From a virus, in the IMG/VR virus record IMGVR_UViG_3300034198_012754, positions 20,998 through 84,997 of that record: a stretch of DNA of 64,000 bases. One strand, written 5' to 3'. A program made the translations under genes and the position numbers. Below are positions 1-64,000 of the stretch, piece by piece (position 1 is the stretch's first letter; every line of letters starts with the position of its first letter). The notes beneath the pieces are model-generated. The model was not told the origin of the DNA and made no database searches. It saw nothing but the letters and a program-made list of their open reading frames with translations.

Positions 1-2
1 AT

Positions 3-206
3 GTTGATGACATTGCTACTCAACTTCACCGTATGGCATTGGAAGCCAACGATCCTCGCAACGATGGTTGGACGGCAAGTGGTTGCAAAAAAGAAATATA
101 TCAAGTAAAATGCTTGATAGAAGACATTTATCAAAAACTTCCGGTCTTTCAAGGCGAGGAAGAATGGGAAAAGGAAAGAGTAGCTGAACTACTCAAACGC
201 AAATGA
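3..206 (+). CDS. Hypothetical protein, C-terminal fragment
   Basis: An open frame enters from the left edge and stops at TGA (204-206), giving about 67 residues of a protein whose start lies outside the window. The visible part is charged and helical-looking (ends in EEEWEKERVAELLKRK) with no recognisable motif. Its stop overlaps the next ATG (ATGA), the translational-coupling arrangement used throughout this genome, which supports it being a real gene. Function unknown. Confidence 0.6.
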   Translation, partial: VDDIATQLHRMALEANDPRNDGWTASGCKKEIYQVKCLIEDIYQKLPVFQGEEEWEKERVAELLKRK

Positions 207-685
207 TATTCAACAAAGTTAGAGAACTCAAAGAACAAGGCAAGGTAATTGGCATTACATTCAGCCAATTTGATATGTTGCACGCCGGACATATTGCAAT
301 GTTGGCCGAAGCCAAGAATCATTGTGATTACTTGATTGCTGGCCTACAAACGGACGCATCAATTGATCGGCCTGATTCCAAGAACGCACCTATTCAAAGT
401 GTGGTAGAACGACAGATACAATTGGCCGCAGTACGTTATGTAGATGAAATTGTTGTGTACCAAACAGAACAGGATTTGGTTGACTTGTTGTTGATTCTTC
501 CTGTGGATGTGCGTATACTGGGAGTAGAGTATGAAAATCAAAATTACACAGGTAAAAACGAAGGACACATACGTGGTATTCGTCCAATCTTCAATGGTCG
601 TGATCACTCATTCAGTTCCAGCAGTTTGCGTAGGCGTGTAGTAGAAGCAGAAACTTTTCGAAATTCTAAGGAAACAACGCAATGA
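203..685 (+). CDS. Cytidylyltransferase-like nucleotidyltransferase
   Basis: 160 residues, about the length of single-domain TagD/RfaE-type nucleotidyltransferases. The N-terminal strand GITFSQFDMLHAGHIAML contains the family's HxGH nucleotide-binding motif (HAGH, residues 27-30). The C-terminal part has SSSSLRRRV, which fits the second (S/T)SSxxR motif. The family transfers CMP or AMP to a phosphorylated small molecule; the substrate cannot be read from sequence. It starts in an ATGA overlap with the preceding gene and ends in one with the next. It is one of three HxGH nucleotidyltransferases in the window. A role in activating a sugar or polyol phosphate for the glycan genes at 41-55 kb is possible but is inference. 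Confidence 0.8.
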   Translation: MIFNKVRELKEQGKVIGITFSQFDMLHAGHIAMLAEAKNHCDYLIAGLQTDASIDRPDSKNAPIQSVVERQIQLAAVRYVDEIVVYQTEQDLVDLLLILPVDVRILGVEYENQNYTGKNEGHIRGIRPIFNGRDHSFSSSSLRRRVVEAETFRNSKETTQ

Positions 686-852
686 TGCCATTGCCACAAG
701 TAGTAGGACAGTGCGGATGCGGTCGTAGCCCCACAGGCCGGTGCATAGGATGGCACGGATTGACCGAAGAGGGTTATATGGACCGATTAAATTTATGGAT
801 TGCCCAACAGGCACAAACAGACAAGGACAACAATGAAAGAACTCTGGACTGA
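682..852 (+). CDS. Small Cys-rich conserved phage protein
   Basis: 56 residues beginning in an ATGA overlap with the nucleotidyltransferase. The core is QCGCGRSPTGRCIGWHGL, with three closely spaced Cys and a His, a possible metal-binding knuckle. I recall very similar short proteins in T4-like cyanophages next to replication genes, but no function is established that I know of. It runs 20 bases into the clamp loader gene in another frame. A second ATG directly follows the first, so the start could be three bases later. Confidence 0.65.
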   Translation: MMPLPQVVGQCGCGRSPTGRCIGWHGLTEEGYMDRLNLWIAQQAQTDKDNNERTLD

Positions 853-1753
853 AAAATACAGACCTCGAGACATAGATGGTTATGTGTTTAGAGATCAAGC
901 ACAAAAAGATCAAGTAGCTGGCTGGATCAAAGCTGGATCAATACCGCACTTGTTGTTTTCGGGAGCGCCAGGTGTGGGCAAGACTACCTTGGCAAAAATC
1001 TTGATCAATCAGTTGGGTATTGACAGCTACGATGTGTTGGAGATCAATGCATCGCGTGAAAACTCGGTGGACACAATCCGTGACAAGATTACAGGATTTG
1101 TACAAACTATGCCATTTGGCGAATTTAAGGTGGTGTTGTTGGATGAAGCGGACTATATTTCGCCCAACGGGCAAGCGGCGCTACGTGGCGTCATGGAGAC
1201 CTATCACGCCAGTGCTAGGTTTATTCTTACTTGTAATTATCCTAATCGTATCATACCAGCTCTCCACAGCAGGTGTCAAGGTTTTCATATTGAACGTGTA
1301 GACGTCACTGAGTTCACTGCTAGAATGGCCACTGTGTTGGTCACTGAAAGCATTGAATTTGATTTAGATACCTTGGACAGTTATGTTAAAGCAACTTATC
1401 CGGACTTGCGTAAATGCTTGAATATGTGCCAAATGAACAGCCAAGAAGGACGTTTGTCTCCACCCAATGGTGACGAAGGCGGTGCCAAAGATTGGAAACT
1501 GGATGCAGTAAACTTGTTCAAGGCCGGCAAGATTACAGAAGCACGCAAACTGATGTGTGCCAGTGTGCGTCCAGAAGAAATGGAAGATGTATTCCGTTGG
1601 ATGTACGACAACTTAGAACTATGGTCAAAAGCGCCTGAACGTCAGGATCAGGCCATTGTTATTATACGCAATGGCTTGATCAATGTGCCCATGGTAGCAG
1701 ATCAAGAAATTAATTTATCAGCAACATTAATCGAACTTGCAGGACTCAAATGA
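833..1753 (+). CDS. gp44: Sliding-clamp loader ATPase subunit (T4 gp44-like)
   Basis: 306-residue AAA+ ATPase that opens and loads the gp45 clamp onto primer-template DNA. It begins MKELWTEKYRPRDIDGYV, the typical WxEKYRP opening of RFC/gp44 small subunits, followed by Walker A GAPGVGKTT, Walker B LLDEAD and an SRC arginine-finger region (LHSRCQGF). I chose ATG 833 because homologues begin here; a TTG 33 bases upstream would only add an unrelated extension. A gp62-type partner is not evident next door. The clamp itself is at 36.7 kb and the polymerase at 33 kb. Confidence 0.95.
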   Translation: MKELWTEKYRPRDIDGYVFRDQAQKDQVAGWIKAGSIPHLLFSGAPGVGKTTLAKILINQLGIDSYDVLEINASRENSVDTIRDKITGFVQTMPFGEFKVVLLDEADYISPNGQAALRGVMETYHASARFILTCNYPNRIIPALHSRCQGFHIERVDVTEFTARMATVLVTESIEFDLDTLDSYVKATYPDLRKCLNMCQMNSQEGRLSPPNGDEGGAKDWKLDAVNLFKAGKITEARKLMCASVRPEEMEDVFRWMYDNLELWSKAPERQDQAIVIIRNGLINVPMVADQEINLSATLIELAGLK

Positions 1754-2040
1754 GATATTTAATTTTAACTTACTATCGTAAACCTACTGGCCAAATTGAC
1801 GAAGTCATGGCTGTGAGTAAAAATCTTAAACGCCGTGATCTACAAACAGCCAATGTGATCTTGGACTTTAAGGATCAACAAGTGATATTGGCCAGCATGG
1901 GCGATGCACAAGTGCCCAAGGATTGGGACCGAATTGTTGCTTATTATTACCAACACTATGCTCATACCATTGAACGCCTGTTTGAAGAAAATGGACATCC
2001 GTTGAATATCAATGGGGAAGAAATTAACAAAGTCAAATGA
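1750..2040 (+). CDS. Conserved T4-like phage hypothetical protein
   Basis: 96 residues overlapping the clamp loader stop by four bases. It contains MRYLILTYYRKPTGQIDEVM and KDWDRIVAYYYQHYAHTIERL, a small alpha/beta protein of a type I recognise next to gene 44 in cyanophage-like genomes. It does not look like T4 gp62 (the second clamp-loader subunit), although it occupies the position where gp62 is often found. Function unknown; co-expression with replication genes is suggested by the overlap at both ends. Confidence 0.75.
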   Translation: MRYLILTYYRKPTGQIDEVMAVSKNLKRRDLQTANVILDFKDQQVILASMGDAQVPKDWDRIVAYYYQHYAHTIERLFEENGHPLNINGEEINKVK

Positions 2041-2948
2041 TTTTACCCCAAGGGTTTCATATTGAACCTACCAATATCTGCACATTAAAATGTTCTGAGT
2101 GCAGTCGAACAAAATTTTTAAACCAATGGCCAGATCACTGGAAAAATCAATCCCTGGATATTGATGATCTATTAAAATTCTTAGACATTGATCTTGCCCG
2201 AGTTCCAATACTTCTTTGCGGCAACTATGGAGATCCAATCTATCATCCGGAGTTTATTGATTTTGTTGCAAAACTCAAAGAAAAAGGTGCGGTGCTTTGT
2301 ATTGTGACCAACGGAAGTTACAAAAAAGATAGTTGGTGGAAAGAATTATGTAGTTTGTTGTCCGATCAAGATATTGTGCAATTTAGTATTGATGGATCCC
2401 CAGAAAATTTTACTCAATATCGAGTCAACGGAGATTGGGAATCTATCGAAGTAGGTATAAAAGCATGTGTGGAATCGCCATGTCAAACTGAGTGGAAATA
2501 TATACCTTTTGGATACAATGTTGATTCTATGGAAAAAACTCGGTTATTGGCCGAACAAATGAAAGTTGACCGATTTGTTGTGAAACCTAGCAATAGATTT
2601 GACCAAGATACTTTATCACATTTAAAAATTACAGATCCTCAATATCTAAGAAATACATATCAGCCGCAGGCGGACTGGAAAACAGCATCAAGTAAAAATT
2701 TTACAGTTAATCCCGAATGTTACAACAATAAAAGTCATTATATTTCTGCCGGTGGATACTACAGTGGTTGTTGCAGAATAACCGATTATAATTTTTATTA
2801 TAAATCACATTTTGGTAAAAATCGGTCCGACTATAATATAAAAAATACCACTATCACTGAAGTATTGTCCCAGCAGAAGACTATACAATTTTATGATTCC
2901 ATACTTACTGCACCCGAACACGGATGCCAGTTTAATTGTCCCGGTTGA
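2037..2948 (+). CDS. Radical SAM protein
   Basis: 303 residues. The N-terminal motif C15-x3-C19-x2-C22 (ICTLKCSECSR) is the [4Fe-4S]/S-adenosylmethionine site of radical SAM enzymes. GNYGDPIYHP corresponds to the region after the cluster loop. The C-terminal part has further cysteines (SGCCRITDYN and a final GCQFNCPG), suggesting a SPASM/twitch-like auxiliary cluster domain. The substrate is not predictable. The gene is more AT-rich than the preceding replication genes, suggesting separate acquisition. It starts in an ATGA overlap with the upstream gene. Confidence 0.8.
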   Translation: MILPQGFHIEPTNICTLKCSECSRTKFLNQWPDHWKNQSLDIDDLLKFLDIDLARVPILLCGNYGDPIYHPEFIDFVAKLKEKGAVLCIVTNGSYKKDSWWKELCSLLSDQDIVQFSIDGSPENFTQYRVNGDWESIEVGIKACVESPCQTEWKYIPFGYNVDSMEKTRLLAEQMKVDRFVVKPSNRFDQDTLSHLKITDPQYLRNTYQPQADWKTASSKNFTVNPECYNNKSHYISAGGYYSGCCRITDYNFYYKSHFGKNRSDYNIKNTTITEVLSQQKTIQFYDSILTAPEHGCQFNCPG

Positions 2949-2973
2949 CCAGAAACTTCTGATCTGCTATAAT
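2945..2973 (+). promoter_or_regulatory. Sigma70-type promoter for the HAD hydrolase gene
   Basis: TTGACC (2945-2950) and a perfect TATAAT (2968-2973) separated by 17 bases, 31 bases upstream of ATG 3005. The 13 bases TTGACCAGAAACT recur exactly in the promoter of the lipoprotein gene at 46.1 kb. A host-RNA-polymerase (early) promoter is the simplest reading. Confidence 0.8.
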
Positions 2974-3004
2974 AGTAGTATCAAAATAAAACAGCAGGAG
3001 CAAG

Positions 3005-3616
3005 ATGCGTAAAAAATTCAAAAATCTAGATCGACTGATCCTCACAGACTGTGACGGAGTTTGTTTGGATTGGGAATATGCGTTCACTATCTGGATGCAA
3101 GAACACGGATTTACCGAAGTAGAAGGTAGCAAACTCAACTACGATATGAGCATACGCTACAATATTCCCAAAGAACAAGTTCGAAAACTGATCAAAATTT
3201 TCAACGAATCGGCAGCAATTGGATTCTTGCCAGCACAACGTGATGCCATGTTTTACATCAAACGTCTACATGAAGAACTAGGATTCCGTTTTCATGCTAT
3301 CACCAGTTTGAGTTTGGATCCCAATGCTCAAAAGCTACGTGAGATGAACTTGCACAAGTTGTTTGGACCCACTGCGTTTGAACGAATTGTGTGTTTGGAC
3401 ACGGGTGCTCACAAAGATGAAGCCTTGGAAGAATACGAAGGCACTGGTTGCTGGTGGATCGAAGACAAGCCGGAAAATGCCGAAGCTGGATACCACGCAG
3501 GACTGAAATGCCTTCTGATAGAGCACGGTCATAACATGCACTACTACCACGAAGGCATCCAAATTGTCAAAAACTGGAAAGAAATCTACGAATTAATTTC
3601 TTCTCAGTCGGCGTAA
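3005..3616 (+). CDS. HAD-superfamily hydrolase (phosphatase/nucleotidase-like)
   Basis: 203 residues. LILTDCDGVCLDWEYAF near the N-terminus is the HAD motif I (DxDG; nucleophile Asp15, acid Asp17). A later WIEDKPENAEAG fits motif IV with the metal-binding acidic residues. Such proteins hydrolyse phosphomonoesters, often nucleotides; the substrate here is unknown. It has its own near-consensus promoter and an SD (CAGGAG) before ATG. Its 3' end overlaps the convergent phoH stop by 13 bases, so the two transcripts meet here. Confidence 0.85.
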   Translation: MRKKFKNLDRLILTDCDGVCLDWEYAFTIWMQEHGFTEVEGSKLNYDMSIRYNIPKEQVRKLIKIFNESAAIGFLPAQRDAMFYIKRLHEELGFRFHAITSLSLDPNAQKLREMNLHKLFGPTAFERIVCLDTGAHKDEALEEYEGTGCWWIEDKPENAEAGYHAGLKCLLIEHGHNMHYYHEGIQIVKNWKEIYELISSQSA

Positions 3617-4344
3617 AGGTGTAACACAGAATCAATGATTCTATGTCGCTGAATGTCTCGATTGTCTAAATGACACACAGCTATACCCTTTACACCTCCT
3701 TTCTCTAATCGTGAACAAAGGTCCATCAAACCATTGTTGCCGCGATTACGATCGGCCTGTTCTACGTCGCCCGTGATTACTATTTTTGAGCCTTCGCCGA
3801 TACGGGTCATCAGCATTTTTACTTGATTGGGAGTTGCGTTCTGCATCTCGTCAGCAATGATAAAACTATCTTTGAAAGTACGTCCACGCATAAATGCCAA
3901 GGGAGCAATTTCTATAGTTTGTTCTTCCATCATTTCGGCAATATCCTGTTGTCTGTAATACTCACGCAAGATATCTGTCAATGGCCGAACCCATGGATCC
4001 ATCTTGGCATTTAAGTCGCCGGGTAAAAATCCATGCTTTTCATCTTCAACACCCACTGCTGGGCGAGTTAACACAATACGTTTGCAATCGCCTTGTCTAA
4101 AGGCTTTTACTGCGGCCAGCATAGCCAAATATGTTTTTCCTGTTCCTGCTGGCCCGGCTGTGACCACTATAGACTGATCTTCGGATTGCAAAGCCAATAC
4201 CAAACGCTCTTGATTCCTTGTGCGTGGCACGATATCAATGGGCTTTTGCTTTATTGGTTTGACCTGATCAAATCTTATGGTATTTTCTTGGTTTGTCATA
4301 GTGTTGTTACGACGTTGTGCTTTTGCTGCTCTCTGTCTACTCAA
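3604..4344 (-). CDS. phoH: PhoH-like P-loop ATPase
   Basis: 246 residues with Walker A GPAGTGKTY, Walker B FIIADEMQN and a basic N-terminus (RQRAAKAQRR). PhoH-family ATPases are common in T4-like aquatic phages; their biological role is unsettled (RNA metabolism or phosphate stress have been proposed). I place the start at the TTG at 4344 because it has a well-spaced GGAG Shine-Dalgarno; the first ATG, 45 bases later, has none. One of two minus-strand genes in the window. A minus-strand TAAATA core (4405-4400) lies 55 bases upstream and could be its late promoter. Confidence 0.9.
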   Translation of the reverse strand: MSRQRAAKAQRRNNTMTNQENTIRFDQVKPIKQKPIDIVPRTRNQERLVLALQSEDQSIVVTAGPAGTGKTYLAMLAAVKAFRQGDCKRIVLTRPAVGVEDEKHGFLPGDLNAKMDPWVRPLTDILREYYRQQDIAEMMEEQTIEIAPLAFMRGRTFKDSFIIADEMQNATPNQVKMLMTRIGEGSKIVITGDVEQADRNRGNNGLMDLCSRLEKGGVKGIAVCHLDNRDIQRHRIIDSVLHLYAD

Positions 4345-4530
4345 AGTGAACTCCGTTGTAGTTAAGTGTAATCAACTGCAGGGATTACAGTTGATAACAT
4401 ATTTAGGTACTATTTTAAAAAGTTTTATGGGTGTAGATATTGTAAATCTGTGGACTAAGTATTAGACTTGGATGTCAACTAATCCAACTTCTAAAACAGC
4501 TACGGTAATACCAAAACCATAAATAACTAC
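4345..4530. promoter_or_regulatory. Divergent intergenic region between phoH and late gene
   Basis: 186 bases without a convincing gene. It holds an inverted repeat with perfect 8-base arms, ATCAACTG (4371-4378) and CAGTTGAT (4388-4395), and a minus-strand TAAATA core at 4400-4405 toward phoH. At its right edge is a plus-strand TAAATA core at 4520-4525, only five bases before the next ATG. The repeat is positioned like an operator or a 5'-leader hairpin of phoH. Confidence 0.5.
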
Positions 4531-5106
4531 ATGCGCAACAAAACAAAATTTGACCAACCAATATTCAAAGACGGTTCAGACTATTGGCAAGTGGCTGACA
4601 ACATCAAAAATATCTACATGAGTGAGGGCAGTTTGCTTACTTTGTTGGACTACGAGCGTGTGTTGGATGAACTTGATCTATATGCTTTTGCCAACTGGGA
4701 AATTGGTGAGTTGGTAGCGGGGCCAGAGATTTCCAAATATCGTGTGACATGTACATTTTTATGGCCTGAGAAACTGATGCCAGATCCACGTGGTGCTCGT
4801 AGATTGCTACCGTTTGACTGTGATGTAAAATACAAAAAAACCATGATGAAAGTGCCTGTGAAAATTGAAGATCCTTCGGATTACCGTCCGGGCACACACA
4901 AAGCAAAGATCATTGAAAAGAAAGTATGGTTGGTAGAAATAACCATGCCCAAGAGCTTGATGAGCGATATACGCACAGGCTCAGTAGAATTGGAAGATCA
5001 AGACATTAATCTACAGGACCTAGACGATGCCTATGAGCAGGATCTGGACAAACAAGAATATCAAACAGATGACAACAATGCACAACAACCAACCCCCACT
5101 ATTTGA
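4531..5106 (+). CDS. Conserved phage hypothetical protein, probable late gene
   Basis: 191 residues, acidic C-terminus (ELEDQDINLQDLDDAYEQD). No catalytic motif is recognised; the sequence class is familiar from cyanophage-like genomes as an uncharacterised conserved protein. The TAAATA late-promoter core ends five bases before ATG with no Shine-Dalgarno between, so a leaderless or near-leaderless late transcript is possible. The next gene begins inside its last codons, indicating coupled expression. A virion-associated role is inferred from the late promoter only. Confidence 0.75.
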   Translation: MRNKTKFDQPIFKDGSDYWQVADNIKNIYMSEGSLLTLLDYERVLDELDLYAFANWEIGELVAGPEISKYRVTCTFLWPEKLMPDPRGARRLLPFDCDVKYKKTMMKVPVKIEDPSDYRPGTHKAKIIEKKVWLVEITMPKSLMSDIRTGSVELEDQDINLQDLDDAYEQDLDKQEYQTDDNNAQQPTPTI

Positions 5107-5629
5107 AAGCCTAGAATTTAAAGACATGGAAGGCTTGATCAAGCCTACTATTCATGTGGATGAATTCAGTTCAAAAATGGGCGACGATGACGATATCATT
5201 GTGGTGAGTTTTTTCCTACGCAATGCGCAAGCTGCCAAAGATCTGATGCAATGGTTTGAAAAAGGCTACGACTTTGTGCTGGATGCAGATCGATCACCGG
5301 GTGAAATAAAGCCCAACCGCTACTTGGTCTATGTAGAATTACGCAGACGTAGCACAGCCGGTGGCAATGTTGAAACACTGTTGAGTGACCTAAATACTCT
5401 CACAGAGTTTGATGTTGCCGACTGGACCATGCACTACAAAGGCAAGGAAGTTCCATTCTCTCGCGATGAATTTGATGAGTTGGTTCCGTTAACTCCTAGA
5501 GCTTATCGTGAACGATACGAAAAAGACCTTAACGAAATGCGTTCAGTGGCTGGTCTACCCACTAAGCGTATCTACGATCCCGAAGACAAAGCACTTCAAG
5601 CAATTCAAAGCGCTGCTGGTATCCTTTAA
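5069..5629 (+). CDS. Conserved phage hypothetical protein
   Basis: 186 residues if ATG 5069 is used (ATG 5078 is an equally plausible start); the frame upstream overlaps the previous gene and is less likely coding. It contains a compact alpha/beta segment (VVSFFLRNAQAAKDLMQWFEKG) and ends ALQAIQSAAGIL. No known motif. It is encoded directly behind the late gene at 4531, with which it overlaps, so the two are probably expressed and perhaps assembled together. Confidence 0.75.
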   Translation: MTTMHNNQPPLFESLEFKDMEGLIKPTIHVDEFSSKMGDDDDIIVVSFFLRNAQAAKDLMQWFEKGYDFVLDADRSPGEIKPNRYLVYVELRRRSTAGGNVETLLSDLNTLTEFDVADWTMHYKGKEVPFSRDEFDELVPLTPRAYRERYEKDLNEMRSVAGLPTKRIYDPEDKALQAIQSAAGIL

Positions 5630-5650
5630 TTTTCCATAGCGACATAAACT

Positions 5651-5666
5651 AGGTATATAATTACCT
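5651..5666. promoter_or_regulatory. TATAAT within a small palindrome before the SGNH gene
   Basis: AGGTA-TATAAT-TACCT immediately precedes ATG 5667. A perfect -10-like hexamer is framed by 5-base inverted arms and ends five bases before the start codon. No good -35 is visible. It could be a late-type promoter or an operator-like site. Confidence 0.35.
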
Positions 5667-6338
5667 ATGCGATTAAAAAGTTTTGGATGTAGCTTTATTT
5701 TTGGCAGTGAACTAGCCGACGATGGCAGAGATGGTCCATATGCTATGCCTAGTCAATTGACTTGGCCTTCACATTTAGCTCAATATTTAGATAAAGATTA
5801 CCAGTGCTATGCCAGACCAGGCGCTGGAAATTTACAAATACTAGAACAAATTTTAAATCAGGCTGCTGACAACAATAATGTTGATTTGTTTGTTATAGGA
5901 TGGACGTGGATTGATCGTTTTGATTATTATCCTGCCAATCCAATTACGCCTAGCCGAAGCCCGTGGCGCACTATTATGCCAGTTGACACTGATTCTTTAG
6001 CTAAAACATATTATCGTGATTTACATTCTGAGTATCGCGATAAATTTACTTGTTTAAGTTATATTAAATTGACCATTGATACTCTTAATCAAAAAAACAT
6101 TCCGTTTATTATGACCTACATGGACAATTTACTTTTTGATCAACAGTGGCACACTACACCGGCGGTGATAGATTTACAAGAATATGTAAAACCACATATG
6201 ACTACGTTTGAAGGGCTCAGTTTCCTAGATTGGAGTCGTATGCATGGTTATCCAGAAACAGCATCATGGCACCCACTGGAAGCAGCCCATGTTGCTGCTG
6301 GTAATTATATGATTAAACAATACAAAGGAGTATTATGA
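5667..6338 (+). CDS. SGNH/GDSL-like hydrolase
   Basis: 223 residues. Block I GCSFIFGSEL supplies the candidate nucleophile Ser, GAGNLQI fits the oxyanion-hole Asn block, and HPLEAAHVAAG fits the C-terminal catalytic His block of SGNH hydrolases (esterases or deacetylases on lipids or glycans). It is AT-rich relative to neighbours. This is the first of three SGNH-like proteins here (others at 41255 and 58112). The substrate is unknown; glycan O-acyl groups are a reasonable guess given the sugar genes. Its stop overlaps the next ATG. Confidence 0.65.
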   Translation: MRLKSFGCSFIFGSELADDGRDGPYAMPSQLTWPSHLAQYLDKDYQCYARPGAGNLQILEQILNQAADNNNVDLFVIGWTWIDRFDYYPANPITPSRSPWRTIMPVDTDSLAKTYYRDLHSEYRDKFTCLSYIKLTIDTLNQKNIPFIMTYMDNLLFDQQWHTTPAVIDLQEYVKPHMTTFEGLSFLDWSRMHGYPETASWHPLEAAHVAAGNYMIKQYKGVL

Positions 6339-7195
6339 CACAACGTATATTGATAATGGGCTTGCCTGGTTCAGGAAAAACCTATCTAGCAGGCGCATTG
6401 AAGAAGTATCTAGAAGACAATGGTGATTTAGAAAAAATCAACCCTCAACGAATACTAAATTACGAAGGAATTCCAGACTCCAATTTCATGAAGGTAAGAG
6501 TAAATTGGTTCAATGCCGACGATGTTCGTAGAAAATTCAATGATTGGGATTTCTCAAACGAAGGTCGTATTCGTCAAAGTCTACGTATGTTGCAATTTGC
6601 AGTAGAGTGTTCGGGAGAATTTGTGATCTGTGACTTTGTGGCACCCTTGGTTGAAATGCGCAACAACTTCAAAGCAGACTGGACCATATGGATGGACACT
6701 ATTGATGCTGGGCGTTTTGAAGATACCAACAAACTGTTTGTAGAACCAGCTGTCTATGACTTCCGAATTACAGAACAAAATGCAGAAAAATGGGCTGAAT
6801 TTGTGGGCGAGCATATATTAGAAAATCGTCGTAGACCCACCTTTGATTGGCAACAAGAAACTGTACAGATGTTGGGCCGCTGGCAACCTTGGCATGCTGG
6901 TCACAGAGCTTTGTTTGAACGTGCCATTGCCAAGACAGGACAGGTAGTCATACAAATACGTGACTGTCAAGGGTGGCAAGGATCTAACCCATTTGCTATA
7001 GAACAAGTAAAGAGTTACATACGCAGAGATCTAGATCCTATCTATCAAGGACAGTATGAAATACAGGTCGTGCCCAACATTGTGAATATCACTTACGGAC
7101 GTGATGTGGGTTATCGAATAGAACAGGAAGTGTTTGATGAAGCAATACATTCAATCAGTGCTACAAAAATTCGTCAAGAGCTGGGCCTTAAATAA
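6335..7195 (+). CDS. P-loop kinase fused to HxGH nucleotidyltransferase
   Basis: 286 residues with two domains. Residues 1-165 form a P-loop kinase-like domain (Walker A GLPGSGKT, 9-16; similar to adenylylsulfate or small-molecule kinases). Residues 170-286 form a nucleotidyltransferase with GRWQPWHAGHRALF (HAGH about 187-190) and a C-terminal ISATKIR motif. The closest functional theme is NMN adenylyltransferase/NadR, which combines the same activities in the opposite order, so a role in NAD salvage is plausible, especially with NadE at 56.7 kb. Cytidylyl or adenylyl transfer to another kinase product is the alternative. Confidence 0.8.
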   Translation: MTQRILIMGLPGSGKTYLAGALKKYLEDNGDLEKINPQRILNYEGIPDSNFMKVRVNWFNADDVRRKFNDWDFSNEGRIRQSLRMLQFAVECSGEFVICDFVAPLVEMRNNFKADWTIWMDTIDAGRFEDTNKLFVEPAVYDFRITEQNAEKWAEFVGEHILENRRRPTFDWQQETVQMLGRWQPWHAGHRALFERAIAKTGQVVIQIRDCQGWQGSNPFAIEQVKSYIRRDLDPIYQGQYEIQVVPNIVNITYGRDVGYRIEQEVFDEAIHSISATKIRQELGLK

Positions 7196-7397
7196 CGGCG
7201 AGACTGCTGTACGCAGTCTTGTCAAAGCCTACAGTTATCGCTGTTGCGGTACATTGACCACTATTGCCATCAGCTATGCTATCACAGGACATTTCATTAT
7301 GAGCTTAGGCATAGGAGCCACAGAAATGATTGTAAAGCCATTCATTTATTGGTGTCACGAACGTGTGTGGAGTAGAGTTAATTGGGGACGAAACTAA
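7137..7397 (+). CDS. DUF2061-like small membrane protein
   Basis: About 86 residues if ATG 7137 is used, overlapping the previous gene by 59 bases; the conserved part begins at RSLVKAYSYRCCGTL and is the DUF2061 pattern, with a hydrophobic segment (TTIAISYAITGHFIMSLGIG) and WCHERVW near the end. No good start lies close to the conserved part, so the N-terminus is uncertain. A 7-base-arm hairpin (7201-7219) lies at the beginning of the conserved region. Function unknown; inner-membrane location is expected. Confidence 0.6.
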   Translation: MKQYIQSVLQKFVKSWALNNGETAVRSLVKAYSYRCCGTLTTIAISYAITGHFIMSLGIGATEMIVKPFIYWCHERVWSRVNWGRN

Positions 7398-7400
7398 ATA
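7395..7400 (+). promoter_or_regulatory. Late promoter core (TAAATA) of the lysis cassette
   Basis: CTAAATA overlaps the stop of the DUF2061 gene, 20 bases before the endolysin ATG. The leader has room for an SD (AAAGGA). This fits a T4-type late promoter driving lysis genes. Confidence 0.5.
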
Positions 7401-7420
7401 GTAGTAGTTAAAGGACTACT

Positions 7421-8035
7421 ATGGAAATCACCCAACAACAGCTACAATCATGTATTGGTAACAATCCTTACATAGAACAATGGTGTGGAGCATTGAACGC
7501 TATATTACCCGACTACAGCATCGACACTCCGCAACGTGTGTCTGCTTTCATAGCACAATGCGCACACGAATCCGGTAACTTTCGATTCCTAACAGAAAAT
7601 TTAAATTATCGTGCTGTAACCTTACGCAAGTTGTTCAGCAAGTATTTCCCCACAGATGAATTGGCACAACAATATGAAAAGAAACCAGAAAAGATTGCCA
7701 ACAGAATTTATGGTGGCCGCATGGGCAATGGCCCCGAAGAAACAGGAGACGGGTTTAGGTATTGTGGCCGAGGCCTTATCCAGCTTACCGGCCGCAACAA
7801 CTATGAAAGTTTTGCCGACTCCATTGAATCCACTGCAGAGGAAGTAAGCGAGTACCTGGGTACATTTGAAGGTGCTGTACAATCAGCCTGCTGGTTTTGG
7901 GAAACCACCAATCTAAATCAATACGCAGATGCAGACGATATCAGAACAATGACCAAAAAGATCAACGGTGGTTACATTGGTCTTGAAGACAGAATCAAGC
8001 ATTATGAGCACGCCAAGCATGTGTTTGGAGCCTAA
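7421..8035 (+). CDS. Endolysin, glycoside hydrolase family 19
   Basis: 204 residues. AHESGNFRFLTENLNY carries the catalytic Glu of GH19 enzymes; ANRIYGGRMGNG, GDGFRYCGRGLIQLTGRNNY and a late KINGG complete the family signature. GH19 enzymes cleave beta-1,4 glycan bonds; phage versions are peptidoglycan-degrading endolysins. No signal peptide is visible, so it needs a holin to reach the wall. It is first in a lysis cassette followed by spanins and a holin-like protein, behind a TAAATA promoter core. Confidence 0.92.
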   Translation: MEITQQQLQSCIGNNPYIEQWCGALNAILPDYSIDTPQRVSAFIAQCAHESGNFRFLTENLNYRAVTLRKLFSKYFPTDELAQQYEKKPEKIANRIYGGRMGNGPEETGDGFRYCGRGLIQLTGRNNYESFADSIESTAEEVSEYLGTFEGAVQSACWFWETTNLNQYADADDIRTMTKKINGGYIGLEDRIKHYEHAKHVFGA

Positions 8036-8038
8036 CTG

Positions 8039-8647
8039 ATGTGGCAGATACAATGGCTGTTGCAGTTAATTCCAGATTCAATATTTGTCTGGATTACCTA
8101 TGCATTATTTTTAACAGGCATAGTGCTGTACATTGCCAGTAAACTGGTATCTATTCTGCCATTTGTTGGGCAATACCGACTGATAGCAGAATTGGCCGGT
8201 GTTGCTGTGTTGATTATTTCGGCTTATTTCTATGGCGGTATTGAATATCGTCAAATGATCACAGAGTTAAAACAGCGAGTGGTTGTGGCAGAAAAACAAA
8301 GTAAAGATGCCAATGTAGCATTGGAAAAGAAAACCCGAGAAAAAGTTCAAGTAATAAAGGAAACAGTGTATGTCAACAAAACAATTATCAAAGAAACTGC
8401 TGGTCGTCAAATTGACAGCCAGTGCGTGTTGCCTCGCAGTGCTGTCGGCCTGCACGACAGTGCCAGTGCTAATCAAGTTTCCCGAGGCGCCGACGCCGCT
8501 GATGGAACCCCCAGCACAGTTAAAGCCAGTGAGCTCCTCGAAACAGTAGTGGACAACTACGGCACCTGTCACGAAACAGCAGAAAAGCTACGCGGCTGGC
8601 AAGAATGGTATCAGACACAGAAGAAAATCTTCGAAAGCATTAAATAA
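8039..8647 (+). CDS. i-spanin-like inner-membrane protein
   Basis: 202 residues. Two hydrophobic segments (about residues 12-38 and 44-68) are followed by a coiled-coil-like periplasmic part (residues 75-110) and a C-terminal region. This fits an inner-membrane spanin subunit; the extra transmembrane segment makes it longer than classical Rz. The decisive support is the o-spanin reading frame nested in its 3' half (8370-8549), the Rz/Rz1 arrangement. Spanins fuse inner and outer membranes in the last step of lysis of Gram-negative hosts, so the host is Gram-negative. Confidence 0.8.
   Translation: MWQIQWLLQLIPDSIFVWITYALFLTGIVLYIASKLVSILPFVGQYRLIAELAGVAVLIISAYFYGGIEYRQMITELKQRVVVAEKQSKDANVALEKKTREKVQVIKETVYVNKTIIKETAGRQIDSQCVLPRSAVGLHDSASANQVSRGADAADGTPSTVKASELLETVVDNYGTCHETAEKLRGWQEWYQTQKKIFESIK
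8370..8549 (+). CDS. o-spanin lipoprotein nested in the i-spanin gene
   Basis: 59 residues in the +1 frame, wholly inside the i-spanin gene. It has a basic N-terminus, a hydrophobic core and a lipobox LSAC (Cys28) typical of lipoprotein signal peptides. A proline-rich mature part follows (VLIKFPEAPTPLMEPP), the hallmark of T4-like outer-membrane spanins. The predicted mature protein is only about 32 residues, anchored in the outer membrane by lipid and facing the periplasm. The complete embedding matches lambda Rz1. Confidence 0.88.
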   Translation: MSTKQLSKKLLVVKLTASACCLAVLSACTTVPVLIKFPEAPTPLMEPPAQLKPVSSSKQ

Positions 8648-8673
8648 TAACACAAACAACAAGGAGCATTGAC

Positions 8674-8790
8674 ATGTTAGACACATTATTTTGGGTAGCA
8701 GTAGGAGCATTTGTGGGTTGGAATTTTCCACAGCCATTTTGGGCTAAAATTATTCAAGCAAAAATTCAAACAATGATTTCCAAAAAATAA
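8674..8790 (+). CDS. Small single-span membrane protein
   Basis: 38 residues with a strong SD (AAGGAG). The N-terminal half is hydrophobic (LFWVAVGAFVGWNF), followed by an amphipathic basic tail (KIIQAKIQTMISKK). It sits between the spanin pair and the holin-like gene, so a role in lysis (antiholin or pinholin-like) is possible but unproven. Confidence 0.65.
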   Translation: MLDTLFWVAVGAFVGWNFPQPFWAKIIQAKIQTMISKK

Positions 8791-8809
8791 CAGACAAATA
8801 GGAGCTAGT

Positions 8810-9274
8810 ATGACAGAAGCAGTTAAAAGCGAGAGCGCAAAGAAAAATGAAGATTGGATGAATTCAAAATGGCGTCCAATGATGGGTTGGTCATACATGC
8901 TGACCTGTGTAGCAGATTTTGTGTTTTTCCCTATCCTATGGAGCTTGGTACAGGTTATCGGAGGCGGCCGTGTCGAAACACAATGGCAACCTATCACGCT
9001 ACAGGGTGCAGGACTGTATCACATTGCCATGGGTGCTGTGTTGGGTATCGCGGCCTATGGACGTACCCAGGAAAAGCTGGGCGGTGCCAACAACGGCGGA
9101 TTGCCTGCCGCAGGAACCACATATACACCACCTGCACCTGTGAGCACACCAGCACCAAGTTTTAGTGCACCAGCACCAACAACAAGTTTTGGTGGCAATA
9201 GTTCACAGTTCACAGCAACACCTACCTTTGGCGGCAAGCCAGGCCCAGCACAACCACCACATCCGGAGTTATAA
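8810..9274 (+). CDS. Holin-like membrane protein with Pro-rich tail
   Basis: 154 residues. KNEDWMNSKWRPMMGWSYML followed by two or three hydrophobic segments (to about residue 85) matches a phage holin family that begins with W(M/I)xxKWRPxMGW. The remaining 70 residues are an unusual Pro/Ala/Thr-rich cytoplasmic or periplasmic tail. It is placed directly after endolysin and spanins with an SD (ATAGGAG). It likely forms the inner-membrane lesion that releases the endolysin. Confidence 0.8.
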   Translation: MTEAVKSESAKKNEDWMNSKWRPMMGWSYMLTCVADFVFFPILWSLVQVIGGGRVETQWQPITLQGAGLYHIAMGAVLGIAAYGRTQEKLGGANNGGLPAAGTTYTPPAPVSTPAPSFSAPAPTTSFGGNSSQFTATPTFGGKPGPAQPPHPEL

Positions 9275-9275
9275 T

Positions 9276-9476
9276 ATGAAACATTTATTAGCTGTATTAT
9301 TAGTAGCCTTTACTTCTGTTGCATTTGCAGAACCACACACAAAAGAAGTATGCAAAGACAAAAAAAATGCCAATGGCCAAGTGGTAAAAGGCAAAGATGG
9401 CAAGCCTGTGCAAGTATGCAAAACAATCAAGATACACAAAAAGCACGAAGGCACCAAAGTTCCTGACAAAAAGTAA
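9276..9476 (+). CDS. Small secreted Lys-rich protein
   Basis: 66 residues starting at ATG 9276. A signal peptide (MKHLLAVLLVAFTSVAFA) with an AFA cleavage site is followed by a 48-residue basic mature domain with two Cys (EVCKD, VQVCKT) and a Gly-Lys repeat-like middle. Predicted periplasmic. It is the last gene of the lysis region and precedes a terminator/promoter. No function is recognised. Confidence 0.7.
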   Translation: MKHLLAVLLVAFTSVAFAEPHTKEVCKDKKNANGQVVKGKDGKPVQVCKTIKIHKKHEGTKVPDKK

Positions 9477-9479
9477 TTA

Positions 9480-9508
9480 TTGACATGTACCTGAAAAGAC
9501 AGTATAAT
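9480..9508 (+). promoter_or_regulatory. Sigma70 promoter embedded in a terminator stem
   Basis: TTGACA (9480-9485), 17-base spacer, TATAAT (9503-9508): both hexamers are consensus. The -10 lies in the apical part of the terminator hairpin, and transcription would start about 20 bases before the dnaJ-like ATG at 9535. Confidence 0.85.
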
Positions 9509-9529
9509 TAAAGTATACTGTCTTTTTTT
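9494..9529 (+). terminator. Rho-independent terminator after the lysis cassette
   Basis: Perfect 13-bp stem (AAAAGACAGTATA, 9494-9506, with its complement at 9514-9526), 7-base loop and a run of seven T (9523-9529). The stem overlaps a sigma70 promoter. Confidence 0.85.
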
Positions 9530-9534
9530 ATTCA

Positions 9535-10320
9535 ATGAAAAACCATTACGAAACTCTAGGTGTAAAAACCTCTGCTGATGCCGACGAAATCAAACGTGCT
9601 TATAGAAAGCTGGCCAGCCAACATCATCCGGACAAGGGTGGAGATGTAAAGAAGTTTCAAGAAATAGAGGAAGCATACCGCACACTGAGCGATCCACAAG
9701 CACGAGCGCAGTACGACAATCCACAGCCTAACTTTGGCTCGTTTGGACAACACGGTGGACCGCAGGGCTTTGACTTTGACACAATATTTGACATATTTGG
9801 TGCACGCTTTGGACAAGGACAACGCAGGCCACAGCAGGCCAGAATGAGCCTATGGATACAGTTGCGTGATGTAGCACAGGGCGGTCGTAGAACTGTATCC
9901 GTGGGCACCCAAACAGGCACACAGGCAGTAGACATTGAAATTCCTCTAGGCATTGATGATGGCGATTCTGTACAGTACCCAGGACTGGCGCCGGGTGGTA
10001 TGGATTTAATTGTTTCATTTAGAATTCATCCTGATCCGCGTTGGTTTAGGTCAGGTCTTAATTTGACAGCAGAACACACTGCCACGGTGTGGGATTTGAT
10101 CTTGGGCACCAATGCCAGAATTAGAGACGTGTTGGGCACCGAAATAGTTTTCACTATTCCGCCCATGTGTCAGCCCGGAACCACGCTGCGACTACGAGGA
10201 CGTGGACTACGCCATAGATCAGGTCAGCAAGGCGATATACTGATCCGGATACAAGGCAGTTTGCCCCCGAAGATTGACTCAGAATTGCTGGATCTGATTC
10301 GAATCAAACACACCCAATAA
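9535..10320 (+). CDS. DnaJ/CbpA-like J-domain co-chaperone
   Basis: 261 residues. The N-terminal J domain (MKNHYETLGVKTSADADEIK, HHPDKGG with the HPD motif that stimulates DnaK) is followed by a short Gly/Phe-rich linker (about 75-100) and two beta-sandwich C-terminal domains. The zinc-finger region of DnaJ is absent, so the architecture is that of CbpA. It would recruit host DnaK. It precedes a ClpA-like unfoldase, making a small proteostasis module with its own strong promoter. Confidence 0.88.
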   Translation: MKNHYETLGVKTSADADEIKRAYRKLASQHHPDKGGDVKKFQEIEEAYRTLSDPQARAQYDNPQPNFGSFGQHGGPQGFDFDTIFDIFGARFGQGQRRPQQARMSLWIQLRDVAQGGRRTVSVGTQTGTQAVDIEIPLGIDDGDSVQYPGLAPGGMDLIVSFRIHPDPRWFRSGLNLTAEHTATVWDLILGTNARIRDVLGTEIVFTIPPMCQPGTTLRLRGRGLRHRSGQQGDILIRIQGSLPPKIDSELLDLIRIKHTQ

Positions 10321-10322
10321 GA

Positions 10323-10352
10323 TTGCGTTATAACGAAATTTCAGTGTATAAT
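10323..10352 (+). promoter_or_regulatory. Probable promoter for clpA-like gene
   Basis: TTGCGT (10323-10328) and TATAAT (10347-10352) with an 18-base spacer, 35 bases upstream of ATG 10388. The -10 is perfect; the -35 is moderate. Confidence 0.6.
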
Positions 10353-10387
10353 AATATATACATACATCAATAACAACAAAGGGCCGT

Positions 10388-12664
10388 ATGCAAAACAATC
10401 CTGAAATTGAACAAATTGTTGACGAAGCAGTCAAAATTGCTCGAACCAAGCAACATGAATATGTGCTGACAGAACATGTGTTGTTGGCCATGATTCGTCA
10501 TGTTGCCTTTCGCAAAGTGTTGGAAAAATACGGCACGGATGTGGTCATGTTTGAAGAAGAATTAGAGGCATACTTAAACAGCCTGGTCAATCTAATCAAA
10601 CAAGGCGACATACAACCCAAAAAGACCAATGCACTGGAACGTTGTTTTAATCGTGCTCTCACACAGGTGTTGTTCACAGGGCGTCGCAGTGTTACCACAG
10701 TGGATCTTTATTTGGCCATGATGTCCGAGACCAACAGTCATGCTCATTACTTCTTGTTGAAGTACGGTGTAAAGAAAGCTGAGTTCGTGGACTTCTACGG
10801 CAAGAACTACAACCAAAAGGATGTCAAGCTAAACACTCAGCAGGCCACAGAAGTGTTGGAAGAACACTGTACCAACCTCACAAGATTGGCTCAAGAAAAC
10901 AAGCTGGAACCCATGATTGGACGCAGTTCAGAATTGGATGAAATGATCACTGTGTTGGCCCGTCGATTCAAGGCCAATGTGCTGATGGTAGGCGATCCTG
11001 GTGTGGGCAAAACTGCCATTGTGGATGGCCTAGCACAGGAAATTATAGCAGGACGTGTGCCGGAGTTTCTTCGAGGCCACGAAGTATGGGGATTGGAAAT
11101 TGGATCTTTGTTGGCAGGCTCAAAATATCGCGGTGAATTTGAAGAGAAATTCAAGCAAGTAATTGGCGCATTGGAAAGCAAAGGCAATTGTATTTTGTTC
11201 ATTGACGAAGCGCACACCATGAAAGGTGCAGGTGCTGGCAATAATTCAAGCCTGGACTTTGCCAATATGTTGAAGCCAGCCATTACCAAAGGTAGTTTAA
11301 AAGTGGTGGCGTCAACCACATGGGAAGAATACTACGAATCATTTGAAAAAGATCGTGCCCTGATGCGTCGTTTCCATAGAGTGTCTGTGGATGAACCCAC
11401 AGCAGAAGTCACTGAGCAAATTCTCATTGGATTGAGCCCACGCTTGGAAACTTTCCACAATGTGATGATTGACACAGAAGCCATGACTGCTGCTGTGGAA
11501 TTATCAGGACGTTATATTCATGATCGTAAAAATCCCGACAAATCAATTGATTTGATTGATGGAGCCTGTGCTGGACAACGTGTAAAAGATCAGGGCAATG
11601 TGACCATTACAAAAGAAATGATTATGGCACAGTTGTCCCGAGTTGCTAATATTCCCTTGGATAGATTGCAAAATGAACGTTCAGCCAAGATTGTGGATTT
11701 GGAATCCAATATCAAGCAAAAGTTGTACGGGCAAGATGCCGCTGTTGATTCTGTGCTAGAGCGTGTGTATATCAACTTCTCAGGCATCGGCAATGAAAAC
11801 AGACCCATTGCGTCGTTCTTGTTCATGGGTCCAACAGGCACTGGCAAAACAGAATTGGCCAAATTATTAAGTGCAAATTTAGACATGCAGTTGCTGAAAT
11901 ACGACATGAGCGAATATCAAGAAAAGCATACTGTATCCAGTTTGATTGGTGCTCCTCCAGGATATGTGGGCTTTGAAGACGGCAACATAGGTGGCGGCAA
12001 GCTGATTTCAGACATTTCAAAAAATCCATTTTCGATCATTCTTTTTGACGAAATTGAAAAGGCTCATCCGGACGTGATCAATATCATGTTGCAGATGTTG
12101 GACGAAGGTAGATTGTCCAGTGCCAATGGTAAAACTGTGAATCTAAAGAACTGCATTATTGTTATGACGTCAAATTTGGGTGCCCGTGACAATGAACAAA
12201 ACAACATTGGTTTTGGACAGAGCCTGGAAAAGACAGGATCAGAAGACCGGGCCATGAAAGAGTTCTTCAAACCTGAATTACGCAATCGTATTGATCAAGT
12301 GTGCAAGTTTGTGAAATTAGACCAATTGGCCATCAAAAAGATTGTGATCAAATTTGTGGATCAATTGCAAACAAGTTTGAGTGTCAAAGGCATCCGATTA
12401 ACGCTCAGCGAAGCAGTGATTGATTTGTTGGCGGAAAAAGGCTACGATCCCAAAATGGGTGCCAGACCATTGTCACGCAAAATTGATGAATTAATTCGCG
12501 TGCCACTGAGTAAACGTATTTTGTTTGACCGATTGAGTGACTGTGTGTTGCATGCCGAACTTGACGGTGACGCAGTGACATTTGTGATACAAGAACCTAT
12601 ACCCGTTCCGGTGGTAGATGCGGATGGATACATTGTCCTTGACCCAACAAAGCCCAAACTTTAA
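10388..12664 (+). CDS. clpA: ClpA-like AAA+ unfoldase
   Basis: 758 residues, the same length as E. coli ClpA. It has an N-terminal Clp-N domain (about 1-140), a first AAA+ module (Walker A GDPGVGKT near residue 202, Walker B ILFIDEAH) and a second (Walker A GPTGTGKTE near 480, ILFDEIEKAH, C-terminal D2 small domain). There is no long ClpB middle domain, so it is an unfoldase rather than a disaggregase. NNIGFGQ near residue 607 keeps the IGF/IGL loop that docks on ClpP, so it could feed substrates to host ClpP. No phage clpP is in the window. Confidence 0.92.
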   Translation: MQNNPEIEQIVDEAVKIARTKQHEYVLTEHVLLAMIRHVAFRKVLEKYGTDVVMFEEELEAYLNSLVNLIKQGDIQPKKTNALERCFNRALTQVLFTGRRSVTTVDLYLAMMSETNSHAHYFLLKYGVKKAEFVDFYGKNYNQKDVKLNTQQATEVLEEHCTNLTRLAQENKLEPMIGRSSELDEMITVLARRFKANVLMVGDPGVGKTAIVDGLAQEIIAGRVPEFLRGHEVWGLEIGSLLAGSKYRGEFEEKFKQVIGALESKGNCILFIDEAHTMKGAGAGNNSSLDFANMLKPAITKGSLKVVASTTWEEYYESFEKDRALMRRFHRVSVDEPTAEVTEQILIGLSPRLETFHNVMIDTEAMTAAVELSGRYIHDRKNPDKSIDLIDGACAGQRVKDQGNVTITKEMIMAQLSRVANIPLDRLQNERSAKIVDLESNIKQKLYGQDAAVDSVLERVYINFSGIGNENRPIASFLFMGPTGTGKTELAKLLSANLDMQLLKYDMSEYQEKHTVSSLIGAPPGYVGFEDGNIGGGKLISDISKNPFSIILFDEIEKAHPDVINIMLQMLDEGRLSSANGKTVNLKNCIIVMTSNLGARDNEQNNIGFGQSLEKTGSEDRAMKEFFKPELRNRIDQVCKFVKLDQLAIKKIVIKFVDQLQTSLSVKGIRLTLSEAVIDLLAEKGYDPKMGARPLSRKIDELIRVPLSKRILFDRLSDCVLHAELDGDAVTFVIQEPIPVPVVDADGYIVLDPTKPKL

Positions 12665-13325
12665 GTCCATTGACAGTGATCAATTGTTTTACGATCACTG
12701 GCAATACTGCATACGCTTGCGGCTGAATGAAGCCACTGCGTTGCGTAACACCTTGGACATTGAAAAAATCACTGATATACTGAACCACCGAAAACAGTGG
12801 CGTGAACGTGTGCGTACTCGCTGGCCACAAAATAACTTTGTGCGCCAACATCAGCCTATTACTGATCAAACTCGTGACGAATTGTATGCGTTTGTTGACT
12901 TTTTACAACAGGTAACTGAACCCTACAAAATAGTAATTTCGGTGAATCAATGTTGGATTTACAGCAACAATTCTGTATTGCTGGAACGCATTGGACGTTT
13001 GCCTTTTGTGCGTGAGGCAAAGTACACCGAGGCTGTGGTTGTGCGTGCCAAAAATACCATTGCATTGCTCAATCCTCGACATGAATACAGAAGCTATTTC
13101 CGCAATGTCAAGCTGACTGCTGGAGAAAAAGATCAACTATTGAATTTCTTTAACAATCAGCCTGACATTAGAATTAGCCCTGCATTAAAAGCATGGTTAT
13201 CACTGCCTTTTGTACGCACACAGGATTATTTCTTTGTGGACTACAACAACCGCACTTGGTTGACCATGCTGGCATTGATCCGACCGGGATTAATTCGCAA
13301 GACCTCACAATTGGTGGCTAAATAA
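12618..13325 (+). CDS. Conserved T4-like phage protein of unknown function
   Basis: 235 residues starting 47 bases inside the 3' end of clpA (ATG 12618 or 12624). SPNFKSIDSDQLFYDHWQY is an opening I recognise from cyanophage-like genomes. There are no catalytic motifs. The middle region (VFIVISVNQ-like beta segment with WIYSNN) and RNVKLTAGEKDQL suggest a mixed alpha/beta fold. The stop overlaps a TAAATA promoter core. Possibly structural. Confidence 0.7.
   Translation: MRMDTLSLTQQSPNFKSIDSDQLFYDHWQYCIRLRLNEATALRNTLDIEKITDILNHRKQWRERVRTRWPQNNFVRQHQPITDQTRDELYAFVDFLQQVTEPYKIVISVNQCWIYSNNSVLLERIGRLPFVREAKYTEAVVVRAKNTIALLNPRHEYRSYFRNVKLTAGEKDQLLNFFNNQPDIRISPALKAWLSLPFVRTQDYFFVDYNNRTWLTMLALIRPGLIRKTSQLVAK
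13319..13324 (+). promoter_or_regulatory. Late promoter core (TAAATA)
   Basis: GCTAAATAAAACACT directly precedes ATG 13332, leaving seven bases between the hexamer and the start codon and no Shine-Dalgarno. Confidence 0.5.
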
Positions 13326-13331
13326 AACACT

Positions 13332-13508
13332 ATGGCAAAAATCAATTCAACCTCTTTAGTTATTACTGTATCAGAAATGGTACGTGACACAGATACAGCT
13401 CATGTGTTGTTGACTCCTGAAATGGTTTCTCAACTGGAAGCAGTTGTGCAACAACTAGCGTCGGAAGCTGCAGGCAGTGCTGTTATTGTGGAAGTGCAAC
13501 AGGCATAA
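13332..13508 (+). CDS. Small conserved hypothetical protein
   Basis: 58 residues (starts MAKINSTSLVITVSEMV), following a TAAATA core and ending in a TAATG overlap with the next gene. Acidic helical stretch (LTPEMVSQLEAVVQQL). No motif; probably co-expressed with the virion-type gene downstream. Confidence 0.65.
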   Translation: MAKINSTSLVITVSEMVRDTDTAHVLLTPEMVSQLEAVVQQLASEAAGSAVIVEVQQA

Positions 13509-13891
13509 TGGCGTTGACCAGTATATTTTTATTGGACAATGTGGTGTCAGGCACACCGTCCGGCAACTACGACGGCAGCTCTGCTGATTTTGACTCTGAC
13601 GGTGTCAAAGCAGTGGGCTATTATCAAGGACAGGGTGGTATACAAACCCTGGGCATTCGAACTACCAATTTCACAGGCACCATTACCTTGCAGGCCACAA
13701 TAGACAACGAGTGGCAAACAGCTGACTGGTTTGATATCTATGAATATGGCGACGATAGCACCATCAACGACGGCAGTAGTGCCATAACTGATCATCGTGT
13801 GTTTACAGCCACTGGCAATTATGTCTGGGTACGTGCTAGAATCACTGGCTTTGACTCTGGCACCATTAACTTTGTAAACATTGTTTATTGA
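13508..13891 (+). CDS. Probable virion protein (beta-rich)
   Basis: 127 residues, nearly all predicted beta strand with many Gly/Asp/Thr (SGNYDGSSADFDSDGVKAVG, TGTITLQATID, GNYVWVRARITGF). This composition and the closing FDSGTINFVNIVY are typical of phage decoration or fibre-associated proteins. Located downstream of a late promoter core and overlapping both neighbours. The precise structural role cannot be assigned. Confidence 0.7.
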   Translation: MALTSIFLLDNVVSGTPSGNYDGSSADFDSDGVKAVGYYQGQGGIQTLGIRTTNFTGTITLQATIDNEWQTADWFDIYEYGDDSTINDGSSAITDHRVFTATGNYVWVRARITGFDSGTINFVNIVY

Positions 13892-14331
13892 TGCAACAAT
13901 CAACATTTAGTTTCCAATTAACTCCTACTAATCCTGCAGTGGCCCTGGGATTTGAATGCTGGATCAATGATCAGTGTGTGTTTGACACGGAACATGTTGC
14001 AGACTCTGTAATAGTATCAGGTAATTTGCCCGACGACAATGTCGAAACAGATCACACATTAAAAATAGTGTTAAAAAACAAACTGCCAGAGCACACAGCA
14101 ATATCTGAATCTGGGGAGATACTGCATGATGCGTGTTTGGAAATTGCCAATTTGACATTTGATGATATTGAGTTAGGGCAAATGGTCAACGAGCTTGCTG
14201 TGTATGAACACGATTTCAATGGCACACAACCTGTAACAAAAGAGCAATTTTTTGGAACTATTGGTTGCAATGGCACAGTGGCATTGAAATTCACCACGCC
14301 GATTTATCTCTGGCTCCTGGAAAACATGTAA
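13891..14331 (+). CDS. Conserved probable virion protein
   Basis: 146 residues from ATG 13891, overlapping the previous TGA. Beta-rich with DIELGQMVNELAVYEHDFNG, IGCNGTVALKF and a C-terminal TPIYLWLLENM. I recognise this type from T4-like cyanophages as an uncharacterised conserved late protein; the fold looks carbohydrate-binding-like, but that is only an impression. It is followed by another late promoter core. Confidence 0.7.
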   Translation: MQQSTFSFQLTPTNPAVALGFECWINDQCVFDTEHVADSVIVSGNLPDDNVETDHTLKIVLKNKLPEHTAISESGEILHDACLEIANLTFDDIELGQMVNELAVYEHDFNGTQPVTKEQFFGTIGCNGTVALKFTTPIYLWLLENM

Positions 14332-14334
14332 CGC

Positions 14335-14340
14335 TAAATA
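14335..14340 (+). promoter_or_regulatory. Late promoter core (TAAATA), four bases before ATG
   Basis: CTAAATA followed by CTAG and ATG 14345. Normal spacing from a -10 to the transcription start would put +1 at or inside the start codon. Confidence 0.5.
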
Positions 14341-14344
14341 CTAG

Positions 14345-15145
14345 ATGCGTACAGTAGTGATATATCCCGGCCGTTTTCATCCTTTTCATCGTGGGCACAA
14401 AGCCAGCTATGATTATCTGACCAAGCGTTACGGCGATCGCAATGTATTTGTTGTGAGCAGCGACAAACAAGATCCAGAAACCAGCCCATTTTCTTTTGCA
14501 GACAAAATGGCAATGATGACCAAATTGGGCATCAGTCCCGGGCAAATTGCGCAGGTACGTAATCCTTATCAAGCACAAGAAATCCGATCCGAAATAGACG
14601 ATCCTGAAAATACTGTGTTGATATTTGCTGTGAGTGAAAAAGACATGACCGGTGAAGATGCTAGATTTACATTTGGCACCAAAAAAGACGGCACACCCAG
14701 TTACATGCAACCCCTGCCCCTAGACAGCAAGGATCTGCAGAATATGACACAACACGCCTATGTGGCAGTGACACCCACTGTAAACTTCCGAGTACGTGGT
14801 GCTGATGCCAATTCAGCCAGTCAGATAAGAAAACAATATATTGCCGGAAATGATTCAGACCGTGATCAAATCATTGCTGATCTTTATGGTGATGTGGACC
14901 CAGGAATCCGAGATATATTTGATCTTAAATTAGGCACTGGTCGTCCAGTGGAAATAGTCAGCGAAAGCCGTGCTAGAATTGCTGAAAAAATAACCCAATT
15001 ACGACAACGCATAGCACAATTAAAAGAAAAAGAATCTGACGACTATTTGGAAGAAAAATGGAGTAAGAAATACAAGAGCTCAATCAATTGTTCAAACCCC
15101 AAAGGTTTCAGTCAACGAGCACACTGCGCCGGTCGTAAAAAATAG
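14345..15145 (+). CDS. HxGH nucleotidyltransferase with Cys-basic tail
   Basis: 266 residues. The N-terminus MRTVVIYPGRFHPFHRGHKA carries the HxGH motif (HRGH 15-18) of NMNAT/PPAT-type nucleotidyltransferases, and SASQIRKQ is the second motif. Residues about 200-235 are helical. The C-terminus is a basic Cys module (SSINCSNPKGFSQRAHCAGR) of a type found at the ends of several phage proteins. A late promoter core immediately before ATG suggests synthesis at assembly time, so it may be packaged rather than a metabolic early protein. The substrate is unknown. Confidence 0.75.
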   Translation: MRTVVIYPGRFHPFHRGHKASYDYLTKRYGDRNVFVVSSDKQDPETSPFSFADKMAMMTKLGISPGQIAQVRNPYQAQEIRSEIDDPENTVLIFAVSEKDMTGEDARFTFGTKKDGTPSYMQPLPLDSKDLQNMTQHAYVAVTPTVNFRVRGADANSASQIRKQYIAGNDSDRDQIIADLYGDVDPGIRDIFDLKLGTGRPVEIVSESRARIAEKITQLRQRIAQLKEKESDDYLEEKWSKKYKSSINCSNPKGFSQRAHCAGRKK

Positions 15146-15198
15146 CCCCACCTGCTGTACTCTTGTAAATATACACACATTTTAACAAAGAGGAAACG

Positions 15199-16077
15199 AT
15201 GTCAGACGCAATCACACAATCTCCATTACCACCACAAAACACCATACAAGTCAATGTTGATTTTTTAAAAACTACCAAAGTACATATCTGTATGCCATGC
15301 TATGGCGGTAATTTAACTGAGTCAACATTTATGAGTTTTATCAAATGGTCCAATACTGCACGTCAGTTGGGCATTGATTGGACCATGGAAACCATGACCA
15401 ATGAGTCTCTAATTACTCGTGCCAGAAACACACTCACAGCCAAGTTTTTGACCAACCCCGAATCCACACACTTGATGTTTATTGATGCTGACATTGGCTG
15501 GGAGCCATGGCATTTGTTGGTGATGTTGAATGCAGACAAAGACGTAATTGGTGGATTGTACCCAATGAAATCCTTGCCAATCAAATGGTGTGTCAACGGA
15601 TTTGACGGTGCAAAGGAAGATGGCGCACTGCAAGAAGTATCAAAAACAGGCACAGGATTCCTACTGATCAAGCGTCATGTGTTTGAAAAGCTAAACAAGC
15701 ATCCACACGTAATTCCATTCAAGAACGACATTGGCTTGCCTCAGGAGCTAGACGCTCACATGAAGACCTACTTTGACACAGGTGTGCGTGAAAATCGCTA
15801 CTACTCCGAAGACTGGGCATTTTGCGAAAACTGGCGTGATCTAGGTGGAGAAGTATGGGTAGACAAGCGTGTGTTGTTACGTCACTCAGGAACCTATGTG
15901 TTCAGCAATGAAAATCAAGAGCAGGCCTATAGAGATCTACATGCAATGGCATTGGCCAATCAATCGGCTGCACAGACTACACAGATTGTGCCAACAATGA
16001 CCGAACCCGTGACAGCTGCTGAACCCCCGGCGCCGGTCACAGGCAAAGTAATGGCCAGCAAAAAGAAAAAGAAGTAA
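15199..16077 (+). CDS. GT-A fold glycosyltransferase-like protein
   Basis: 292 residues. KVHICMPCYGGNLTESTF (nucleotide-binding strand), RARNTLTAKF and HLMFIDADIGW (DxD-type metal motif) match GT2-like glycosyltransferases. A later YYSEDWAFCENWRDLGG provides an ED-type acceptor motif. The last 40 residues are a Pro/Ala/Thr-rich linker ending in a run of Lys. Good SD (GAGGAAACG). The target is unknown: modified phage DNA, capsid proteins or host glycans are all possible. Followed by a strong terminator. Confidence 0.8.
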   Translation: MSDAITQSPLPPQNTIQVNVDFLKTTKVHICMPCYGGNLTESTFMSFIKWSNTARQLGIDWTMETMTNESLITRARNTLTAKFLTNPESTHLMFIDADIGWEPWHLLVMLNADKDVIGGLYPMKSLPIKWCVNGFDGAKEDGALQEVSKTGTGFLLIKRHVFEKLNKHPHVIPFKNDIGLPQELDAHMKTYFDTGVRENRYYSEDWAFCENWRDLGGEVWVDKRVLLRHSGTYVFSNENQEQAYRDLHAMALANQSAAQTTQIVPTMTEPVTAAEPPAPVTGKVMASKKKKK

Positions 16078-16094
16078 TTCTTTTTTGATTGATC

Positions 16095-16124
16095 AAAAGA
16101 GCCGCCTAATCAGCGGCTTTTTCT
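16095..16124 (+). terminator. Rho-independent terminator
   Basis: AGCCGC (16100-16105) and GCGGCT (16113-16118) around a 7-base loop, with an A-rich upstream flank that can pair with the T-rich tail TTTTTCTTT. It separates the glycosyltransferase from the large protein cassette. Confidence 0.85.
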
Positions 16125-16150
16125 TTAAGATGTTATAACAAAAGATCCAA

Positions 16151-16156
16151 TAAATA
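16151..16156 (+). promoter_or_regulatory. Late promoter core (TAAATA) of the giant-protein gene
   Basis: AATAAATACACT directly precedes ATG 16161, a four-base gap with no Shine-Dalgarno. It is placed right after the terminator, as expected for the start of a new late transcription unit. Confidence 0.55.
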
Positions 16157-16160
16157 CACT

Positions 16161-19100
16161 ATGAACATCACAGAATTAGATTCCTATAATTTAGCAGATG
16201 CTGTTAAATTCAACAACACTTTAAATCCAGTGGTTTGGTCCGGGCAAAAAATGAAACCCGAGGTGCGTGAGCGCCTGTTGGCAATTGCCGAGGATTTTAA
16301 AGAATTTCTAGGACTCAGTGACATAGAAGTAAAAGACATTACTGTGTCAGGTAGCAATGCCGGATACACTTACACACCCTATTCAGACATTGATCTACAT
16401 CTAGTGGTAGATATTCCTCAGGCAGATGCCGATGATGTATATCGCGAACTGTTTGATGCCAAAAAGTATCAGTACAATGATCAACACAACATCACCATTG
16501 GCGGCTATGATGTAGAGCTCTATGTAGAAGATGCCCGCAAGCAACCTGTGAGCCAGGGCATATACAGTGTGCTGAACAATGACTGGGTAAAAATTCCACT
16601 CAAGCAACGTGCCACTGTCAACGACGAAGCAGTGAAGTCAAAGTATGAAGACATTGGACACAGAATTGAATCTGCTGTGGCTTCTCAGGATGGCGACGCC
16701 ATTGCAGAGTTGGCAAACAAAATCCGAAACATGCGTCAAGCTGGACTTGATGCACACGGTGAACTGGGTGCTGAAAACCTGGCCTTCAAGATGTTGCGCA
16801 ATCAAGGCGCAATTAAAAAATTATACAGTGCCAGAGCAGCAGCCAAAGATGCAGAGTTGAGTTTGAATGAACGCCGCAAAAAGAAAGCCAAAAAGAAAAA
16901 AGTAAAATACGGCTTTGGTGGATATTGGTATCCCGGATTTGGATTTGCCGGTTCCGGTGAAGCTCCTGCCGACGGTGGAGGAGGCGATGGTGGTGGTGGA
17001 GAAAGCATACAGGAATCTGCACCCACCACAGAAGACACTGTCACAGACTTTGTGAACTTTTGTGTTGAAAAATTAGGTATTGAAAACACGCCCCGGATAC
17101 GTTTCAAACGTGATCCTGTGTGGAGCAAACGCAACCGAACATTTGGCAGCTACAATCATGACACCAATGAATTGATTGTGAGCTTGGCCAATCGCCATGT
17201 CATGGACATATTGCGCACAGTAGCACACGAGCTCACACATCAGCGTCAAGGTGAAGTTGCTGACATACCTGACGATGCAGGTGTCACAGGCAGTGAATAC
17301 GAAAACGAAGCCAATGCTCAAGCTGGTGTGCTGATGCGTGAATACGGACAACTGCACCCTGAATTGTTTGATACTGAGCACACCATGGAAGCCACTTACA
17401 GTTTGGGCTCAAGCAAGATGTTCCAACGCGGCGACGGTGTAATTGATAACTATGGTCTCAAAATGTTGCCCAAGGGCGGAACTGTGATTCAACAGGTTGG
17501 TCACATGGTCACCATCACAGACGCTGACACAGGTGAAACTGTGAGATTGCCGGCCAACATGCTGGTACCTTTCAAACCTCGCCGAAAGCCCACACAAGAG
17601 GGTGTAAAAGAAAAGTTAGGTGCAATAGCAGCAGCCGCATGCATAGCAGGTACTCCTGGCTGTGCTACTACAACTGCTGGCACTGTTCGAGATGCACAAA
17701 CAGCGGCACGCACAGCACAAACAGTGAAAAACATGAACCGGGCCGGTGTCAAGGCCGAACTGGATCAAGAACTACAGAATTTTTTAAGAGCACAGGGTCA
17801 AGGTCCTGGATCAGCTAACGCAAAGAATCAAAGTCGTTTGTATCAGCTACAGAAACAGATGCAAAACAAAGATGATGTAAAAGAATCTTCGGGTTATATT
17901 CCCACACGTAAACAAGCAAAGCTACCACAGTTCAGCAATGCGTTGAGTGTGGATGTTCAGCCCGGAGCAGTGGGCAAAGAAGCCAACAAGTTGAGTTTGA
18001 ACACAGACAGTCAAGGACATCCTGAGTTACTGATCAAAGGTCTTAAGAATGCCCTACGCGAGTTCAAAGAAACTGGCCGTGTGAGCTCTAAACTAGATGC
18101 TCTAGGCAACCAACGACCGCCTGGTCCAGAATTCAAACCCACAATGCCAGCTGGCACGCTACGTGTGGATGTTTCAGATGTGTACGACTGGTACAAACTG
18201 GGTCAACATATTCCAAACATGAAAGGTCTAGGGCAACACGATTTTGGACAGGGTCCTCCTAGTACCATCATCAGCTTTGGTGACGAAGATACAGAACACA
18301 AGTTCATTGGTGACATAAAAGCCACAGGGCTGGATGTCACTGACATTGATCCTGTGGATCCTGTAAAACGTCCCGGTCCAAAGATCAAAACTGACCCCAC
18401 ATACAATGTGAATGAATTTGCACCCGGCCCTGGGCGTGACCGCAACGATGATGTTCCAGATCCTATTTTTGTGCTGGCCAATCGTTGGTGGAATGCCACA
18501 GACCGTCAACCGCAAATTGAATCTGTGTTAAACAGCCTGGGCTGGAGCATACGTCAAGTAGAATCCGAAGATGATGCTGTTCAACTGCAGCACAGAGATG
18601 GCACCACTCACTTTATTTCAGCTGATGATTTTGATCCTGACTTGTTTGAAAGTGTACAGCTAGACGAAGTCAAGATGAGTCCTTCAGCTCTGCGTAAGTT
18701 TGCTGATTCACCCGAAGCCGAAGGTATTTTGGCCGGCTTTGAAGCAGAATTGATATTCCGTGACACCAGCAGTGAAGATGACGACAGCGATGATGACATG
18801 GAAGCCGACATGGACATGGACGAACGTGCCTACAGTATTGAACAAGTTGTTGAATTTTTCTCCAACGACTACAGTGGATATGGCATGAGTGAACGTCAAG
18901 CCGATCGATTGAGAGACAGACTGGATGAAGCCTACTTTGAGTGGCGTGATGAACAAATCATGCGTGACTTTGAACAAGAGGCCGAAGACTTGATTCGTAA
19001 GGTGCTTGTTGACGAAGGCGATTGGGACAAAGACACTGAAATACAAAAACAGTTGGAGTTGTTGGATTTAACTGATGATGAAATGAATGAGATTATTCAA

Positions 19101-21407
19101 GCTGGCGAACGGGCTCCTCGCTTTACCAAATACAGCGATCAACAAGAATACGCCAAAGAAAATCCCCTGTATCAAAAATACATGGATGCCCAGAGCGCAG
19201 CAGAAGATCTATTGGATGCTCTAGTTGAAGATGAAGTTCGCAAACAAGGTGCAAACTGGGACGCTGCACTGGATGAATTCCGCAATGGCTACGATGCGGA
19301 TGATTCTGGCTTCTTTTCAGACATAGGTCTACGCTGGATGAGCGATGTCATGAACGAGTACAATTTGGATTGGCCTTACTACACCAACACCAGCAGCAGA
19401 AACGAAGGATCTCGTGACTGGTCTCAAATTGCTGCCGAACTTGAAACAGTACTGGGCAAACGTGTGGTTGTGGGATCAGGTTATCACTCCGCCCGTCGTG
19501 TGCCTAACGAATATGTGCTGGAGCCAGACTCAAGTTTGAGCCCAGATAATCGAGATGATGCTGGATTGGAACTTGTGAGTCCACCACTGCCATTGAATCA
19601 GGCCATTGAACAGATGGAAAAAGTGATTGCATGGGCCAATTCCGACGGTTATGCTTACACCAACGATTCAACAGGTTTGCACATGGGCATATCAATACCA
19701 TTCAAAGGTGGTGATGTTGACTACTTGAAATTGATCTTGTTCATGGGTGACGAGTATGTGCTGGACAAGTTTGGACGTGCTGCCAATACCTACACTGCTT
19801 CGGCCATGAAAAAGATCAAACAAAACGTGGCCAGTGGCAGTCCTAAGATTGCCTCTGCTGTAGAGTTGATGAAGAGCAATTTGCTTGAGTTAGCACAGAA
19901 ATATGTACAGCAAGGCGTGGGTGGTTCCAAATATACATCAGCACATATCAAGCCTGGCTATATTGAATTTAGATCACCTGGCGGCGATTACCTAAGCATA
20001 GGCGATCAGGGTGAAGCAGACGTGTTGGCATCAACCATGCGTCGCTTTGCCTATGCCATGTATCTAGCTGGTCGTCCTGACTTAGAGCGTCCTGAATACT
20101 ACAAAAAACTATACAAGCTAATTGCTCCTGAAGGCAACCGGGACCTGGAACTGTTCAGCAAGTTCAGTGCTGGTGAACTCACTGCTGAACAACTCAAAAA
20201 ACAATGGGCCGAAAAAGTAATCAACAAGGAAGTTCCTGATGGCACAGGAGGCAAGAGTTCGTGGAGGCTCTACAACAGATCCACCAACAAACCAGTTGAA
20301 GGCCTAGAGTTTTCAAACTACACAGAACTGGACGCACTGGAACGTGCCAAAGCTCGTGTGAGTCCGGCCAGTTCCATGATGGATTTCAAGCAGGCCTACG
20401 AACTGCGTGATGTGGGTACCAACACAGGTCAATGGCGTGTTATGCGCAAAGACAACAACGAAACATTGGAAATCATTGATGCTGCCACACGTGGCGAAGC
20501 CGCTGATCAGGCTCGTGAAAAGTACACTGATGTCATACCATTCTACATTGAGCCCTACGGCGGAGGAAAAACTGAACCCGAACCCAAACTCAGTCGCAGA
20601 GCCAAATTGGCCAAACAAATTGCTCAACCCAAAGACTATGTGGTATTGAACAAACACAGTGGCCTACCATTCTACACATTCCAGGCATCCAGTCAGGCTC
20701 AGGCTGTGGACTTTGCGATCACATACTTGCAGGACAAGAATTTGGACACAGGCAACTTCACAGTGCAACGAGCCACCGGTGTTAAACAAGCAGTGGACAA
20801 CGCTGTAGACAGCCAACGCCTACAACAACGTGTTCAGGCCACAGATCAGTACGAAATTGTGGATCGCAGAAACAATCGTGTGATACTACGGTACCGAGCA
20901 GATGATGCGGCGGATGCTGGTGACAAGTTTAGCAATTGGCTACGCAATCAAGGCATGCCTGCAGACACAGAAAACTATGGCTGGCGAGTAGCGCAAGCAG
21001 TGAATGATATTGAGCCAGATATAGCACAAAACTTTGACCGACCTCAAGATGCCACAGAAGTTCGCCGCAATTGGGAATTTGTGGATCGCATAACCGGACG
21101 GGTTATTCATTCAATGACCAATGCCAGTTATAACCAAGCCAATGTAGTGCAGACTAACCTGGAGCAACAGAATCCTGCGGCAGACATATATTTGCGTAGC
21201 GTAGATCCAAGACCCGAATTAGGCGAAAGCACAGAAAGTGATGCTGAACGAGCCAGAAAATTCATGAACATGGCTGCCCAAAAGAATGGCTACAGCAGTT
21301 GGGCCAGTGTGCCACAGTCAGCCAAGAATTCTGTGATGCTGTTAGCTGTGGAATACATGAACGACAAAAGACATCCTTACAACATGTTGGACCGGAAGAA
21401 AAAATGA
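16161..21407 (+). CDS. 1748-residue multidomain protein: nucleotidyltransferase, metallopeptidase, amidoligase-like
   Basis: The N-terminus has a polymerase-beta-type nucleotidyltransferase signature (GSNAGYTYTPYSDIDLHL, 64-81, with Asp76/Asp78). A Lys-rich linker and Gly-rich linker (about 235-285) follow. Next is a metallopeptidase-like domain with HExxH (HELTHQR, His356-His360) and a downstream ENEAN Glu. A long low-complexity region (about 450-700) leads to acidic helices (about 860-1050). Residues about 1080-1320 resemble an amidoligase (EPDSSL, GLELVSPPLP, STGLHMGISI, IEFRSPGG). Residues about 1365-1690 contain several copies of a 60-70 residue module (W/Y-x-I/V-x-D/N-R...). It ends in LDRKKK. 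Late promoter and position suggest a virion-internal protein delivered to the host. Confidence 0.75.
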   Translation: MNITELDSYNLADAVKFNNTLNPVVWSGQKMKPEVRERLLAIAEDFKEFLGLSDIEVKDITVSGSNAGYTYTPYSDIDLHLVVDIPQADADDVYRELFDAKKYQYNDQHNITIGGYDVELYVEDARKQPVSQGIYSVLNNDWVKIPLKQRATVNDEAVKSKYEDIGHRIESAVASQDGDAIAELANKIRNMRQAGLDAHGELGAENLAFKMLRNQGAIKKLYSARAAAKDAELSLNERRKKKAKKKKVKYGFGGYWYPGFGFAGSGEAPADGGGGDGGGGESIQESAPTTEDTVTDFVNFCVEKLGIENTPRIRFKRDPVWSKRNRTFGSYNHDTNELIVSLANRHVMDILRTVAHELTHQRQGEVADIPDDAGVTGSEYENEANAQAGVLMREYGQLHPELFDTEHTMEATYSLGSSKMFQRGDGVIDNYGLKMLPKGGTVIQQVGHMVTITDADTGETVRLPANMLVPFKPRRKPTQEGVKEKLGAIAAAACIAGTPGCATTTAGTVRDAQTAARTAQTVKNMNRAGVKAELDQELQNFLRAQGQGPGSANAKNQSRLYQLQKQMQNKDDVKESSGYIPTRKQAKLPQFSNALSVDVQPGAVGKEANKLSLNTDSQGHPELLIKGLKNALREFKETGRVSSKLDALGNQRPPGPEFKPTMPAGTLRVDVSDVYDWYKLGQHIPNMKGLGQHDFGQGPPSTIISFGDEDTEHKFIGDIKATGLDVTDIDPVDPVKRPGPKIKTDPTYNVNEFAPGPGRDRNDDVPDPIFVLANRWWNATDRQPQIESVLNSLGWSIRQVESEDDAVQLQHRDGTTHFISADDFDPDLFESVQLDEVKMSPSALRKFADSPEAEGILAGFEAELIFRDTSSEDDDSDDDMEADMDMDERAYSIEQVVEFFSNDYSGYGMSERQADRLRDRLDEAYFEWRDEQIMRDFEQEAEDLIRKVLVDEGDWDKDTEIQKQLELLDLTDDEMNEIIQAGERAPRFTKYSDQQEYAKENPLYQKYMDAQSAAEDLLDALVEDEVRKQGANWDAALDEFRNGYDADDSGFFSDIGLRWMSDVMNEYNLDWPYYTNTSSRNEGSRDWSQIAAELETVLGKRVVVGSGYHSARRVPNEYVLEPDSSLSPDNRDDAGLELVSPPLPLNQAIEQMEKVIAWANSDGYAYTNDSTGLHMGISIPFKGGDVDYLKLILFMGDEYVLDKFGRAANTYTASAMKKIKQNVASGSPKIASAVELMKSNLLELAQKYVQQGVGGSKYTSAHIKPGYIEFRSPGGDYLSIGDQGEADVLASTMRRFAYAMYLAGRPDLERPEYYKKLYKLIAPEGNRDLELFSKFSAGELTAEQLKKQWAEKVINKEVPDGTGGKSSWRLYNRSTNKPVEGLEFSNYTELDALERAKARVSPASSMMDFKQAYELRDVGTNTGQWRVMRKDNNETLEIIDAATRGEAADQAREKYTDVIPFYIEPYGGGKTEPEPKLSRRAKLAKQIAQPKDYVVLNKHSGLPFYTFQASSQAQAVDFAITYLQDKNLDTGNFTVQRATGVKQAVDNAVDSQRLQQRVQATDQYEIVDRRNNRVILRYRADDAADAGDKFSNWLRNQGMPADTENYGWRVAQAVNDIEPDIAQNFDRPQDATEVRRNWEFVDRITGRVIHSMTNASYNQANVVQTNLEQQNPAADIYLRSVDPRPELGESTESDAERARKFMNMAAQKNGYSSWASVPQSAKNSVMLLAVEYMNDKRHPYNMLDRKKK
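20250..21210 (+). repeat. Degenerate tandem protein module in the giant protein
   Basis: At least four degenerate repeats of roughly 60-75 residues: beginnings SWRLYNRSTNKPV, YVVLNKHSGLPFYTF, YEIVDRRNNRVILRY and WEFVDRITGRVIHSM, each followed by an Ala/Asp-rich helix. A related unit (YEIYHAETPDKIVHSF) occurs in the next protein (21404 gene), implying module exchange. Confidence 0.65.
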
Positions 21408-22492
21408 GAGCTCAAGAGTTCGTAACTGAGATTCGTGCTAACGAATTTGAGTCTGGCACATCGCAAAAAGCTATGATTTTGTACAATCTCATGATGGATG
21501 CTCTGGACAACAGTGACGGTCATGTGCCCAATATGGATCAGGCCAGACAAATTATGAAACAGTTGATCATGCTGGGCTATACCATAGAACCCAGTACCAA
21601 CAGATTGGTACGCATTAAACGCCCAATGAACGATAAAGTAAATGAAATCAGTAGAGATAAGTTGGAACGCTATCTTGATCGTGCTGGCCGTCAGGTTGAC
21701 GCTAGACAAGAACGCATGGCTCGTGTACGTGACAGACTCAACCGAAGCTATGAAATCTATCATGCCGAAACACCTGATAAAATAGTTCACAGTTTTGAAG
21801 CTGACACTCCTGCTGACGCCAAACGCTATTACGACGATTTTATTACCAAATACGAAAGCGATCGAGACTATGATTTGAGATTGCGTAGAGCCACTGGTAT
21901 AATGGAAGTGACCATGGTCAACACACAATCCAAAAGCAAAAGAGAACATTTGGATCTCATGCCCAATGATGGCAAACCTATTCCCTCAGGCAAAGAGTCT
22001 GAATACTTAGGCAATTTAGTTGCTGATCTTGGTGACGGGTTCGAACTATGGTCATGGAACAATCGTGGCACAGTCACATACTATGTGTTTAACACCAACA
22101 CACGCACCAGTCAATTGGGCACCACAGGTCGTCCTTATCGATCAAACCCCAACAGCTTTGTCATTCAGGGTGTTTATTCAGGTCCTCGAAATCAATACCG
22201 TGCTGCAGATTTGTATGCTTTTTTGATACTGGACCAGGGACTCACACTGATCAGCGACAACAAGCAAAGTGAAGGTGGCTATCGTGTGTGGCAAGAACTA
22301 GAACAGCGTTATGGTCGTAAGTTGAACATACACGGCTTTGACACACGCACCGATGAGCCTGTTAATGTAACAACCCAGGACGAACCCGACACTCATGTGT
22401 CACGTGCAGACGTCAAACGTGCTGGCCCCAAAATGAAAAAAGAGTTGGGATCTATCAGTAGAGACTTACGTTTTGTAGCGAGTGCCCGATGA
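21404..22492 (+). CDS. Putative packaged protein with capsid-targeting-like N-terminus
   Basis: 362 residues from ATG 21404 (ATGA overlap with the giant gene); homologous frame upstream of this ATG is not needed. The N-terminus MRAQEFVTEIRANEF fits the pattern of T4 capsid-targeting sequences, with an LxE-type prohead-protease site after Glu9. The middle carries one copy of the repeat module found in the giant protein (YEIYHAETPDKIVHSF). Two beta-rich segments follow (FELWSWNNRGTVTYYVFNTN). The Arg/Lys-rich C-terminus could contact DNA. No enzymatic motif. Confidence 0.7.
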   Translation: MRAQEFVTEIRANEFESGTSQKAMILYNLMMDALDNSDGHVPNMDQARQIMKQLIMLGYTIEPSTNRLVRIKRPMNDKVNEISRDKLERYLDRAGRQVDARQERMARVRDRLNRSYEIYHAETPDKIVHSFEADTPADAKRYYDDFITKYESDRDYDLRLRRATGIMEVTMVNTQSKSKREHLDLMPNDGKPIPSGKESEYLGNLVADLGDGFELWSWNNRGTVTYYVFNTNTRTSQLGTTGRPYRSNPNSFVIQGVYSGPRNQYRAADLYAFLILDQGLTLISDNKQSEGGYRVWQELEQRYGRKLNIHGFDTRTDEPVNVTTQDEPDTHVSRADVKRAGPKMKKELGSISRDLRFVASAR

Positions 22493-23307
22493 GAGCTCGA
22501 GAATTCCTATTAGAATACAAACTGTTGATCAGTCGGAATGCAGACGGTGTAGCTGTCAAAGCTACTGCCGGTGGTAAAAATTTAGGCCATGCAGAATTTT
22601 TCTTTGACCAAGAGGGTCGATTGGATCCACAAACTGTATGGGTTGATGAACGTTATCACGGTCAGGGCATTGCGGCCAATATGTACGATTACCTAAAAGA
22701 CAATGGCTATACCATTGTTAGAAGTTGGGATCAAACCGATGCAGGCCGGGGATTTTGGGACAAACACCGTGGTGATCAAAGAGTTTGGGAAGATCAAGAA
22801 ACTCTCAATGAATTTGTGCCACCTGAACATGACCCGTGGGGAGGCAACGACTACAATCTAAGTTGGAATGACATACTCAACATATATCGTGTGTTTTTTG
22901 ACAGTCAAGGTTGGGATCAGGAATTGGGTGCCAACTCTGCACACTTCTTCAACAGAGACAACAAGATTTTCAGCATACAACGCGGTACCAGCTCCAAGAT
23001 ATATCAGTATGCGATGGTTCAACAGGATCGAACAGTGATGAAGGGTTTTTCACATGCCACCTTGAGCAGTGTGAATCATGTGATTGATCGAGTGAGAAAT
23101 CTAATACAGGGCAAGACCACCAACGAAAACTTTGCTGACGGTAAAGTTAAAGGCAAAAGCCGTCCAGGACGTGTGAAACGTGCAGGTGCCAGTTGTGCAG
23201 GATCAGTAACTGATCTACGTCGCAAGGCTAAAAATGCATCGGGAGAAAAAGCCAAGATGTATCATTGGTGTGCCAATATGAAGTCTGGAAAAAAGAAGAA
23301 TAAGTAA
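22489..23307 (+). CDS. GNAT-like acetyltransferase with CTS-like N-terminus and Cys-basic tail
   Basis: 272 residues. MRAREFLLE is a capsid-targeting-like opening with a predicted LLE cleavage site. Residues about 10-95 form a GNAT fold: VWVDERYHGQGIAANMYDYL contains the acetyl-CoA-binding (R/Q)xxGx(G/A) loop, and GRGFWDKH the late strand. A central region of unknown fold follows (NDILNIYRVFFDSQGW). The C-terminus is a basic two-Cys module (GASCAGSVTDLRRKAKNAS to MYHWCANMKSGKKK). An acetyltransferase ejected into the host with the DNA is the inference; the acceptor is unknown. Confidence 0.75.
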   Translation: MRAREFLLEYKLLISRNADGVAVKATAGGKNLGHAEFFFDQEGRLDPQTVWVDERYHGQGIAANMYDYLKDNGYTIVRSWDQTDAGRGFWDKHRGDQRVWEDQETLNEFVPPEHDPWGGNDYNLSWNDILNIYRVFFDSQGWDQELGANSAHFFNRDNKIFSIQRGTSSKIYQYAMVQQDRTVMKGFSHATLSSVNHVIDRVRNLIQGKTTNENFADGKVKGKSRPGRVKRAGASCAGSVTDLRRKAKNASGEKAKMYHWCANMKSGKKKNK

Positions 23308-23313
23308 TATATT

Positions 23314-23541
23314 ATGAGATTACGTGAGTTCGTAACAGAATCCGCCCGACTTTGGACAGCCAAAGTTCGTGTCAATCAACCCAACTATGTGGGCTATGTT
23401 GACGCACAGGTCTGGGCACCCAACGCACAAATTGCAAGAACCATACTCAAACAACAGTATCAAATACAAGACCACCATGTGGGATCAGTAAAAGAATTAA
23501 AAACAAAACAGTTAGTACAAGAGTCAGTGGACTTTGAATAA
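23314..23541 (+). CDS. Small protein with CTS-like N-terminus
   Basis: 75 residues: MRLREFVTESARLW (targeting-like, VTE at 7-9) followed by one small alpha/beta domain (KVRVNQPNYVGYVDAQVWAP, ARTILKQQYQIQ). No motif. Its size and opening are reminiscent of T4 internal proteins, but there is no sequence similarity beyond the first nine residues. Confidence 0.65.
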   Translation: MRLREFVTESARLWTAKVRVNQPNYVGYVDAQVWAPNAQIARTILKQQYQIQDHHVGSVKELKTKQLVQESVDFE

Positions 23542-24507
23542 ATGCGAGCTTGTGAATTCTTAGTTGAAAACACAGGTACAGCACAGGCCTGGATAGATCA
23601 GGTCTACAGTCAGTACCCAGAATGGCCCTATGGTCAAGCTGATCGAGTCATGGTTTGGGGCACAGGTCAAGATCAACAGTTTGCTGCATTCAAACTCAAA
23701 CCCGGCATTGATTCTAACACAGTGGAAATAGATTGGCTAATGGCCGGTCCTGAGCAACGCAAGGGCATAGGCAGTCGTGCCATCAAAGAACTGCAACGTC
23801 AAGCACAGTCGGCGGGCATTACATTAACATTGTACCCTTGGGCCAAAGGAAAAATAAGTCAAAAATCATTGACCAAACTATACCAGCGCCACGGATTCAA
23901 CCCTATCACCAAAGGTGCCAAAGCAATGACTTGGCAACCAATCAACGAAATCAACGACGAAGATGAATTGTCAGTTAGTCAGCGCATACAAGATTACTTT
24001 GTTGATCGTGGCTATGGTTATCTTGGTGAAGGCCGTGATCAAATAGCATTTCTAAGCCCACGTGGCACAGTGCTCAAAGTTGTGGGCATTGGCGAAGACG
24101 AACGTGAAGACATAGTAAAAACTTATGTGGGCTTTTTTCTGCGTAATCAACGCAATCCACACTATCCAAGAATTTACAACGCTGGTGATTTTGAGGTGGA
24201 TGGCGAAACCTACTTTGTGTACGAAATGGAATATCTTGGCCCTGTGTCAGGCGAAGACCAGGTACTGGAATACATTGAAGATCTAATGAGTGCCCTACCT
24301 CGTGGTGAACAAGCCCTGGCAGCATTCTACCAAAACAAAAAAAGACCGCTGGGATTGTCAGAAGAACAAGTAGACGGATTGGTCATGGCCACACAGGATC
24401 TCGAAGATGCCGTTGGCGGACTAGCACCGTTGGATTTGCGTTCAATTGAAAACTTGGGTCGTAGAAAAGACGGCCAAATTGTGATCATAGATCCATTTAG
24501 TCTTTAA
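23542..24507 (+). CDS. GNAT acetyltransferase plus kinase-like domain with CTS-like N-terminus
   Basis: 321 residues. MRACEFLVE gives a targeting-like N-terminus with LVE at the expected cleavage position. Residues about 30-135 are a GNAT domain (GPEQRKGIGSRAIKEL, acetyl-CoA loop 72-77; KLYQRHGFNP). Residues about 150-321 have protein-kinase-like features: GEGRDQIAFLS (Gly loop), TVLKVVG (Lys), YFVYEMEYL (hinge), DLRSIENLGRRKDG (catalytic Asp/Asn) and IVIIDPF (metal Asp in the DFG position). A two-enzyme effector that could be injected into the host is a reasonable hypothesis. Confidence 0.75.
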   Translation: MRACEFLVENTGTAQAWIDQVYSQYPEWPYGQADRVMVWGTGQDQQFAAFKLKPGIDSNTVEIDWLMAGPEQRKGIGSRAIKELQRQAQSAGITLTLYPWAKGKISQKSLTKLYQRHGFNPITKGAKAMTWQPINEINDEDELSVSQRIQDYFVDRGYGYLGEGRDQIAFLSPRGTVLKVVGIGEDEREDIVKTYVGFFLRNQRNPHYPRIYNAGDFEVDGETYFVYEMEYLGPVSGEDQVLEYIEDLMSALPRGEQALAAFYQNKKRPLGLSEEQVDGLVMATQDLEDAVGGLAPLDLRSIENLGRRKDGQIVIIDPFSL

Positions 24508-24528
24508 ACTCTTAAAATTCAAAACCGC

Positions 24529-24534
24529 TAAATA
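24529..24534 (+). promoter_or_regulatory. Late promoter core (TAAATA), four bases before ATG
   Basis: GCTAAATACAGC then ATG 24539, the same CTAAATAC arrangement as at 14335, again without a Shine-Dalgarno. Confidence 0.5.
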
Positions 24535-24538
24535 CAGC

Positions 24539-24835
24539 ATGGACAAGAAATTCGTGCGAGTGCTGTGTGATGTGCATTGCGATTGGGAGGGATTGCCCCC
24601 GGTTTATCGTGTGTATGTCAATGACGAGTTGTTCACAGAACGCACTTGGATTTGGAACAATGAATATCTTGAAGAACTGATCCAGATCAATGCCGAACCT
24701 GGCCAATACCAAATCCGTCACGAACTTGTGCCCCCACATTTAGCACAACTTACAGTGGCGAACATGCGTGTAGAGTTGGGCGATGCCAATATCAAAGGCG
24801 AAAATTTACTGAGGATCTACAATGAAAATTCGTGA
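24539..24835 (+). CDS. Conserved phage late protein
   Basis: 98 residues with PVYRVYVNDELFTERTWIWN and QIRHELVPPH, a beta-rich small protein conserved in T4-like aquatic phages as far as I recall; function unknown. It has its own late promoter core inside the packaged-protein cassette and overlaps the next gene by 14 bases. Confidence 0.75.
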   Translation: MDKKFVRVLCDVHCDWEGLPPVYRVYVNDELFTERTWIWNNEYLEELIQINAEPGQYQIRHELVPPHLAQLTVANMRVELGDANIKGENLLRIYNENS

Positions 24836-25025
24836 AATAATGGAAAATGCTTCGGCGGGATCCACTGGATCCGGTGCCATAGCCACAGTGGCTGCACCCA
24901 TGGGCGGCATGATCACAAGAAATGGTGGAAACTTCTTTACAGGTAAATACTCAACAGGCTCAGATCCAACACCAAACACGCCTAAAGAATACAAAAAGAA
25001 ACAGGGAAAAAAGAATGCTAAGTGA
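24822..25025 (+). CDS. Small internal-protein-like polypeptide
   Basis: 67 residues: MKIREIMENASAGSTGSGAI, an IME-type targeting/cleavage motif followed by a Gly/Ser/Ala-rich middle and a Lys-rich tail (KKKQGKKNAK). Size, composition and N-terminus resemble T4 internal proteins (IPI-III) that are packaged in the prohead, cleaved and ejected. Overlaps both neighbours. Confidence 0.7.
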   Translation: MKIREIMENASAGSTGSGAIATVAAPMGGMITRNGGNFFTGKYSTGSDPTPNTPKEYKKKQGKKNAK

Positions 25026-25455
25026 TTTATTAAAACAGTTATTGGCCAGCAATTTTGCTTATTATTTAAAGGCACACATGTTTCATTGGAACGTGGAAGG
25101 GCCAGATTTTGGACAGTTGCACGAATTCTTTGCTGAAATCTATCAAGATGCCTACGGTGCAACAGATGCCATAGCTGAATATATCCGTACCTTGGAAGAA
25201 TATGCTCCTGGAAGTTTTGAGCGTTTTCAAGAACTATCAATCATACCACCACAGACCAAAGTTCCACGTGCCAGACTTATGTTGGAAGAATTGTTGGCAG
25301 ACACACAGACCATGAAAGATTTGGTCATGCAAGTGTTTGCTGTTGCACAGTCCGAAAAACGTGAGGACATCGCCAACTTCATGGCCGAACGTCAGTCTGC
25401 ACACGGCAAATATTATTGGCAACTCAGCAGCTATCTAAAGGACGCAAGAGCATAA
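25015..25455 (+). CDS. dps: Dps-like ferritin-fold protein
   Basis: 146 residues from ATG 25015. AYYLKAHMFHWNVEGPDFGQ followed by LHEFFAEIYQDAYGATDAIA is the Dps family signature, with the inter-subunit ferroxidase ligands His, Asp and Glu in place. Dps forms 12-mers that bind DNA and oxidise Fe(II) with peroxide, protecting DNA. The phage copy lies among putative packaged proteins, so it might protect or condense phage DNA, or act against host oxidative stress. No capsid-targeting N-terminus is seen on it. Confidence 0.85.
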   Translation: MLSDLLKQLLASNFAYYLKAHMFHWNVEGPDFGQLHEFFAEIYQDAYGATDAIAEYIRTLEEYAPGSFERFQELSIIPPQTKVPRARLMLEELLADTQTMKDLVMQVFAVAQSEKREDIANFMAERQSAHGKYYWQLSSYLKDARA

Positions 25456-25456
25456 T

Positions 25457-26167
25457 ATGAGCAATGACATTCGCGATATCATTGAACGTTTGGCCAAGTT
25501 GGAAGGACGTATCACTCCTGTGGATGTCACGCACGGATTGAATGCGGACCAAAAAAGTGTCAAGCAGTTGCCGGCACTGTTCAAACCAAAAACACAGAAG
25601 ATACTGGGCGGCAATCCCAACGCCAAGAACCCCATGAGCGGCTACATGGTAGGCGACAGTGTTGAACATGATGAAGAGGCGGACAAAGAAGTTGTTGAAG
25701 AAGCTCAAGTCGAAGAAGAAAAACTTCTAGACAAAGTCAAAAAGAGTTTGATAGATTATTTAGAAAGTGTTGAAGAGACATTGGAAAAGAAAATAGATCG
25801 TGACCTAGGTCAAAAGCCAGTGGATCGAGGCATTGGCAAAAAAGACAAAAACAACCGGGATCTTGTGGCCAAGGCAAAAGAAATTGCAGAAGACCCCACA
25901 GAAGAAGATCCGGTGATTCAGGACCCAACGCCCCTAATGCAAAATCCTACCTATGCTGAATCAGCCTGTGTCAAATCCATGATGTTGGAAAATGGCGCTA
26001 TGTTTGAAATACACGGCAATGAACGCACAGGATTTGAAATACGTCACGGCAATCGCACCATGAAGTCCAGATTCAAAAACATTGACGAAGCTGCCATGGC
26101 CATTGAGATGTTCCGTGCAAGACAAAAAAAGAACAACCAGTCACAAGACTATATTGAAGAAGCGTAA
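25457..26167 (+). CDS. Conserved phage protein with acidic middle
   Basis: 236 residues. Helical N-terminus (DIRDIIERLAKLEGR), Pro/Asn-rich segment (GGNPNAKNPMSGYMVGD), strongly acidic/helical middle (residues 70-130), and a C-terminal beta domain (GAMFEIHGNERTGFEIRHG, KFKNIDEAAMAIEMF). The C-terminal domain is familiar from several T4-like aquatic phage proteins. It may be a prohead core or internal protein judging from composition and context. It starts one base after the dps stop. Confidence 0.65.
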   Translation: MSNDIRDIIERLAKLEGRITPVDVTHGLNADQKSVKQLPALFKPKTQKILGGNPNAKNPMSGYMVGDSVEHDEEADKEVVEEAQVEEEKLLDKVKKSLIDYLESVEETLEKKIDRDLGQKPVDRGIGKKDKNNRDLVAKAKEIAEDPTEEDPVIQDPTPLMQNPTYAESACVKSMMLENGAMFEIHGNERTGFEIRHGNRTMKSRFKNIDEAAMAIEMFRARQKKNNQSQDYIEEA

Positions 26168-26169
26168 TT

Positions 26170-29082
26170 ATGATTGTATTTGACCTATTTGAAACTCCCG
26201 GCACTCCCGAAGGAGATCCAAGACCAAAATCTAGCTATATGCCGGTCAATCCAGAAAAAGCAGGAAGCCAACATCGTGCATTGGGCAATGCCAACATGGG
26301 AGCATTGATCAATGCTATCAATTATGAACCCAAAGGCAAACCAGCCCAGCTGACATTTTTAGATGATCGCACATACAGCATTGATCCAAAATATTTCCCT
26401 GACATCATTGCCTACTACGACAGCTTGCCAGACATGGGCAAATTTAATTTTATGTATCGGGTATTGACCAGCTATAATCAAACAATAAAAATGTTGAATC
26501 ACATAGCACAAATGAAATTGTTTGAGAAGAAAAACAAAGAACTCAGTGGAAAAACTGCTTCAGATGCACAGGTAGCAAGAGAACTACAAAAAATTCGTGC
26601 AAAATATCCATCGGCCAACAGTGACATTGAAGCTTTGGTCAAAGACGAGTTTGCAAATCAAGAAAAAACTGAAAAAAATATTTCTGATCTCAAAGGAGTC
26701 AACCGTCAACAGGATGAGTTGTTGAAACAGATCACTGCAATCAATCAACAACAAGACACAGAAATTGACAACCTAGAAGGTGAAGAACGTAGCTTGCAAC
26801 AGACTGTTCAACAGTTGCGTCAGGCCAATGCTGTGTTAGCCCAACGTCTGACTTCAATGAGTCAACGTCGTACAGAACCAACGCCGGCACAACCGGGTGT
26901 GAGTGTGGCCACAGACAAAATTCCATTGTATGTTGAACCCAGTACGCCGCAGACCAGTGCTCCAGATTTTACTCCGTTGGATGTTGGTGCAAGAGCACAA
27001 GTGGCTGGCCTCAAGAAAGAAATTGACACACTCAAGAGTCAAAAATCTATGTGGGACGCTCTTCTGAATCAAGGCGAAAAGGTTGATCCAGCGCAGGTCA
27101 AAGAACTCAACAAGTCAATTGAAGAATTACAAGCACAAGTTAAAAAACTTGAAAAATCATCCAGTGTAATGAAGCAGTTGCAAACTCGCAAAGAAAAACA
27201 GTCTGCTCAAGCTGGACGTGCTGCTATGTCAGCAATTGCTCAGGCCGCCGGTCGGGCTCCTGCAGAAACTCCTGATGCAGAACAATCTGCTGCAGAAATA
27301 CCTGAACCGGCCAGTGGAGAAAAAGCTCGAAAAGTTCAACGACCTGTTCCTTTGAGTCTGGTTCAGACAAATAAAGCAACCGCAGGCACTGACACAAAGA
27401 AAACCAGACAAACAACCGCAACTGCTGCCGACAATGCTGCCAACGATACATTGGGCCAAATGGCCTCTGGGCTGGAAGAAAATGCCGTGCCACGTGCAGT
27501 TGATCCAAAAAGCACATTGGCCAAAGCCAATCTACTGAGATTTGTTGATGCCTATATGAAAGGATTGAACACCGTAGAGATCGACGGCATTGGCGGTATG
27601 CGTCCATTGTTTATCAAGAAAAAACACATTAAAGAATTGTATAGTATTCTCAACACTTTGCCAGAAGGAGAAAGTAAAAGAAATTTAGTATTCAACCTGT
27701 TCAGTGATCCAACTTTCTTGAGTCAATTCATCTATGAATACATCATACAAAAAGGTGCGTATGTTGAACCTCTTTCCACACCTGATCAGTCGTTGCTTGA
27801 AAATATTCCTGTCAAAAGTGTGATTCAAGGTTACACAGTGGACTACAGTCCCGACACAGGTCGTGTCACTGTGAGCCGCGGTGGTCGAATTATTGGCACA
27901 GGAACCAACAAAGCTGGCAATCCAAAATATCACTCCACATTGATCAACCGAATTATCAACAGTGAAGAAGAAGACAAGTATCCTGAGGACATTGACGACA
28001 GAGATGTAGCACTGCCAATGCGGCGAGTGGCTGAAGCATTACCGGACAAGGCTGCAAAAGAGTTGCATCGTTGGAAAAATCAACAGACCCAACCCACAGC
28101 ATCAACAGAAGTTGTTTCTGTAGAACCACAACCCATTCCAACCCGCCTGAGTGATTTACAAAGCAAAAAACAACGTATTGATAACTTGGCCAGTATCAAA
28201 CAAGACATAGAACGACTACAAGCTCGTGCCACACGTGGTGGACGTATGTTACCACGTGGATTGGCAGCCGACTTGGAAGATTATTTTACCACAGCCGACA
28301 TTGACACTGCCTATGATGACATGATGGCCAAGTATCAACGGCAGTTAGGCGCATTGCAACAGTACCTGGGCATGCGTAAAGCCCTATGGTCACCCCGGAA
28401 AGATGTACACGAAATAAAAGCAAAAGAACTGAACGCCGATGAAGAAAATGTTTTAAATCAATATGTACAAGATTTAAGAGATCCAAATGGTGCTCCAATG
28501 AAAGCATTAAAATATAGTTTTCCAAAGTTTGCTAAAATACGTGATGCACTTGCTCAAAAGTATGCTGATGAGTTTGGCATTGATGTTGAAAAATTTCACA
28601 ATGCCGCGGCAGTTGATCTAGCTAGACAAATGTACTCTAAGAAAGAATTAGAACTAAAAGAAAGCGGCCCAGAAACTTGGACTGTGCATTTTACAGATGG
28701 TACAACCACAAGACTACGTGTGCCCAGCGATGAAACTGATCCGGCGCTGGTTCGCAAGCACTATGCCAACAAAGGCAAGACTGTGAAGAAATTTGATTAT
28801 GGATTTGGCACAGATTCTGAGACAGGTTCAGAACCAGAGCCACACGAACCCGGATCCAGCACAGCTCGTAGTGCTAGAACAGGCGAACGTTTACCCGAGG
28901 CTGACACATTTAACCGTGGCGGAAACAACAAGTTACGTGACAAAAATGATTACTATGACAAACGTGAGCATTTGGCAAAACAATTAGACACACCAGGTTA
29001 TAGTTATGCTGATCGACAACTCATTAGAGATCGTATGACGCAACTAGAAAAAGCAGCACGTATGCAAGGATTCATAGAATGA
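26170..29082 (+). CDS. Large coiled-coil protein with CTS-like N-terminus
   Basis: 970 residues. MIVFDLFETPG gives an LFE cleavage-like motif at residues 6-8. Long coiled coils span about residues 115-225 and 275-345, separated and followed by Pro/Ala/Thr-rich linkers (about 225-275, 370-440). Residues about 445-610 form a conserved domain whose end (VKSVIQGYTVDYSPDTGRVT) is also present in the next protein. Helices follow at 660-760, a small beta domain (WTVHFTDGTTTRLRV) near 835, and a Gly/Ser linker and helical tail. No enzyme motif. A prohead-core or ejected scaffold-like protein is inferred. Confidence 0.65.
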   Translation: MIVFDLFETPGTPEGDPRPKSSYMPVNPEKAGSQHRALGNANMGALINAINYEPKGKPAQLTFLDDRTYSIDPKYFPDIIAYYDSLPDMGKFNFMYRVLTSYNQTIKMLNHIAQMKLFEKKNKELSGKTASDAQVARELQKIRAKYPSANSDIEALVKDEFANQEKTEKNISDLKGVNRQQDELLKQITAINQQQDTEIDNLEGEERSLQQTVQQLRQANAVLAQRLTSMSQRRTEPTPAQPGVSVATDKIPLYVEPSTPQTSAPDFTPLDVGARAQVAGLKKEIDTLKSQKSMWDALLNQGEKVDPAQVKELNKSIEELQAQVKKLEKSSSVMKQLQTRKEKQSAQAGRAAMSAIAQAAGRAPAETPDAEQSAAEIPEPASGEKARKVQRPVPLSLVQTNKATAGTDTKKTRQTTATAADNAANDTLGQMASGLEENAVPRAVDPKSTLAKANLLRFVDAYMKGLNTVEIDGIGGMRPLFIKKKHIKELYSILNTLPEGESKRNLVFNLFSDPTFLSQFIYEYIIQKGAYVEPLSTPDQSLLENIPVKSVIQGYTVDYSPDTGRVTVSRGGRIIGTGTNKAGNPKYHSTLINRIINSEEEDKYPEDIDDRDVALPMRRVAEALPDKAAKELHRWKNQQTQPTASTEVVSVEPQPIPTRLSDLQSKKQRIDNLASIKQDIERLQARATRGGRMLPRGLAADLEDYFTTADIDTAYDDMMAKYQRQLGALQQYLGMRKALWSPRKDVHEIKAKELNADEENVLNQYVQDLRDPNGAPMKALKYSFPKFAKIRDALAQKYADEFGIDVEKFHNAAAVDLARQMYSKKELELKESGPETWTVHFTDGTTTRLRVPSDETDPALVRKHYANKGKTVKKFDYGFGTDSETGSEPEPHEPGSSTARSARTGERLPEADTFNRGGNNKLRDKNDYYDKREHLAKQLDTPGYSYADRQLIRDRMTQLEKAARMQGFIE

Positions 29083-30680
29083 TACTGAATGATTTATTTG
29101 AAGACCAGTTTGTGTTGTTGACCAAACACTATGTGGTTGGTGCCGATCCGCAAACAGTGCAACACTATAGATTGAAAAAAGACAATCGTGGTTATTATCT
29201 ACCACAGTGGAATACCAGTGGCACAGGGTTTGACCGTGCTTATTCAGAATTAAAACGCAGTGGTTATCAAATAGTCAGCAAGCCTCACACACCTTACACA
29301 CAGGTTCAACGTCGTGCTGCTCAAACACAGAAGAACATGAACCGTGCATATGGAACTCATAAGGGACCAGTGGGCTATCAATTAGACATGTTCAGCAAAG
29401 ATAACATGGACGATGTTCCTTTTGAAGATATCAGAATCAAAGAAGGTCGCATGAAGGACATTGATATTGAATATCAAGACTTTTTACGCAGCCGCGGCCG
29501 CAATGCCATGACAGACAAACAGTTTCAAGATGCCTATGGTATGACACGAACAGAATGGGCCAAGAAGAATCGAGCGTGGACTCAACAAAAAGAACGACTC
29601 TCTATAACACCAGACACACACTTGTTTCACGAAGAAAATCAAAATGACCGTAATGCCAGAATTATTGCTGGTGAAATCGAAGATGCTCGCCGCGCCGGCA
29701 ATGAAAAATTGGCTCAGAAAAAAATTAAACAGTTGTTTGATGTGGGCTACACGTTAGACAACCAAGGTCGTCTGCAACGCTTGGGCATGTATGAGCAAGA
29801 CACAGCTCGAGAACGTTGGAACAAAGCATCAGCACAGCGTGAAAAGAAACACAATGAAATTGAAGCTCGCCGTCGAGAGTCGGCCAAACAAGGTCGCACA
29901 GACGTACCAGGTGCTATCAGTCGTTTGGAAAAATTATTGAATCGACCAGTAGCAGAAGGTGCTGTCAAAGATCTATACACTGAGTTGGCTGAAAAATATC
30001 AAGAACTGGCACCTAAAATTGAACGCAATCGTGACAGTTATCTTGCTGGTCAACTGTATGATGCCTTGGAAGCCATTGCTATCGAGCATGGTGCTGAATT
30101 AGAACTCAAACGCATGATGACCGGCGCCAGAAATCGTGCTCACATGGACTATGATACCAATCCAGGCGGTTTTCAAAACTGGTTCTGGTATTTGCCATTT
30201 GAAGATGAATTAAGTGAAGAGTTGATGAAATCACAATATGGTTCTACAAAGGCTCCTGTAAAAGAAACACAAGAAATTCCAGCCAAAATGGTGATGCAGA
30301 GTTTTGTGGTTGAATACAATCCTACTACCAGAACTGCGACCATCAGCAAACGCAACCAAGAGCTGGATCGCTTTCAATTCAAAGGCGTTCCTAATTTGAG
30401 AAGTTTTCAACGCACAGTCAGCAACCGTATTGAAAATCTTGAAGATGATCTCTATGGTGACAACGACAAAGCCAGTGTTGCAAGTTCAAGCCCTATAAAA
30501 ATTCCCGGACGTGGATATGGGTATCAGGATCTAGATGATAAATTACGCGAAGAACAAGATGCCTGCTATCACAAAGTAAAAAGTCGCTACAAAGTTTGGC
30601 CGTCAGCCTATGCATCAGGTGCCTTGGTTCAGTGTCGTAAAAAAGGTGCTGCCAACTGGGGCAACAAAGCAAAAAAATGA
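29079..30680 (+). CDS. Putative packaged protein with CTS-like N-terminus and Cys-basic tail
   Basis: 533 residues. MILNDLFEDQF has the LFE motif at 6-8. Charged helical regions (about 120-300) precede a helical domain (LYTELAEKYQELAPKIERN). Then comes the module shared with the preceding protein (AKMVMQSFVVEYNPTTRTAT). The tail is a basic two-Cys module (DACYHKVKSRYKVWPSAYAS to LVQCRKKGAANWG) known to me from the ends of other aquatic T4-like phage proteins. ATGA overlaps on both sides. Function unknown. Confidence 0.65.
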   Translation: MILNDLFEDQFVLLTKHYVVGADPQTVQHYRLKKDNRGYYLPQWNTSGTGFDRAYSELKRSGYQIVSKPHTPYTQVQRRAAQTQKNMNRAYGTHKGPVGYQLDMFSKDNMDDVPFEDIRIKEGRMKDIDIEYQDFLRSRGRNAMTDKQFQDAYGMTRTEWAKKNRAWTQQKERLSITPDTHLFHEENQNDRNARIIAGEIEDARRAGNEKLAQKKIKQLFDVGYTLDNQGRLQRLGMYEQDTARERWNKASAQREKKHNEIEARRRESAKQGRTDVPGAISRLEKLLNRPVAEGAVKDLYTELAEKYQELAPKIERNRDSYLAGQLYDALEAIAIEHGAELELKRMMTGARNRAHMDYDTNPGGFQNWFWYLPFEDELSEELMKSQYGSTKAPVKETQEIPAKMVMQSFVVEYNPTTRTATISKRNQELDRFQFKGVPNLRSFQRTVSNRIENLEDDLYGDNDKASVASSSPIKIPGRGYGYQDLDDKLREEQDACYHKVKSRYKVWPSAYASGALVQCRKKGAANWGNKAKK

Positions 30681-31039
30681 GATATCGCGAGATCCTTGAG
30701 GCCTGCTGGAAAGGTTATCACAAAGAGGGTATGAAGACCATGTTTGGAAAACGATATCCTAACTGTGTGAAAAATACCAACGAGGAACTAGAAGAAGATC
30801 TGCGCAAGTGGTTCAAAGAAAAGTGGGTACGCTTTGGCCCTGATGGCAAGATTCGTGGCGACTGTGCCAGAGGATCCAGCAAAGAAGGCAAACCCAAATG
30901 TTTGCCACAATCAAAAGCACAGGCTCTGGGCAAAAAAGGTCGTGCCGCCAGTGCTGCCAAGAAACGTAGACAAGATCCCAATCCTGAACGTAGGGGCAAG
31001 GCAAAGAATGTTGCTACCAAGGTACGTGAACAAAAATGA
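30677..31039 (+). CDS. Small basic Cys protein with CTS-like N-terminus
   Basis: 120 residues made almost entirely of short Cys-basic modules. MRYREILE (ILE cleavage-like) is followed by CWKGYHKEGMKTMFGKRYPN and C, then WFKEKWVRFGPDGKIRGDCA with a second Cys pair (KPKCLPQ). The tail is very Lys/Arg/Ala-rich (RAASAAKKRRQDPNPERRGK). Strong net positive charge suggests nucleic-acid binding, compatible with packaging together with DNA. DUF5872-like similarity is possible from memory but unverified. Confidence 0.65.
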   Translation: MRYREILEACWKGYHKEGMKTMFGKRYPNCVKNTNEELEEDLRKWFKEKWVRFGPDGKIRGDCARGSSKEGKPKCLPQSKAQALGKKGRAASAAKKRRQDPNPERRGKAKNVATKVREQK

Positions 31040-31668
31040 GGATCTCCGACTTCCAAATTCACAATCATGATAAGTTAGATTCAATCTTGACAAAACTGTG
31101 TGAACTGGTGATTCAAGGACAGTACGGAAATCAAAACTTGGGCATGGTTGGCGCTGCAGTGTTGGATCCCAACAACAACTGTGTAGTGGGTATCAATCGT
31201 CCTGCGCAAGACGGTCGTCGAACACATGCCGAACGTGCAGCAATTGACAACTACACTGCCAGGTTTGGACCCGTACCAGAGGGCAGTATTGTGATAACCA
31301 CACTGAGTCCTTGCAACGAGTTCATGGCCGAACGTGAAGGCAAAAGTTGTCAGGATCTGATTGAACAGCACGGTATACACAAAGTTTATTGCGGTTATAA
31401 AGATCCTGCTCAGACATTTGAAGGCAAACAGTTTCACACACAATATACACGCAACACCAAGATTCGAGAGTTATGCAAGGCATTTGCTGATACCTTTCTC
31501 AAGGATCAGTTGGACGAGTTGAGTTTTTTGGGCAGTGAATGTACCAAGGATTGTTCTGGACACAGAGCCGGATACAACTGGTCAAGAGCACGTGGCGGAG
31601 TAGATGGAATGAGTCCATGGTCGCCCAGTTTCAACAAAGGAGCAGCCCTAGCAAAGGCTGGAAAATAA
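31036..31668 (+). CDS. Deaminase-fold protein (cytidine/nucleotide deaminase-like)
   Basis: 210 residues. HAERAAIDNY (His64-Ala-Glu66) and TLSPCNEFMAEREGKSC (Cys93, Cys105) form the zinc-binding HAE / PCx(n)C signature of the deaminase superfamily, although the two Cys are 12 apart instead of the usual 3. The C-terminus carries another Cys-basic module (ECTKDCSGHRAGYNWSRARG, then SPSFNKGAALAKAGK). It starts in an ATGA overlap with the packaged-protein series but its N-terminus (MRISDFQIH) lacks the Glu of the cleavage motif. Free nucleotides, RNA or DNA are all possible substrates. Confidence 0.78.
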   Translation: MRISDFQIHNHDKLDSILTKLCELVIQGQYGNQNLGMVGAAVLDPNNNCVVGINRPAQDGRRTHAERAAIDNYTARFGPVPEGSIVITTLSPCNEFMAEREGKSCQDLIEQHGIHKVYCGYKDPAQTFEGKQFHTQYTRNTKIRELCKAFADTFLKDQLDELSFLGSECTKDCSGHRAGYNWSRARGGVDGMSPWSPSFNKGAALAKAGK

Positions 31669-31669
31669 C

Positions 31670-31810
31670 ATGACTGATCAACAACGTCAACAAATCATAA
31701 ACAATCGTAATGTATGGAATGATCCAGAGTCAGCATCGCAAGATCGCTATCCTGTTGTGCCAGAGCCAACCGAATACGACCTGCCTCAAAATCCCTACAG
31801 CGAAGTCTAA
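31670..31810 (+). CDS. Small hypothetical protein
   Basis: 46 residues (begins MTDQQRQQIINNRNVWNDPE, ends NPYSEV), hydrophilic, Pro/Gln/Asn-rich. It begins one base after the deaminase stop region and appears to be the last gene of the cassette; a structured RNA/terminator-like element follows. Confidence 0.5.
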   Translation: MTDQQRQQIINNRNVWNDPESASQDRYPVVPEPTEYDLPQNPYSEV

Positions 31811-31848
31811 AAGAATTATAGAATTTGGCCTTAGGACCGAATGGCTGT

Positions 31849-31918
31849 TCCCCGAGCCTTAACAACTAAGATTCGCTACCTAAGTTGTTATTAACAGGGG
31901 ATTTTTATTTGATTTTTA
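31849..31918 (+). terminator. Nested stem structure with U-rich tail (terminator or structured RNA)
   Basis: Outer arms TCCCC (31849-31853) and GGGGA (31897-31901) enclose an inner perfect 8-bp stem TAACAACT (31860-31867)/AGTTGTTA (31883-31890), followed by TTTTTATTTGATTTTTA. The region 31811-31956 has no gene. Termination after the cassette is the simplest role, but the nested architecture could also be a regulatory RNA. Confidence 0.5.
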
Positions 31919-31929
31919 CATCAATAAGC

Positions 31930-31935
31930 TAAATA
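31930..31935 (+). promoter_or_regulatory. Late promoter core (TAAATA) for the GIY-YIG gene
   Basis: GCTAAATAAAC 21 bases before ATG 31957, leaving space for the AGAGGT Shine-Dalgarno. Confidence 0.45.
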
Positions 31936-31956
31936 AACACATACTAAGAGGTGTTT

Positions 31957-32706
31957 ATGTTCTACGTTTATGCACATTACAAAGCTGACGATCCTACCGG
32001 AGATCCATTTTATATCGGTAAAGGAAAATCAAAGAGAGAGTTATCCAATAAAAGAAATCCGTTTTGGAAAAATATAGTTTCTAAGCATGGGTTTATATCT
32101 AAAAGACTTGCAGAAAATCTAACAGAACAAGAGGCATGGGATTTAGAAATAAGCCTTATATCTCAATATGGCAAATTATCAGACGGAACAGGATGTTTGT
32201 GTAATTTAGCTAATGGTGGTGAGGGTGCCAGTGGAACGATCCACACAGATAAAACTAAAGCAAAATGGTCTCTTGCTAAAAAAGGAAAAACATGGGAGGA
32301 AATTTATGGAGTTGAACAAGCACAACGGATGCGAGAACAACGAAAGACAACCGGTAGAAAACCTCATACAGAAGAAACTAAGAAAAAAATGTCAGCTTCA
32401 AAAAAAGGACAAAAAAATCCTATGTTTGGTAAATCTCCTAGCCCGGAGCATAGTCGTAACTTATCCAAAGCAAAGATTGGAAAACCATCTAATACTAAAG
32501 GTAAAAAACATTCAGAAATTGCTAGACAAAACTATAAGAAAGCTGCTATAATAAGAGCAAGCAATCCAGAATTGAGAAAGAAAATATCCGAAAGCAGTAT
32601 GGGTAAAAGAGATTCAGAAGAAACAAAAGCAAAAAAATCAGCAGCAGCAAAATTAAGAGAAGCAAAAAAGAAGTTATTAACTACAAAGGAAATTAAAAAT
32701 GAGTAA
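31957..32706 (+). CDS. GIY-YIG homing endonuclease (Seg-like) with NUMOD3 repeats
   Basis: 249 residues from ATG 31957. MFYVYAHYKADDPTGDPFYI followed by GKGKSKR gives the GIY-YIG catalytic core (FYVY...FYIGKG). The region after residue 100 contains repeated NUMOD3 DNA-binding motifs (THTEETKKKMSASKKG, GKSPSPEHSRNLSKAKIG, GKKHSEIARQNYKKA). The tail is very Lys-rich. The gene is markedly A-rich compared with neighbours, a sign of mobility. It is free-standing between the packaged-protein cassette and the DsbA-like gene, like the T4 seg genes. Confidence 0.9.
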   Translation: MFYVYAHYKADDPTGDPFYIGKGKSKRELSNKRNPFWKNIVSKHGFISKRLAENLTEQEAWDLEISLISQYGKLSDGTGCLCNLANGGEGASGTIHTDKTKAKWSLAKKGKTWEEIYGVEQAQRMREQRKTTGRKPHTEETKKKMSASKKGQKNPMFGKSPSPEHSRNLSKAKIGKPSNTKGKKHSEIARQNYKKAAIIRASNPELRKKISESSMGKRDSEETKAKKSAAAKLREAKKKLLTTKEIKNE

Positions 32707-32959
32707 TCGCGTATTTACAGCAGAACAGACTATGAAATTGACTCAGATTCTCAATGAAGGTAGCCAAGTCATGCACGAAATTGAAACACTGTCAGGTGGA
32801 TTGAACGACACAATCAAAGCAGTAGCCGAAGAAATGGAAATCAAACCCGGTATTCTCAAGAAAGCAGTCAAACTTGCGCACAAGGCCGGATTTGGACAGG
32901 AACAATCAGATTATGAATTGCTTGAGCAAATTTTGACCATGACCGGCAAGACACTATAA
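32699..32959 (+). CDS. dsbA: DsbA-like late-transcription DNA-binding protein
   Basis: 86 residues, all helical: VMHEIETLSGGLNDTIKAVA and IKPGILKKAVKLAHKAGFGQ resemble T4 DsbA (89 residues), a dsDNA-binding protein that associates with late promoters. Assignment rests on length, fold impression and location before the polymerase; similarity is moderate. If right, it fits the TAAATA late promoters seen across the window. Confidence 0.65.
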   Translation: MSNRVFTAEQTMKLTQILNEGSQVMHEIETLSGGLNDTIKAVAEEMEIKPGILKKAVKLAHKAGFGQEQSDYELLEQILTMTGKTL

Positions 32960-33032
32960 GTACTGTTTTACAACAGCGAGTCGTTCACGTTACGAACATG
33001 AATCACGGCCAACCAGCCATAATTGGAGATAG

Positions 33033-35690
33033 ATGAGTTATATTGATGCACTATTTGATCGTGAACACGATCGCATACATGTAGTTGAGCGCCGGGATGG
33101 ACGCAGAGAGTATCGCGAATATCCGGCCAACTACATTTTCTATTATGACGACCCCCGAGGCAAGTTCCAATCAATCTATGGAACACCTGTGAGTCGATTC
33201 TCAACACGCAACAACAAAGAGTTTCGAAAAGAGATGCGTATCCAGTCAGGCACGCAATTGTATGAGTCTGATATTAACCCTATCTTTCGTTGCCTAGAAG
33301 AAAACTACAAAGGACAAGACGGTCCAAAATTACACACAGCATTTTTTGATATTGAAGTAGACTTTGATCCAGAACGTGGTTTTAGTCGGCCCGATGATCC
33401 ATTCAATCCAATTACTGCTATCTCAGTGTACTTGGGCTGGTTGGAACAAATGGTCACTCTAGTCATTCCTCCCAAGCACATGAGTCGGACCACTGCTGAA
33501 GAAATTACCGGAGAGTTCTCCAACACTATGTTGTTTGACAACGAAGCAGACATGCTTAAAGTATTTTTGGACCTAATCGAGGATGCTGATGCCCTTTCAG
33601 GGTGGAACTCAGAAGGCTTTGATATACCTTACACTATCAATCGTATCACTAGAGTTCTAAGCAAGGACGACACTCGTAGAATGTGCCTGTGGAATCAGTA
33701 TCCCAAAAAGCGTGTGTTTGAACGCTTTGGTGCTGAACAAGAAACTTATGACTTGATTGGTCGTGTGCATATGGACTATATGCAACTGTATCGCAAGTAC
33801 ACATACGAAGAACGCCACAGTTACAGTTTGGATGCCATCGGCGAATATGAACTAGACGAACGAAAAACAGCATTCGAAGGCACACTAGATCAGTTGTACA
33901 ATCAAAACTTCAAAACGTTTATTGAGTACAACAGACAAGATACCTTGTTGTTGGCCAAGCTGGATGCCAAGCTGAAGTTTTTGGATCTGGCCAATACTCT
34001 AGCACATGAAAACACTGTGTTGCTACAAACAACAATGGGAGCTGTGGCCGTAACAGAACAAGCCATTATCAATGAAGCACACGAACGTGGTATGGTTGTA
34101 CCTAATCGCAAAGAAAGACTTACCGATGAAGATACTCAGGCTGCAGGTGCCTACGTTGCTTACCCTAAAAAAGGTATCCACGAATACATTGGATCAATTG
34201 ACATCAACTCACTGTATCCGTCGGCAATCCGTGCTCTCAACATGGGGCCAGAAACAATTGTTGGTCAACTCAGACCCACAATGACTGATCGTTACATCTC
34301 CGACAAAATGCGTGGAGGTGCCAGTTTTGCAGCAGCCTGGGAAGGTTTGTTTGCCAGTCTAGAATATACTGCTGTGATGGATCAACAACGTGGCACAGAG
34401 ATTACTATCGACTGGCAAGATGGTGACGAGTCGGTACACAGTGCCGCCGAAGTGTGGAAGATTGTGTTTGACTCAAACCAGCCCTGGATCATTTCGGCCA
34501 ATGGCACTATCTTTACCTTTGAGAAAGAAGGTATCATTCCTGGTTTGTTAAAGCGTTGGTATGCCGAACGTAAAGACATGCAGGCCCGATTAAAACTATG
34601 TGAGAACAAAGAAGATGAAGAATACTGGGACAAAAGACAGTTGGTTAAAAAGATCAATCTTAACAGTTTGTATGGCGCTATTCTTAATCCTGGTTGCAGG
34701 TTTTTTGACAAGCGTATTGGACAATCAACAACACTTACTGGACGTGCCATTGCCAAGCACATGGATGCTTATGTAAATGAATGCGTCACAGGCAAATACG
34801 ATCACACAGGCGAAACTATTATCTACGGTGACACAGACTCTTGCTACTTTTCAGCTTGGCCAGTGTTGAAAAAAGAAGTAGAAGAAGGCCGACTGGAGTG
34901 GTCCAAAGAAACCTGCATTGCGTTGTATGATTCAATTGCTGATCAAGTTAACCAAAGTTTTCCAGGCTTTATGGAACAGGCATTTCATTGTCCAAGAGAA
35001 ATGGGCGAAGTAATCATGGGTGGTCGAGAAGTCGTAGCTTCCAAAGGTTTGTTTATTACCAAGAAACGCTATGCTGTGATGATCATAGACAAAGAAGGTC
35101 GACGTCTAGATACCGACGGCAAGCCCGGCAAAGTAAAAGCCATGGGGCTAGATCTAAAACGATCGGATACTCCAGTGGTTATTCAAAACTTCTTGAGTGA
35201 TGTTTTGCACAGTGTTCTAACAGGTGCTGGCAAAGAACAAGTGGTGGAAAAGATTCGAGAGTTTAAATACTTGTTCAAAGAACGACCGGGCTGGGAAAAA
35301 GGTAGTCCTAAACGTGTGAACAACTTGACCATGTATGGCAAGAAAGAAGAACGTGAAGGCAAGACCAATATGCCCGGACACGTTCGTGCTGCACTTAACT
35401 GGAATAACTTGCGCAGAATGAACAGCGATAATTATTCATTGCAGATTGTGGATGGTATGAAAACCATTGTGTGTAAGTTGAAATCAAATGCACTTGGGTG
35501 GACTTCAATCGGATACCCCACAGATGAGTTACACCTGCCGGCATGGTTCAAAGAACTACCGTTCGACGATGCTGAGATGGAAGCCACTGTGATTGACGGC
35601 AAGGTTGACAACTTATTGGGTGTACTGGATTGGGATTTAGCGTCGGCTACCAACACAGACAACACCTTCCAAACTTTGTTCGAGTGGTGA
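33033..35690 (+). CDS. gp43: DNA polymerase, family B (T4 gp43-like)
   Basis: 885 residues, the expected length for gp43. Exonuclease motif I FFDIEVDF (Asp about 106), later WNSEGFDIPY and YNRQDTLLL exo motifs. Polymerase motif A SIDINSLYPSAI (Asp about 390), motif B KKINLNSLYGA (about 539), motif C YGDTDSCYF (Asp about 600 and 602). Proofreading and polymerase residues are all intact. It works with the gp45 clamp (36.7 kb) and gp44 loader (0.8 kb). Uninterrupted; no intron or intein seen. Confidence 0.97.
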   Translation: MSYIDALFDREHDRIHVVERRDGRREYREYPANYIFYYDDPRGKFQSIYGTPVSRFSTRNNKEFRKEMRIQSGTQLYESDINPIFRCLEENYKGQDGPKLHTAFFDIEVDFDPERGFSRPDDPFNPITAISVYLGWLEQMVTLVIPPKHMSRTTAEEITGEFSNTMLFDNEADMLKVFLDLIEDADALSGWNSEGFDIPYTINRITRVLSKDDTRRMCLWNQYPKKRVFERFGAEQETYDLIGRVHMDYMQLYRKYTYEERHSYSLDAIGEYELDERKTAFEGTLDQLYNQNFKTFIEYNRQDTLLLAKLDAKLKFLDLANTLAHENTVLLQTTMGAVAVTEQAIINEAHERGMVVPNRKERLTDEDTQAAGAYVAYPKKGIHEYIGSIDINSLYPSAIRALNMGPETIVGQLRPTMTDRYISDKMRGGASFAAAWEGLFASLEYTAVMDQQRGTEITIDWQDGDESVHSAAEVWKIVFDSNQPWIISANGTIFTFEKEGIIPGLLKRWYAERKDMQARLKLCENKEDEEYWDKRQLVKKINLNSLYGAILNPGCRFFDKRIGQSTTLTGRAIAKHMDAYVNECVTGKYDHTGETIIYGDTDSCYFSAWPVLKKEVEEGRLEWSKETCIALYDSIADQVNQSFPGFMEQAFHCPREMGEVIMGGREVVASKGLFITKKRYAVMIIDKEGRRLDTDGKPGKVKAMGLDLKRSDTPVVIQNFLSDVLHSVLTGAGKEQVVEKIREFKYLFKERPGWEKGSPKRVNNLTMYGKKEEREGKTNMPGHVRAALNWNNLRRMNSDNYSLQIVDGMKTIVCKLKSNALGWTSIGYPTDELHLPAWFKELPFDDAEMEATVIDGKVDNLLGVLDWDLASATNTDNTFQTLFEW

Positions 35691-35691
35691 T

Positions 35692-36648
35692 ATGAAACTT
35701 AGTGATCTTGTTGCGTATAAATCTGCGTTAGATCAAGTGTCTGTGGACTCAATTCAAGTTCCCGCCGATCTTGCCATAAAAAAAATTGCACACTTAGTGG
35801 ATTCACAACCAGAACAAATGGGTACGTTTCAACAACAACTGTGTCAACATAACAATATAATAAATCAAGAATTTAAAAAACTTTCCGACACAGTTGATCA
35901 GTTAAGCCTACAGGTACAGCAACAAATTGAAATTCAAGAAAAGTACTGGTTGCAGGAAAGTTACAGGTTGTTCGAAAATGAGATGAGGAGCGAACACCAC
36001 GATTACATCCTTAATCGACGACCCCAAATTACTCCAGAAACAATATTGCGTTCTCGATTAAGGATGTATTGTGATTGGAAATATCCAGGAATGATTATTC
36101 GCCCTGGTCTCGAGACGTTGGCAAGCGAAATGGTTGGATTTGACCCATTATATTTGATTGACACCAGTCCTGATTTATTAGGCAAAGTTTCGTCAATCAA
36201 TAATTTTTCCGACGAGTATCAAGCCAGATTAAGAAACATTGTTATACAAGAAACTCTGGATTCTGAAATATTAGAAAAGATCCCCAATAACCAATTTGGA
36301 CTGTGTCTGGTTTACAACTTTTTTAATTTCCGCCCTTTAGAATATGTTCGTAAATATCTCAACGAAATCTATCAAAAATTAAAACCCGGTGGTGTTTTAA
36401 TTATGACCTACAATGATTGCAGTCGAGTGCCCGGAGTACTATTGGCAGAGAAACATTTTGCGTGTTATACCCCCGGAAGATTGATCACTGATTTGACCGA
36501 GCACATTGGATTTGACAGATTGCATACGTGGCACAATAATGGACCCAGTACCTTTTTAGAAATACGCAAACCTGGCGAACTGTCCAGTCTACGCGGTGGT
36601 CAAACTTTGGCAAAAATTATTCACAAATCAGTTGCAGAATCTAAATAA
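35692..36648 (+). CDS. Class I methyltransferase-like protein
   Basis: 318 residues. The N-terminal third is helical/coiled coil (KKLSDTVDQLSLQVQQQIEI). Residues about 150-290 look like an SAM-dependent methyltransferase fold: PLYLIDTSPDLL (acidic loop), FGLCLVYNFFNF, and LKPGGVLIMTYND (post-motif strand). The glycine-rich SAM loop is not obvious, so the fold may be degenerate. It is inserted between polymerase and clamp genes. The target is unknown. Confidence 0.55.
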   Translation: MKLSDLVAYKSALDQVSVDSIQVPADLAIKKIAHLVDSQPEQMGTFQQQLCQHNNIINQEFKKLSDTVDQLSLQVQQQIEIQEKYWLQESYRLFENEMRSEHHDYILNRRPQITPETILRSRLRMYCDWKYPGMIIRPGLETLASEMVGFDPLYLIDTSPDLLGKVSSINNFSDEYQARLRNIVIQETLDSEILEKIPNNQFGLCLVYNFFNFRPLEYVRKYLNEIYQKLKPGGVLIMTYNDCSRVPGVLLAEKHFACYTPGRLITDLTEHIGFDRLHTWHNNGPSTFLEIRKPGELSSLRGGQTLAKIIHKSVAESK

Positions 36649-36660
36649 ACCAGTTATACT
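36632..36660 (+). promoter_or_regulatory. Sigma70-type promoter for the sliding clamp gene
   Basis: TTGCAG (36632-36637), 17-base spacer containing CTAAATA, TATACT (36655-36660). The clamp ATG is 22 bases downstream with AGGAG between. Confidence 0.7.
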
Positions 36661-36681
36661 TAAACACAATAGGAGAAACAC

Positions 36682-37404
36682 ATGAGAGATCATTTATTAG
36701 ACTTAGTAGAACACACATTGAAATTGGGTTGCATTGACCTAGTGAAAATCACAGGCGATGCCAACGAGACATTGATTGCAGGCATGGCCGAAGATCGTAG
36801 CGTGGTAGTGGAAGGCAAATATTCAGCACCAGTGGCAGAGTTTGTGGGCACATTCGGTATGCCAAACTTGACCAAACTAAACATCTTGTTGAACATTCAA
36901 GAGTACAAAGAAAATGCCAAGTTATCAGTGACACGCAAGGATACTGGTGCGCCAGATGGCATCAACTTTGAAAATGCCACTGGTGACTTTAAAAACAACT
37001 ATCGTTTTATGGCATCAGAAATTGTTAACGAAAAACTCAAAACAGTCAAGTTCAAAGGTGTAAACTGGCATATTGAGTTTGAACCAACGGTGGCCAGTAT
37101 TCAGCGACTAAAAATGCAGGCCAGTGCCAACGCAGAAGAAGTAAACTTTCAAGCCAAAACAGAAGATGGCAACCTAAAGTTCTTCTTTGGCGATCATTCA
37201 ACACACGCAGGTAACTTTGTGTTCCAGCCGGATGTTACAGGACAATTAAAACGTTCATGGGCATGGCCAATTAAAACTTTTATCAGCATTATGGATCTAA
37301 CAGGCGACAAAGTGGTCAAGATCAGCGATGATGGTGCAGCAATGATCACTGTAGATTCAGGCATGGCAACTTATAACTATATTCTTCCAGCACAAAGCAA
37401 GTAA
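36682..37404 (+). CDS. gp45: Sliding clamp / DNA polymerase processivity factor (gp45-like)
   Basis: 240 residues (T4 gp45 is 228). Beta-alpha-beta repeats with an acidic inner surface; FVGTFGMPNLTKLNILLNIQ and SIMDLTGDKVVKISDDGAAM, and a C-terminal YNYILPAQSK, match gp45 homologues in T4-like phages. The ring tethers the polymerase and in T4 also activates late transcription. It has its own host-type promoter and SD. The next gene starts at its stop (TAATG). Confidence 0.92.
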   Translation: MRDHLLDLVEHTLKLGCIDLVKITGDANETLIAGMAEDRSVVVEGKYSAPVAEFVGTFGMPNLTKLNILLNIQEYKENAKLSVTRKDTGAPDGINFENATGDFKNNYRFMASEIVNEKLKTVKFKGVNWHIEFEPTVASIQRLKMQASANAEEVNFQAKTEDGNLKFFFGDHSTHAGNFVFQPDVTGQLKRSWAWPIKTFISIMDLTGDKVVKISDDGAAMITVDSGMATYNYILPAQSK

Positions 37405-39206
37405 TGTCTCAAGACAACCTAACCGCAAAGCAAAATGACTATGCTGTGTTCTTGCCGGCTATCTCAGGTTTCTATGCCACGTTTATAGGCAAACAACGAG
37501 ATCCAGCAAGTCCGCCATATGTAGATCCTGCACGTATGCCAGCAGGATTAGATATGGAAATGATGAACTGGCTCAATGATCAAAAGGCTCTGTTTCCTTA
37601 TAAATGGTCATTGTACTCCGGTGGACATGCCAACTTAGATTTAACCAAACAAGATTGGTCAGAAGACATGGTTCGCAATCGCGATCCTAGTACCTTGATT
37701 CTAGGTGACTCTGGTGGATTCCAGATTGCCAAAGGTCTATGGGAAGGAGAGTGGCGCGATCCTACTAGTGCAGAAGTCACCCAAAAGATGGCAGATTTGG
37801 TAAAAGCTGGTGTTGAGGTACGCCCGGTATTGGACAAAAATGGCAAACCTGTTGCAGACAAAAAAGGTAACCCTAAAACCGTCACAATTGATCATGCTAA
37901 AAATTATCAAAAGTTAATCAACGCTGCCCAGACCAAACGAGAAGCGGTGCTTAAATGGCTAGATGGTGTCAGCGACTATGGCATGATTCTTGATATCCCA
38001 ACCTGGGTCATACACGACAAAAAAGCGTCAGCGGCCTGCGGTATTACCGAATATCAAGAAGCTGTGGAAGCTACCAAATACAACAACGAATACTTTATGA
38101 AACATCGTAAAGGCGTTAAAAATGGCGGTGCCAAATTCTTAAACGTGTTACAAGGATCCAATCACGAAGAGGCCGAAGATTGGTATCAATTGATGAAGGA
38201 TTATTGCGATCCTAAAAAATATCCCGATACGCATTTCAATGGCTGGTCCATGGGTGGTCAGAACATGTGCGATGTACACTTAATTCTCCAGCGTCTTGTG
38301 GCTCTTCGTCACGATGGATTGTTACAAGAAGGCGTACACGATTGGATGCACTTTTTGGGTACAAGTAAGCTAGAGTGGGCAGTATTGTTGACAGACATTC
38401 AACGTGCTGTACGCCGGTATGTAAATCCAAATTTCACCATCAGCTTTGACTGTGCGTCACCTTTCTTGGCCACAGCCAACGGACAGGTATATCATCACAT
38501 TGACTTGCCACACAACGACAAATGGTGTTATAGAATGAGTCCAATTGTTGATGATAAGAAGTATAGCTCTGATACACGACCATATGGTCAAGCAGTGGTA
38601 GCAGATGGACTGATTGATCATTTTGACGAATCACCGATTTCCAAGTTGTTACAAATGAAAGATATTTGTATCTATAAACCTGGTGATTTAAACAAAGTTG
38701 GCAAAGAAGGTACCACCAGTTGGGACAGTTTCAGTTATGCCCTGCTGATGGGTCATAATGTTTGGATGCACATTGAAGCAGTTCAACGAGCCAATCGAGA
38801 ATACGATGCTGGCAAATGGCCGCACATGATGAGATTTACAGGAACCAAAAAGAAACTAGGCGACAACAGTATGTTCAAGGACATTGTAGATGCTATTTTT
38901 GCCACAGGCAGTAGAGAAGAATCCGAAGCCATAATTAAACACTACAGCAGATACTGGATGGACATTCCTGGCACACGTGGATTCAAAGGTGACAAAACCA
39001 TTAATCCTCACACCAACGCCAACAAGCATTTTGTCATTGAGGCAAACCTGACCAAAGAGAAACCAACGGAACCAGAGAAGCCAACTGAGTCTACATTTAC
39101 CGATTTATTTGACATTGAAGAAGCGGATAGTGTACAATTAGAGCATGGTGAAGACTTTTCCCAAGATGAAGTTGCCAAATTAGATCAGTTAGAGAAAAAT
39201 GGATAG
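37404..39206 (+). CDS. dpdA: DpdA-like 7-deazaguanine transglycosylase (TGT family)
   Basis: 600 residues. LILGDSGGFQIAKG (DSGGFQ at 102-107) is the substrate-binding motif of tRNA-guanine transglycosylases, NVLQGSNHEEAEDWY corresponds to the family's LQG motif, and GWSMGG to the following loop. Phage and plasmid TGT relatives of this size are DpdA enzymes that swap guanine in DNA for a 7-deazaguanine base. FolE, QueD and QueE at 45-57 kb supply the precursor route. The C-terminal acidic extension (from about 530) is phage-specific. A tRNA-acting TGT is the less likely alternative. Confidence 0.85.
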   Translation: MSQDNLTAKQNDYAVFLPAISGFYATFIGKQRDPASPPYVDPARMPAGLDMEMMNWLNDQKALFPYKWSLYSGGHANLDLTKQDWSEDMVRNRDPSTLILGDSGGFQIAKGLWEGEWRDPTSAEVTQKMADLVKAGVEVRPVLDKNGKPVADKKGNPKTVTIDHAKNYQKLINAAQTKREAVLKWLDGVSDYGMILDIPTWVIHDKKASAACGITEYQEAVEATKYNNEYFMKHRKGVKNGGAKFLNVLQGSNHEEAEDWYQLMKDYCDPKKYPDTHFNGWSMGGQNMCDVHLILQRLVALRHDGLLQEGVHDWMHFLGTSKLEWAVLLTDIQRAVRRYVNPNFTISFDCASPFLATANGQVYHHIDLPHNDKWCYRMSPIVDDKKYSSDTRPYGQAVVADGLIDHFDESPISKLLQMKDICIYKPGDLNKVGKEGTTSWDSFSYALLMGHNVWMHIEAVQRANREYDAGKWPHMMRFTGTKKKLGDNSMFKDIVDAIFATGSREESEAIIKHYSRYWMDIPGTRGFKGDKTINPHTNANKHFVIEANLTKEKPTEPEKPTESTFTDLFDIEEADSVQLEHGEDFSQDEVAKLDQLEKNG

Positions 39207-39729
39207 ACCAGGACACGAAGATACCCGTTTCTTTATTGGCACAGAAGTAGAACATACGCCAGCGTTTGGCATGAAGACTTTGTTTGTTGTAGGTGTACAA
39301 GATCCAGCCAAAATACATGCTACAGCACTGGCACACAAATGTGATCATATCTATTTTGGTGCCAATCAAAGTTTTCCAAAGTTAGACATTGACAGCAACA
39401 AATGGAAGCCTTGGGAAGACATGGTAGGACTATTGTTACGTAGTGGTCACGGTGGCGATCACTATTATATGTGTACACTAGATATTGATGTTAGTTGCTC
39501 AGAAGGATTGATAGAGGGTCCATTGGTTGAATACAATAACTTTATTCCAATGATCAGTGTCAAGCTACCATATATCAAACAACTAGGCTACAACGCTACA
39601 TTGAAGTTAGACGACAAAGACTTTAGAGCAACAAATCCCGGCGTGTGGTGTCATAACATACACGATTTACAAGATCGATCAGTATTCACAGACTGGTCTA
39701 GATATACCAAGGATGAAACACTAAAATGA
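39199..39729 (+). CDS. Conserved protein linked to dpdA, function unknown
   Basis: 176 residues overlapping dpdA by eight bases. FFIGTEVEHTPAFGMKTLFV and HIYFGANQSFPK near the N-terminus, GGDHYYMCTLDIDVS and MISVKLPYIKQLGYNATLKL further on: a mixed alpha/beta protein with several conserved-looking His, Asp and Cys. I do not recognise the family. Tight coupling to dpdA suggests a role in base modification or its control. Confidence 0.65.
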   Translation: MDRPGHEDTRFFIGTEVEHTPAFGMKTLFVVGVQDPAKIHATALAHKCDHIYFGANQSFPKLDIDSNKWKPWEDMVGLLLRSGHGGDHYYMCTLDIDVSCSEGLIEGPLVEYNNFIPMISVKLPYIKQLGYNATLKLDDKDFRATNPGVWCHNIHDLQDRSVFTDWSRYTKDETLK

Positions 39730-40307
39730 AAAAAGCCAGAGTAAGCGTTATCAAAGATAATATTACCCAAGGAACTAGTATTCCTAGTTTTACAAATGAT
39801 TGTGATATTGGTCAGTGGGCCGACAACCTGATGGAAAACAAAGGTCATGCCATTGACAAAAACGGTTTAGTAGATCACCCTCAGTATGGCATTGACAATA
39901 AAACTCGGCGCAAAGGTAGTAAAGCAGCCCACACTGTTGGATCAATGACCATTGACGCAATCAAAGTTGCGGACAAGTGGGAAGATACCCGTTACTATCA
40001 TAAAACTCAAAATCAAAATCAAATCACTTATGATACAGACTTTCTTGAAGTTTCGTCGGTTAAGTTAGTTGATATGGCAATAGACACCACACAGGAAAAA
40101 TTAGCTGCTGGGTATTATGATTGCCGAGATCAAATTATGTCAAATTGCCGAGACAAAACTATCAAGTCAAAAAATGGTTGGGTAATTTTAGATGGATACG
40201 GTCATCATAATTCTTACAGAATGCGTATTACTGATAAAGCTATGAAACAAATACATAACATTTCTGGTGCCAGAGATACATTCATGAAACATTTTGAGAA
40301 ACAATAA
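39726..40307 (+). CDS. Hypothetical protein in dpdA cluster
   Basis: 193 residues, ATGA overlap with the preceding gene. Polar, with DIGQWADNLMENKGHAIDKN and a C-terminal GYGHHNSYRMRITDKAMKQ. No known motif. Composition suggests a soluble alpha/beta protein. Same transcription unit as dpdA. Confidence 0.6.
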   Translation: MKKARVSVIKDNITQGTSIPSFTNDCDIGQWADNLMENKGHAIDKNGLVDHPQYGIDNKTRRKGSKAAHTVGSMTIDAIKVADKWEDTRYYHKTQNQNQITYDTDFLEVSSVKLVDMAIDTTQEKLAAGYYDCRDQIMSNCRDKTIKSKNGWVILDGYGHHNSYRMRITDKAMKQIHNISGARDTFMKHFEKQ

Positions 40308-40309
40308 TT

Positions 40310-40576
40310 ATGAGATGGATTAAAAAACGTCTACGCAATTGGGTCAACAACAATGATGATTTGATTCAGTTAGACGACTACCACCATTCAGATCGAATTG
40401 ACGCTCATGGATTTCAACTAAAAGTCTATAAAGCCAATGGAGGTACTATTGTCGAAACCTCTAGCTACAATATCCGAAAAGATCACACAAACTCAGGATT
40501 GTATGTTATACTTGACACGCAGGATCTTGGAACAGAGATTGGTAAAATTATCACTATTGAAGGTTTGAAAACATGA
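40310..40576 (+). CDS. Small hypothetical protein
   Basis: 88 residues. Basic N-terminus (MRWIKKRLRNWVNNNDD) and a beta-rich C-terminal half (FQLKVYKANGGTIVETSSYN, SGLYVILDTQDLG). Resembles uncharacterised small phage proteins of the kind often seen in strings; no function assignable. Overlaps the next ATG. Confidence 0.6.
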   Translation: MRWIKKRLRNWVNNNDDLIQLDDYHHSDRIDAHGFQLKVYKANGGTIVETSSYNIRKDHTNSGLYVILDTQDLGTEIGKIITIEGLKT

Positions 40577-41016
40577 TCAACGAAGAACGAGTACAGGCCA
40601 TGCGTATTATCAACGAAGCTGAACGAAAGATTTGGGTAACGTTTAAAAAAGAAGGAATTCATCGTTATCCAGATGCAGCCACAAATCCCTTGTTGGCCAC
40701 CGGAGATGAATATGACGTTAGTTTCTTGGCCAATCCACATCGTCACATATTTCACTTCCGTGTGTGGATTGATGTATTCCACAATGATCGAGACATTGAG
40801 TTCATTCAATTCAAACGCTGGCTGGAAAACTTATACTCTACAGGCACTCTTAAACTAGACTACAAAAGTTGCGAGATGATTGCTGATGACATATATATTA
40901 AGATCGCAGAACGATACCCCAATCGTGCTGTGTGGATCGAAGTGGCCGAAGATGGCGAGAACGGCTGTTTGATCAAATACGAATTATCTCGTCCTAACCT
41001 TTCAATCAAAATCTAA
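40573..41016 (+). CDS. Conserved hypothetical protein
   Basis: 147 residues. DEYDVSFLANPHRHIFHFRV, DRDIEFIQFKRWLENLYSTG and RAVWIEVAEDGENGCLIKYE are distinctive. The His-rich strand and the EFIQFK-like segment are faintly reminiscent of tunnelling-fold enzymes (QueD/QueF), but the catalytic Cys/His arrangement is not convincing, so I leave it unassigned. Its location in the deazaguanine neighbourhood makes that comparison worth testing. Confidence 0.65.
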   Translation: MINEERVQAMRIINEAERKIWVTFKKEGIHRYPDAATNPLLATGDEYDVSFLANPHRHIFHFRVWIDVFHNDRDIEFIQFKRWLENLYSTGTLKLDYKSCEMIADDIYIKIAERYPNRAVWIEVAEDGENGCLIKYELSRPNLSIKI

Positions 41017-41026
41017 AGGAAACACC

Positions 41027-41248
41027 ATGGGTAAGCAAGTATATCGTCCTAGTGCTAGAGCTCTAGCCATTCATGGCGACTTGGAAAAGTTCTTAGACTT
41101 CTGTGTAGAGTACGGCTATCGTTTCAACGAAGGTGATCTTTACAACTTCAAGAGCTATGCCTGGCAACAGTACAACAAATTCACACAAGGCAAAAATGCC
41201 AAAAACATGTGGTTTGAAGACGGTCGCCGATTCGCAGGATACAGATAA
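41027..41248 (+). CDS. Small conserved T4-like phage protein
   Basis: 73 residues with a good SD (AAAGGAAACACC). VYRPSARALAIHGDLEKFLD and DLYNFKSYAWQQYNKFTQGK are familiar from cyanophage-like genomes as an uncharacterised conserved protein near replication genes. Helical and basic; possible nucleic-acid binding. Confidence 0.72.
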   Translation: MGKQVYRPSARALAIHGDLEKFLDFCVEYGYRFNEGDLYNFKSYAWQQYNKFTQGKNAKNMWFEDGRRFAGYR

Positions 41249-41254
41249 CTTTCC

Positions 41255-41965
41255 ATGCTGTATGTAAATGGCGACAGTTGGTCATTTCGGCACAAAGAAT
41301 ATACTTTTCCAATTTGGCCAGAATTAGTTGCGGAACATCTGGGCCTGGAACTATGTAATCAAAGTCTCGGATGCGGCAGTAACTCTCGTATTATTGATTG
41401 TTTAAGCAATCAATGGTTGTCAGGAATGAACCCATCGATAATGATTTTTGGTCTCACTACGCACCAACGGTATCATCTTCCGGCGCCAGATTTAGGAAGT
41501 TGGGTTTTAAACTTCAAGAGTGCTCATAATGAACATACTAACGAAGTTAACAACAACCTTTCTAATTTTTTCTATTCTAAGTGTTATAAAGAAATTGATT
41601 CAATATATCGCTATTATAAAAATATCTGGACAATACATAATTATTGTAAAAAGTTCAACAGTAAGTATTTGATTTTTCAAATGTGGGATTCTCAATTGGA
41701 CGAATTAAATTTGCTTTCGTCCAGTGAAAACATTTATAATTATGTTATCAAGCATTACCCGGAACAGGATATATATGCGGAACAGTATATGCTATTGTTT
41801 GAAAAATTAAAACAACTAAAATTGCAATGGAACTATATTGAGAAGCCAGCATCAACAAATTTGATAGCAACAGATTTTGATGCTACCAAACACCCTAATA
41901 AATTAGGACACAAAAAACTAACAAATGTAGTGTTAGACCACCTTGAAAGACTTAACGTAATATGA
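41255..41965 (+). CDS. SGNH-like hydrolase (second copy)
   Basis: 236 residues. YVNGDSWSF (block I, candidate Ser nucleophile), LGCGSNSRIID (Gly/Asn block) and KHPNKLGHKKL (catalytic His block) match the SGNH pattern. AT-rich relative to the upstream genes. It opens the sugar-gene region and overlaps the glycosyltransferase downstream by four bases, so it may remove or transfer acyl groups on the glycan made by that cluster (inference). Confidence 0.62.
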   Translation: MLYVNGDSWSFRHKEYTFPIWPELVAEHLGLELCNQSLGCGSNSRIIDCLSNQWLSGMNPSIMIFGLTTHQRYHLPAPDLGSWVLNFKSAHNEHTNEVNNNLSNFFYSKCYKEIDSIYRYYKNIWTIHNYCKKFNSKYLIFQMWDSQLDELNLLSSSENIYNYVIKHYPEQDIYAEQYMLLFEKLKQLKLQWNYIEKPASTNLIATDFDATKHPNKLGHKKLTNVVLDHLERLNVI

Positions 41966-43137
41966 GAAAACTTTTTTACATGGGCCTTGAACCCTACGAA
42001 GGCCGTTATACACTTCAGTTGCAACAATGGAACGAAGCTGTGTTTAAGAAGCGCAAAATCAATTATGTTGTAGTTCCAGGTTCAACCATCGACAATACCC
42101 GAGCAATCTCTGTTGGCCAAGTGTTAGATGCACATGGTCGCAGTTTCTTTGGTATGAGTCAAATGATGAACTTGGTTCAACTGATGCGCAGTGGTGAATG
42201 TAGCGGTGAAGATGTAGTATACTTCGAAGACATGTTCCAACCTGGCATTGAATCATTGCCATACATCATGGATCAAATTCCAGCAGAGCAAAGACCACAA
42301 ATTTATGTACGTTGTTTGGCACAGGCCATTGACCCCGATGACTTTGTACACGTATGGGGTATGAGCAAGTGGATGAGCTTGTATGAACAGATGGTCAATG
42401 AGTTTGCCACTGTGCTGGCCACCAACGAAGAGATGGTGGCTCACATGCGTATTGCTAACTGGACTGCTCCTATCTACAATATCAGTGGCTTGGCATTTGG
42501 CAAACAAGAAGTTCTAGGCCGCGTTAATAACTTGGTTAAACCATGGGCAGAACGCAGTAACCGTGTTGTGTTTGCTGCACGCTTTGATCAAGAGAAACAA
42601 CCAGACTTTTACATGGACTTGATTGAACAAGTTAAGTCCACTGAGTGGGGCAAGGACTATGAGTTTGCTGTGTTAAGTGGCGGGCCGTTGCGCAGTAACA
42701 ATCAACGTTACTTGGATCGTGCTTACAAATTAGAAGCTGAAGGCACGCTAAAGATCTACAAAGATTTGCAGAAGAATGACTATTACAATATTGTTAATGA
42801 CAGCAAAGTACTGTTCAACTGTGCGTTGCAAGACTGGGTGTCAAACACTGTCAGCGAAGCAGACACACTAGGTTGTAATGTTCTGTATCCTGCATACAGA
42901 AGTTTTCCAGAAACCTTTGCCAACGATGCCGATCGTTTGTACATTCCTTGGTCAATGGATGATGCTGTTGCCAAGTTACAGAAACTAATGCAAGCACCAC
43001 ACGCCCGTCAAGGTCAAATCAGCGATTGGAACAATGGCACCATTGATCGCATTTGTGATATTATCAAAGGCGAAGGTGAGCAATGGAACAGAGCTGGCAA
43101 TAGGTATCGTGACTATGTAGCAGAGGCCAAACACTAA
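41962..43137 (+). CDS. GT-B type glycosyltransferase
   Basis: 391 residues, the length of GT4-like enzymes. The N-domain begins MRKLFYMGLEPYEGRYTLQL; the C-domain has RVVFAARFDQEKQPDFYMDL (Arg/Lys-Glu glycosyltransferase loop), EFAVLSGGPL, and NTVSEADTLGCNVLYP where an E-x7-E-like acidic motif binds the nucleotide sugar. No signal peptide, cytosolic. ATGA overlap upstream, TAATG overlap downstream. The acceptor could be modified phage DNA or a virion or host glycan. Confidence 0.8.
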   Translation: MRKLFYMGLEPYEGRYTLQLQQWNEAVFKKRKINYVVVPGSTIDNTRAISVGQVLDAHGRSFFGMSQMMNLVQLMRSGECSGEDVVYFEDMFQPGIESLPYIMDQIPAEQRPQIYVRCLAQAIDPDDFVHVWGMSKWMSLYEQMVNEFATVLATNEEMVAHMRIANWTAPIYNISGLAFGKQEVLGRVNNLVKPWAERSNRVVFAARFDQEKQPDFYMDLIEQVKSTEWGKDYEFAVLSGGPLRSNNQRYLDRAYKLEAEGTLKIYKDLQKNDYYNIVNDSKVLFNCALQDWVSNTVSEADTLGCNVLYPAYRSFPETFANDADRLYIPWSMDDAVAKLQKLMQAPHARQGQISDWNNGTIDRICDIIKGEGEQWNRAGNRYRDYVAEAKH

Positions 43138-43718
43138 TGAATTTAGTAATTCCGGAAAACAAATCAGTTGTTATTTTTACATCTTACAGAACTGGTTCTA
43201 CAGCGTTATGCGACTATATTAGTAAAAAATATAAATTAGTTAATTTTGATGAAGTATTACATGTAGATTTTTCTAAAAGGTTAGAAAATTTTAAAGCATT
43301 TTTAACCTCTCATAACAAATTTGTTATTAAGATAATGCCGGATCAAATTACTAATTCTAACATTGAATTTATAAATCAATTGGTAACTGATAGTTTTCTT
43401 ATCAAATTAGAAAGAAAAAATATCATAGAACAAATTACCAGTTTTTACTTATGTTGTGAAACTGGAAATTGGCATTTTACAAAATTCAACAACATGCAAG
43501 AATATACAGTCGAGATTAAACCAGAAAATTTTGATTACCTAATTAAATACATATTAAACAATAATAAAAATCTCAACAAACTTGACTATCAATATCATTT
43601 AAAATTATACTACGAAGATATCAACAACATTGACTCACAATATAGAATATATCAAAAACCATCTAATCATCTAGCATTAACAAATGCTATTAAACAAAAA
43701 CTAACGGATTATACATGA
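43137..43718 (+). CDS. Sulfotransferase-like protein
   Basis: 193 residues. VVIFTSYRTGSTALCDYI near the N-terminus fits the 5'-phosphosulfate-binding loop of PAPS-dependent sulfotransferases (Stf0/sulfotransferase family, (S/T)xxRTGS(T)xL). The LIKLERKNIIEQITSFY segment fits the following 3'-phosphate loop (R...N). Strongly AT-rich with A/T-ending codons, unlike its neighbours, so probably a recent transfer. It would decorate a glycan with sulfate if active. Confidence 0.65.
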   Translation: MNLVIPENKSVVIFTSYRTGSTALCDYISKKYKLVNFDEVLHVDFSKRLENFKAFLTSHNKFVIKIMPDQITNSNIEFINQLVTDSFLIKLERKNIIEQITSFYLCCETGNWHFTKFNNMQEYTVEIKPENFDYLIKYILNNNKNLNKLDYQYHLKLYYEDINNIDSQYRIYQKPSNHLALTNAIKQKLTDYT

Positions 43719-44677
43719 AGGTATTAGTAACCGGAGCCAGTGGCTATATTGGCGGACAAACTGCTATTCAATTGCGAGATCAAGGACACGAAGTGTATGG
43801 TGTTGATCGGGCAAGGTTACCGGAACATCTACGTTTGTTGAATTTGTTCGATGGATTTTTACAATCGGATATTGATAGCGTTGAATCCCATCAATGGATC
43901 AACGCCATTCAGCCTGATGCAATTATTCACTGTGCTGGCACCAGTCTTGTTGGTCCTAGCATAATGGATCCAGAAGACTATTACAACAACAATTTTGTTA
44001 AAACAAAAAATCTGTTGGATTTTTTAAAAGAAATCAAATGGCTGGGTCGCTTTATATTTTCTAGCAGTGCTGCAACCTATGGCAATCCTATAATCACTCC
44101 ATGCAATGAAGTTGATCCCACAGAGCCGATTAGCCCTTACGGTGAAAGCAAGCTGATGATTGAATGGTTGTTGAAATCATATCAACGAGCTTATGGGTTA
44201 GATTTTGTGGCATTTAGATATTTCAATGCCTGCGGTGCTGACCATCAAGCAAGGCATGGTCAAGCACCGGGTGCTACACACATTGTTGCCAGAATACTGG
44301 AAAACTATCGAGACGGCAAAGACTTTGTGTGTAACGGCCGTGATTATGGAACACCTGATGGTACTTGTGTTCGCGACTATGTTCACGTAGCCGATATTGC
44401 TGATGCACACGTCTTGGCATTGAATAAGTTGCTGGTAGTGTCTGATGTTTATAATCTTGGTACAACTACCGGAGCAAGCAATCTTGAAGTCATAGGAACT
44501 GCAAACAGTGTAATCGACGACGAGTTGTCTTGGAGTTACGGCCCAAACCGAGAAGGTGATCCTGCTGTACTTACAGCCGATGCTGGCAAATTTATCAGTC
44601 ATGCTGGCTGGCGACCACAATACAATCTAAAGGATGTTGTCCAGCACGCTTGGGCATGGTATAATCGTGAGTTTTAA
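43715..44677 (+). CDS. NAD-dependent epimerase (UDP-glucose 4-epimerase-like)
   Basis: 320 residues of the extended SDR family. GASGYIGGQTA binds NAD; FSSSAATYG and the catalytic PYGESKL (YxxxK) follow; RYFNACGAD and RDYVHVADIADAH are GalE-typical. The expected reaction is 4-epimerisation of a nucleotide-activated hexose. It is slightly shorter than E. coli GalE. Both ends overlap neighbouring genes, indicating one operon with the glycosyltransferase and the aminotransferase-like gene. Confidence 0.88.
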   Translation: MKVLVTGASGYIGGQTAIQLRDQGHEVYGVDRARLPEHLRLLNLFDGFLQSDIDSVESHQWINAIQPDAIIHCAGTSLVGPSIMDPEDYYNNNFVKTKNLLDFLKEIKWLGRFIFSSSAATYGNPIITPCNEVDPTEPISPYGESKLMIEWLLKSYQRAYGLDFVAFRYFNACGADHQARHGQAPGATHIVARILENYRDGKDFVCNGRDYGTPDGTCVRDYVHVADIADAHVLALNKLLVVSDVYNLGTTTGASNLEVIGTANSVIDDELSWSYGPNREGDPAVLTADAGKFISHAGWRPQYNLKDVVQHAWAWYNREF

Positions 44678-45248
44678 AACGTTGTTTGATTTTGAACAAG
44701 CTCTGGCTCAATACACAGGAGCTCCATATGCAGTAGTCACTGATGGTTGCACCCATGCCATTGAACTTTGTATGAGATACGACCAAGTAACCTCTACTTC
44801 ATTTACAGCACACACCTATCTATCAATACCAATGTTGATGCACCAACTAGGCATCAAATACGAATTAACAAACAATCACTGGACTGGGGAATATCAGTTC
44901 AACGGCACTCGCATCTGGGACAGTGCCCGCAGATTGGAACCCGGTATGTATCAGCCAGGTCAATTACAATGTCTAAGTTTTGGTCACGGTAAACCACTAC
45001 AGCTAGGCAAGTCCGGGGCCATCTTAACAGATGATGTAGAAGTATATGATCAACTGTCCATGATGCGTTCGGATGGTAGAAACTTGCGAATTATCCCTTG
45101 GCAAGATCAAATCACGTTCGGGCAAGGCTACCATTATTGCCCAACTTTAGATACATGTGCGCTAGGTATAGAAAAACTAGCAACCGTAACACCTCAATGT
45201 CAGTCAGTAACTTATCCAGACTGCAGAGAAATTTTAATTAAATCTTGA
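44667..45248 (+). CDS. Short DegT/DnrJ-type aminotransferase-like protein
   Basis: 193 residues from GTG 44667 (ATG 44634 in frame would add 11 residues). Homology to the N-terminal half of sugar aminotransferases: YTGAPYAVVTDGCTHAIELC, TYLSIPMLMHQLG, and CLSFGHGKPLQLGKSGAILT with the PLP-binding Lys. Full-length family members are about 370-400 residues, so this is a truncated but apparently selected version (no frameshift remnant of the rest is visible downstream). Truncated DegT-like proteins are known in T4-like cyanophages. Activity is uncertain. Confidence 0.7.
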   Translation: MSFKTLFDFEQALAQYTGAPYAVVTDGCTHAIELCMRYDQVTSTSFTAHTYLSIPMLMHQLGIKYELTNNHWTGEYQFNGTRIWDSARRLEPGMYQPGQLQCLSFGHGKPLQLGKSGAILTDDVEVYDQLSMMRSDGRNLRIIPWQDQITFGQGYHYCPTLDTCALGIEKLATVTPQCQSVTYPDCREILIKS

Positions 45249-45273
45249 CATTGATCTAAATAACCTTTACAAT
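45245..45273 (+). promoter_or_regulatory. Sigma70-type promoter for folE
   Basis: TTGACA (45245-45250), 17-base spacer containing CTAAATAA, TACAAT (45268-45273), 45 bases before ATG 45319. Confidence 0.8.
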
Positions 45274-45318
45274 AGTAACAAGACTGGTCATCCACGACCT
45301 TGATAACTCGGAGATAAA

Positions 45319-46017
45319 ATGGCAGAAAAAAACTTAGCACAAGTATTACGTGAAACAATGCACGCAGACAAAAAAAGATTCTGGGCAGGCGACAATATCA
45401 GTGAATACATTAATCCAGAAGTAGATTTGCCTGTGTTGATAGATGAAGCCACGGAAGCATTTGAAACAGTATTAGACACTCTATTGATTGATCGTGAAAA
45501 TGATCCCAACTCAAAAGGCACAGCAAGACGTCTTGCTAAAATGTACTTTACAGAAATTATGGCAGGTAGATACGAACCTGCACCAGATGCAACAGCTTTT
45601 CCAAATGATTCTGACGATAGATACGAAGGCATGTTGGTTGTGCGGAGTGAGTTGCGTAGTATGTGCAGTCACCACCATCAGCCTGTCAGCGGTGTCGCAT
45701 ACATTGGAATTATTGCAGCAAACAAACTTATTGGTTTGTCTAAGTATACTCGAATTGCTCAGTGGTGTGCTCGCCGTGGCACTTTGCAGGAAGAACTAGC
45801 CAATGACATTGCTAGAGAAATATCTCGCGCAACTGACTCCCGCAACATTGGTGTATACATCCAGGCTACACATGGCTGTTGCGAAAACAGAGGAATAATG
45901 GCACACTCTAGTCTAACACAGACCACTGTACTTAAAGGTGCTTTTAATACAGACTCAGGAACAAAGAAAGAGTTTTTTGATAACATCAAGCTACAACAAG
46001 AGTTTGCTCCAAGATAA
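45319..46017 (+). CDS. folE: GTP cyclohydrolase I
   Basis: 232 residues. LRSMCSHHHQPVSGVAYIGI holds the zinc Cys and catalytic His residues; GLSKYTRIAQWCARR and CCENRG (second Cys ligand) complete the family signature. It converts GTP to 7,8-dihydroneopterin triphosphate, the first step of 7-deazaguanine (and folate) synthesis. With QueD (48.9 kb), QueE (55.8 kb) and DpdA (37.4 kb) it forms the modification pathway. It has its own near-consensus promoter and SD (GGAG). Confidence 0.93.
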   Translation: MAEKNLAQVLRETMHADKKRFWAGDNISEYINPEVDLPVLIDEATEAFETVLDTLLIDRENDPNSKGTARRLAKMYFTEIMAGRYEPAPDATAFPNDSDDRYEGMLVVRSELRSMCSHHHQPVSGVAYIGIIAANKLIGLSKYTRIAQWCARRGTLQEELANDIAREISRATDSRNIGVYIQATHGCCENRGIMAHSSLTQTTVLKGAFNTDSGTKKEFFDNIKLQQEFAPR

Positions 46018-46055
46018 AGTCTTATAAATCAATAACTTAGCTATCTTGGCTATAG

Positions 46056-46084
46056 TTGACCAGAAACTCACATTCAGCTACAAT
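46056..46084 (+). promoter_or_regulatory. Sigma70-type promoter for the surface lipoprotein
   Basis: TTGACC (46056-46061), 17-base spacer, TACAAT (46079-46084). The first 13 bases (TTGACCAGAAACT) are identical to the promoter at 2945. The gene begins 31 bases downstream, the same distance as for the HAD gene. Confidence 0.78.
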
Positions 46085-46114
46085 GTTTATATTGTAACTA
46101 CTGTGAGTTTTCTT

Positions 46115-48454
46115 ATGAAGTTTCGTCGAACTGTTTTAGCTGTTTCTGTATCCTCAGCAATTGCTACTCTTTCTGCCTGTGGAGGAGGAGGGGGTGCCAG
46201 TAATCAAACCTATATTGATCGACAGGTGCCATTTTCTACACCCACAAGAGTAGGATCAGTTACTCCGATCAACAGTGCTTCTTACAAATACGATCACACT
46301 GCATTGTACGCAGAAAATATTTCTGGTGGGACAGGGCAGGAACTAATTGTAACCGGACGCATGAATCCCGATGCTGGCACATACTCTACCTACAATCTTT
46401 CTATTTTTGGATGGTCAAACGGAACGTTGGTCAATCAAACATCGCAATGGTTTTCGGGCACAGACAATCAAATCATTGGTACAGAAGCTCAAGTAAAGTT
46501 TGGTGACTTTGACGGTGATGGTCGCAAGGATATGTATGCTCCTCCATACACTGATACCAGTGTTTATGGTCCTGGTGCTGTGTTTTTTAACAACGGATCA
46601 AACTTCACACGAAGCAATATTAACTTTGGTAACATATTGAGTCATGATAGTGCTGTGTATGATCTAAACAATGACGGTCGTAGTGATATTGTTACCATGA
46701 GTTTTGGTCACGATGTGCGATTTAGTTTTGGCAATGCCGATCGTACATTTACAAACTATACCAATACCAGTTCAGTGGGAGGCGGATCGGGCATTGCGGT
46801 CGCAGACTTTTTGGGCAACGGAACCAGTACCATGATCATGACTGACTCGTTTGGTGCAAACAGACTGGTCAGTTGGTCAATTACTGGTGGTAATCTTGTG
46901 TTGACCCAGGAAAGTTTGTTGCCAACGTCAAGATTTCTATTACCTAAGTGGGCCAGTTACGGATTCAGCGGATCTCATGACATTAGAGCATTGGCATTTG
47001 ACTTTGACAACAGCGGTAGGACCAGTGCTGTTGTTATTGGTCGACCGTGGATATCCGGTGGACAATGGCCAAACTATAGTGAAGTACAGTTCTTGAAAAA
47101 TCAAGGTGGTGGTGTTTTTATTGATGTAACAGACACTACATTGATTGGTTACAACCATAATACGTCTGCCAGTTACAATCCCAAACTTGCTGACGTCAAC
47201 AACGATGGGTTGATCGATATTGTGTTGAGCAGCCCAGACTGGAACGGTACTGGTTCTAGTCAGGTGTTGATTCATACTGCCGATCACAAATATGTGGCCA
47301 GTCATGCCACAGTGCTCAAGGCATTCCAAGATCAATCAATCAATATTGAACAGGCCATCAATGCCAGCGCCAGCAACGGAGCCAACGGTATTGTATTTGT
47401 GCAAGGGCCTGATGGTTCAACTTATTTGGCCACAGCTATTAGTTACAGTTCTGGGGGACAACATCAAAAAGCCATTTATCTCAGCAAACTAGGAACCAAT
47501 ACACCCAGTGCTCAAGCCACAGCAACCGCAATTAAACAACAATGGCCCTGGATGAGTGACGCTCAAGTAAACACTGTGTTGTCTCGAAGTTCAACTACCT
47601 GGTTTGGTCTCAATGTACTTGATTCCGACAAAGCACTGAATCCTATAGGTACTTTAAGTTTGCCAGTGAATGGACGACTGATGAATCTCAGTGGCCACAT
47701 TGGAGGTATCAATCTAAATGGTGTTGCCAACAGAGTCAGTGTTGTTGACAGCGTCGGCCGTGATTTTACAATGAATTACTCATCAACTAACACTCCGGGT
47801 ATTATGAATTTATGGGGACGTTTTGTAGAAAACATCGACGATGACACAAGAGGAGCACAAGTATCCGGTATTCAGGCTTTCAAACACAACGGATTTAAAT
47901 TTGGCGGTTCCGAAGATAATCGAAACATGGTGGTAGGTATGACTGGTATCAATATAGACAAGGATACCAGTCTTAGTGTACAATACACTCGTATGCCATT
48001 TAGTCCCTTTGTGCAGCTCAACGGCAGTTGGGGATTGGTAAAAAGCTCAAGTACATTGGAATCTACATTGACCAACCGACAAGGAGCATTTGTCAGCAAG
48101 CTAGGTTTAATGTATTCCAGTACCGAAATTGAGCAAGGTTTGGTAAACCGTATCAATCCAATCAGTAGTATATGGGCCGAAGCCGGGTACGAGTGGAAAC
48201 ACTTTCAGACCTATGCCGGTATGTTACCCAAAGTAATCAGCGGCACTGCCAATATTACTTTGCCAACAGGCGTTGACAATCAAGGACAAATACAATATAC
48301 TAACACAACTGCCGATGTGTATAGTCCAACTGTGGCTTATGCTAGATTTAGCTACAGCGATCGTGTCAACAAAAAAGTTTCATACCGAATCAACGGTATA
48401 GTGACCAGTCAACAACAACACAGCATTATTGGCAATGTTCAAATTAGTTTTTAA
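46115..48454 (+). CDS. Surface lipoprotein with VCBS/FG-GAP repeats and barrel-like C-terminus
   Basis: 779 residues from ATG 46115. Lipoprotein signal: MKFRRTVLAVSVSSAIATLS then AC and a Gly-rich tether (lipobox LSAC). Residues about 90-400 contain five or more calcium-type FG-GAP/VCBS units (FGDFDGDGRKD, YDLNNDGRSDI, VADFLGNGTST, FDFDNSGRTS, LADVNNDGLIDI), expected to form a beta-propeller. The C-terminal about 280 residues alternate like a beta barrel and end in Phe (NVQISF), resembling outer-membrane barrels/autotransporters. It has its own promoter, so it is probably a host-surface modifier (moron) rather than a virion part. Confidence 0.8.
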   Translation: MKFRRTVLAVSVSSAIATLSACGGGGGASNQTYIDRQVPFSTPTRVGSVTPINSASYKYDHTALYAENISGGTGQELIVTGRMNPDAGTYSTYNLSIFGWSNGTLVNQTSQWFSGTDNQIIGTEAQVKFGDFDGDGRKDMYAPPYTDTSVYGPGAVFFNNGSNFTRSNINFGNILSHDSAVYDLNNDGRSDIVTMSFGHDVRFSFGNADRTFTNYTNTSSVGGGSGIAVADFLGNGTSTMIMTDSFGANRLVSWSITGGNLVLTQESLLPTSRFLLPKWASYGFSGSHDIRALAFDFDNSGRTSAVVIGRPWISGGQWPNYSEVQFLKNQGGGVFIDVTDTTLIGYNHNTSASYNPKLADVNNDGLIDIVLSSPDWNGTGSSQVLIHTADHKYVASHATVLKAFQDQSINIEQAINASASNGANGIVFVQGPDGSTYLATAISYSSGGQHQKAIYLSKLGTNTPSAQATATAIKQQWPWMSDAQVNTVLSRSSTTWFGLNVLDSDKALNPIGTLSLPVNGRLMNLSGHIGGINLNGVANRVSVVDSVGRDFTMNYSSTNTPGIMNLWGRFVENIDDDTRGAQVSGIQAFKHNGFKFGGSEDNRNMVVGMTGINIDKDTSLSVQYTRMPFSPFVQLNGSWGLVKSSSTLESTLTNRQGAFVSKLGLMYSSTEIEQGLVNRINPISSIWAEAGYEWKHFQTYAGMLPKVISGTANITLPTGVDNQGQIQYTNTTADVYSPTVAYARFSYSDRVNKKVSYRINGIVTSQQQHSIIGNVQISF

Positions 48455-48463
48455 AGGAATTGT

Positions 48464-48856
48464 ATGCCACGTAAAGAATGTATAGTTGAAAATCAACCAG
48501 ACTTGGTCGAAGATAGTTCTGCACCATGGGATCAAGTGATCAGCGAAGACTTTCATGTCAGAGTATTCCTAGACCGATATCCATGTACTGCAGGCCACTT
48601 GTTGTTTGTTCCTCGATACAACACCTTGGGTGTTCTTGCTGACGCATTTGAAGATGCTGCCCGCTATGGTAAAAAAATGGTTGAGTCGGGGCAATGGGAC
48701 GGGTTCAATATTGGATTAAACTATGGGGAAGCCGCTGGACAGACTGTGGAATGGCCACACATACATTTGATTCCGCGGAGGAAAGGTGATGTTGCTGATC
48801 CAGTGGGCGGAGTACGCAACACAATTCCTGGCATGGGTAATTACAAGAATAAATAA
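48464..48856 (+). CDS. HIT-family protein
   Basis: 130 residues. EWPHIHLIPRRKGD is the HIT motif, with the first His of the HxHxH triad replaced by Trp; CTAGHLLFVPRYNT matches the family N-terminal half. HIT proteins hydrolyse or transfer nucleotides (Ap4A hydrolase, GalT-like). The catalytic middle His and last His are retained. Terminal GMGNYKNK. It lies between the lipoprotein gene and the queD promoter; a nucleotide-related role is likely but the substrate is unknown. Confidence 0.8.
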   Translation: MPRKECIVENQPDLVEDSSAPWDQVISEDFHVRVFLDRYPCTAGHLLFVPRYNTLGVLADAFEDAARYGKKMVESGQWDGFNIGLNYGEAAGQTVEWPHIHLIPRRKGDVADPVGGVRNTIPGMGNYKNK

Positions 48857-48891
48857 CATCTTCAACAGCGGTCTTTTGGCGTCATTCCCGC

Positions 48892-48920
48892 TTTACAAAC
48901 TCTGCCGCCTATGCTATAAT
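48892..48920 (+). promoter_or_regulatory. Sigma70-type promoter for queD
   Basis: TTTACA (48892-48897), 17-base spacer, perfect TATAAT (48915-48920), with TAGGAGAC before ATG 48940. Confidence 0.8.
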
Positions 48921-48939
48921 TTAACATAGGAGACTATAA

Positions 48940-49389
48940 ATGGCAACGTATTACTCAACAAAACACTACGGACACAACATTGGATTGAGTGCGGTGTTTC
49001 GTCAACCCAACGCCGATCATTCACATTGTCACTTGCTACATGGCTATAGTCTAGCATTCACATTCACGTTTGGCTGTGATTCATTAGACAACAAGAACTG
49101 GGCAGTAGACTTTGGCGGACTCAAACCGCTCAAAGCATGGCTGGAAGATCACTTTGATCACAAATTGGCATTGGATTATCAAGATCCACATCTAGCCAAG
49201 TTCCAAGAACTAGAAGCATTGAATCTGGCAGAGATCAGAATGTTTGATGGTGTAGGTGCAGAGAAGTTTGCCGAACATGCTTTTAACTTTGCTGATCGGT
49301 TGATTCGAGAAAAAACCAACAACCGTTGCTATTGCGTAAGGGTAGAATGTGCAGAACACGGTGCTAACTCGGCTATCTACGAGGGTTAA
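48940..49389 (+). CDS. queD: 6-carboxytetrahydropterin synthase (QueD-like)
   Basis: 149 residues. The His zinc ligands are visible in HSHCHLLHGYSL, with the Cys in CHLLHG; AVDFGGLKPLKAWLEDHFDH and CVRVECAEHGANSA match the QueD/PTPS family, including a C-terminal EHG-type segment. It converts dihydroneopterin triphosphate to 6-carboxytetrahydropterin, step two of the 7-deazaguanine pathway. Its own promoter suggests early or middle expression. Confidence 0.88.
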   Translation: MATYYSTKHYGHNIGLSAVFRQPNADHSHCHLLHGYSLAFTFTFGCDSLDNKNWAVDFGGLKPLKAWLEDHFDHKLALDYQDPHLAKFQELEALNLAEIRMFDGVGAEKFAEHAFNFADRLIREKTNNRCYCVRVECAEHGANSAIYEG

Positions 49390-49548
49390 GTGCGTAGACT
49401 ATGGCATATATGGGCAAAAGCCCTAGGCGAAAAAGCAGGCAGTTCGGATGCAGAAGCAGATCGAATTGCCTGGATTCGTACAGCGATAGTAGCATGTTAC
49501 ATAATTACTAACATGTTTATTATTGCTGGAGTTATTAGACATTGGTGA
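49390..49548 (+). CDS. Small conserved membrane protein
   Basis: 52 residues from GTG 49390, adjoining the queD stop. LWHIWAKALGEKAGSSDAEA then one transmembrane helix (IRTAIVACYIITNMFIIAGV) and a final IRHW. I recall near-identical small proteins in T4-like aquatic phages; function unknown. It ends just before the glycosyltransferase ATG. Confidence 0.7.
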   Translation: MRRLWHIWAKALGEKAGSSDAEADRIAWIRTAIVACYIITNMFIIAGVIRHW

Positions 49549-49550
49549 AT

Positions 49551-50390
49551 ATGAAAAAGAAAAATCAATATAGCATAGCAGTGTTATTACCCACACGTGG
49601 CCGCACCGATGCGTTGAGTCGTAGTGTGATTGGCCTGGTCAATCGAGCGGTAATGCTTGATCGTATTCAATTGATGTTTGCATTTGACAACGACGATGAT
49701 GTTGGCCGCACACACTTTGTTGAACATCTGCAACCTTGGTTAGATCAAAAAGGTGTGGACTATACTGCCATGGAGTTTGAACCCTTGGGTTACAGCCGAC
49801 TCAACGAGTACATCAACGCTTTGGCTCGAGAATCCAGTGCAGATTGGTTGTTCTTTTGGAACGATGATGCTCTCATGGATAGTTCTGGTTGGGATAAAAT
49901 TATTGCCAGCTATACAGATCAATTCAAACTGTTGGCAGTACATACTCACAGAGATCATCCTTACAGTATATTTCCAATTGTGCCCCGGGCTTGGTTGGAT
50001 ACCTTGGGTTATCTCAGTCCGCATCCACTGACAGATGCATGGTTGAGTCAGGTTGCTTACAAATTAGATATCTGGGAACGTATTCCTGTACACGTCACCC
50101 ACGACCGTCACGATTTAACTGGCAACAACCAAGACGAAACATTTAAAGCTAGAAATATGCATGAGTTAGAAGGAAACCCTGGCAACCCCCGAGATTTTCA
50201 CAATCTAAAATGGGTTGCATTACGTATGGAAGAAACTGAAAAGTTAAGTCAATGGATGCAAGAACAGGGACTAGATACTGCCTGGTGGCAAAACATCAAA
50301 GCAGGTACTCAAGATCCATGGGAAAAACTTACTGCCAATGACGTCAATAATCATATGAAACAGTTTAAATTAAATTTTAAAAACCAATGA
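49551..50390 (+). CDS. GT-A fold glycosyltransferase-like protein
   Basis: 279 residues from ATG 49551. YSIAVLLPTRGRTDALSRSV is the nucleotide-binding strand of GT2 enzymes; DWLFFWNDDALMDSSGWDKI carries the metal-binding DDA (DxD-like) motif; DAWLSQVAYKLDIWERIP fits the acceptor side. Cytosolic. Overlaps the dehydratase gene downstream, so it belongs to the sugar-synthesis operon. Confidence 0.72.
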   Translation: MKKKNQYSIAVLLPTRGRTDALSRSVIGLVNRAVMLDRIQLMFAFDNDDDVGRTHFVEHLQPWLDQKGVDYTAMEFEPLGYSRLNEYINALARESSADWLFFWNDDALMDSSGWDKIIASYTDQFKLLAVHTHRDHPYSIFPIVPRAWLDTLGYLSPHPLTDAWLSQVAYKLDIWERIPVHVTHDRHDLTGNNQDETFKARNMHELEGNPGNPRDFHNLKWVALRMEETEKLSQWMQEQGLDTAWWQNIKAGTQDPWEKLTANDVNNHMKQFKLNFKNQ

Positions 50391-51337
50391 AAAAAATTGC
50401 ATATGTAACCGGATGTTTGGGATTTATAGGAGTCCATGTTACTCGACAATGTTTAGAACAAGGATGGTATGTGCTTGGTATAGACAAAGGCACTTATGCT
50501 AGTAACTGGACATTTTTAAAAGAGTTTGAATCCTATAACACCTTTACTTTCTTGCACAAAGATATAAACGATATTGACAGACTGGTAGATTGCGATTATA
50601 TAATTAACACCGCAGCCGAAACACATGTAGACAATTCGATTATGAGCAGTGATGTGTTTTTACGTAGCAATATTAATGGTGTTCATAGACTACTGGAACT
50701 AATCAAACAACAACCACAGTACAAAGCCCCTGTGTTGTTGCATTTTTCAACGGACGAAGTATACGGCGATATCGAACAAGGAAGCCATACCGAAACTGAT
50801 TTACTAAAACCCAGCAATCCTTACAGTGCATCCAAAGCATCTGCCGATATGTTGATATTGGCATGGGCTCGCACCTACGGTCTTAAGTATGTTATTATAC
50901 GTCCAACCAACAACTATGGAATTGGACAATATGTTGAAAAACTTATTCCAAAATCAATCAAGTATCTTGAGCTCGGCAGAAAAATTGATTTGCACGATCA
51001 TGGAAGGCCTGTGCGTACTTGGTTGCATGCCAAAGACACTGCTAGTGCTGTAATGTCTATTGTTGATGCTGGGTGTATCAATGAAATATTTAATATCAGT
51101 GGCAACACAGAATTGCCCAATCGCGAAGTAATTAAAAAAATACTACATTTATACCACGGCGTTAACCACGACGACAATTGGGAAACATTTATCACACCTA
51201 GTACCAGACAAGGACAAGATGTTCGCTATGCAATTGACGACAGCAAATTAAAAAAATTAGGATGGATGCCCGTAGCTAAGTTTGATCAAGAACTAGAACA
51301 GATAGTCAATCACTATAGGAATAATTTTGTATGGTAA
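50387..51337 (+). CDS. NDP-hexose 4,6-dehydratase-like SDR enzyme
   Basis: 316 residues. NAD-binding GCLGFIGVHVT, AAETHVDNSI, HFSTDEVYGD (catalytic Asp-Glu as in RmlB: TDEVYG) and YSASKAS (YxxxK), then RPTNNYGIGQYVEKLIPKSI. The D-E pair after Thr indicates 4,6-dehydratase chemistry rather than simple epimerisation, giving an NDP-4-keto-6-deoxyhexose. This is the substrate expected by the E1-like dehydrase encoded at 52053. Confidence 0.83.
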   Translation: MKKIAYVTGCLGFIGVHVTRQCLEQGWYVLGIDKGTYASNWTFLKEFESYNTFTFLHKDINDIDRLVDCDYIINTAAETHVDNSIMSSDVFLRSNINGVHRLLELIKQQPQYKAPVLLHFSTDEVYGDIEQGSHTETDLLKPSNPYSASKASADMLILAWARTYGLKYVIIRPTNNYGIGQYVEKLIPKSIKYLELGRKIDLHDHGRPVRTWLHAKDTASAVMSIVDAGCINEIFNISGNTELPNREVIKKILHLYHGVNHDDNWETFITPSTRQGQDVRYAIDDSKLKKLGWMPVAKFDQELEQIVNHYRNNFVW

Positions 51338-52056
51338 AAAATTATCTAGTGTGTGCTGTTCGTCCAATCAAAGATGGCTGGCATCTTGAAAAAAATCAAG
51401 ACTTGCATGCTCAGTATCGTCGGATGTATGATCTAAGATTAGCAAGTTTTTGTAAGTTTGTCAAGGAACCGTTTGAAGAAATATTATGGACCGACCCTGC
51501 TACCAACACCGATACCTGCACTTACCAAAATTGGTTGGACATTAAAGAATTATGGAATCGTGAACCCTGTAATATATTCTGGGCCGGTGCCGACACACTT
51601 ATGATTCAGCCTACAGAATTATTTTCAGATAAATTTACTGAATATCGATTGTTCAATAATACTGATCCAAAAAGTTATGGAGATTTTGCACACTATTTCA
51701 ATGACGACATACAATATTATCCACACACCATGTCAACCAATGTATGGAAATTGGGTGAAGAGTGGTTGGCTCAAAGAGAAACACATCCAGACCGTAATTG
51801 GGGGTTTGATCAGCTAAGACACAACGCCATGTTTTGGAGTCAAGATATTCCAAACTCGGACCGTCTGCATCCAAAGATGGCCTATCAAGCAATGAATTTA
51901 AGAATCCTGGACCAACAGATAATAGATTGGCACAATGATTGGAACGGTATAGATATAAATCAAGCACACATGCTACATTTTCATGGTAGCCGTGGAAGTC
52001 AAGCAGTAATAAACATCATGAAAGAAATTTGTAATCAACTGGGTATTCAAACATGA
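51331..52056 (+). CDS. Possible glycosyltransferase in sugar cluster
   Basis: 241 residues. CNIFWAGADTLMIQPTEL resembles the donor-metal region of GT8-like transferases, and HMLHFHGSRGSQAV resembles their C-terminal HxxG motif, but overall similarity is not strong enough for a firm call. It overlaps both neighbours, so it is an operon member of the sugar pathway. Confidence 0.55.
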   Translation: MVKNYLVCAVRPIKDGWHLEKNQDLHAQYRRMYDLRLASFCKFVKEPFEEILWTDPATNTDTCTYQNWLDIKELWNREPCNIFWAGADTLMIQPTELFSDKFTEYRLFNNTDPKSYGDFAHYFNDDIQYYPHTMSTNVWKLGEEWLAQRETHPDRNWGFDQLRHNAMFWSQDIPNSDRLHPKMAYQAMNLRILDQQIIDWHNDWNGIDINQAHMLHFHGSRGSQAVINIMKEICNQLGIQT

Positions 52057-53372
52057 AACAAATATTAGAAGACATTAAAAAATACATTGATACCAAACAC
52101 TCAGACAAGACCTGGGTAGCTGGCAAGGACTTTGTTAACTATGCAGGTCCGCATTTTACGTCAGACGAATATGTGGCGGCGGCCGAAGCCTTGCTCAATG
52201 GTTGGCTGGTTATGGGCAACAAGAGCCTACGGTTTGAACAAGAATTTCCAAAGGAATTTGGTAAAACACGCGGCGTATTGACTAACTCGGGTAGCAGTGC
52301 AAATTTACTAATGATGGCAGCAATGAAATCCAAACGTGGCTACAACTTTCCACCGGGCACTAAAGTATTGATGCCCATTGCCGGTTTCCCAACCACACTT
52401 AATCCAACTATACAAAATGGATTTACGCCAGTGTTCTGCGATATTGAAATTGATACCTTAAACATTGATCTAGATCAAGCAGAACAGATACTTGCTAATG
52501 ATCCGGACATTAAAATTATAACCTTTGCACATGTATTGGGTAACCCACCTAACATGGATCGTGTGATGGAATTGGTCGATAAACACAATCTAATACTATT
52601 AGAAGATTGTTGTGATGGATTGGGCACAACCTATGATGGCAAACCTCTAGGCAGTTTTGGCGAGATGGCCAGCTGTAGTTTTTATCCGGCACATCACATG
52701 ACCATGGGCGAAGGTGGCTTTGTGGCCATGAATAATCCACAACAAGAAATTATTGTGCGTAGCCTGCGTGAATGGGGACGTGGTTGTTATTGTGTGGGAC
52801 CCGAGGCCAACAAATTAAAATGTGGCACCTGTGGCAAGCGATTCAATGAGTGGATTCCAGAAATGCCCGGGGAGATCTTTGACCACAAATATGTGTATGA
52901 TGAAATTGGTTACAATTTAAAACCCATTGAACTACAGGCGGCTATGGGGCTTGAACAAATTAAAAAGTTGCCAGAAATACATACCTTACGCCAACGTAAC
53001 TACAATCTATTGTTTGCCATCTATGAAAAGTATGAACAGTTCTTCCACTTGCCACGTGCCAGAGATAAGGCTGATGTGAGTTGGTTTGCTTTTCCTTTGA
53101 CTATCCGTAAGGATGCTCCTTTTTCTCGCATGGACATTGTTGACTACTTAGAAGAAAACTTGATACAGACACGTCCATACTTTGCTGGTAACATCATGTT
53201 GCAACCTGCGTATAGTCATTTAATGAATCCAGTGGATGCACGTGACAACTATCCAGTGGCCACCTTTACCATGAAGAACACTTACTTCCATGGATGTAGT
53301 CCAGTTATCACTCCCGAACAGATTGAGTACATTGGGCAAAAGGTCGACGGGTTTATGAGTTTATATCTATGA
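52053..53372 (+). CDS. PMP/iron-sulfur 3-dehydrase, E1/RfbH-like
   Basis: 439 residues of the DegT/DnrJ/EryC1 fold. The PLP Lys is replaced by His in SFYPAHHMTMGEGG, the hallmark of E1 (CDP-4-keto-6-deoxyglucose 3-dehydrase, RfbH/AscC). A Cys in EDCCDG lies 57 residues before a CYC pair, followed by KLKCGTC, which matches the [2Fe-2S] ligand arrangement (C-x57-C-x-C...C). It removes the C3 hydroxyl to give 3,6-dideoxy-4-keto sugars. A dedicated E3 reductase is not seen nearby. Follows a 4,6-dehydratase. Confidence 0.88.
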   Translation: MKQILEDIKKYIDTKHSDKTWVAGKDFVNYAGPHFTSDEYVAAAEALLNGWLVMGNKSLRFEQEFPKEFGKTRGVLTNSGSSANLLMMAAMKSKRGYNFPPGTKVLMPIAGFPTTLNPTIQNGFTPVFCDIEIDTLNIDLDQAEQILANDPDIKIITFAHVLGNPPNMDRVMELVDKHNLILLEDCCDGLGTTYDGKPLGSFGEMASCSFYPAHHMTMGEGGFVAMNNPQQEIIVRSLREWGRGCYCVGPEANKLKCGTCGKRFNEWIPEMPGEIFDHKYVYDEIGYNLKPIELQAAMGLEQIKKLPEIHTLRQRNYNLLFAIYEKYEQFFHLPRARDKADVSWFAFPLTIRKDAPFSRMDIVDYLEENLIQTRPYFAGNIMLQPAYSHLMNPVDARDNYPVATFTMKNTYFHGCSPVITPEQIEYIGQKVDGFMSLYL

Positions 53373-53989
53373 ACAAACAAGATCTAATTGACTTTGAAAC
53401 AGATATAGGCGAAACATTTAATCGTGGAGAAATTCGTGCTCCTATACATTTATATGCTGGCAACGAAGATCAGATCATGCAAGTGTTTGAACATATTGAC
53501 GTCGAAAAAGATTGGATCTGTTGTACTTGGCGCAATCATTATCAAGCGTTGTTGAAAGGTATTCCATCTGAAGTAATTAAGGAACGCATCATGTCTGGTA
53601 AAAGCATGGTTATGAATTTGCCAGAATACAAATTTATATGTTCAAGCATTGTAGGTGGAATTCCTAGCATTGCAACAGGTCTGGCACTTGCCGCAAAGCT
53701 TCGTGGCACAGATGAACATGTATGGTGTTGGACTGGTGATATGAGTGCCGAAACAGGTGCCTGGGCCGAAGCCTACAAGTATGCCCAAGCACAAGACTTG
53801 CCAATTACATTTGTTGTAGAAGACAATGAACTAAGCGTACTAACTCCTACTCAGGAGATGTGGGGCGCTGACAAGTGGTATCTACCTGCACAAAATAGAG
53901 TTTGGTACAAAAGTAAACATTTAATCTATTACAAATATAAAAACCACAAATATCCACATGCTGGCGCCGGAGTAAGGGTACAATTTTAA
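53369..53989 (+). CDS. TPP-dependent enzyme, alpha-type subunit
   Basis: 206 residues, homologous to the TPP-binding domain of 2-oxoacid dehydrogenase E1 alpha / transketolase N-domain. CCTWRNHYQALLKGIP and GGIPSIATGLALAAKLRGTD, then the TPP motif GDMSAETGAWAEAYKYAQ ending in EDN (GDx...N). Shorter than typical E1 alpha (about 330). It is paired with the pyrimidine-domain protein encoded next (TAATG overlap), forming a split two-subunit enzyme. In sugar clusters such TPP enzymes attach a two-carbon branch to a keto-sugar. Confidence 0.8.
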   Translation: MNKQDLIDFETDIGETFNRGEIRAPIHLYAGNEDQIMQVFEHIDVEKDWICCTWRNHYQALLKGIPSEVIKERIMSGKSMVMNLPEYKFICSSIVGGIPSIATGLALAAKLRGTDEHVWCWTGDMSAETGAWAEAYKYAQAQDLPITFVVEDNELSVLTPTQEMWGADKWYLPAQNRVWYKSKHLIYYKYKNHKYPHAGAGVRVQF

Positions 53990-54522
53990 TGACCACACAA
54001 CTGTATAATCAACAACTTAAAGCGGCAATGAATTGGCTTGGCGCACAGGATCGTGTTATGATCCTTGGGCAGGCTGTTTGCTATGCGGGCACAGGGTGTT
54101 ATGAAAGCATAACAGAAGTTCCCAACAATAAGAAGATGGAGTTTCCTGTAGCCGAAAACTTTCAAATTGGTGTAAGCACAGGAATGGCAATCAATGGCAT
54201 GGTGCCTGTTAGCGTTGTTCCAAGATGGAATTTTTTATTAACGGCCACAGATCAAATTGTCAATCACCTTGATAAAATGGAATCAATGAGTGACGGACGT
54301 TGTAGACCCAAAGTTATTATTCGTGTGGCCAAGGGCAGTGAAAATCCTGTTGACCCACAAGATCAGCACAAGGGCAATTTTGCAGACGCATTTAGATTAA
54401 TGTGTAAAAATATTGACATTGTGGAGTTGCATCATCCAGAAGATATTCTTCCAGCATATCAAAAAGCCTACAACAGCGATCGTAGTACAATCTTAGTTGA
54501 ATTTCCAGATTACGGTAAATGA
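53989..54522 (+). CDS. TPP-dependent enzyme, beta-type (pyrimidine-domain) subunit
   Basis: 177 residues matching the pyrimidine-binding domain of transketolase/E1 beta: RVMILGQAVCYAGTGCYESI, KMEFPVAENFQIGVSTGMAI (with the catalytic Glu of the AE motif), VPVSVVPRWNFLLTATDQIV. The C-terminal TK-C domain is missing. Must act with the preceding subunit. Substrate probably a small 2-oxoacid donor plus a keto-sugar acceptor (inference from context). Confidence 0.78.
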   Translation: MTTQLYNQQLKAAMNWLGAQDRVMILGQAVCYAGTGCYESITEVPNNKKMEFPVAENFQIGVSTGMAINGMVPVSVVPRWNFLLTATDQIVNHLDKMESMSDGRCRPKVIIRVAKGSENPVDPQDQHKGNFADAFRLMCKNIDIVELHHPEDILPAYQKAYNSDRSTILVEFPDYGK

Positions 54523-55328
54523 GAATATTATTAACGGGTGGCACTGGATTTATTGGTCGCTACCTTAAACAACATCTCAAACACAATGTTATTGCCCCGA
54601 CATCAAAAGAAATTGATCTTTTAGATTTAAATTCAGTTACTGAGTTTTTAAAATCACAACAATTTGATGCTGTTGTACACTGTGCTGTGGTAGGTAGAGA
54701 AAGTGTGTATGCTATAGATCCCGATATTGAAGAAAATAATCTGCGTATGTTTTATAATCTGGCTGTCAATAGAGAATACTACGATAAATTTATTAACTTT
54801 GGTAGCGGTGCAGAGTTTGATATTGATACTGATATATGCGAGGCATCCGAGGAAGAAATTTGGATTAGGAATCCCAAACACAGTTATGGGCGTAGTAAAA
54901 ACGTCATAGCCAAGTTTGCACAAACCATACCAAATTTTTACAACCTACGAGTCTTTGGTTGTTTTGACAGCAGTGAAAGTGACAATCGCCTGTTAAAATT
55001 GTTTGCTAAAAAATGTCAACTCAACGAACCACTGTTAATTTACAAAGACCGTTTGTTTGATATGGTCAGTGCTCAAGATCTATTGACTGTAGTTGAAGCT
55101 GTTTTGGCTAAACAAATACATGACAACAATCTAAATATAGTGTATAATAAAAAATATCATCTTAGTGAGATTGTAAAAATGTATGCACAATTACATAATC
55201 TGAATAGCGAGTTAATACAAGTGTCCGAACATGACGTAAGATCATACACCGGTAACGGAACCCGACTGAATCAGTATCAACTGCCGTTGCTAGGAATTGA
55301 ACAATCACTTAAAAAGTATAAACAATGA
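54519..55328 (+). CDS. NAD(P)-dependent sugar reductase/epimerase (SDR)
   Basis: 269 residues. MRILLTGGTGFIGRYLKQHL (NAD(P) motif GGTGFIG), AVVHCAVVG, FGSGAEFD and HSYGRSKNVIA (YxxxK catalytic pair) define an extended SDR. It is likely to reduce or epimerise the 4-keto group of the sugar produced by the upstream dehydratase, E1-like and TPP enzymes. AT-rich; ATGA overlaps on both sides. Confidence 0.78.
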   Translation: MRILLTGGTGFIGRYLKQHLKHNVIAPTSKEIDLLDLNSVTEFLKSQQFDAVVHCAVVGRESVYAIDPDIEENNLRMFYNLAVNREYYDKFINFGSGAEFDIDTDICEASEEEIWIRNPKHSYGRSKNVIAKFAQTIPNFYNLRVFGCFDSSESDNRLLKLFAKKCQLNEPLLIYKDRLFDMVSAQDLLTVVEAVLAKQIHDNNLNIVYNKKYHLSEIVKMYAQLHNLNSELIQVSEHDVRSYTGNGTRLNQYQLPLLGIEQSLKKYKQ

Positions 55329-55840
55329 AAAAAATATTTTTAACTTGGCAAGATGTGGAAAATCATGTTCAAGAAATCTTACGTCAATTACAACGTGACA
55401 ACTGGCAACCCGATTACATTGTGGGGCTAACACGTGGCGGATTGATTCCAGCTACCATGATCAGCCAATACTTAGACGTAAAAATGCATACTCTTAAAGT
55501 GAGTTTACGTGATCACGAAGATACTGAAAGTAATTTATGGATGGCTGAGGATGCATTTGGCAACAATGAATCCGGGGGCAAAAATATTCTTATTGTGGAC
55601 GACCTGAATGATACCGGCGCCACACTTAACTGGATCAAGCAAGACTGGCAAAATAGTTGTTTACCCAATGACGACAGATGGATCACGGATGTTTGGGGTA
55701 AAAATGTTAGAGTGGCCACATTGTTGGACAACGAAGCAAGCAAGAGCAAATTAGATATTAACTATACAGCGCAAACTATCAACAAAGCAGAAGATGATTG
55801 TTGGATAGTATTTCCTTGGGAAGATTGGTGGCAGAGATAA
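55325..55840 (+). CDS. Phosphoribosyltransferase (purine PRTase-like)
   Basis: 171 residues. YIVGLTRGGLIPATMIS (first loop) and NILIVDDLNDTGATL (PRPP-binding DDLxDTG motif) define a type I PRTase; WIVFPWEDWWQR at the C-terminus is typical of xanthine/guanine PRTases. It would salvage guanine-like bases to nucleotides, or could act on a 7-deazaguanine base given that queE follows directly (TAATG overlap). The latter is speculation. Confidence 0.85.
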   Translation: MKKIFLTWQDVENHVQEILRQLQRDNWQPDYIVGLTRGGLIPATMISQYLDVKMHTLKVSLRDHEDTESNLWMAEDAFGNNESGGKNILIVDDLNDTGATLNWIKQDWQNSCLPNDDRWITDVWGKNVRVATLLDNEASKSKLDINYTAQTINKAEDDCWIVFPWEDWWQR

Positions 55841-56724
55841 TGGCAAAAATTAAAGTATCAGAATTATTTTACAGCTTACAAGGCGAAGGTCGCTTTGTGG
55901 GCGTTCCTAGTGTGTTCTTACGCACTTATGGCTGTAACTTTACCTGTGCAGGATTTGGGTGTAAACCCGGTGAGAAGAGCACAGGCGCAGATGATGTGTC
56001 TGAAGTAGTACATTTATATAATAAATTTACAGAATTGCCTTTGGTAGAAACTGGTTGCGACAGCTATGCGTCATGGCATCCTGCATTTAAACATTTGAGT
56101 CCAACACAGACCACAGAAGAACTTGTGTCCAATATGTTGAAGTTAACTCCCAACAACCACTGGCAACAGTCCAACGGCAATGACGTACATCTTGTGATCA
56201 CAGGTGGCGAACCATTGTTGGGTTGGCAACGTGCCTATGCAGAATTGTTGAGCAATGCCGACATGGCCGATTTGAAGAACTTGACATTTGAAACCAACGG
56301 TACTCAAAAGTTGCACGCAGACTTTGAGCATTTCTTGTTGGACTGGACACTCAATCCGCGAGGCGGCATTGGCCCACGCAACAAAGATGCATTGACATTC
56401 AGTGTGAGTGTCAAACTAAGTGCTTCAGGAGAACCGTGGGCGGATGCTATTTGTCCGGATATTGTTATGAGCTATGCCAACATTGGCACAACCTATCTCA
56501 AGTTTGTGGTCGAGACAGATGAACACATTGAAGATGCTAGACGTGCTACTAAGGAATTCCGCAACGCAGGATTTAAAGGACAAATTTTCTTAATGCCACA
56601 AGGTGGTGTAGTTGAACCATACCAAGCAAACAAAGTTCGCATTGCCGACATTTGTTGTGCAGAAGGATGGAACTACAGTCCAAGGTTGCATGTGGACCTG
56701 TGGGGCAATGGATGGGGCAAATAA
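55840..56724 (+). CDS. queE: 7-carboxy-7-deazaguanine synthase (QueE-like radical SAM)
   Basis: 294 residues from ATG 55840. SELFYSLQGEGRFVGVPSVF is the QueE opening; the radical SAM cluster loop is YGCNFTCAGFGC (Cys32, 36, 41), a variant spacing seen in phage QueE; VITGGEPLLGW and FETNGTQ are the SAM/substrate motifs. It makes 7-carboxy-7-deazaguanine (CDG) from 6-carboxytetrahydropterin. No queC is recognised in the window, so either host QueC finishes preQ0 or CDG itself is the inserted base. Confidence 0.9.
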   Translation: MAKIKVSELFYSLQGEGRFVGVPSVFLRTYGCNFTCAGFGCKPGEKSTGADDVSEVVHLYNKFTELPLVETGCDSYASWHPAFKHLSPTQTTEELVSNMLKLTPNNHWQQSNGNDVHLVITGGEPLLGWQRAYAELLSNADMADLKNLTFETNGTQKLHADFEHFLLDWTLNPRGGIGPRNKDALTFSVSVKLSASGEPWADAICPDIVMSYANIGTTYLKFVVETDEHIEDARRATKEFRNAGFKGQIFLMPQGGVVEPYQANKVRIADICCAEGWNYSPRLHVDLWGNGWGK

Positions 56725-57506
56725 TGACAACATTTACAACAGAAGATAGAATTTCAGCAGACCTACCAGACCGCATCACTCAATGGATTAAAAACTACGC
56801 AGAGTCAGCCGGTATCAAAAGTTTGGTAGTTGGCGTCAGCGGAGGCATAGATAGTGCTGTGGTAAGTACTTTGTGCGCCAAAACTGGCATACACACTATT
56901 GCGGTATCCTTACCTATTCGTCAACGTGAAGAGCTACACAATCTCAGTTTGGATCATTGTTTTTGGTTAGGCAACAAGTTTGTCAATGTTCGCACAGAGA
57001 TTGTGAACTTGACTTCGGCCTTTGATCGCTTTGAAGAAATTATGGGTAATTATTCCAGCGAATTGGCCTTTGCCAACAGTAGATCAAGATTGCGCATGAT
57101 GGCTCTGTATCAGATAGCACAAAGTTGCAATGGTATTGTGGTAGGTACAGGCAACCGAGTTGAAGACTTTGGCGTGGGATTCTATACCAAGTACGGTGAC
57201 GGTGGGGTAGATATCAGTCCTATTGCTGATTTGTTGAAAACAGAAGTATGGCAGTTGGGTCGTGAACTGGGAGTGGATCAACGTATCATTGATGCACCAC
57301 CTACAGATGGATTGTGGGAGGATGGCAGAGTAGATCAAGATCAGCTAGGCGGGTTGACCTATGCTGAGTTAGAGTTGGCCATGACACAAGATGAACAACA
57401 GATACAGATTACTGATAGTCAGCAGTTATCAAATCTTGAGTTGTATCGAGAAATTCGTGCTAGAAATTTACACAAGATGTTGCCTATACCAGTATTTAAA
57501 AAATAA
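56724..57506 (+). CDS. nadE: NH3-dependent NAD synthetase
   Basis: 260 residues from ATG 56724. VVGVSGGIDSAVVSTL is the PP-loop ATP-pyrophosphatase motif; VGTGNRVEDFGVGFYTKYGD is the family's deamido-NAD site; LPPTDGLW-like APPTDGLWEDGRVDQ the C-terminal ATP loop. No glutaminase domain, so it uses ammonia. It converts deamido-NAD to NAD. Together with NMNAT-like proteins it suggests phage-driven NAD replenishment. Confidence 0.92.
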   Translation: MTTFTTEDRISADLPDRITQWIKNYAESAGIKSLVVGVSGGIDSAVVSTLCAKTGIHTIAVSLPIRQREELHNLSLDHCFWLGNKFVNVRTEIVNLTSAFDRFEEIMGNYSSELAFANSRSRLRMMALYQIAQSCNGIVVGTGNRVEDFGVGFYTKYGDGGVDISPIADLLKTEVWQLGRELGVDQRIIDAPPTDGLWEDGRVDQDQLGGLTYAELELAMTQDEQQIQITDSQQLSNLELYREIRARNLHKMLPIPVFKK

Positions 57507-57739
57507 TGCCAATGGATGCAATGCAGGACGGTTGGCATCTTCGATCCGAATACACATACCAGTACTGTATCTGGCCAAGGCGATGTTACAATACTGGACG
57601 CTGGTTATGGTTTACTGTGGCCGTACGTGGCAGTGCTGTGTGGCACGGACCCGGTGAACCGTTGGTAGAACAACGCTGGTATCACAGAAACGAAGCATTA
57701 ATAATGATGATCAAAGGAATAGAAAATGGGCATACTTGA
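57506..57739 (+). CDS. Small conserved phage protein
   Basis: 77 residues, Trp/Tyr/Arg-rich (DGWHLRSEYTYQYCIWPRRC, GRWLWFTVAVRG, EQRWYHRNEALIMM). Probably a single small domain; no known family. Overlaps nadE stop and the next start. Confidence 0.6.
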   Translation: MPMDAMQDGWHLRSEYTYQYCIWPRRCYNTGRWLWFTVAVRGSAVWHGPGEPLVEQRWYHRNEALIMMIKGIENGHT

Positions 57740-58115
57740 TATATTCAAAAAGAAAAAACCTGCAAAGGTAGAATTGCCTCGAGAACCTCGAGCTCCTAAA
57801 AAAACTGAGAAAGAGATTGCTACAGAAAAAGGAGAACCTTGGGTTGGCATACTGAGTATGGACGTTGATCCCGACAACATGCACCAAGGTGCGTTTGAGC
57901 TAGATTGGAATGACAAATTTGTTGCTAATTTGATACGTGCTGGTTACCAAGGCAAACCCGAGGACACCGACGCCGAAATAGTAGACCGTTGGTTCCAAAA
58001 TATCTGTCGGCATGTTGTCATGGAAACTTGGGAACAAGAGCAAGCAATAAATCCAGACGCTAACCGTGTGGTACAGACTCGTAACATAGGCGGCGGCCGC
58101 ACAGAGGTATCGTGA
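57726..58115 (+). CDS. Conserved phage protein of unknown function
   Basis: 129 residues: Lys-rich N-terminus (MGILDIFKKKKPAKVELPRE) and a C-terminal domain with WVGILSMDVDPDNMHQGAFE, LDWNDKFVANLIRAGYQG and a DRWFQNICRHV helix. Conserved in T4-like aquatic phages to my recollection; function unknown. Starts inside the previous gene and overlaps the SGNH gene. Confidence 0.7.
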   Translation: MGILDIFKKKKPAKVELPREPRAPKKTEKEIATEKGEPWVGILSMDVDPDNMHQGAFELDWNDKFVANLIRAGYQGKPEDTDAEIVDRWFQNICRHVVMETWEQEQAINPDANRVVQTRNIGGGRTEVS

Positions 58116-58813
58116 TACTATACACAAACGGCGATAGTCATACTGCGGCAGCAGAAGCCGTAAACAATCATGCATTTGCCATGGATGATGGAAATCTTTT
58201 TTATATGGGTCGTGCACCTCATCCAGCAAATCTTGCGGCAAGTTGGGGAAGATTGTTGGCCGATACTCTTAGAGCAGGATTTCATTGTGGAGCAGAAAGT
58301 GCCAGCTCCAACACCAGGATTATTCGCACCACACGTGAATGGTTAACCACACAAGGATACGATCAAGACCTATTGGTGATTATACAATGGTCCACATGGG
58401 AACGGGAAGAATGGTTACACAACGATGTATACTATCAGGTCAATGGTTCGGGCATAGATTCAGTGCCGCCGGAGTTGCAGGAACAATATCGACAGTTTGT
58501 GGCCAACATAGACTGGCAAGCAAAAACCACGCAAGCACATGAAGATATTTGGGCATTCCACCAAGAACTCAACAATCAAAATATCAAACACATATTTTTC
58601 AATGGCAACAACGATTTTGGACCGCTCAAAGACCGCCGAGACTGGGGCACCAGTTATGTTGGTCCGTATGATCCAAAACTGACGTTTAACCGCTTGATTC
58701 AGGATCAAGGTATTCAAACAGTAGCACCCAATTCATGGCATTTTGGTAAAGATGGCCATAGCTATTTTCACCGTTTTATGCTACAATACATTATCAACAA
58801 CAAATTAGTCTAA
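58112..58813 (+). CDS. SGNH-like hydrolase (third copy)
   Basis: 233 residues. YTNGDSHTAAAEA (block I Ser), GAESASSNTRIIRTT (Gly/Asn block), LLVIIQWSTWEREEW (block III-like), and SWHFGKDGHSYFHRFML (catalytic Asp/His block). Closest in layout to the copy at 41255 (both begin with xYxNGDS). Same family as 5667 but diverged. Substrate unknown. Confidence 0.62.
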   Translation: MILYTNGDSHTAAAEAVNNHAFAMDDGNLFYMGRAPHPANLAASWGRLLADTLRAGFHCGAESASSNTRIIRTTREWLTTQGYDQDLLVIIQWSTWEREEWLHNDVYYQVNGSGIDSVPPELQEQYRQFVANIDWQAKTTQAHEDIWAFHQELNNQNIKHIFFNGNNDFGPLKDRRDWGTSYVGPYDPKLTFNRLIQDQGIQTVAPNSWHFGKDGHSYFHRFMLQYIINNKLV

Positions 58814-58821
58814 GGCTTCCT

Positions 58822-59832
58822 ATGCGTTATGTGTTAATAGACACAGCAAACATGTTCTTTAGAGCAAGACATGGTGCTTTTCGTGCCAGTGACACCTGGG
58901 AGAAAATTGGCTTTGCTCTGCACGTTACCTTAATGAGTGCCAACAAAGTAGCCACACGTTTTAAAGCAGATCATGTGGTATTTGCACTGGAAGGGCGTAG
59001 CTGGCGCAAAGACTTCTATGATCCATACAAAAAGAACCGTGCTGTGGCTCGCGCTGCACTGACAGAAGCAGAACAAGACGAAGACAAAATGTTCTGGGAA
59101 ACTTATGATGCGTTGACTAAATACTTGGCTGAGAGAACCAATTGCTCAGTAATTCAATGTCCAACAGCAGAAGGTGATGATATCATTGCTCGTTGGATTG
59201 CGCTACACCCCCAAGACGAACACATTATTATTTCCAGCGACACTGACTTTGTGCAATTGATTGCTCCCAATGTTACTCAGTACAACGGCATCAGCGACGA
59301 GCACATCACACTGGAAGGTTATTTTGATGCCAAAGGCAAAGCAGTTATTGACAAGAAAAAGCAAGAACCAAAAACTATTCCAGATCCCAAATGGCTGTTG
59401 TTTGAAAAGTGTATGCGCGGTGATACCAGTGACAACGTGTTCTCTGCATTTCCTGGAGTAAGAACCAAAGGCACCAAAAACAAAGTTGGACTTCAAGAAG
59501 CGTTTGAGGATCGGGATCGTCAAGGATATAACTGGAACAACATGATGTTACAACGATGGACGGATCATAACGGTGCGGAACACAGAGTGTTGGATGACTA
59601 CAATCGCAATGTGGCCCTGATTGATTTAACAGCACAACCTGACAACATCAAACAATCCGTGGACGGTGCCATCCGTGAACAGATGTCCCACAAAGATGTA
59701 GGGCAAGTGGGCGTGAGATTCATGCAGTTTTGTGGCAAATATGATTTGATCAAGTGTAGCGAATCAGCAGACTCGTTTGGTCGATGGATGAACGAGACAT
59801 ACAAAGGAGTATTAAATGACAATCATAGCTAA
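58822..59832 (+). CDS. rnh: RNase H / 5'-3' exonuclease (T4 Rnh-like)
   Basis: 336 residues, FEN/PIN-like. MRYVLIDTANMFFRARHGAF (Asp metal ligand), HVVFALEGRSWRKDFYDPYK (ligand and arch), AEGDDIIARWIA (acidic pair), IISSDTDFVQLI (SSDxD) and a helix-hairpin-helix-like GDTSDNVFSAFPGVRTKGT region. It removes RNA primers and flap ends from Okazaki fragments. Overlaps the next gene's start. Confidence 0.92.
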   Translation: MRYVLIDTANMFFRARHGAFRASDTWEKIGFALHVTLMSANKVATRFKADHVVFALEGRSWRKDFYDPYKKNRAVARAALTEAEQDEDKMFWETYDALTKYLAERTNCSVIQCPTAEGDDIIARWIALHPQDEHIIISSDTDFVQLIAPNVTQYNGISDEHITLEGYFDAKGKAVIDKKKQEPKTIPDPKWLLFEKCMRGDTSDNVFSAFPGVRTKGTKNKVGLQEAFEDRDRQGYNWNNMMLQRWTDHNGAEHRVLDDYNRNVALIDLTAQPDNIKQSVDGAIREQMSHKDVGQVGVRFMQFCGKYDLIKCSESADSFGRWMNETYKGVLNDNHS

Positions 59833-60268
59833 ACCTGTGATAGACAAAAAGTTTTGGATATTGCAAAAAGACAACGAAAAGGTTGGCAACGTTGAAGCAT
59901 GTCCTGGTGGGTATCAAGTTACCATAAACAACAACGTAGAAAAATACAAAACTATTCGAATGGTTCAGCAACGAACCAACATACATTTTGAAACAGAAGT
60001 CAAGACCAGTAAACCAGACACACACTTGGTGCATGGTTATCCAGCCAGTGGTAGAGTACACAATCCTGTATGGGATGTTCCGCATCAGTTACCATTGTAC
60101 ACCAAAACAAAAAAATCCAAGTCTTGGTTTGCTGCTGGATGGTACACTGTCAAACGTGGCCGCAAGTGGAAAATCATACAAGACCCCAAACTAATTGCAC
60201 TAGAACGTTATGCATTTCATGGACCATTTTATTCCAAACATTCAGCGGAAAGTAATTTACATGTCTAA
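59816..60268 (+). CDS. Conserved phage protein of unknown function
   Basis: 150 residues. FWILQKDNEKVGNVEACPGG, HLVHGYPASGRVHNPVWDVP and SWFAAGWYTVKRGRKWKIIQ are distinctive; beta-rich, basic. I recognise the type from T4-like aquatic phage genomes but know no function. Start overlaps the rnh stop. Confidence 0.7.
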   Translation: MTIIAKPVIDKKFWILQKDNEKVGNVEACPGGYQVTINNNVEKYKTIRMVQQRTNIHFETEVKTSKPDTHLVHGYPASGRVHNPVWDVPHQLPLYTKTKKSKSWFAAGWYTVKRGRKWKIIQDPKLIALERYAFHGPFYSKHSAESNLHV

Positions 60269-60305
60269 ACCAGCGCCATTTACCAAGATGTCTGGCAACA
60301 AATGA
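60261..60305 (+). CDS. Possible 14-residue microprotein
   Basis: MSKPAPFTKMSGNK, bridging the previous gene (8-base overlap) and the next (ATGA overlap). The coupling on both sides and the non-random sequence are the only support. Confidence 0.3.
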   Translation: MSKPAPFTKMSGNK

Positions 60306-60511
60306 GTATACATCTACAAAAGTTTGTGGACCGTGTGCAAGGCAATGAAAGTCGCGGACTTCGAGACTTTACCATGAGCATGTCTGACGCCAAGGCCCTA
60401 CATGCTGATCTAACCAGACTGCTGATTGAACTTCAGACTTTACGTGAGGTTATAGCCACCCAAGCTCGTGAAGAAGTCATTGCTGTAGAAGTTGGCGGCG
60501 GCTCATTCTAA
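60302..60511 (+). CDS. Small conserved helical protein
   Basis: 69 residues. Helical throughout (VDRVQGNESRGLRDFTMSMS, DAKALHADLTRLLIELQTLR), ending in a beta/Gly segment (VIAVEVGGGSF). Conserved in related phages as I recall; function unknown. A TAAATA late core follows. Confidence 0.7.
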   Translation: MSIHLQKFVDRVQGNESRGLRDFTMSMSDAKALHADLTRLLIELQTLREVIATQAREEVIAVEVGGGSF

Positions 60512-60530
60512 AAATACCTATATTTTGGCA

Positions 60531-60536
60531 TAAATA
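60531..60536 (+). promoter_or_regulatory. Late promoter core (TAAATA)
   Basis: GCATAAATAAAATATAGGAG, 18 bases before ATG 60555; includes an SD between core and start. Confidence 0.5.
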
Positions 60537-60554
60537 AAATATAGGAGTATTAAG

Positions 60555-60842
60555 ATGAGTAGACCAAAACCCAATGTGTTGGTTGAGCAAACCAACCGAA
60601 GCACTTACAAAACCGAACAGGTGTTGGCCAGCGAAGGTATCTGGGCAGTGTTCTACGACTGCAAGCCTATTAATCTCAAAACATCAAACATGTTGGTGCA
60701 GTATCCGGGACCCAAGTACAAAAAAGTCAGCTTTTCAAATCCGGGGCATGCCATTAACTTGGCTAAAAAACTCAACACACAATTTCGAACTGACAAATTT
60801 TCAGTGGTATTGTTACAGGCCGGCAATCCAATCTATCCTTGA
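60555..60842 (+). CDS. Conserved small phage protein
   Basis: 95 residues. RPKPNVLVEQTNRSTYKTEQ, IWAVFYDCKPINLKTSNM and KKVSFSNPGHAINLAKKLN are characteristic of a conserved but uncharacterised T4-like phage protein. Basic; possible nucleic-acid binding. Preceded by a late promoter core and SD. Confidence 0.7.
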   Translation: MSRPKPNVLVEQTNRSTYKTEQVLASEGIWAVFYDCKPINLKTSNMLVQYPGPKYKKVSFSNPGHAINLAKKLNTQFRTDKFSVVLLQAGNPIYP

Positions 60843-60843
60843 T

Positions 60844-61209
60844 GTGCGAGACAAACTCAAACTTGTAGAAACATTAATCTCTGAACTGCCGGATGGTCAC
60901 GAAGAAACAGTAGAACGTGGCATGAAGCTCTGGTGGTACAACATACGCAAAGAAGGTGGACTGCGTCTAACTGACATTGGCTATTTTGTGTTAAAGAACA
61001 TGTTGGAGATTGAAAGCTACAATATGGCAATAGACATTGAAAAGTTTGACCGCCGGATGTTGCTGGACCTAGATCGCAAACTACAAATGCCTTACTACAT
61101 TGTGGTCAAGAAAAAACTACCAGTTACCATTGTAATGTTTGGCAGTCGAGAAGCCATGTTGGCCCGATTATACGGATCATTGGATAAATTTCTTGACAAC
61201 TATAACTGA
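60844..61209 (+). CDS. Conserved phage protein of unknown function
   Basis: 121 residues from GTG 60844, immediately after the previous stop; upstream in-frame sequence only shadows the preceding gene. LWWYNIRKEGGLRLTDIGYF and LDRKLQMPYYIVVKKKLPVT with a DSK-like FGSREAMLARLYGSLDKFL tail are recognisable from related phages. Function unknown. Followed by a tRNA promoter. Confidence 0.72.
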   Translation: MRDKLKLVETLISELPDGHEETVERGMKLWWYNIRKEGGLRLTDIGYFVLKNMLEIESYNMAIDIEKFDRRMLLDLDRKLQMPYYIVVKKKLPVTIVMFGSREAMLARLYGSLDKFLDNYN

Positions 61210-61221
61210 TTCAGTTATACT
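61193..61221 (+). promoter_or_regulatory. Sigma70-type promoter for the tRNA pair
   Basis: TTGACA (61193-61198), 17-base spacer, TATACT (61216-61221), 12 bases before the first tRNA. Confidence 0.82.
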
Positions 61222-61233
61222 ACTAACTTAGTC

Positions 61234-61310
61234 GGGCCGGTAGCTCATTAGGTTAGAGCAGAGGACTCATAATCCTTTGGTGGAGTGTTCGAATCACTCT
61301 CGGCCCACCA
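61234..61310 (+). tRNA. tRNA with CAT anticodon (Met or Ile2)
   Basis: Cloverleaf: acceptor GGGCCGG/TCGGCCC with one G-U pair, anticodon stem GAGGA/TCCTT, loop CTCATAA (anticodon CAT), T loop TTCGAAT, encoded CCA. The CAT anticodon may be elongator Met or lysidine-modified Ile2; the ACTCATAATC-CTTTGGTGG context slightly resembles Ile2. Confidence 0.93.
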
Positions 61311-61321
61311 AGTTAACGACA

Positions 61322-61414
61322 GGAGAGTTGGCCGAGCGGTCGAAGGCATCCGCCTACTAAGCGGACATGGATCTAAACAGTCCATCTAGGGTTCGAATCC
61401 CTAACTCTCCGCCA
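61322..61414 (+). tRNA. tRNA-Ser with ACT anticodon
   Basis: Class II tRNA with a long variable arm (ATGGA...TCCAT). Acceptor GGAGAGT/ACTCTCC, anticodon stem TCCGC/GCGGA with loop CTACTAA, so the anticodon is ACT (61356-61358) instead of the usual GCT. T loop TTCGAAT, discriminator G and encoded CCA. Confidence 0.92.
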
Positions 61415-61422
61415 AGGATGAT

Positions 61423-61797
61423 ATGAAATACAACATGCAAACTGACATGATGGACTCAGAATGGTTTCGCAACAAAGTGAAACTGTCAAAGCCCTATGCT
61501 CAAAATCTGTACGCAGCCATGTGCAACAATGAATTTCAAAAGCAAGATACCTGGGAAGTTTTAACAGACAATCGCTGGTCATGTAGTTGGCGTGCCGCAG
61601 GCGGAGTAGTTGCTACATTGTGTGAACAAGGTGACTACATGGATTGGTACTGTTCGGGCATGGGAGGATTTGCAGACGACCAAACAGACCCCGAAAAATA
61701 CTATGAAGAAACCGGCTATGTAAAAGAAAGCGAAGTCACTGACGAAATTCGTGCAGATCTACTGAAGTTGGGCTGGATTGTGATTGCAACGGAATAA
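61423..61797 (+). CDS. Conserved phage protein of unknown function
   Basis: 124 residues. SEWFRNKVKLSKPYAQNLYA, NRWSCSWRAAGGVVATLCEQ and DYMDWYCSGMGGF are characteristic, with an acidic C-terminal part. Known to me as a conserved uncharacterised protein in T4-like aquatic phages. Follows the tRNA pair closely. Confidence 0.72.
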   Translation: MKYNMQTDMMDSEWFRNKVKLSKPYAQNLYAAMCNNEFQKQDTWEVLTDNRWSCSWRAAGGVVATLCEQGDYMDWYCSGMGGFADDQTDPEKYYEETGYVKESEVTDEIRADLLKLGWIVIATE

Positions 61798-61819
61798 GTA
61801 ATACACAGGAGATTTTTTC

Positions 61820-61975
61820 ATGTCACAACAAGAAAAACAGCCTCAACCAAACAACACAAGATTAACAGAGTTAAATCAAGACAAACATCCTGATTTTACT
61901 CCCAAACAAAAAGAACAAATCATTGCAAAAGGCAATCCCAAGATTGACAACAATGTGATAAAAGGCTATAATTAG
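61820..61975 (+). CDS. Small hypothetical protein
   Basis: 51 residues, SD AGGAG. Very polar (Gln/Asn/Lys-rich: SQQEKQPQPNNTRLTELNQD), ends VIKGYN. No motif. Confidence 0.55.
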   Translation: MSQQEKQPQPNNTRLTELNQDKHPDFTPKQKEQIIAKGNPKIDNNVIKGYN

Positions 61976-61984
61976 TATAGTTTT

Positions 61985-62054
61985 GCATTTTAGAAAAAAT
62001 GCATGGTGGGTCGGGCTTTACAACTTACGCACGGTGAAACCACCGTGCGTTTTT
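61985..62054. terminator. Two hairpins downstream of 61820 gene, possible terminators
   Basis: First hairpin TGCATTTT (about 61984-61991)/AAAATGCA (61996-62003). Second hairpin ACGCACGGTG (62027-62036)/CACCGTGCGT (62041-62050) with loop AAAC and TTTT after it on the plus strand. The second is also the 3' coding end of the HNH gene on the other strand. Confidence 0.55.
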
Positions 62055-62545
62055 GTTCCTCGTAAACAAGCATTTGCAAAAGTATTAGGATTAAACCTGT
62101 GATCTTCACACCATTGTTTTAATCCAGTAACAACCTCTATTAGACCGTCGGGTGTAGTAATTTCATACAACTTGCCATTCCAACTTTTTGTTCTATTATT
62201 TTTAGAATACGATTCTTTCATTTGCTTGCTTTGCTTGACTTTTTCGGCAGGATCTTTCCATCGTAAGTTAGACTTTGCGGCTCCAGCTTTTCCGGCCTCG
62301 CTTAATCGTATTGGTACCAAATCTTGCTTAGTAGATAGTTGAGACAACCCTTGCCAAGCAACATAATCTTGCCAGCGGCCGTTTTCTTCGTAAAGTGTCT
62401 TATGAGCATTGGCGTGTTCTTCGACTGTAAGCTCGACTAAGTTAGTAGGATCATCGGTTCCGCCCATGTGGCGCGGAATGATATGATGTTTATGTTTCAT
62501 AATATTATTTATGTCGAAACCGTAATATTTGACAACATTCGACAT
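62018..62545 (-). CDS. HNH homing endonuclease
   Basis: 175 residues on the minus strand (or 160 if translation starts at the second Met, MKHKHHIIP). KHHIIPRHMGGTDDPTNLVE and LTVEEHANAHKTLY form the HNH (His-Asn-His) nuclease core. The KAGAAKSNLRWKDPAEKVKQ region and the C-terminal ITTPDGLIEVVTGLKQWCED (NUMOD-like) and NPNTFANACLRG fit a DNA-binding tail. Free-standing mobile gene, abutting the tmRNA gene on the opposite strand. Its start region overlaps the tmRNA promoter. Confidence 0.88.
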   Translation of the reverse strand: MSNVVKYYGFDINNIMKHKHHIIPRHMGGTDDPTNLVELTVEEHANAHKTLYEENGRWQDYVAWQGLSQLSTKQDLVPIRLSEAGKAGAAKSNLRWKDPAEKVKQSKQMKESYSKNNRTKSWNGKLYEITTPDGLIEVVTGLKQWCEDHRFNPNTFANACLRGTKTHGGFTVRKL

Positions 62546-62559
62546 TTGTGTTATAAATA
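62529..62559 (+). promoter_or_regulatory. Promoter of the tmRNA gene, sigma70 and late-type overlapping
   Basis: TTGACA (62529-62534), 17-base spacer, TATAAA (62552-62557). The -10 is embedded in TATAAATA (62552-62559), the exact T4 late promoter consensus. It could be read early and late. Confidence 0.7.
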
Positions 62560-62579
62560 TAAGTTATTGTTGTATGAAG

Positions 62580-62842
62580 CAAAGAGAAAAGTGTTCAAGA
62601 CATGGGTTCGAATCCCATCACCTCCACCTAAGTGTATAAGGTATATTTAGGTGGGGGTGCTCCGGTAATCGATTGGACAAAGAGTAAATGAGTGGACAAC
62701 AGGGGAATGTGAAACTCCTTAGGACTGGGGATACCCGGTTGTAGAAGCAAAACACGTAAATGCAAACGACGCACAGTTCGCTTTAGCAGCCTAAACACTG
62801 CTTAGGGTTTGGCCAGTTTTCCTCGTAACAGAATAAGCTGGC
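62580..62842 (+). ncRNA. ssrA: Circularly permuted tmRNA (ssrA)
   Basis: The 3' acceptor piece comes first: T stem ATGGG/CCCAT with loop TTCGAAT (62602-62618), acceptor strand CACCTCC (62619-62625) and ACC. A short intervening loop follows. The 5' piece begins GGGGGTG (62653-62659), pairing with CACCTCC over 7 bp and keeping the G3-U70 alanine identity pair. P2 is TGTTCAA (62592-62598) with TTGGACA (62673-62679). The tag frame GCA...TAA (62762-62794) encodes ANDAQFALAA, and the stop lies in a CCTAA/TTAGG hairpin like P5. Permutation implies a two-piece RNA after processing. CCA is not fully encoded. Rescues stalled ribosomes and tags products for ClpXP/ClpAP. Confidence 0.93.
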
Positions 62843-62882
62843 ATGTTTGTAACACAACTATAATCTCAAAAAGGAAGAACAC

Positions 62883-63062
62883 ATGCAATCAGTAGACCAT
62901 ACAAAATTGCACGAAGCAATCGTCCAAAAGGCGTTTGATGCTACTTCCGCTTTTTTAACCAAAGAGCAGACACAGCAACTCGTGCAGAACAAAATCAATC
63001 GAGCTCGATCCATGCTTGATGCACGCACACAACTGCCTGTGGCATGGCACACCGACCGCTGA
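62883..63062 (+). CDS. Small hypothetical protein
   Basis: 59 residues, SD AAGGAAG. Helical (HEAIVQKAFDATSAFLTKEQ, QLVQNKINRARSMLDARTQL). No motif recognised. It sits between the tmRNA and tRNA-Glu. A TATAAT (62859-62864) lies upstream without a clear -35. Confidence 0.6.
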   Translation: MQSVDHTKLHEAIVQKAFDATSAFLTKEQTQQLVQNKINRARSMLDARTQLPVAWHTDR

Positions 63063-63087
63063 TCAACTTTTACAAGTTATACAAATT

Positions 63088-63162
63088 GTCCCGTTCGTCT
63101 ATCGGTTAGGACACCCGCCTTTCACGCAGGTAAGAGGAGTTCGATTCTCCTACGGGACGCCA
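63088..63162 (+). tRNA. tRNA-Glu (TTC)
   Basis: Acceptor GTCCCGT/ACGGGAC, D arm CGTCTATCGGTTAGGACA, anticodon loop CTTTCAC (TTC), T arm GAGGAGTTCGATTCTCC, discriminator G and encoded CCA. One C-A mismatch in the anticodon stem (CCCGC/GCAGG). Confidence 0.93.
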
Positions 63163-63168
63163 AATCAG

Positions 63169-63197
63169 TTGCATTTGTTTGTGCAATATGTTATAAT
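63169..63197 (+). promoter_or_regulatory. Sigma70-type promoter for the omega-like gene
   Basis: TTGCAT (63169-63174), 17-base spacer, TATAAT (63192-63197), 23 bases before ATG 63220 with CAGGAG between. Confidence 0.78.
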
Positions 63198-63219
63198 AAA
63201 TTTTATCCAGGAGAACATT

Positions 63220-63441
63220 ATGCCGTTGATTGAAAGCCGTGGTACCCAAATAAACACACAACGCTGTGTGGTCAATGCCAACAGTAACCAATATGATTTG
63301 GTGTTGATGGCAGCTGCACGTGCCAAAGAAATCAAACGTCTAAATCAATCCAGTATGCGTCAAGAGCATGTGGGTGCACCTGTCTCAGCATTGTTGGAAA
63401 TTCAACGTGGCGAAGTCTCTATTGACTACGTAAACAAATAA
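63220..63441 (+). CDS. RNA polymerase omega subunit-like protein
   Basis: 73 residues from ATG 63220. SNQYDLVLMAAARAKEIKRL aligns with the RpoZ core (NRFDLVLVAARRARQ in E. coli), and PVSALLEIQRGEVS with the conserved ALREIxxG helix. Omega binds the beta-prime C-terminus, aids assembly and anchors ppGpp. A phage copy might replace or compete with host omega to reprogramme transcription. Strong own promoter and SD. Confidence 0.75.
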   Translation: MPLIESRGTQINTQRCVVNANSNQYDLVLMAAARAKEIKRLNQSSMRQEHVGAPVSALLEIQRGEVSIDYVNK

Positions 63442-63453
63442 TAAGGAAACACA

Positions 63454-63648
63454 ATGTCAAAATCATTACAGCGTAAAAAGCCCGGTTATACCAAAGCCGG
63501 CGTGGCAAAAATTGTGTCAATGAATGGCCCACAGTTGGTCAAACTGTTGAAGAACGCCAGCAAGAAAAAAGAGCAGGCCAAGATTGAGCGCAGAATCAAG
63601 AAGCTGGGTTATGTAGTACCCACAGTAGTAGAAGCTGTAGCAGAATAA
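63454..63648 (+). CDS. Small basic conserved protein
   Basis: 64 residues, SD AAGGAAAC, 12 bases after the omega-like gene. SLQRKKPGYTKAGVAKIVSM and NASKKKEQAKIERRIKKLGY: strongly basic, helical. Could bind nucleic acid or RNA polymerase; unknown. Confidence 0.65.
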   Translation: MSKSLQRKKPGYTKAGVAKIVSMNGPQLVKLLKNASKKKEQAKIERRIKKLGYVVPTVVEAVAE

Positions 63649-63841
63649 AAGTTTTAATTCCGCGAGAGCCGCCGGGTCCCGCAACCATTATATACAGCTA
63701 TTATAGATTTTTTTAATGATAGTCATTAAAAAATACAATAGCAAAAACCTATTAAAATACATTGACAATAGGTTTGATCAGCATATATAATACAGAACAG
63801 GATCACAAGTCCTGAACGTTTTTAACATCAAAGGAAATAAA
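63649..63841 (+). promoter_or_regulatory. Regulatory region of the rubrerythrin gene
   Basis: 193 bases without a gene. It contains an almost perfect AT-rich palindrome TTTTTTAATGA-TAG-TCATTAAAAAA (about 63707-63731), whose core AATGATAGTCATT differs at one base from the Fur-box core AATGATAATCATT. A sigma70 promoter follows: TTGACA (63762-63767), 18-base spacer, TATAAT (63786-63791). The leader can fold a CAGGA/TCCTG hairpin. Confidence 0.6.
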
Positions 63842-64000
63842 ATGCCAACATTAAAAGGTAGTAAAACAGAAGAGTGCTTGAAAGAAGCTTTTGCTGGTGA
63901 GTCAATGGCTAATCGCCGTTATTTGTATTTCGCGAACATGTGCGATATCGCTGGTGAGAACGACACAGCAGCATTGTTCCGTTCAACAGCTGAAGGCGAA
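63842..64000 (+). CDS. rbr: Rubrerythrin, N-terminal part
   Basis: 53 residues, truncated by the window end. GSKTEECLKEAFAGESMANR then RYLYFANMCDIAGEN is the classical rubrerythrin opening with the first di-iron Glu (E in GESMANR). Rubrerythrins reduce hydrogen peroxide in a di-iron/rubredoxin mechanism. It has its own strong promoter and SD (AAAGGAAA). A phage-borne rubrerythrin, together with the Dps-like protein at 25 kb, suggests protection from oxidative stress. Confidence 0.88.
   Translation, partial: MPTLKGSKTEECLKEAFAGESMANRRYLYFANMCDIAGENDTAALFRSTAEGE

Follow-up and report, generated by a model that had tools for sequence, protein, structure and literature searches.

The window analysed here, a stretch of 64,000 nucleotides that corresponds to positions 20998-84997 of an IMG/VR virus record of 84,997 bases, carries at 62567-62842 (+) a circularly permuted tmRNA of the two-piece type in which every described part is present. 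To judge from its sequence, this phage gene appears intact in its permuted form. We consider it likely that it would serve productive ribosome rescue and tagging during infection, with fragments delivered to a Clp protease, and that its tag half has been exchanged.

Two Rfam covariance models matched this interval, tmRNA_permuted (RF04321) with 108.7 bits (gathering score 47 bits) and beta_tmRNA (RF01850) with 102.1 bits (gathering score 84 bits); the E values of the two matches, 2.9e-20 and 6.3e-30, are far beyond chance. ARAGORN called a permuted tmRNA at 62537-62885 with the tag ANDAQFALAA. Together, these results bear out an earlier note on this DNA, which had claimed a permuted tmRNA on a phage and had proposed the covariance-model search. 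In line with the RF04321 architecture, the order is acceptor/T-arm piece, intervening sequence, coding piece. For the 3' terminal stem of RF01850 no counterpart was matched in the Rfam alignment, and no riboswitch was found in the window at the Rfam threshold. The features of the locus are listed below; where no basis is given for a part of the tmRNA, the assignment was read from the letters.

62018-62545 (-): HNH homing-type endonuclease gene, directly upstream of the tmRNA and divergent from it (phrog_655, homing endonuclease, E 1.2e-15)
62529-62534 and 62552-62557 (+): putative sigma-70-like promoter, TTGACA and TATAAA separated by 17 nt (by eye, 11 of 12 consensus bases)
62567-62628 (+): 3' (acceptor) piece, comprising P2 strands, T-arm, acceptor strand and ACC (Rfam alignments, ARAGORN and compensatory changes in 40 related cores)
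62569-62573 and 62696-62700 (+): upper P2 strands, GUUGU and ACAAC
62592-62598 and 62673-62679 (+): lower P2 strands, UGUUCAA and UUGGACA
62602-62618 (+): T-arm, GGGTTCGAATCCC
62619-62625 (+): acceptor 3' strand, CACCUCC
62626-62628 (+): ACC after the acceptor strand
62629-62652 (+): intervening sequence of 24 nt, TAAGTGTATAAGGTATATTTAGGT (fold z -3.3; identical in 22 loci, window included)
62653-62700 (+): 5' tRNA-like part of the coding piece, comprising the acceptor strand with G3-U70, D region and P2 strands (Rfam, ARAGORN and related cores)
62653-62659 (+): acceptor 5' strand, GGGGGUG, forming 7 bp with a G-U third pair
62701-62842 (+): mRNA-like domain, apparently from another phage tmRNA line (identity comparison and informative-site test)
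62762-62794 (+): tag reading frame, ANDAQFALAA and UAA (ARAGORN)
62790-62806 (+): P5-like hairpin, CCTAA-ACACTGC-TTAGG, containing the stop codon
62812-62842 (+): 3' hairpin, GCCAG/CTGGC around TTTTCCTCGTAACAGAATAAG (compensatory variants in relatives)
63088-63162 (+): tRNA-Glu(TTC), just downstream of the tmRNA, an order shared with relatives L005 and L006

The structural elements claimed previously were all located: the two halves pair into a 7-bp acceptor stem with G3-U70, both strand pairs of P2 are present, and the tag frame, in which ARAGORN found a resume codon and a stop, ends in ALAA with its stop inside the P5-like hairpin. The span then given, 62580-62842, has the correct end, but the omission of the GUUGU strand of P2 puts its start some 12 nt too far downstream. 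CCA is encoded without its final A and has a T in that place; the RF01850 consensus likewise has a non-A base at this position. The intervening sequence, which is expected to be removed in processing, is predicted to lengthen the acceptor stem into a single 19-bp hairpin, and the fold of 62564-62712 beats nearly all shuffles (z -3.3). A promoter/terminator scan returned nothing at the locus by its own rules, since these demand that the second hexamer end in T and so missed TTGACA-17-TATAAA. The gene is probably transcribed from this promoter of its own.

Selection on the structure was assessed in 126 related permuted tmRNAs (seven on bacterial contigs), which yielded 40 distinct tRNA-like cores. 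Core selection made partial use of acceptor and T-arm pairing and no use of P2. At the first two P2 pairs, 24 cores have U-A,U-A and 16 have C-G,A-U, with no broken pair among the 40. The third acceptor pair is G-U in all 40 cores and the T-stem pairs also covary, both in elements whose pairing was partly a selection criterion. The 3' hairpin has compensatory variants in relatives as well (GCCAG/CTGGC, GTAGG/CCTAC and GATAGG/CCTATC). Loci L099, L109 and L151, and also L111, L140 and L152, are tmRNA-like with paired T-stems and non-canonical T-loops (for instance GGCAGTA, not TTCGANT).

The two parts of the window gene have different closest relatives. Its tRNA-like segments match those of the viral contigs L003, L008 and L009, which carry the tags ANADTFEFGALNFTGNTVRGAANEGRFALAA, ANASTGEVTVSGKNVKFSARTVKAESFAV and ANANTGEVTVSGKNVKFSARSAKATLAV, respectively, at 100% and 98% identity, and those of L005/L006, with the tag ANDELYALAA, at 100/95%. 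The mRNA-like domains of these five loci share merely 49-53% identity with that of the window, which is 86% identical to the domain of L018 and its kin; the tRNA-like segments of the latter reach about 70%. In five trios, informative sites split 17-18 versus 0-1 in the tRNA-like part and 5-10 versus 21-53 in the mRNA-like part (Fisher p 4.7e-10 to 8.9e-13, weakest trio 3.4e-8), which places a breakpoint near 62700, past P2. A tree of the tRNA-like part rejects grouping with the ANDAQ line (p 1e-4). The tree of the tag half, with few columns, does not reject the alternative grouping (p 0.25), and the mosaic claim therefore rests on the informative-site test. By this test the window tmRNA reads as a mosaic whose tag half was acquired from a different phage tmRNA line.

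The neighbourhood offers a candidate driver of such module exchange, the HNH gene at 62018-62545 (-), the product of which scores just under the cut-off against Pfam HNH. GIY-YIG genes lie directly upstream of the tmRNA in L003 and L004; L009 has an HNH gene near its tmRNA. Co-conversion of flanking DNA by homing endonucleases is established in T4-type phages and would explain the swap of one gene half. We propose that the tag half was swapped between phages by recombination, plausibly helped by the adjoining homing endonucleases. The same adjacency, here and near relatives, together with the patchy occurrence of tmRNA among phages (PMC9004378), would also fit a functionless, decaying gene that was captured and hitchhikes with these endonucleases. 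We hold this to be highly improbable: there are no signs of decay, pairing changes are compensatory in the 40 cores with G3-U70 invariant, tags are coding-constrained, and about 160 related intact genes occur on viral contigs.

This constraint is seen in a large and varied set of tags. Because the viral contigs were sampled by means of sequence patterns, with near-duplicates among them, the following counts are not frequencies. Among 163 permuted tmRNAs from viral contigs we count 47 distinct tags, 10-33 amino acids in length and often situated behind near-identical tRNA-like halves; 62 of these tmRNAs have ANDAQFALAA. Some tag calls, e.g. AKNVNANDAQFALAA, are possibly start-codon ambiguities. 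Fourteen distinct tags occur at the 22 loci, window included, that share the identical 24-nt intervening sequence; a second tRNA-like type, with an identical 27-nt 5' segment, has 15 tags at 95 loci, ANDAQFALAA in 41 of them. Tags of 20-33 amino acids that are coding-constrained, some ending in FAV or LAV and not LAA, are found at L003, L008, L009, L095, L112, L118, L121 and other loci. Codon differences in the long tags are 39 synonymous versus 33 non-synonymous and are distributed 24/19/50 over the three codon positions. The C-terminus is LAA in 36 of the 47 tags and MAA, FAV, LAV, IAA, VAA, RAA or VLA in the rest. The preference for LAA and the coding constraint on long tags argue for selection on the translated tag. 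The many unrelated tags behind near-identical halves constitute a natural set of tag variants, which suggests selection on the fate of tagged proteins during infection.

The tag of the window gene was compared with bacterial genomes, as had been proposed. It does differ from the common ANDERFALAA: Burkholderiales sampled for permuted tmRNA have ANDERFALAA, ANDEHFAIAA, ANDENFALAA, ANDESYALAA and ANDENFAMAA. The exact coding pattern of ANDAQFALAA followed by TAA was present on 65 viral contigs; in 84,980 prokaryote species genomes it did not occur. In the same species genomes an AND[A/E/D]Q pattern gave 16 matches, all ANDEQFALAA and 15 of them in one-piece genes; the sole permuted one, L082, comes from a MAG contig of 3 kb that is possibly viral. 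The earlier idea that this tag could redirect tagging is conjectural; as the window tag retains AND...ALAA, it is expected to be readable by ordinary Clp unfoldases.

A phage tmRNA might also act as a decoy or inhibitor that competes with host tmRNA for SmpB, AlaRS or EF-Tu and does no productive tagging. There is a precedent in mycobacteriophage DS6A, whose tag-less tmRNA-like RNA has been reported in this role, as summarised in PMC11915505, and the window's tRNA-like type is phage-specific insofar as it is found in 0 of 399 Burkholderiales genomes. Unlike the DS6A RNA, however, that of the window retains a full tag frame, a stop codon and mRNA-like hairpins, and the coding constraint on the tags of relatives would be needless for a decoy. 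We consequently regard a decoy as improbable and favour productive tagging.

A betaproteobacterial origin is only a possible reading of the RF01850 match. RF01850 also scores on cultured phages of Stenotrophomonas, Xanthomonas and Alcaligenes, and the tRNA-like type is absent from the 399 Burkholderiales genomes. Attribution of a host from the tmRNA type was rejected, since phages whose hosts are not betaproteobacteria also carry RF01850-type genes. That the contig is bacterial or chimeric and the tmRNA a host gene is barely conceivable; the record is a metagenomic fragment on which no terminase was detected, but it has phage matches for a clamp loader, a virion structural protein, an exonuclease, an endolysin and a DNA polymerase (51% to Sinorhizobium phage Phosso), the same tRNA-like half lies on a 315-kb record that also carries terminase, and the pattern is missing from the Burkholderiales genomes. 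Elsewhere in the window are a 1748-aa protein mostly without known family (16161-21407, +), a small protein weakly similar to RNA polymerase omega/Rpb6 (63220-63441, +; 24.6 bits, below the cut-off of 26) and the beginning of a rubrerythrin gene that is truncated at the end of the record (63842-64000, +). On the crAss-like phage cr50_1, a RAGATH-22 RNA (L261 54-220) precedes a permuted tmRNA by about 0.5 kb.

The window also encodes a potential partner for its tag:

10388-12664 (+): ClpA-like AAA+ unfoldase of 758 aa with an IGF loop, NNIGFGQ (TIGR02639 ClpA, 794 bits; PDB match)

The best PDB match of this protein is E. coli ClpA (E 6.8e-176); because its 794 bits fall below the equivalog cut-off of 993, we call it ClpA-like only. 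It is 66% identical to the homologue on the 315-kb record G004 (L264, L265). On that record a tmRNA with the tag ANDELYALAA is combined with ClpA, two proteins of the ClpP family and a ClpX that bears a zinc finger, which amounts to almost a complete tag-and-degrade pathway. Full-length ClpA homologues are encoded on 6 of 40 tmRNA-bearing virus records, and all six, the window's included, keep IGF(G) in the ClpP-docking-type loop ([IL]G[FL]). ClpX-like genes occur on 4 of the 40 and ClpP-family genes on 25, many of the 40 being near-duplicates. Neither ClpP nor ClpS was found on the window's 85-kb record. SmpB was detected neither there nor on the 39 other tmRNA virus records, most of them fragments, and host SmpB is thus presumably used. 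In two ANDAQFALAA-type contigs (L018 1820-2377; L070 6172-6732, -), the tmRNA is followed after about 1.1 kb by a ClpP-family gene that lies beside a cell-wall hydrolase gene; in L035 a GroES-like gene adjoins the tmRNA. ClpP is present in one of eight cultured phages with permuted tmRNA, compared with 25 of 40 metagenomic records, and many phage ClpP-family proteins are annotated as head maturation proteases, which makes the tmRNA-Clp link a lead and no rule; the association may be partly a lineage effect or unrelated.

These data bear on what tag variation means. The tags could differ neutrally, through recombination and drift, in an ordinary rescue RNA, with host ClpXP degrading any AND...LAA alike and phage ClpA serving virion assembly, host-protein degradation or another task. 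LAA ends most phage tags, bacterial tags vary too, ClpA accompanies just 6 of 40 tmRNAs, and ClpA/ClpX of jumbo phages have been discussed as translocases or assembly factors (PMC7824862); yet tags of 20-33 amino acids and the ends FAV, LAV, RAA and VLA in close relatives look beyond drift of a fixed degron. We give neutrality a little less than an even chance. As it concerns the meaning of tag variation only, it is compatible with the core of our preferred explanation, productive rescue by an intact tmRNA with an exchanged tag half. A bolder proposal, that large phages possess a self-contained tag-and-destroy pathway in which a fast-evolving, exchangeable tag cassette is matched to phage Clp unfoldases and peptidase and directs stalled-ribosome proteins to a phage-controlled protease, seems to us rather unlikely.

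Under productive rescue, host tRNA-processing enzymes would excise the intervening sequence and CCA would be completed, the two RNA pieces being held together by P1/P2 pairing. Host AlaRS would charge the phage tmRNA via G3-U70. Together with host SmpB, it would enter ribosomes stalled on broken mRNA during infection, add the tag and free the ribosome; tagged fragments would be degraded by host ClpXP/ClpAP or by phage ClpA docked on ClpP. The benefit would lie in ribosome rescue and fragment clearance as mRNA is cleaved and host gene expression falls. If confirmed, this would mean that phages control, beyond translation through tRNAs, how ribosomes are rescued and what becomes of the products of rescue, a control that the phage ClpA-tag pair makes directly testable.

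Permuted tmRNAs of phages have been published before, in cultured phages too (PMC9004378), so that their existence alone is not new. ARAGORN assigned 53 of 133 unique tmRNA structures from 18,146 phage genomes to the two-piece type (PMC9004378), and a 2025 tmRNA database holds 79 phage sequences (PMC11915505). The published genes of Methylophilales phage Melnitz and Pelagibacter phage Mosig (PMC9004378) are, like that of the window, complete permuted tmRNAs on large phages with the same proposed roles. Mosig, however, is an alpha_tmRNA by score and the window gene a beta_tmRNA, the tag in this comparison is GEDNFALAA (ARAGORN) versus ANDAQFALAA, and the window gene is mosaic. Permuted tmRNAs also occur on Stenotrophomonas Menderavirus, Xanthomonas phages XacN1, X1 and Rb1 and Alcaligenes phage QDWS595; those of Menderavirus, XacN1 and QDWS595 score in RF01850, as the window's does. 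Only short stretches of these cultured-phage tmRNAs align with L018, a relative of the window gene, and their tags differ from the window's (e.g. VAANDDSYTVRIAA, ANANTFDYALAA and ANDNVYAAAA). Among 50,697 phage records, blastn with the window tmRNA as query gave no match to the whole gene. In the literature searched, whose coverage is incomplete, we came across no description of mosaic phage tmRNAs, comparable tag variability or a tmRNA-ClpA/ClpX/ClpP combination. With betaproteobacterial RF01850 tmRNA the window gene shares architecture, acceptor-first order, P2, tag frame and stop hairpin, but its D-arm/P2 signature is TCGATTG/CAAGAC instead of TCGACAG/CTGGAC and it is AT-rich. The bacterial tmRNA-ClpAP/ClpXP pathway is paralleled by an AND...ALAA tag and an E. 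coli-type ClpA homologue on the same record; unlike in bacteria, the partners would come partly from the phage and partly from the host; neither SmpB nor ClpP was found on the record. The mosaic gene, the hypervariable tags, the virus-only ANDAQFALAA pattern in our searches and the co-encoded ClpA-like unfoldase extend beyond what is known of phage tmRNA.
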